Translations under genes and position numbers: made by a program
Part shown: piece after piece, positions 1 through 12,373 of the stretch
Layout: every line of letters starts with the position of its first letter
Numbering within the stretch: position 1 is the stretch's first letter
NCBI GenBank assembly: GCA_030917205.1
Contig: JAUPVE010000009.1
Coordinates: 1 to 12,373 of the forward strand
From: Patescibacteria group bacterium
GTDB lineage: Bacteria; Patescibacteriota; Patescibacteriia; UBA1558; GWA2-36-10
Reading direction: 5' to 3'
Length of the DNA: 12,373 nt
The notes under the pieces: model-generated
Seen by the model: only the letters and a program-made list of their open reading frames with translations
What the model was told of the DNA's origin: nothing
Databases searched by the model: none

Positions 1-163
1 TTAAACAAGCTTCATAATAAATCAGTGTTAGAGGCCTTCTATTTTTAGTAGATTCTACTTTACCTTGATTATGTTGCTTAAATCTTAAATTTAAATTTTT
101 TGTATAACCAGTATAAAATTTATTATCCTTTTTGCTTAACAATACATATGTATAGTATAACAT
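1..163 (-). CDS. GIY-YIG nuclease domain protein, 3' part beyond the window
   Basis: I translated this from the minus strand: ATG is the complement of 161-163, and 54 codons are open to the window edge with no stop. The peptide begins MLYYTYVLLSKKDNKFYTGY and continues with T-K-N-L-N-L-R-F and H-N. This is the small single-domain GIY-YIG family (YhbQ/UvrC-N-terminal-like): the GIY-equivalent is T-Y-V at residues 5-7, the YIG-equivalent is Y-T-G at 17-19, and the catalytic-type Arg and His lie in the R-F-K-Q-H-N stretch (27-32). Family members are usually 80-100 residues, so roughly half is visible. They are presumed DNA endonucleases of unknown physiological role; many bacteria carry several. 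There is no convincing Shine-Dalgarno sequence. It is co-directional with rpmE but separated by a terminator-like hairpin. Confidence 0.82.
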   Translation of the reverse strand, partial: MLYYTYVLLSKKDNKFYTGYTKNLNLRFKQHNQGKVESTKNRRPLTLIYYEACL

Positions 164-194
164 AAGTAAAATTTAAATTTATTTAACAGGGTGA

Positions 195-200
195 ATTATA
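195..200 (-). promoter_or_regulatory. Possible -10 box for the GIY-YIG gene
   Basis: On the minus strand a perfect TATAAT lies 31 bases before the ATG and just downstream of the rpmE terminator hairpin. I see no good -35 at 16-18 bases and no extended TG. A promoter placed right after a terminator recurs elsewhere in this window (2512, 8711), which is the main reason to list it. Confidence 0.3.
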
Positions 201-213
201 CCGCTTTTTGCCT

Positions 214-250
214 AACAAAAAAACTCCTATTAAAAAAAGAGTTTTTTGTT
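214..250 (-). terminator. rpmE intrinsic terminator
   Basis: The inverted repeat pairs AAC-A7-CTC (214-226) with GAG-T6-GTT (239-250). Read on the minus strand it is a short GC-poor hairpin (AACTC/GAGTT core) whose 3' arm runs into seven T residues. It lies 14 bases past the rpmE stop. The A tract on the opposite arm means it could also work for plus-strand transcription, although no plus-strand gene enters from the left. Confidence 0.6.
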
Positions 251-263
251 GCTTAGAGAATAG

Positions 264-623
264 CTATTTTTTGACAGCAGCTTTTTTAGCTGGAGCTTTT
301 TTGACTTTGACTTCTGGAGCGTTCATTTCAGCTTTGGCTTTGGCGCGCTCTTTTTCTAGCTTCTTAGTAGTAGAAGCTTGGCGTTTGGCTGTACGACCGC
401 GGCGAGTAGCACCAACAGTCTTTTGTAGCTCTTTCATTTTCTTGAATCTATCAACACGGCCAGCAGTATCGATTAATTTTTCTTTGCCAGTATAAAAAGG
501 ATGACAAGCAGAACAAATTTCCACACGGATTTCTTTGAGAGTTGATCCAGTGGTCATGATGTTGCCACAAGCACAAATGATTTTGGCATCGGAGTAATAA
601 GTTGGGTGTATTTCTTTTTTCAT
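264..623 (-). CDS. rpmE: 50S ribosomal protein L31, with long basic C-terminal tail
   Basis: This is a structural protein of the large ribosomal subunit, placed at the central protuberance and contributing to the bridge with the small subunit. The N-terminal 65 residues match bacterial L31 well: MKKEIHPTY start, C17-x-C19 and C37-x-x-C40 (the zinc-binding C+ form), then HPFYTGKEK and the GRVDRF motif at 55-60. The total is 119 residues against about 70 in E. coli. The extra 50 residues are rich in Lys, Arg and Ala and look disordered. A weak SD (AGGGA) lies 11 bases ahead of the ATG. A good promoter stands upstream and a terminator follows, so it is probably monocistronic, and it is divergent from rpsB. 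Confidence 0.97.
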
Positions 624-674
624 ATAAATTTATTCCCTATAAAATGTGGGATTTTTTCTAATAAATGCCCCCAC

Positions 675-703
675 ACAATATCAAAATATAAAGAAAATGT
701 CAA
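675..703 (-). promoter_or_regulatory. sigma70-type promoter of rpmE
   Basis: On the minus strand there is a consensus -35 TTGACA (complement of 698-703), a spacer of exactly 17 bases, and a -10 TATTGT (complement of 675-680). Transcription should begin near 667-669, giving a leader of about 45 bases before the rpmE ATG. Its -35 box is about 60 bases from the rpsB -35, back to back. Confidence 0.72.
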
Positions 704-763
704 GATTTAGGATTTAGCTTATTTTGTAGTTTTTTGCTATTTTGTCATATTGGGCCAAAACTA

Positions 764-792
764 TTGCCAAATATAAACTTTTGTGTTAATAT
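764..792 (+). promoter_or_regulatory. Promoter of the rpsB-tsf operon (extended -10)
   Basis: TTGCCA (764-769), a 17-base spacer, then TAATAT (787-792), preceded by TG-n (784-786), which makes an extended -10. The predicted start is near 799, which leaves an unusually long 5' leader of about 150 bases before the rpsB ATG. Confidence 0.65.
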
Positions 793-802
793 GGGCCTAC
801 CT

Positions 803-930
803 TTAAGGTTTTATTTAGACCTTAATTTTAATTAATCACAAATATTTACTTGATTTTTAGCTTCCTTCCCAACAAGTTTGGGCTAGCTAAAAAAGTAAAT
901 ATGGGTTGCCTTGAGCAAGTCTTTAAGGCA
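803..930 (+). promoter_or_regulatory. Structured mRNA leader of rpsB, three hairpins
   Basis: Three stem-loops can be drawn between the rpsB promoter and its start. Hairpin 1 pairs TTAAGGT (803-809) with ACCTTAA (819-825). Hairpin 2 is long: 842-851 pairs with 893-902 (10 bp), a 3-base bulge (852-854) follows, 855-862 pairs with 885-892 (8 bp), then an internal loop and CCCAA (868-872) with TTGGG (878-882). Hairpin 3 pairs TGCCTT (907-912) with AAGGCA (925-930), just upstream of the ribosome binding site. No T run follows hairpin 2, so it is not a simple terminator. In E. coli, S2 represses its own operon through the rpsB leader; a similar role here is inference. I do not recognise a described RNA family. 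Confidence 0.55.
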
Positions 931-936
931 TAAGAA

Positions 937-943
937 AGGAAAG
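937..943 (+). promoter_or_regulatory. Ribosome binding site that fixes the rpsB start
   Basis: AGGAAAG, within AAAGGAAAG, lies 6-9 bases before the ATG at 950. It is the clearest Shine-Dalgarno sequence in the window and favours 950 over an in-frame TTG at 911, which falls inside hairpin 3 of the leader. Confidence 0.75.
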
Positions 944-949
944 AATAAT

Positions 950-1639
950 ATGGTTACTATTCCCTCATTAGAGGAATTATTGAAGAAGGGCGTGCACTTT
1001 GGTCACAAAACTTCTAAACGTCATCCAAAAGCAAGTCGTTATGTCCACACTGATCGTAATGGTGTGCACATTATTGATTTACAAAAGACCGTCGAAGCCT
1101 TACCTATGGTTTTGGACTTTGCCGAAAAAATCACCAAAGCCAATGGTCAGATTTTGTTTATTGGCTCAAAAAAACAAGCTCGTGAGATCACTAAGGCTGC
1201 AGCCGATGCTTGCCAATCACCATATATTATTGGTCGTTGGTTAGGCGGCACTTTTACCAATTTTGAAAACATCGTCAAATTGACTCGCAAGTTAGAAAAA
1301 ATGGAAAAAGACGAGGAAGATGGTGTTTGGGAACTTTATACCAAAAAAGAGCAAGTCAATTTTCGTAAAGAACTAAACAAATTAAAAGAGAATGTCGGTG
1401 GTATCAAAGCCATGAAGCGTTTGCCGCAGGCTATCTATGTGATTGATATTATCAAAGAAAAAACTGCTGTCAGTGAAGCTCGCAAGATGAATATTCCAAT
1501 CATTGCTATGACTGACACCAATGTCAATCCAGAGTTGGTCACTCATGCTATCCCATCTAATGATGATGCTATCAAATCTATTGAGATCATCACCAATTTG
1601 CTCTCTGAGACTATCAAAGAAGCTAAGGCTACGAAGTAA
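950..1639 (+). CDS. rpsB: 30S ribosomal protein S2
   Basis: S2 is a late-assembling small-subunit protein that joins via S1/S2 contacts near the mRNA exit side. The 229-residue product starts MVTIPSLEELLKKGVHFGHK, the standard S2 opening, and has the family signatures R-Y-V-H-T-D-R-N-G-V-H-I-I-D-L, the IIGRWLGGTFTNF block, and the late motif P-I-I-A-M-T-D-T-N-V-N-P. It ends in a short Lys/Ala tail. Length is normal (241 in E. coli). An in-frame upstream extension to a TTG at 911 would add 13 residues with no family match and would overlap leader hairpin 3, so I reject it. It is followed after 58 bases by tsf, the conserved rpsB-tsf pair. Codon use is noticeably richer in GTC, GCC, ATC and CGT than in the accessory genes downstream. 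Confidence 0.98.
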   Translation: MVTIPSLEELLKKGVHFGHKTSKRHPKASRYVHTDRNGVHIIDLQKTVEALPMVLDFAEKITKANGQILFIGSKKQAREITKAAADACQSPYIIGRWLGGTFTNFENIVKLTRKLEKMEKDEEDGVWELYTKKEQVNFRKELNKLKENVGGIKAMKRLPQAIYVIDIIKEKTAVSEARKMNIPIIAMTDTNVNPELVTHAIPSNDDAIKSIEIITNLLSETIKEAKATK

Positions 1640-1648
1640 AAAGTATAG

Positions 1649-1666
1649 AGTAAATTTTTATTTACT
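1649..1666 (+). promoter_or_regulatory. Small intercistronic hairpin between rpsB and tsf
   Basis: AGTAAAT (1649-1655) pairs with ATTTACT (1660-1666) around a TTTT loop and is followed by TTTC. It is AT-only apart from one G-C pair per arm. It could act as a weak attenuator or a processing site that lowers tsf relative to rpsB. Thermodynamically weak, so low confidence in any function. Confidence 0.3.
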
Positions 1667-1697
1667 TTTCAGTGGTAATTAAAATAAAATTATATTT

Positions 1698-2474
1698 ATG
1701 TCAAATTTAGATTTAGTTAAAAAAATTCGCCAGGCTACAGGTGCCGGCATGTCCGATATCAACAAAGCTTTAGTTGAAGCCAATGGTGATGAAGCTAAAG
1801 CTGTAGAAATATTGCGCAAAGCTGGACAAAAGATTGCTGCTAAAAAAGCTGACCGAGAAATCAAAGAAGGTACTATTGTTTTTGCGGAAGCTGATGGTAA
1901 ATTAGCGGTTGTAGCTCTAGGCTGTGAAACTGATTTTGTGGCTCGTAACCCAGATTTTATCGCTCAAGTTCAAGAATTGGCTGATGAATTATTGAAACGT
2001 GGTAAAGATGACTTCAGTACTTGGGCCAATGATAAAATCCAGAATGATTTGATTGTCAAAATCGGTGAAAATTTACAATTGGTCAAATTTGATTTGATCG
2101 AATCAGCGATCATGGGTAGCTATCTTCATTCCAATCGTAAAGTTGCCTCAGTCGTCACTTTGAAAAGTGGTACTAAGGAAATTGCTAGAGATGTGGCGAT
2201 GCATGCCGCTGCCATGGCTCCAAAGTATTTGCAGCCAGAAGAGGTGCCAGCTGAGCTACTGGATAAAGAAAAAGAAATCTATACCGAACAATTGAAGAAT
2301 GAAGGTAAGCCAGAAGCCATGTGGGAAAAAATCATGCCTGGTAAAGTCGCTAAATTTTATTCTGATGTGTGCTTACTCAAGCAAGCCTATGTCAAAGATG
2401 ATAAGCAGAGCATTGAGCAATATCTCAAAGCCAACAACGCTGAGATTGATAAATATTTTTACTTTTCACTATAA
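1698..2474 (+). CDS. tsf: Elongation factor Ts
   Basis: EF-Ts is the nucleotide exchange factor that releases GDP from EF-Tu during translation elongation. The 258-residue product has the N-terminal UBA-like helical domain (residues 1-45, with the signature T-G-A-G-M-S-D at 14-20), the core with C-E-T-D-F-V-A-R-N (76-84), whose TDFV loop contacts EF-Tu, and a C-terminal V-C-L-L-K-Q then V-K-D-D-K (about 224-236) typical of the family. The length lies between short Thermus-type and 283-residue E. coli EF-Ts. The last residues Y-F-Y-F-S-L are unusual. No Shine-Dalgarno sequence precedes the ATG; translation may depend on the rpsB transcript context. It ends 2 bases before the A tract of a strong terminator. 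Confidence 0.97.
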   Translation: MSNLDLVKKIRQATGAGMSDINKALVEANGDEAKAVEILRKAGQKIAAKKADREIKEGTIVFAEADGKLAVVALGCETDFVARNPDFIAQVQELADELLKRGKDDFSTWANDKIQNDLIVKIGENLQLVKFDLIESAIMGSYLHSNRKVASVVTLKSGTKEIARDVAMHAAAMAPKYLQPEEVPAELLDKEKEIYTEQLKNEGKPEAMWEKIMPGKVAKFYSDVCLLKQAYVKDDKQSIEQYLKANNAEIDKYFYFSL

Positions 2475-2475
2475 T

Positions 2476-2509
2476 AAAAAAGCCACCCTATTTATCGGGG
2501 TGGTTTTTT
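2476..2509 (+). terminator. Terminator of rpsB-tsf (repeat copy 1)
   Basis: An A6 tract, then CCACCC (2483-2488) pairs with GGGTGG (2498-2503) around a 9-base loop, then T6. A G-U pair and the A/T tracts extend the stem. The stretch 2480-2515 is identical to 8679-8714 over 36 bases, including the TATA of the -10 box that follows. Confidence 0.88.
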
Positions 2510-2517
2510 GGTATAAT
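2509..2517 (+). promoter_or_regulatory. Extended -10 promoter for the four-gene accessory block
   Basis: TG-G-TATAAT: a perfect -10 at 2512-2517 with the extended TG at 2509-2510, embedded in the end of the terminator T tract. There is no recognisable -35, as often in extended -10 promoters. The predicted start is near 2524, about 23 bases before the next ATG. Confidence 0.6.
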
Positions 2518-2546
2518 AGAAATATTACTAAATTTAAAAGACTATT

Positions 2547-4049
2547 ATGAAAATTATCCTTTCAAAACCGGAGTATAAATTGAATGCAGCTGATCTTTCT
2601 AAAGAAAAAAAATTTCTAAGAAGCCAGTTCAAAGATGGGGAATATTGGCGACCTATACGCAGAAGGGTGCCTTTTTTTATGGATGGATACCGTTATGCAG
2701 CTGCAGCAGTTAAAAAACGCTGGGGTATAGACTTTGTATTTTTTGAGGCAGGACAAGGAGTGATGCCATGTTATTTGCCTAAATTTATTAATACTGAAGG
2801 CGCAAAAATTTGGATGGCTAAAATGGATAAGGATAAAAAATTTGCCAATCAGCTAGTTAAGGAAATTATAGACATAGTAGAGGTAGAAAAAAAATTAGCA
2901 AAATCTATACCCAGAAGAGAGTTAAGTAAAAAGGAAGTTATTGGTTTTCTAATGGATCATCTTAGTTGGTGGGTAAAGTATTTTGAGATCGGTTTCCTAT
3001 GGTTTGGCGTTGAAGAAATAAAGGAAAAAATAGATAAACAAATCGCAGAACAATGGGTAGGTAGTAAAAAAGATTTAAAAATTTTTTTGGACGAGGTATA
3101 TCGTCCCATGAAATTACCACTTTCTAGTCTAGAACAAAGAGATTTGCTTAAATTATATAGTCTCAAAGGAAAAATTTTTGAGAATTCTCTAAAAAAACAT
3201 TACTTAAAATATCGTCATTTAGCATTGCATAATGTTGATGATGAATATTTTGATATTGAATATTATCGCGGTAGGTTAAAATTATTAAGGAGTAAAGGCG
3301 AATATCGTAAAATGAAAATAATGATGGATACGGCAGATAAAGAACTTTTACGTGCCAACCAACTTATAAAAAAAACAAAGTTGTCGGCCGTGTTAAAGGA
3401 AAGAATTAATTTTGTTCGCTGGTTCATGTATATTCGTACTGAGACTATTGATCATATGATGTTGGTAAATGGTGCTTATAAGTCGGTTTTTTCATCACTT
3501 TCTAATTTTTTCTCACTGCCCACCGATGTTTTACTACATATGACTTATGAGGAAATTATTTCTAGTTTAAAAAAAGGCGATTTGGTTATATCTAGGGATT
3601 TAATTTTTGATAGAGCAAAGAATGGCTATGCTTTTCTCATAACAACTCCTCCACATAAGTCATACCTGGTAGTTGGTAAAGAAGTAGAAAAATTTCATAA
3701 ATTTGTTATACCACATCAAGAGCATCAGGATATTAAAGAGTTAAAAGGGCAGACGGCATTTAAAGGTAAGATTCGCGGCGTAGCAAGGGTCATTATTGAT
3801 AGAAGAAATTCACATGAATTAAAAGATGGTGAAATACTGGTTACCACAATGACTTCGCCAGAATTTGTACCGGCAATGAAAAAAAGTGCTGGCATTATTA
3901 CTAATGAAGGTGGTGTTTTGTGTCATGCAGCAATTATGTCACGTGAATTAAGAAAGCCATGTGTCATAGGAACAAAAATAGCAACAGATATTATTAAGAC
4001 AGGCCAAATCATCACCCTAGATGCTGATAGTGGTGTAGTTACACTTTAA
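2547..4049 (+). CDS. PEP-synthase-like protein with C-terminal phosphohistidine swivel domain, no ATP-grasp
   Basis: 500 residues. Residues about 400-500 are the PEP-utilising mobile (swivel) domain: the signature T-N-E-G-G-V-L-C-H-A-A-I-M-S-R-E-L is at 452-468, with H460 as the expected phosphorylated histidine, then P-C-V-I-G-T and a beta-rich end. Residues 1-390 are mainly helical, basic and aromatic, and I recognise no named domain; by position they match the substrate-binding middle of rifampin phosphotransferase-like enzymes. The ATP-grasp part that should phosphorylate H460 is missing here but is encoded two genes downstream (4925). There is no PEP/pyruvate TIM barrel. Family knowledge: such enzymes carry phosphate from ATP on the swivel His to a substrate. 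The substrate is unknown. Such genes are often labelled phosphoenolpyruvate synthase, which this cannot be. Codons are AT-rich with many ATA and AGA. Confidence 0.8.
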   Translation: MKIILSKPEYKLNAADLSKEKKFLRSQFKDGEYWRPIRRRVPFFMDGYRYAAAAVKKRWGIDFVFFEAGQGVMPCYLPKFINTEGAKIWMAKMDKDKKFANQLVKEIIDIVEVEKKLAKSIPRRELSKKEVIGFLMDHLSWWVKYFEIGFLWFGVEEIKEKIDKQIAEQWVGSKKDLKIFLDEVYRPMKLPLSSLEQRDLLKLYSLKGKIFENSLKKHYLKYRHLALHNVDDEYFDIEYYRGRLKLLRSKGEYRKMKIMMDTADKELLRANQLIKKTKLSAVLKERINFVRWFMYIRTETIDHMMLVNGAYKSVFSSLSNFFSLPTDVLLHMTYEEIISSLKKGDLVISRDLIFDRAKNGYAFLITTPPHKSYLVVGKEVEKFHKFVIPHQEHQDIKELKGQTAFKGKIRGVARVIIDRRNSHELKDGEILVTTMTSPEFVPAMKKSAGIITNEGGVLCHAAIMSRELRKPCVIGTKIATDIIKTGQIITLDADSGVVTL

Positions 4050-4068
4050 TAATTTAATTAGAAAAATT

Positions 4069-4932
4069 ATGAGTTCAAATATGGAGTATTGGGTCACTAG
4101 ACACTCGAAATCAGGTAAGGGGGTTGAAGAATTTCCTGGTCTTTCAGAAGAGGGTGTGGATATGGCAAAAGAAAGAGCTAAATCAATTGCAGAGCTTATA
4201 AAAAATGCAGAAGATGGGTCAGTTATTTTTTATGGGGGATCTTCTAATATTATCAGGACAAAATCTACAATGGAATTATACACAAGTGAAGCAGAAAGAA
4301 TTTTAACTGAAGAGGGTGTACAGGCGCGTTTTATAAAAAAAGAGGACCTTAAAGAACGGGCTGGTAGATCGGGTTATTTGAAAACAGCCCAAGAGCTTGC
4401 GGCTACTATAGAAAGTTCTCCAGATGAAAAAGTAGTTATTGAGTTACCTTTGTTTTTAAAGGAATTTTCTATGGAGAGGTATTTATGTGAACAAGATGGT
4501 GAGACTGTGAAGCCACAGTGGCAAGCATTGCTAGATAAACATGGGAAGAACTATTCAGAAGCTATAAAAGATTGGTTTAGTGATCCCGAGCTAATGAAAA
4601 CTATTGATCCGGTAGCAATTGCTAAAGATTGCATGGTCGGCATGAAAAGGCTTGCTGATTTTTCAAGGAGATTTATAGCTGGTCGTCCAATTAAGATTGG
4701 TTTTGTTGGTCATAGTTTTCTTATAGATGCCCTTCTTACTTATATTGCAAATGGGGGACAAGTTACAACTGAAGGATTTAATAATATAGGTGGCGATGTA
4801 ATAAGTGAGACAGAGCTTTCGACTATTGAATATGATCAACAAGGTAAAATGCATTTAAAGTATAGGGGGCAAGATTTTATTTTTGAAAATGATAGTATTA
4901 CAAATAAAGAAATAACTAAAACAGATGAATAA
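4069..4932 (+). CDS. Histidine phosphatase superfamily (phosphoglycerate-mutase-like) protein
   Basis: 287 residues. The N-terminal strand carries W-V-T-R-H-S-K-S-G (8-16), where R11-H12 is the RH pair of the superfamily with H12 as the transient phosphohistidine; the usual following Gly is a Ser. R63 in S-S-N-I-I-R-T-K-S-T fits the second phosphate-pocket Arg, and H215 in V-G-H-S-F-L-I-D-A-L the second catalytic His. A long helical stretch (about 95-205) separates them, bigger than in cofactor-dependent mutases. It is probably a phosphatase, on a small molecule or phosphoprotein that I cannot name. ATG at 4069 and an in-frame ATG at 4081 are both possible; neither has a good SD. It starts 19 bases after the swivel-domain gene and overlaps the ATP-grasp gene by 8 bases, so it is probably translated together with them. 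Confidence 0.8.
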   Translation: MSSNMEYWVTRHSKSGKGVEEFPGLSEEGVDMAKERAKSIAELIKNAEDGSVIFYGGSSNIIRTKSTMELYTSEAERILTEEGVQARFIKKEDLKERAGRSGYLKTAQELAATIESSPDEKVVIELPLFLKEFSMERYLCEQDGETVKPQWQALLDKHGKNYSEAIKDWFSDPELMKTIDPVAIAKDCMVGMKRLADFSRRFIAGRPIKIGFVGHSFLIDALLTYIANGGQVTTEGFNNIGGDVISETELSTIEYDQQGKMHLKYRGQDFIFENDSITNKEITKTDE

Positions 4933-5866
4933 ATTTGTTAAAGATTTTAAGCAAGTTAAAAGTAAAGATGTGGCCTTGGTAGGCGGTAAAGGTGCTTCTT
5001 TGGGCGAGATGACAAGTATAGGTATACCAGTGCCATCTGGTTTTGTAGTCTTAGCATCAGCTTTTGATAGATTTATTGACGAAGCTAATATTCATGATGA
5101 TATTTATAATATTTTGAATAAGGTTAATCGTAAAGATATCAGTGCAGTGGAATTAGCTTCCGATAAAATTAGGCGTTTAATCAAGCAGGCAAAATTCCCA
5201 GAAGATATTAGTTCAGAAATAATATTAGAATTTACGAAACTCAAATCAAAATTAGTGGCTGTGAGAAGTTCAGCAACTGCGGAGGATTCTTCAGCAGCCT
5301 CATGGGCCGGAGAGTTAGAAAGTTATCTAAACACAACAAAGGTTGATCTTTTAGATAATGTTACAAAATGTTGGTCTTCACTTTTCACTCCTCGGGCAAT
5401 TTTTTATAGATTTGAAAAAAAATTATATAAAACTAAAATTTCTGTAGCAGTAGTTGTGCAAACCATGGTTCAATCGGAGGTTTCTGGTATATGTTTCACG
5501 GTCCATCCAGTGACCAAAGACGCTCATCAAGTAGTGGTAGAGGCCGGTTATGGTCTAGGCGAGGCTATTGTAAGTGGTAGTATAACGCCAGATAATTATG
5601 TGGTGCAAAAAGATAAGTGGGTTATATTTGATAAAAATATTAGTGAGCAAAAATTTGCTATTATAAAAGGTAAATCTGGCAATATTGAAAAAAATATTCC
5701 AATATTTAAACAAAAGAAACAAAAATTACCAGATAGTCAGATTATTTTACTCGCTCAATTATCTCAAAAACTTCACGATCATTATAGAATACCACAAGAT
5801 ATAGAGTGGGCTTTTACGAAAGGAAAATTGTATATTGTGCAATCTAGACCTATTACAACTCTTTAA
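4925..5866 (+). CDS. Stand-alone ATP-grasp (PEP/pyruvate-binding, PPDK_N-type) domain protein
   Basis: 313 residues, entirely one PPDK_N-type nucleotide-binding domain. Visible motifs in order: V-G-G-K-G-A-S-L-G-E-M (19-29), V-R-S-S-A-T-A-E-D-S (113-122), W-A-G-E-L-E-S-Y-L-N (127-136), S-L-F-T-P-R-A (152-158), V-V-Q-T-M-V-Q-S-E-V-S-G (178-188), G-Y-G-L-G-E-A-I-V-S-G (208-218), and the end D-I-E-W-A then Q-S-R-P-I-T-T-L (306-313), exactly where this domain stops in rifampin phosphotransferase and PEP synthase. The protein therefore binds ATP but lacks the swivel histidine and any PEP/pyruvate domain. Its likely partner is the swivel protein at 2547. The start lies inside the end of the phosphatase gene (ATGAATAA overlap), which points to translational coupling. 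No frameshift or remnant of the missing domains follows. Confidence 0.88.
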   Translation: MNKFVKDFKQVKSKDVALVGGKGASLGEMTSIGIPVPSGFVVLASAFDRFIDEANIHDDIYNILNKVNRKDISAVELASDKIRRLIKQAKFPEDISSEIILEFTKLKSKLVAVRSSATAEDSSAASWAGELESYLNTTKVDLLDNVTKCWSSLFTPRAIFYRFEKKLYKTKISVAVVVQTMVQSEVSGICFTVHPVTKDAHQVVVEAGYGLGEAIVSGSITPDNYVVQKDKWVIFDKNISEQKFAIIKGKSGNIEKNIPIFKQKKQKLPDSQIILLAQLSQKLHDHYRIPQDIEWAFTKGKLYIVQSRPITTL

Positions 5867-5911
5867 TTTATAAAGTACTATGGCGTTATTAATTTTTTTA
5901 AATAATTTTTT

Positions 5912-8650
5912 ATGGAAACATGGAAGCCGGAAATTAAAAGTGAAGAAGATTTACAGAAACAATTAGAAATAACCGAGGATGTTGTTGGTACCGAAATTGT
6001 TCCAAATTCTATTAGGGATGATATTTTTAATTTGTCGCTCGATGAAATTAAAGAGCGTTATCCAGAACGTTATTCGGCTTATCTTCAAATTTTACGTGCC
6101 GAAAGGAAGAGTGAGCAGATAGTAGATGATGAATTAAACAAGATGAAAGAATGGCTTGAAACTCTTAATAATCTTGACACCTATATAACTAAACATAGTG
6201 ATAATGCTAATGAAGATAGCGTGAGACTCAGAGATCGACAATTTACAGTTTTCGAAGATATTAGAAATGCTTTAGAAAAAGGGGAAAAAGAAGGTTATGT
6301 AAAATTACCAACCGGAGTGGGCAAAACAGTTTTATTTATTGAGTTAATAAAAGCCTTAGATAAAAAAACTTTGGTAGTAGTGCCCACGCGACAACTTGTT
6401 CATCAGACAGGAGATAAAATAAAACAATTTGCACCTAATTTAAAATCCGGTAAAGTATATGCTCATGAAAAAAATCTTGAGGAGAATACCACTATCATCA
6501 CTTATGATTCTTTGGTGGCTATGGTAAAATCAGGGAAAATAGTGCCAGAAAAATATGATACTATCATTCTGGATGAAGTGCATAGGTGTTTATCAGAAGC
6601 ACGTCAGGAAATAATAAATAGATTTCAAGATGTAGTAAAAATAGGTTTTACTGCTACTCCAGAATATTCAAAAGAAAAAAAAGTTTCAAATATTTTAAAA
6701 AAAGAGATACATTCTATGGGTGTTAGAGAGGCAACAGAAACGGGTTTACTCTCTTCTTTTTCGTGTATTGTTGCCAAAACTGATATTGATCTAAGTTCCG
6801 TAAAAATACTTTCCAACGGTGAGTATGACCAAGGGGAGCTTGAAAAAGTTATAAACGTTATTGGACGTAATAAGGCAGCCGTAGATATGTATGAGCAAGG
6901 GTTTAAAGGTAAAAAGGCCATAGCTTTTTGTTTAAGTATTAATCACGCTAATGATGTTGCTCAAACTTTTATTGAGCGGGGCATACAAGCGGTTGTCATC
7001 AGTGGGAGAACCCCCAGGGCTGAACAAGGGAAAATTATTCAGGATTTTGAGTCTGGGAATATAGATGTTTTGTTAACAGTAAATTTATTAACCGAGGGTT
7101 TTGATGCTCCTAATGCTAGTGTATGTTTGAATCTTGCTCCTACACATTCATTGGTTCGAGCTGAGCAAAGAGCAGGAAGAGTTTTACGTCTTGATGACAA
7201 TGATCTGCAAAAGCATGCTTTCGTGGTTGATTTTTTGGATAAAGATCAAGGTGATAAAAGATCGCCAGTAATTTTTCCAGAAATAGTTGGTGATGCCGTT
7301 GTAAGTCCTAAGAAATTTGATAACGGAAATGGTCAGGGAGGCGGTGGTGTCGGTGAACCTAATTTACCAAAGTTTAATGTAGATGGGCTCAAGATGATTG
7401 TGGATAGTGATGAAGTTTTGAGGATCTCTAAAGTTCTTGGGGAATATAGAAATGAATTTAAGCAAGAGGCAGCTTTAGGCTGGCAAACAGCTTCCTCTCT
7501 TAGATTTGCAGTGAGAAGTAGTAAAGAAACAATTAAAGAATTTGCTGAGCAATATAGAGAAAATCATCCAGAGTGGTTTGGTAATTTTTGGGTTTTTGGA
7601 CAGGAGGTAGAGCATTACCATCCGGATCTGGTAGATAAAATAATTACGAACCTTACTAAAATAGAAGCGCTTGAGGGATGGGAAACGGCTAGTAAACTTA
7701 GCCAGCGTTTGCAGCGAGATTTTTATTTTATTAAAAAATTAGCTGAGCAATACAGAGAAAGTCACCCAGAATGGTTTGTTAATTTTTTGGCTGGCAAAAA
7801 GGAGAGGGAACATTATCATCCGGAATTAATTGAATTGATAAAGAAAAATCTTTTACAGTTAGAAGCGCCCGTTGGTTGGGCTACATCAGAAAAGATTGCT
7901 AGCGAAATTAAGAAAAGCCCTGTTACAATAAAAAAAGCAGCTGAACAATACAGAGAAAGTCACCCAGAGTGGTTTGGTAATTTTTGGGCAGGTAAGCAAA
8001 ATACGGAGTACTATCATCCGGAATTAATTGAAATCATAAGTAAAAATCTATTGCGAATGGAGGCACCGCTCGGTTGGTTTACAGTAGGGAATATTAGTGG
8101 TCAAATCAAAAGTGATGGTAAAACAATAAAAAAGTTAGCTGAACAATACAGAGAAAGTCACCCAGAGTGGTTTGGTAATTTTTGGGCTGTTAAGATGAAT
8201 GGGGAATTTTATCATCCCGATTTAGTTGAAATAATAAAAAACGAGTTAGCTACACCAGAGGCACCGCTCGGTTGGTTTACGGCTAGAAAAATAAGTGAAC
8301 AAATTAAAAGTACTTCCCAGACAATAAAAAAAATAGCTGAACAATACAGAGAAAGTCATCCAGAGTGGTTTGGTATTTTTAAAGCTGGCCCAAAGAAGCC
8401 AGAGTATTATCATCCAAATTTAATTGAAATAATAAAAAGAGAGTTAATTAGACCTGAGGCCCCAGATGGGTGGAAAACAGCAACGTGGCTTAAAAGTAGT
8501 ATAAAAGTCAATGTAGTAACAATAAAAAAAATAGCTGAACAATACAGAGAAAGTCATCCAGAGTGGTTTGGTACTTTTTGGGCTGCTACGATGGATGCGG
8601 AGTTTTATCATCCTGATTTAGTTGAGGAAATTAAGAGGCATTTTGGGTAG
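5912..8650 (+). CDS. SF2 (DEAD/DEAH-type) helicase with six C-terminal 66-residue repeats
   Basis: 912 residues. Residues 1-105 are charged and helical, unrecognised. The helicase core has R-D-R-Q (107-110, Q-motif-like), Walker A L-P-T-G-V-G-K-T (132-139), Walker B L-D-E-V-H (220-224), motif III T-A-T-P (247-250), E-G-F-D (395-398) and motif VI Q-R-A-G-R-V-L-R (419-426), resembling ResIII/RadD-type DNA translocases. A Gly-rich linker (471-481) leads to the repeats, G523 to the end, each with G-W-x-T-A, an HTH-like stretch and AEQYRESHPEWF. No nuclease or methylase domain is visible, so restriction function is not supported. It follows the ATP-grasp gene by 45 bases and precedes a terminator, so it likely closes the operon. 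DNA binding by the repeats is inference. Confidence 0.88.
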   Translation: METWKPEIKSEEDLQKQLEITEDVVGTEIVPNSIRDDIFNLSLDEIKERYPERYSAYLQILRAERKSEQIVDDELNKMKEWLETLNNLDTYITKHSDNANEDSVRLRDRQFTVFEDIRNALEKGEKEGYVKLPTGVGKTVLFIELIKALDKKTLVVVPTRQLVHQTGDKIKQFAPNLKSGKVYAHEKNLEENTTIITYDSLVAMVKSGKIVPEKYDTIILDEVHRCLSEARQEIINRFQDVVKIGFTATPEYSKEKKVSNILKKEIHSMGVREATETGLLSSFSCIVAKTDIDLSSVKILSNGEYDQGELEKVINVIGRNKAAVDMYEQGFKGKKAIAFCLSINHANDVAQTFIERGIQAVVISGRTPRAEQGKIIQDFESGNIDVLLTVNLLTEGFDAPNASVCLNLAPTHSLVRAEQRAGRVLRLDDNDLQKHAFVVDFLDKDQGDKRSPVIFPEIVGDAVVSPKKFDNGNGQGGGGVGEPNLPKFNVDGLKMIVDSDEVLRISKVLGEYRNEFKQEAALGWQTASSLRFAVRSSKETIKEFAEQYRENHPEWFGNFWVFGQEVEHYHPDLVDKIITNLTKIEALEGWETASKLSQRLQRDFYFIKKLAEQYRESHPEWFVNFLAGKKEREHYHPELIELIKKNLLQLEAPVGWATSEKIASEIKKSPVTIKKAAEQYRESHPEWFGNFWAGKQNTEYYHPELIEIISKNLLRMEAPLGWFTVGNISGQIKSDGKTIKKLAEQYRESHPEWFGNFWAVKMNGEFYHPDLVEIIKNELATPEAPLGWFTARKISEQIKSTSQTIKKIAEQYRESHPEWFGIFKAGPKKPEYYHPNLIEIIKRELIRPEAPDGWKTATWLKSSIKVNVVTIKKIAEQYRESHPEWFGTFWAATMDAEFYHPDLVEEIKRHFG
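7478..8647 (+). repeat. Six tandem 198-base coding repeats in the helicase gene
   Basis: The motif AEQYRE(S/N)HPEWF begins at codons 545, 611, 677, 743, 809 and 875 (bases 7544, 7742, 7940, 8138, 8336, 8534), and the G-W that opens each unit at 523, 589, 655, 721, 787 and 853: an exact 66-residue period with no indel. Within the unit a block of about 49 bases starting at each of these positions is nearly invariant; copies 3 and 4 are identical across it. The rest of each unit differs substantially. The four residues just before T-I-K-K (or F-I-K-K) vary: SSKE, RDFY, KSPV, SDGK, STSQ, VNVV. The last unit is 60 residues long. Confidence 0.97.
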
Positions 8651-8678
8651 AGATAGAGCATTTTTATATTTTTTAAAC

Positions 8679-8708
8679 AAGCCACCCTATTTATCGGGGT
8701 GGTTTTTT
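8679..8708 (+). terminator. Terminator of the helicase operon (repeat copy 2)
   Basis: CCACCC and GGGTGG form the same hairpin as at 2476-2509, with the same loop and T6 tail. Bases 8679-8714 match 2480-2515 without a difference. It lies about 30 bases after the helicase stop. There is no long A tract upstream (only AAACAA), so read-through control from the opposite strand is less likely than for copy 3. Confidence 0.88.
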
Positions 8709-8716
8709 GGTATACT
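8708..8716 (+). promoter_or_regulatory. Extended -10 promoter for the DKNYY gene
   Basis: TG-G-TATACT directly after the terminator T tract, with -10 at 8711-8716, in the same position relative to the hairpin as the promoter at 2509-2517. No -35 is evident. The ATG is 28 bases after the -10. Confidence 0.55.
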
Positions 8717-8744
8717 TATGGTGTTTAAAATTTAAATTTAAAGT

Positions 8745-9965
8745 ATGAAAAAACAAAAAGTTCAATTTAGTCTAAAAAGAAGCTTAATACTCATTACGTT
8801 TCTTGGTATCTTTTTAATTGTTTTCATGAGTATAGCAAACTATAAAAATTTTAATAATTATAATTATTTATCTGGTAAACAGCAGAATAATAATGTTAAT
8901 ACGGATGTTCTAACTAATTTAAATGTTAATACTCCAGTCAGCACCACTACTAATAATAGCGAAAAGAATAAAAGTGATGAATGGTTTTTGTATACGAATA
9001 TAAGATATGGTTTGCAGTTTGCATACCCGGGTTACTGGACGACCTCTGGTAGTGCTGATACAGGTGAGTATCAACTTTTAGACGACGTAGAATCGGGTGG
9101 CGCTTCTGGTGGCGTTTTTATTAAACCCCTTGTTAAGCAATCGGTCGATGCCCTACTCGTTGATTTACAAAAGAGAGCTGAACAATCGCGGAAATATTAT
9201 CAAGAGCATCCAGATGGACCAGCAACTAAATACAGTGAACCGGAATTAATTACTATAGCTGGCGAAACAGCAATAAAACAGATTTATCAACCTTATGAAA
9301 TTACACCAGCGGGTGTGATGTATTTTTTCCCCCAGAAAGGTGTTGAAATCGATTTGACTAATCTATATAGCTCGGGCGATGATGCTGAAAAATATACTAA
9401 TCTTGTTCACGGTAAAGTATTAGCCTCTTTAAAATTTTTAGATAAATTAACTTATTTAGATTATGGCTATTACACAGATGGGAAGGATATTTATTATAAT
9501 CATTTAGAATTTATTAAAAATATTTCAAATAAAGAATTAGAAACCTTTGATCATTTTGCCGAAAAAAATAGGAATTATTTTGATGATAGTTCAGCATTAA
9601 AAGTAGAGGGTGTAGATCCGGGTAGTTTTGTGACTCTTCATGAAATATGTGGTATGGGTGGATGTCAGGGCGTAGCAAAGGATAAACATTTTGTATATTC
9701 TGGTGGCACTATAGATACTAGGCTTGATGATCGATTAGTGGACGTTAGTACATTTGTTTATTTAAAATATAATTTTTTTAAGGATAAAAATATTTTATAC
9801 TATTATGGTTATGGGTGGGGCAGGGTAGATTATGTTGATTTAGATACTTTTGAATTTATAAATCCCATGTATAGTAAAGATAAAAATAATGTTTATCAAT
9901 TTATGGACGGTTTTAATATAGTAAAAGGAGCCGATCCAAAAACATTTAAAGTGCCAGTATATTAA
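8745..9965 (+). CDS. Membrane-anchored protein with DKNYY-type C-terminal repeats
   Basis: 406 residues. A basic N-terminus (MKKQKVQFSLKR) is followed by one hydrophobic segment at about 12-30, most likely an uncleaved signal anchor with the rest outside the cytoplasm. An Asn/Thr-rich linker (about 36-76) precedes a globular part (about 80-232) beginning W-F-L-Y-T-N and including F-A-Y-P-G-Y-W, similar in style to PsbP-like lipoprotein domains. From about 240 come repeats of the DKNYY type: T-D-G-K-D-I-Y-Y, A-E-K-N-R-N-Y-F, A-K-D-K-H-F-V-Y, F-K-D-K-N-I-L-Y-Y and S-K-D-K-N-N-V-Y, with interleaved G-A-D-P-x-T-F. Cys302 and Cys307 could form a disulfide. The function of DKNYY proteins is unknown. 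It sits alone between two copies of the same terminator type. Confidence 0.78.
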   Translation: MKKQKVQFSLKRSLILITFLGIFLIVFMSIANYKNFNNYNYLSGKQQNNNVNTDVLTNLNVNTPVSTTTNNSEKNKSDEWFLYTNIRYGLQFAYPGYWTTSGSADTGEYQLLDDVESGGASGGVFIKPLVKQSVDALLVDLQKRAEQSRKYYQEHPDGPATKYSEPELITIAGETAIKQIYQPYEITPAGVMYFFPQKGVEIDLTNLYSSGDDAEKYTNLVHGKVLASLKFLDKLTYLDYGYYTDGKDIYYNHLEFIKNISNKELETFDHFAEKNRNYFDDSSALKVEGVDPGSFVTLHEICGMGGCQGVAKDKHFVYSGGTIDTRLDDRLVDVSTFVYLKYNFFKDKNILYYYGYGWGRVDYVDLDTFEFINPMYSKDKNNVYQFMDGFNIVKGADPKTFKVPVY

Positions 9966-9970
9966 ATTAA

Positions 9971-10000
9971 AAGCCACCCTGTTTATTGGGGTGGTTTTTT
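9971..10000. terminator. Bidirectional terminator between convergent genes (repeat copy 3)
   Basis: CCACCC (9974-9979) pairs with GGGTGG (9989-9994), then T6. It differs from copies 1 and 2 only at two loop bases (A to G, C to T). On the minus strand the stem is followed by CTTTTAATTT, so it can also end the methyltransferase transcript whose stop is 10 bases away. Confidence 0.85.
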
Positions 10001-10010
10001 GTTTGATATT

Positions 10011-10595
10011 TTATTTTTTGATTAAAAATGTTACATAATCTTCTCTAAATCCGATATAGTCATGATGGTAAATTTCAACATTAGAAAAAATATTGTTTAA
10101 TAATTTTATAGTTTCCTCAAAGTCTACAGCAATATTTATTTTGTCCTCCTCGGTATAAGAAGTACCCTGGTGTGTGACGGGCGTTATTAATATAAATATA
10201 GAATCATCATGTAAACATTGTGCTACATTTTTTAAAAAAAATTCTTTATTATCAATAAAAGTATAAACCCAACTGCATAAAAAAATATCAGCCTCTAAAT
10301 TAATTTTTTCGCTACTTAAATCGGATTTAATCAATTTTATGTTTGTTGTTTTATTTTCTTCTATTTTTTGTTGTACTTTATTTAAAGCAACTTCCGAAAA
10401 ATCTAAACCAGTGACATCAAAGCCTAATTTGGAAAATTGGAACAATGTTTGGGCTGTGCCACAACCAAAATCAACCATTTTTTGAGGAGATGGGTTAGTA
10501 TCTTTTTTAATTTTTGTTAATAAGAGATTTAAAAAATGTTCGTTTAGTGGTTTGAATTGCGGATTATTGGAAAATATTTTGTCCCATTTATTCAT
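10011..10595 (-). CDS. Class I SAM-dependent methyltransferase
   Basis: 194 residues. Motif I V-D-F-G-C-G-T-A (41-48) is the S-adenosylmethionine-binding glycine loop; D65 in G-L-D-F-S (63-67) is the acidic residue at the end of strand 2 that binds the ribose hydroxyls; S-D-L (91-93) and the strand I-F-L-C-S-W-V (104-110) complete the Rossmann core. It resembles the small UbiE/TehB-like methyltransferase_11/25 group, which methylates small molecules; the substrate cannot be read from the sequence. The length is typical for a one-domain enzyme. It has its own promoter, shares terminator copy 3 with the gene facing it, and is the only minus-strand gene inside the accessory stretch. Codons are very AT-rich. 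Confidence 0.88.
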   Translation of the reverse strand: MNKWDKIFSNNPQFKPLNEHFLNLLLTKIKKDTNPSPQKMVDFGCGTAQTLFQFSKLGFDVTGLDFSEVALNKVQQKIEENKTTNIKLIKSDLSSEKINLEADIFLCSWVYTFIDNKEFFLKNVAQCLHDDSIFILITPVTHQGTSYTEEDKINIAVDFEETIKLLNNIFSNVEIYHHDYIGFREDYVTFLIKK

Positions 10596-10636
10596 AACCG
10601 TATATTATTTAATTAATTTTATATTATATATGGTTA

Positions 10637-10665
10637 ATTATGTTTCATGTGTGTTTAGTTGTCAA
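10637..10665 (-). promoter_or_regulatory. Promoter of the methyltransferase gene
   Basis: On the minus strand: TTGACA (complement of 10660-10665), a 17-base spacer, CATAAT (complement of 10637-10642). The start is expected near 10630, giving a leader of about 35 bases. It is divergent from the ricT promoter, with about 33 bases between the two -35 boxes. Confidence 0.7.
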
Positions 10666-10675
10666 ATATATTTTT

Positions 10676-10690
10676 AGGGTGGTTTTTTTG
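10676..10690 (+). other. Orphan right arm of the repeated terminator
   Basis: AGGGTGG followed by T7-G matches the right arm and tail of the terminators at 2498, 8697 and 9989, but no matching CCACCC left arm precedes it. A minor 5-bp pairing with ACCCT at 10694-10698 is possible. It is placed upstream of the ricT promoter, as the intact copies are placed upstream of promoters. Confidence 0.4.
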
Positions 10691-10697
10691 TTTACCC

Positions 10698-10726
10698 TTG
10701 TCATTATCGCTAGTATTTGCCATACT
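10698..10726 (+). promoter_or_regulatory. Promoter of the ricT-like gene
   Basis: TTGTCA (10698-10703), a 17-base spacer, CATACT (10721-10726), with TG at 10718-10719 making an extended -10. The predicted start is near 10733, only about 14 bases before the ATG at 10747, so the mRNA leader is very short and has no SD. Confidence 0.65.
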
Positions 10727-10746
10727 ATGTGCATATTAATATATAT

Positions 10747-11625
10747 ATGCGTCTTGCTAAGATAAAATTTCATAAATTAGATAAAGAGTTTTTTTTCTTA
10801 CCCGAGTTTATTAGTGACCATCGTTCACAGATTAAGATTGGCGAGCAGGTCATAGTAGATACAGCTATGGGTCATGATTTGGGTGAATTGCTTGATATTG
10901 CTGAATATACTGATGAGGAAGTAGAAAAAATCAAAACTAGCCAAGCCAAAAGTTTGGGTGATTTGAAGGGTTTGAGTTGCCTAGCCAGTGAAAGTGATCT
11001 AGCCAAAGCTGAATCTCATAAGGTTAGCTATGCCAAATATCTCACCGATGCCCGTGAAATGTGCCAAAAGCACAAGCTCAAAGAAATGAAGCTGGTAGAT
11101 GTTTCTCTTTCTTTAGATAATACTCGATTGACTATTTATTTTATTTCCAATACTAGAGTTGATTTTCGGGATTTGGTCAAAGATATGGCGGCTATTTTTC
11201 ACAAAAAAATCCGCTTACAGCAAATTGGTGTCCGAGATGCAGCTAAAATTGGTGGTGACTGGGGACCTTGTGGCTTGCCCTTGTGTTGCAAATCTTGGCT
11301 TTCAGACATTGGCAAAGTCAATCCTGATTCTATAAAAAAACAAGAATTGATGCATCGTGGTGTTGATCGTCTGACTGGTGTCTGTGGTCGCTTGAAATGC
11401 TGTTTACGCTTTGAGGAAGATCAACATCGCTGGGTAGAAGGTCAGACTCCAAAAGTAGGAGATAGCATCCAGATAAAAACTGGCCCAGCTAAAGTAGTGG
11501 CTGTCTATCCTGACAAAAAAACAGTTGATCTAGAAGTGGCTGGTGCAGTCGTTGAATATCCCTATACTGAGGGCAATCAATGTAAGTCAGATTGTCAGAC
11601 CGGCTGTGGCTCGGATTGTAAATAA
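10747..11625 (+). CDS. ricT: PSP1-domain protein, RicT/YaaT family
   Basis: 292 residues beginning MRLAKIKFHKLDKEFFF. In Bacillus, RicT (YaaT) works with RicA and RicF in an iron-sulfur complex that affects RNase Y mRNA maturation and phosphorelay signalling. Family signatures visible: D-T-A-M-G-H-D-L-G-E (38-47), G-G-D-W-G-P-C-G-L-P-L-C-C-K-S-W (169-184) and G-V-C-G-R-L-K-C-C-L-R-F-E (211-223), with Cys at 175, 180, 181, 213, 218 and 219. The tail adds four Cys at 279, 283, 287 and 291, exactly every fourth residue. An in-frame start at 10717 (TTG) would lie before the -10 box and is rejected. Codon use resembles rpsB and tsf, so it is a core gene. In many bacteria the family sits near holB or tmk; those are not seen here. 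Confidence 0.9.
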   Translation: MRLAKIKFHKLDKEFFFLPEFISDHRSQIKIGEQVIVDTAMGHDLGELLDIAEYTDEEVEKIKTSQAKSLGDLKGLSCLASESDLAKAESHKVSYAKYLTDAREMCQKHKLKEMKLVDVSLSLDNTRLTIYFISNTRVDFRDLVKDMAAIFHKKIRLQQIGVRDAAKIGGDWGPCGLPLCCKSWLSDIGKVNPDSIKKQELMHRGVDRLTGVCGRLKCCLRFEEDQHRWVEGQTPKVGDSIQIKTGPAKVVAVYPDKKTVDLEVAGAVVEYPYTEGNQCKSDCQTGCGSDCK

Positions 11626-11632
11626 TTATATA

Positions 11633-11661
11633 ATGACCTTTTAGGAATAATTTGCTATAAT
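11633..11661 (+). promoter_or_regulatory. Promoter of gap, lying inside the preceding terminator hairpin
   Basis: A perfect TATAAT (11656-11661) with extended TG (11653-11654), and a weak -35 ATGACC (11633-11638) at 17-base spacing. The -10 lies in the loop of the hairpin at 11643-11679; a start near 11668 would leave out the 5' arm, so gap mRNA cannot form the terminator. Confidence 0.68.
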
Positions 11662-11684
11662 GTAAAAGCATTTATTCCTTTTTT
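11643..11684 (+). terminator. Probable terminator of the ricT-like gene
   Basis: AGGAATAA (11643-11650) pairs with TTATTCCT (11672-11679), extended by TGC (11653-11655) with GCA (11668-11670), and the 3' arm runs into T6. The loop is 12 bases and holds the gap -10 box. GC content is low, so termination may be partial. Confidence 0.55.
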
Positions 11685-11697
11685 AATACAAAAAAAT

Positions 11698-12373
11698 ATG
11701 GCAAAAAAAATTAAAGTAGCAATCAATGGTTTTGGTCGAATTGGTCGAGCTTCATTCAAAATAATGCTCGACAGCTCAAAGTATGAAGTAGTAGCTATCA
11801 ATGATTTAGCTCCAGCGGAGAGTCTGGCCTATCTACTGAAGTATGACACTATGTATGGCCGTTATAATAAAAAAGTAGACTCCAAAGATAATAATATTAT
11901 CGTCAATGGCAAAAAGTATTTGGTGACAGCTGTGCCTGAGCCAGATAAATTGCCTTGGAAAAAACTAGGTGTCGATGTCGTGCTGGAGTGTACTGGTCGT
12001 TTTGTCAAAAGCGAGCAAGCCTCACTGCACATCAAAGCTGGTGCTAAAAAAGTGATTATTTCTGCTCCGGCCAAAGGCTCTGATGTTATGACTTATCTAT
12101 TAGGTGTCAATGAAGATAAATATAAGCAAGATCAAGTCCTTTCCAACGCCTCTTGTACTACCAATTGTATTGCCCCAGTTGCTCAAGTGATGGTGACAAA
12201 TTTTGGTGTTGAAAAAGCCATGATGACTACTATCCATTCCTATACTGCTGACCAGCATCTAGTCGATAGTCCACACAAAGATCCACGACGTGGTAGAACG
12301 GCAGCTCAAAACATTGTCCCTACTACTACGGGAGCAGCTATTGCTACCGGCCAAGTCATCCCAGAGATGGAAG
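11698..12373 (+). CDS. gap: Glyceraldehyde-3-phosphate dehydrogenase, 3' end beyond the window
   Basis: Glycolytic enzyme oxidising glyceraldehyde 3-phosphate to 1,3-bisphosphoglycerate with NAD. 225 codons are present of about 335 expected. Visible: the Rossmann loop N-G-F-G-R-I-G-R (10-17), I-N-D-L (34-37) with an Asp favouring NAD over NADP, S-N-A-S-C-T-T-N-C (149-157) with C153 as the catalytic nucleophile, T-T-I-H-S-Y-T (177-183) with H180 as the activating histidine, then D-P-R-R-G-R-T-A-A (195-203) and the phosphate-site T-T-T-G-A (209-213). The start is clear, with an A-rich but SD-less leader. Codon use is of the highly expressed core type. The 72-base gap to the ricT-like gene carries the terminator and promoter described above. 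Confidence 0.98.
   Translation, partial: MAKKIKVAINGFGRIGRASFKIMLDSSKYEVVAINDLAPAESLAYLLKYDTMYGRYNKKVDSKDNNIIVNGKKYLVTAVPEPDKLPWKKLGVDVVLECTGRFVKSEQASLHIKAGAKKVIISAPAKGSDVMTYLLGVNEDKYKQDQVLSNASCTTNCIAPVAQVMVTNFGVEKAMMTTIHSYTADQHLVDSPHKDPRRGRTAAQNIVPTTTGAAIATGQVIPEME

What the first reader, a model, noticed from the sequence alone, without database searches (positions are those of the whole stretch)
2547..8650. Candidate new system: split ATP-to-histidine phosphotransferase, histidine phosphatase and repeat-bearing helicase in one operon
Seen directly: four same-strand genes with gaps of 19, -8 and 45 bases, one promoter-like element before them and a terminator after. Known: PPDK_N ATP-grasp domains phosphorylate a swivel-domain histidine, and histidine phosphatases remove phosphate. 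Inference: the first three gene products could run a phosphorylation/dephosphorylation cycle on one substrate, and the helicase with DNA-binding-like repeats could be the sensor or target, for example in defence or repair. I know of no described system with this set. Caution: co-transcription of the helicase rests only on spacing and strand.
Basis: partly seen in the sequence, partly recalled or inferred. Interest (0 to 1): 0.8.

Follow-up and report, generated by a model that had tools for sequence, protein, structure and literature searches.

The report
Split small-molecule kinase with phosphatase, inserted
A tiny uncultured bacterium carries, in an inserted block of genes, a two-part enzyme that probably passes phosphate from ATP through a histidine onto a small molecule, next to a phosphatase; the neighbouring helicase looks like a passenger, and relatives of the two-part enzyme form large arrays with many acceptor parts that I found no description of.

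Summary
The four ORFs, strand and gaps (19, -8, 45) are as described. Genes 1 and 3 are the two halves of a rifampin-phosphotransferase-type dikinase: gene 3 the ATP-grasp half, gene 1 the substrate-binding domain plus swivel histidine (H460). Two-component enzymes of this kind are known (PpsAB, CreHI, HpeHI); hpeHI shares an operon with a phosphatase. So the set has precedent and its substrate is probably a small molecule. Gene 2 has the histidine-phosphatase fold and motifs; that family is named for its own catalytic histidine, so a cycle on the swivel histidine does not follow. The three-gene unit recurs: gene-2 relatives lie beside a swivel gene in 7 of 8 other genomes. The helicase link does not recur in what I could search: its relatives in 2 of 284 other class genomes lie away from swivel genes. 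The four genes sit between identical 36-bp terminator copies, in an ~8.2-kb insert between tsf and ricT that the same-genus genome lacks. The surprise lies outside the window: some Patescibacteria and DPANN archaea carry tandem swivel arrays (up to 12 PF00391 copies per genome), usually near one free ATP-grasp gene. New variant of a known kind.

The parts
2480..2515 (+). terminator copy T1 (behind tsf), first of two identical 36-bp copies
   Evidence: core occurs 3x in the assembly, only here
2512..2517 (+). TATAAT, possible -10 element directly after T1 (no clear -35)
   Evidence: read directly
2547..4049 (+). gene 1: substrate-binding domain (about 1-390) + C-terminal swivel phosphohistidine domain (about 397-500), catalytic His460; acceptor half of a two-component dikinase
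4069..4932 (+). gene 2: histidine-phosphatase-superfamily protein (TRH at 10-12, R63/R65, GHS at 214-216)
4925..5866 (+). gene 3: free-standing PPDK_N ATP-grasp, charger half of the dikinase
   Evidence: PF01326, 322 bits; aligns to RPH 2-316; groups with free/array ATP-grasps, not PpsA
5912..8650 (+). gene 4: SF2 (RadD/ResIII-like) helicase with six 66-aa HPEWF repeats; probable passenger of the same insert
   Evidence: relatives not found near swivel genes
8679..8714 (+). terminator copy T2, identical over 36 bp to T1
8745..9965 (+). second module of the insert: DKNYY-family protein
   Evidence: PF13644
9971..10000 (+). terminator copy T3 (2 mismatches to the 30-bp core)
10011..10595 (-). 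third module: methyltransferase-fold protein
   Evidence: PF13847 and others
10677..10690 (+). 3' half of what looks (by eye) like a fourth, decayed terminator copy, followed by the ricT promoter-like site 10698-10726
   Evidence: a similar stretch lies between tsf and ricT in the same-genus genome (L143)

Best explanation
Genes 1 and 3 encode a two-component small-molecule dikinase of the rifampin-phosphotransferase / HpeHI kind. Gene 3 binds ATP; the swivel domain of gene 1 docks on it and His460 takes the beta-phosphate (ATP to AMP + Pi); the domain then swings back and hands the phosphate to a hydroxyl of a small molecule bound in the N-terminal domain of gene 1. Gene 2, a histidine-phosphatase-superfamily phosphomonoesterase, later removes phosphate from the product or from a product of a further step, as HpeD does in the Hpe pathway. 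The helicase is an independent passenger of the same inserted block. Shown by computation: ORFs, domains, folds, catalytic His, recurrence of the three-gene unit, the extra block between tsf and ricT. Inferred: the reaction, the substrate class, the phosphatase's target, the helicase's independence.
Against: No substrate or activity is known. RPH Glu667 aligns with T298 in gene 1, and the R297 column is R in only 22 of 60 array paralogues (Q in 23), so the acceptor site is not that of RPH; RPH Thr136 is S133 in gene 3. Gene 2 has no Pfam match, a middling model (pLDDT 79) and Foldseek TM scores near 0.4; fold rows tied with the best include PGAM5, which acts on proteins (recalled). No enzyme recognised as acting on a phosphorylated intermediate lies in the block; kinase and phosphatase alone on one substrate would be futile. 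Gene-2 relatives in G152 (two copies) have no swivel gene in the stretch held, on short contigs.
Confidence: 0.7

Rival explanations
1. Gene 2 acts like SixA: it removes phosphate from the swivel histidine of gene 1, so the three genes form a regulated histidine phosphorylation/dephosphorylation switch on one protein.
For: Gene 2 has the superfamily fold to which SixA belongs (recalled); rows tied with the best include the protein phosphatase PGAM5 (its role recalled); gene-2 relatives stay next to swivel genes in 7 of 8 other genomes; no intermediate enzyme is recognised in the block.
Against: Most superfamily members act on small phosphate esters (recalled). Most array loci held (e.g. L017, L019, L020, L021, L024, L028) show no gene-2 match at E <= 1e-4, though 3 of 76 array neighbours match His_Phos_1. 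Gene 1 carries its own substrate-binding domain, so the histidine has another way to discharge.
Confidence: 0.15
2. One reading: a four-gene defence or repair system in which the helicase is sensor or target of the phosphorylation cycle.
For: The four genes lie between two identical 36-bp terminator copies with no + strand terminator- or promoter-like match in the gene 3-gene 4 gap.
Against: Genes 1-3 match no PADLOC model and the helicase only parts of helicase-bearing models. Its relatives in G408 and G564 (2 of 284 other class genomes; that in G564 with a stop inside) are not near swivel genes. Of 119 contig lengths listed for helicase relatives and 117 for gene-1 relatives one is shared (2,794 nt), too short for both genes. 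No locus fetched outside the own genome shows a gene-4 match at E <= 1e-4.
Confidence: 0.05
3. The phosphate acceptor is a macromolecule (protein, nucleic acid or cell-surface polymer) and gene 1 is a polymer kinase rather than a small-molecule kinase.
For: Sugar-nucleotide enzymes and glycosyltransferases occur among 76 ORFs near the arrays (Epimerase 4, NTP_transferase 2, Glycos_transf_1 2); plant glucan water dikinases use related chemistry on starch (recalled).
Against: The N-terminal domain matches RPH's small-molecule-binding domain; the two-component relatives named in PMC12167813 phosphorylate small phenols. Neighbour counts are small and were not compared with a background.
Confidence: 0.1

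Closest known systems
HpeHI (Rhodococcus), CreHI (Corynebacterium glutamicum), PpsAB phenylphosphate synthase (Thauera): two-component dikinases
   Same: One polypeptide with ATP-grasp, one with substrate-binding domain plus C-terminal swivel His; hpeHI sits in an operon with a phosphatase (PMC12167813 abstract, sections 8 and 10; PMC9618137 passages)
   Different: Gene 1 is 500 aa against 71 kDa for HpeH; gene 2 is of the histidine-phosphatase superfamily, HpeD is NagD-like; no carboxylase in the block; host is a reduced Patescibacterium; relatives form multi-acceptor arrays
Rifampin phosphotransferase (RPH)
   Same: Same three domains; equivalents of catalytic His825 and Arg666
   Different: RPH is one chain; Glu667 is replaced by Thr; no evidence that rifamycins are the substrate
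PEP synthase (PpsA)
   Same: ATP-grasp and swivel domains
   Different: No PEP/pyruvate barrel; gene 3 groups apart from PpsA; the genome has its own PpsA-like protein
Histidine phosphatase superfamily (RosC, PhoE/YhfR, SixA)
   Same: Fold and RH/GH motifs of gene 2
   Different: Narrow family without Pfam model; 26 hits in the protein collection, the own one included

Membership tests
two-component small-molecule dikinase (PpsAB/CreHI/HpeHI) | ATP-grasp (PPDK_N) as a separate polypeptide | tested here: met
   (gene 3, 313 aa)
two-component small-molecule dikinase (PpsAB/CreHI/HpeHI) | partner with RPH-like substrate-binding domain plus C-terminal swivel domain | tested here: met
two-component small-molecule dikinase (PpsAB/CreHI/HpeHI) | T/SXXGGXXXH motif with catalytic His; no regulatory Thr two residues before it | tested here: met
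   T452-N-E-G-G-V-L-C-H460, L458 at the Thr place; motif from PMC12167813
two-component small-molecule dikinase (PpsAB/CreHI/HpeHI) | no PEP/pyruvate-binding barrel | tested here: met
   no such family listed for genes 1 and 3
two-component small-molecule dikinase (PpsAB/CreHI/HpeHI) | phosphorylates a small molecule with ATP to AMP + Pi | not testable with these tools
   needs biochemistry
rifampin phosphotransferase | single chain with ATP-grasp, substrate and swivel domains | tested here: not met
   two ORFs separated by gene 2
rifampin phosphotransferase | Arg666-Glu667 pair needed for the second phosphotransfer | tested here: not met
   R297 present, Glu replaced by T298
PEP synthase | PEP/pyruvate-binding barrel after the swivel domain | tested here: not met
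   gene 1 ends at the swivel domain
histidine phosphatase superfamily | RH motif, second Arg, GH motif, superfamily fold | tested here: met
   T10-R11-H12 and H215 invariant, R63/R65 nearly invariant in 17 sequences; fold; motif set recalled
histidine phosphatase superfamily | phosphatase activity | not testable with these tools
   needs biochemistry
RadD helicase | NCBIfam RadD equivalog cut-off (720 bits) | tested here: not met
   105 bits; SF2 helicase core present
known anti-phage defence system | PADLOC models for the component genes | tested here: inconclusive
   none for genes 1-3; only partial matches to helicase-bearing models for gene 4

The most novel reading that the evidence does not exclude
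The window holds a one-acceptor member of a wider design, for which I found no description, in Patescibacteria and DPANN archaea: one shared ATP-grasp 'charger' phosphorylates the swivel histidine of many different acceptor proteins (or of many modules of one giant protein), each with its own substrate pocket, so that one ATP-using subunit multiplexes a battery of small-molecule kinases; the unit moves as a terminator-bounded cassette.
Probability: 0.45. Interest if true: 0.78.

Novelty: new variant of a known kind. Interest (0 to 1): 0.52.

Why it matters
Patescibacteria and DPANN archaea have very small genomes, yet some devote 10-20 kb to tandem acceptor halves of dikinases. If one charger feeds many substrate-specific acceptors, this is a new way to build a set of small-molecule kinases cheaply, and it points to an unknown phosphorylated-metabolite chemistry in probably host-dependent microbes. 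The one-acceptor unit with its phosphatase in this window is small enough to test in vitro.

Tried and rejected
Defence system: no PADLOC model for genes 1-3. PEP synthase fragment or pseudogene: rejected; gene 3 falls in a clade of 12 free and 6 array-fused ATP-grasps (support 0.888, no PpsA inside), while 29 of 30 PpsA group elsewhere (0.854) together with one free one of 38% identity; the deepest node of the free group has support 0.218 only (midpoint root, labels set by my own ORF rule). Helicase as core component: not supported; helicase neighbours in G564 include AbiEii and GatB, in G408 PurK, with nothing in common among the ten ORFs scanned. A genome-wide standard terminator as the meaning of the repeat: rejected, the core occurs only in this window, in an assembly 68.8% complete. 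A close gene-1 orthologue in the family or class that would test the helicase link: none in 20 other family genomes at E <= 1e-50 or 379 other class genomes at E <= 1e-60. Neighbour families of arrays are too few to name a pathway. Contig lengths are circumstantial: only the longest contig of each listed cluster is given. Literature: searches listed no paper whose title or shown abstract describes tandem swivel arrays or this three-gene unit; only 12 of 41 and 12 of 230 papers were listed. I read of PMC12167813 the abstract and sections 8 and 10, of PMC4844700 and PMC9618137 passages; of the rest listings only. Complex prediction of genes 1 and 3 was not possible with the tools.

Full report
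What is there. Gene 1 (2547-4049) ends in a PF00391 swivel domain, gene 3 (4925-5866) is a PPDK_N ATP-grasp, gene 4 (5912-8650) an SF2 helicase; gene 2 (4069-4932) has no Pfam match. The helicase carries six HPEWF motifs at a period of exactly 66 aa. The genome (667,507 bases, 108 contigs, 68.8% complete) shows one other PPDK_N and one other PF00391 match, both in one 798-aa ORF, a PEP-synthase-like protein, so genes 1 and 3 are a second, split enzyme.

Is the three-gene unit real? Gene-2 relatives were found in 8 of 378 other phylum genomes, at 27-41% identity; in 7 of the 8 a swivel gene lies within 1.1 kb. Two of the 7 (G312, G371) are of one genus and give the same match; G152 is the exception, on short contigs. 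G291 repeats the order gene 1, gene 2, gene 3, the last 61% identical; G027 has gene 3, gene 1, gene 2. Ten of 25 longest-contig lengths of gene-2 clusters outside the window reappear among 117 listed for gene-1 relatives; shifting the lengths by 1-20 bases either way gives 0-2 matches.

Is the helicase part of it? Relatives at E <= 1e-80 occur in 2 of 284 other class genomes, neither near a swivel gene in 17 kb, with unrelated neighbours. The only contig length shared between 119 helicase and 117 gene-1 entries, 2,794 nt, cannot hold both genes. One thing speaks for joint arrival: the block is bounded by identical terminators.

Insertion. In the 10 relatives fetched (of 13 with a tsf match) S2-Tsf is followed by RicT, directly in three, including the same-genus G618 with a spacer of 89 bp, and after pyrH in seven (G230 also has one further 188-aa ORF there). 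In the window 8.2 kb lies between tsf and ricT. G618 has, by eye, one related terminator in the spacer; the window has copies at 2480, 8679 (identical over 36 bp) and 9971 (2 mismatches), plus what looks like a half copy near 10677 before the ricT promoter-like site. So the insert reads T1-[genes 1-4]-T2-[DKNYY]-T3-[methyltransferase, reverse]-half T. Close gene-1 relatives are absent at E <= 1e-50 from 20 other genomes of the family and at E <= 1e-60 from 379 other genomes of the class. This looks like an acquired, modular island; how it was inserted is not known.

The wider family. Gene-1 relatives at E <= 1e-30 occur in 36 of 379 phylum genomes, the own one included. Many lie in tandem arrays of ~470-500-aa ORFs, often overlapping by a base: L017 11 swivel ORFs, L019 10, L020, L021 and L028 9 each. 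Named sources include Nealsonbacteria, Taylorbacteria, Uhrbacteria, Woesearchaeota and other DPANN archaea. Of 192 phylum genomes 126 have PF00391 (PpsA included); 18 have 4 or more copies, 10 have 7 or more, the maximum is 12. In those 10 the PPDK_N search counts 1-4 matches, PpsA and fragments included, and by my reading of the capped listings a free-standing PPDK_N of 312-398 aa (open frame) lies on a contig that bears array genes in 8 of 10 (not G058, G100). In Woesearchaeota L024 one 3,760-aa ORF holds one PPDK_N and eight swivel domains; L027 has a 2,936-aa ORF with eight. Within nine loci with three or more members the swivel halves are on average 49-58% identical, the N-terminal halves only 15-21%; His460 is kept in 60 of 60, R297 in only 22 of 60. 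Gene 3 of the window falls in a clade of free-standing and array-fused ATP-grasps (support 0.888) with no PpsA inside; median identity to gene 3 is 59% for 13 free ones (lowest 38%, which falls with PpsA), 40% for 30 PpsA. The natural reading is one charger, many acceptors with different substrates; it is inferred, not shown.

Verdict. The more surprising observation is the multi-acceptor arrays, for which five literature searches, two of them with capped listings, showed no description.

Noticed in passing
window 2480-2515, 8679-8714, 9971-10000, about 10677-10690: Copies of the tsf terminator bound each module of an 8.2-kb insert between tsf and ricT; the core occurs nowhere else in the assembly. 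Looks like cassette-wise insertion at a terminator; no integrase family was listed for the ten window ORFs scanned.
   Followed up: partly
L024:473-11752: A single 3,760-aa ORF in a Woesearchaeota MAG with one PPDK_N and eight PF00391 swivel domains.
   Followed up: partly
L017, L019, L020, L021, L028: Tandem arrays of 9-11 swivel-protein ORFs in Patescibacteria, DPANN and one Planctomycetota-labelled MAG.
   Followed up: partly
L155:2761-7596: A 1,612-aa alpha-2-macroglobulin-like ORF follows the gene1-gene2-gene3 unit in G291.
   Followed up: no
L158:4478-5137: A methyltransferase gene follows gene 2's relative in G027; the window insert also carries a methyltransferase (10011-10595, reverse).
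   Followed up: no
L148:8768-9331: The tsf-ricT interval of G230 holds an extra 188-aa ORF besides pyrH, without an NCBIfam match, so this interval is variable.
   Followed up: partly
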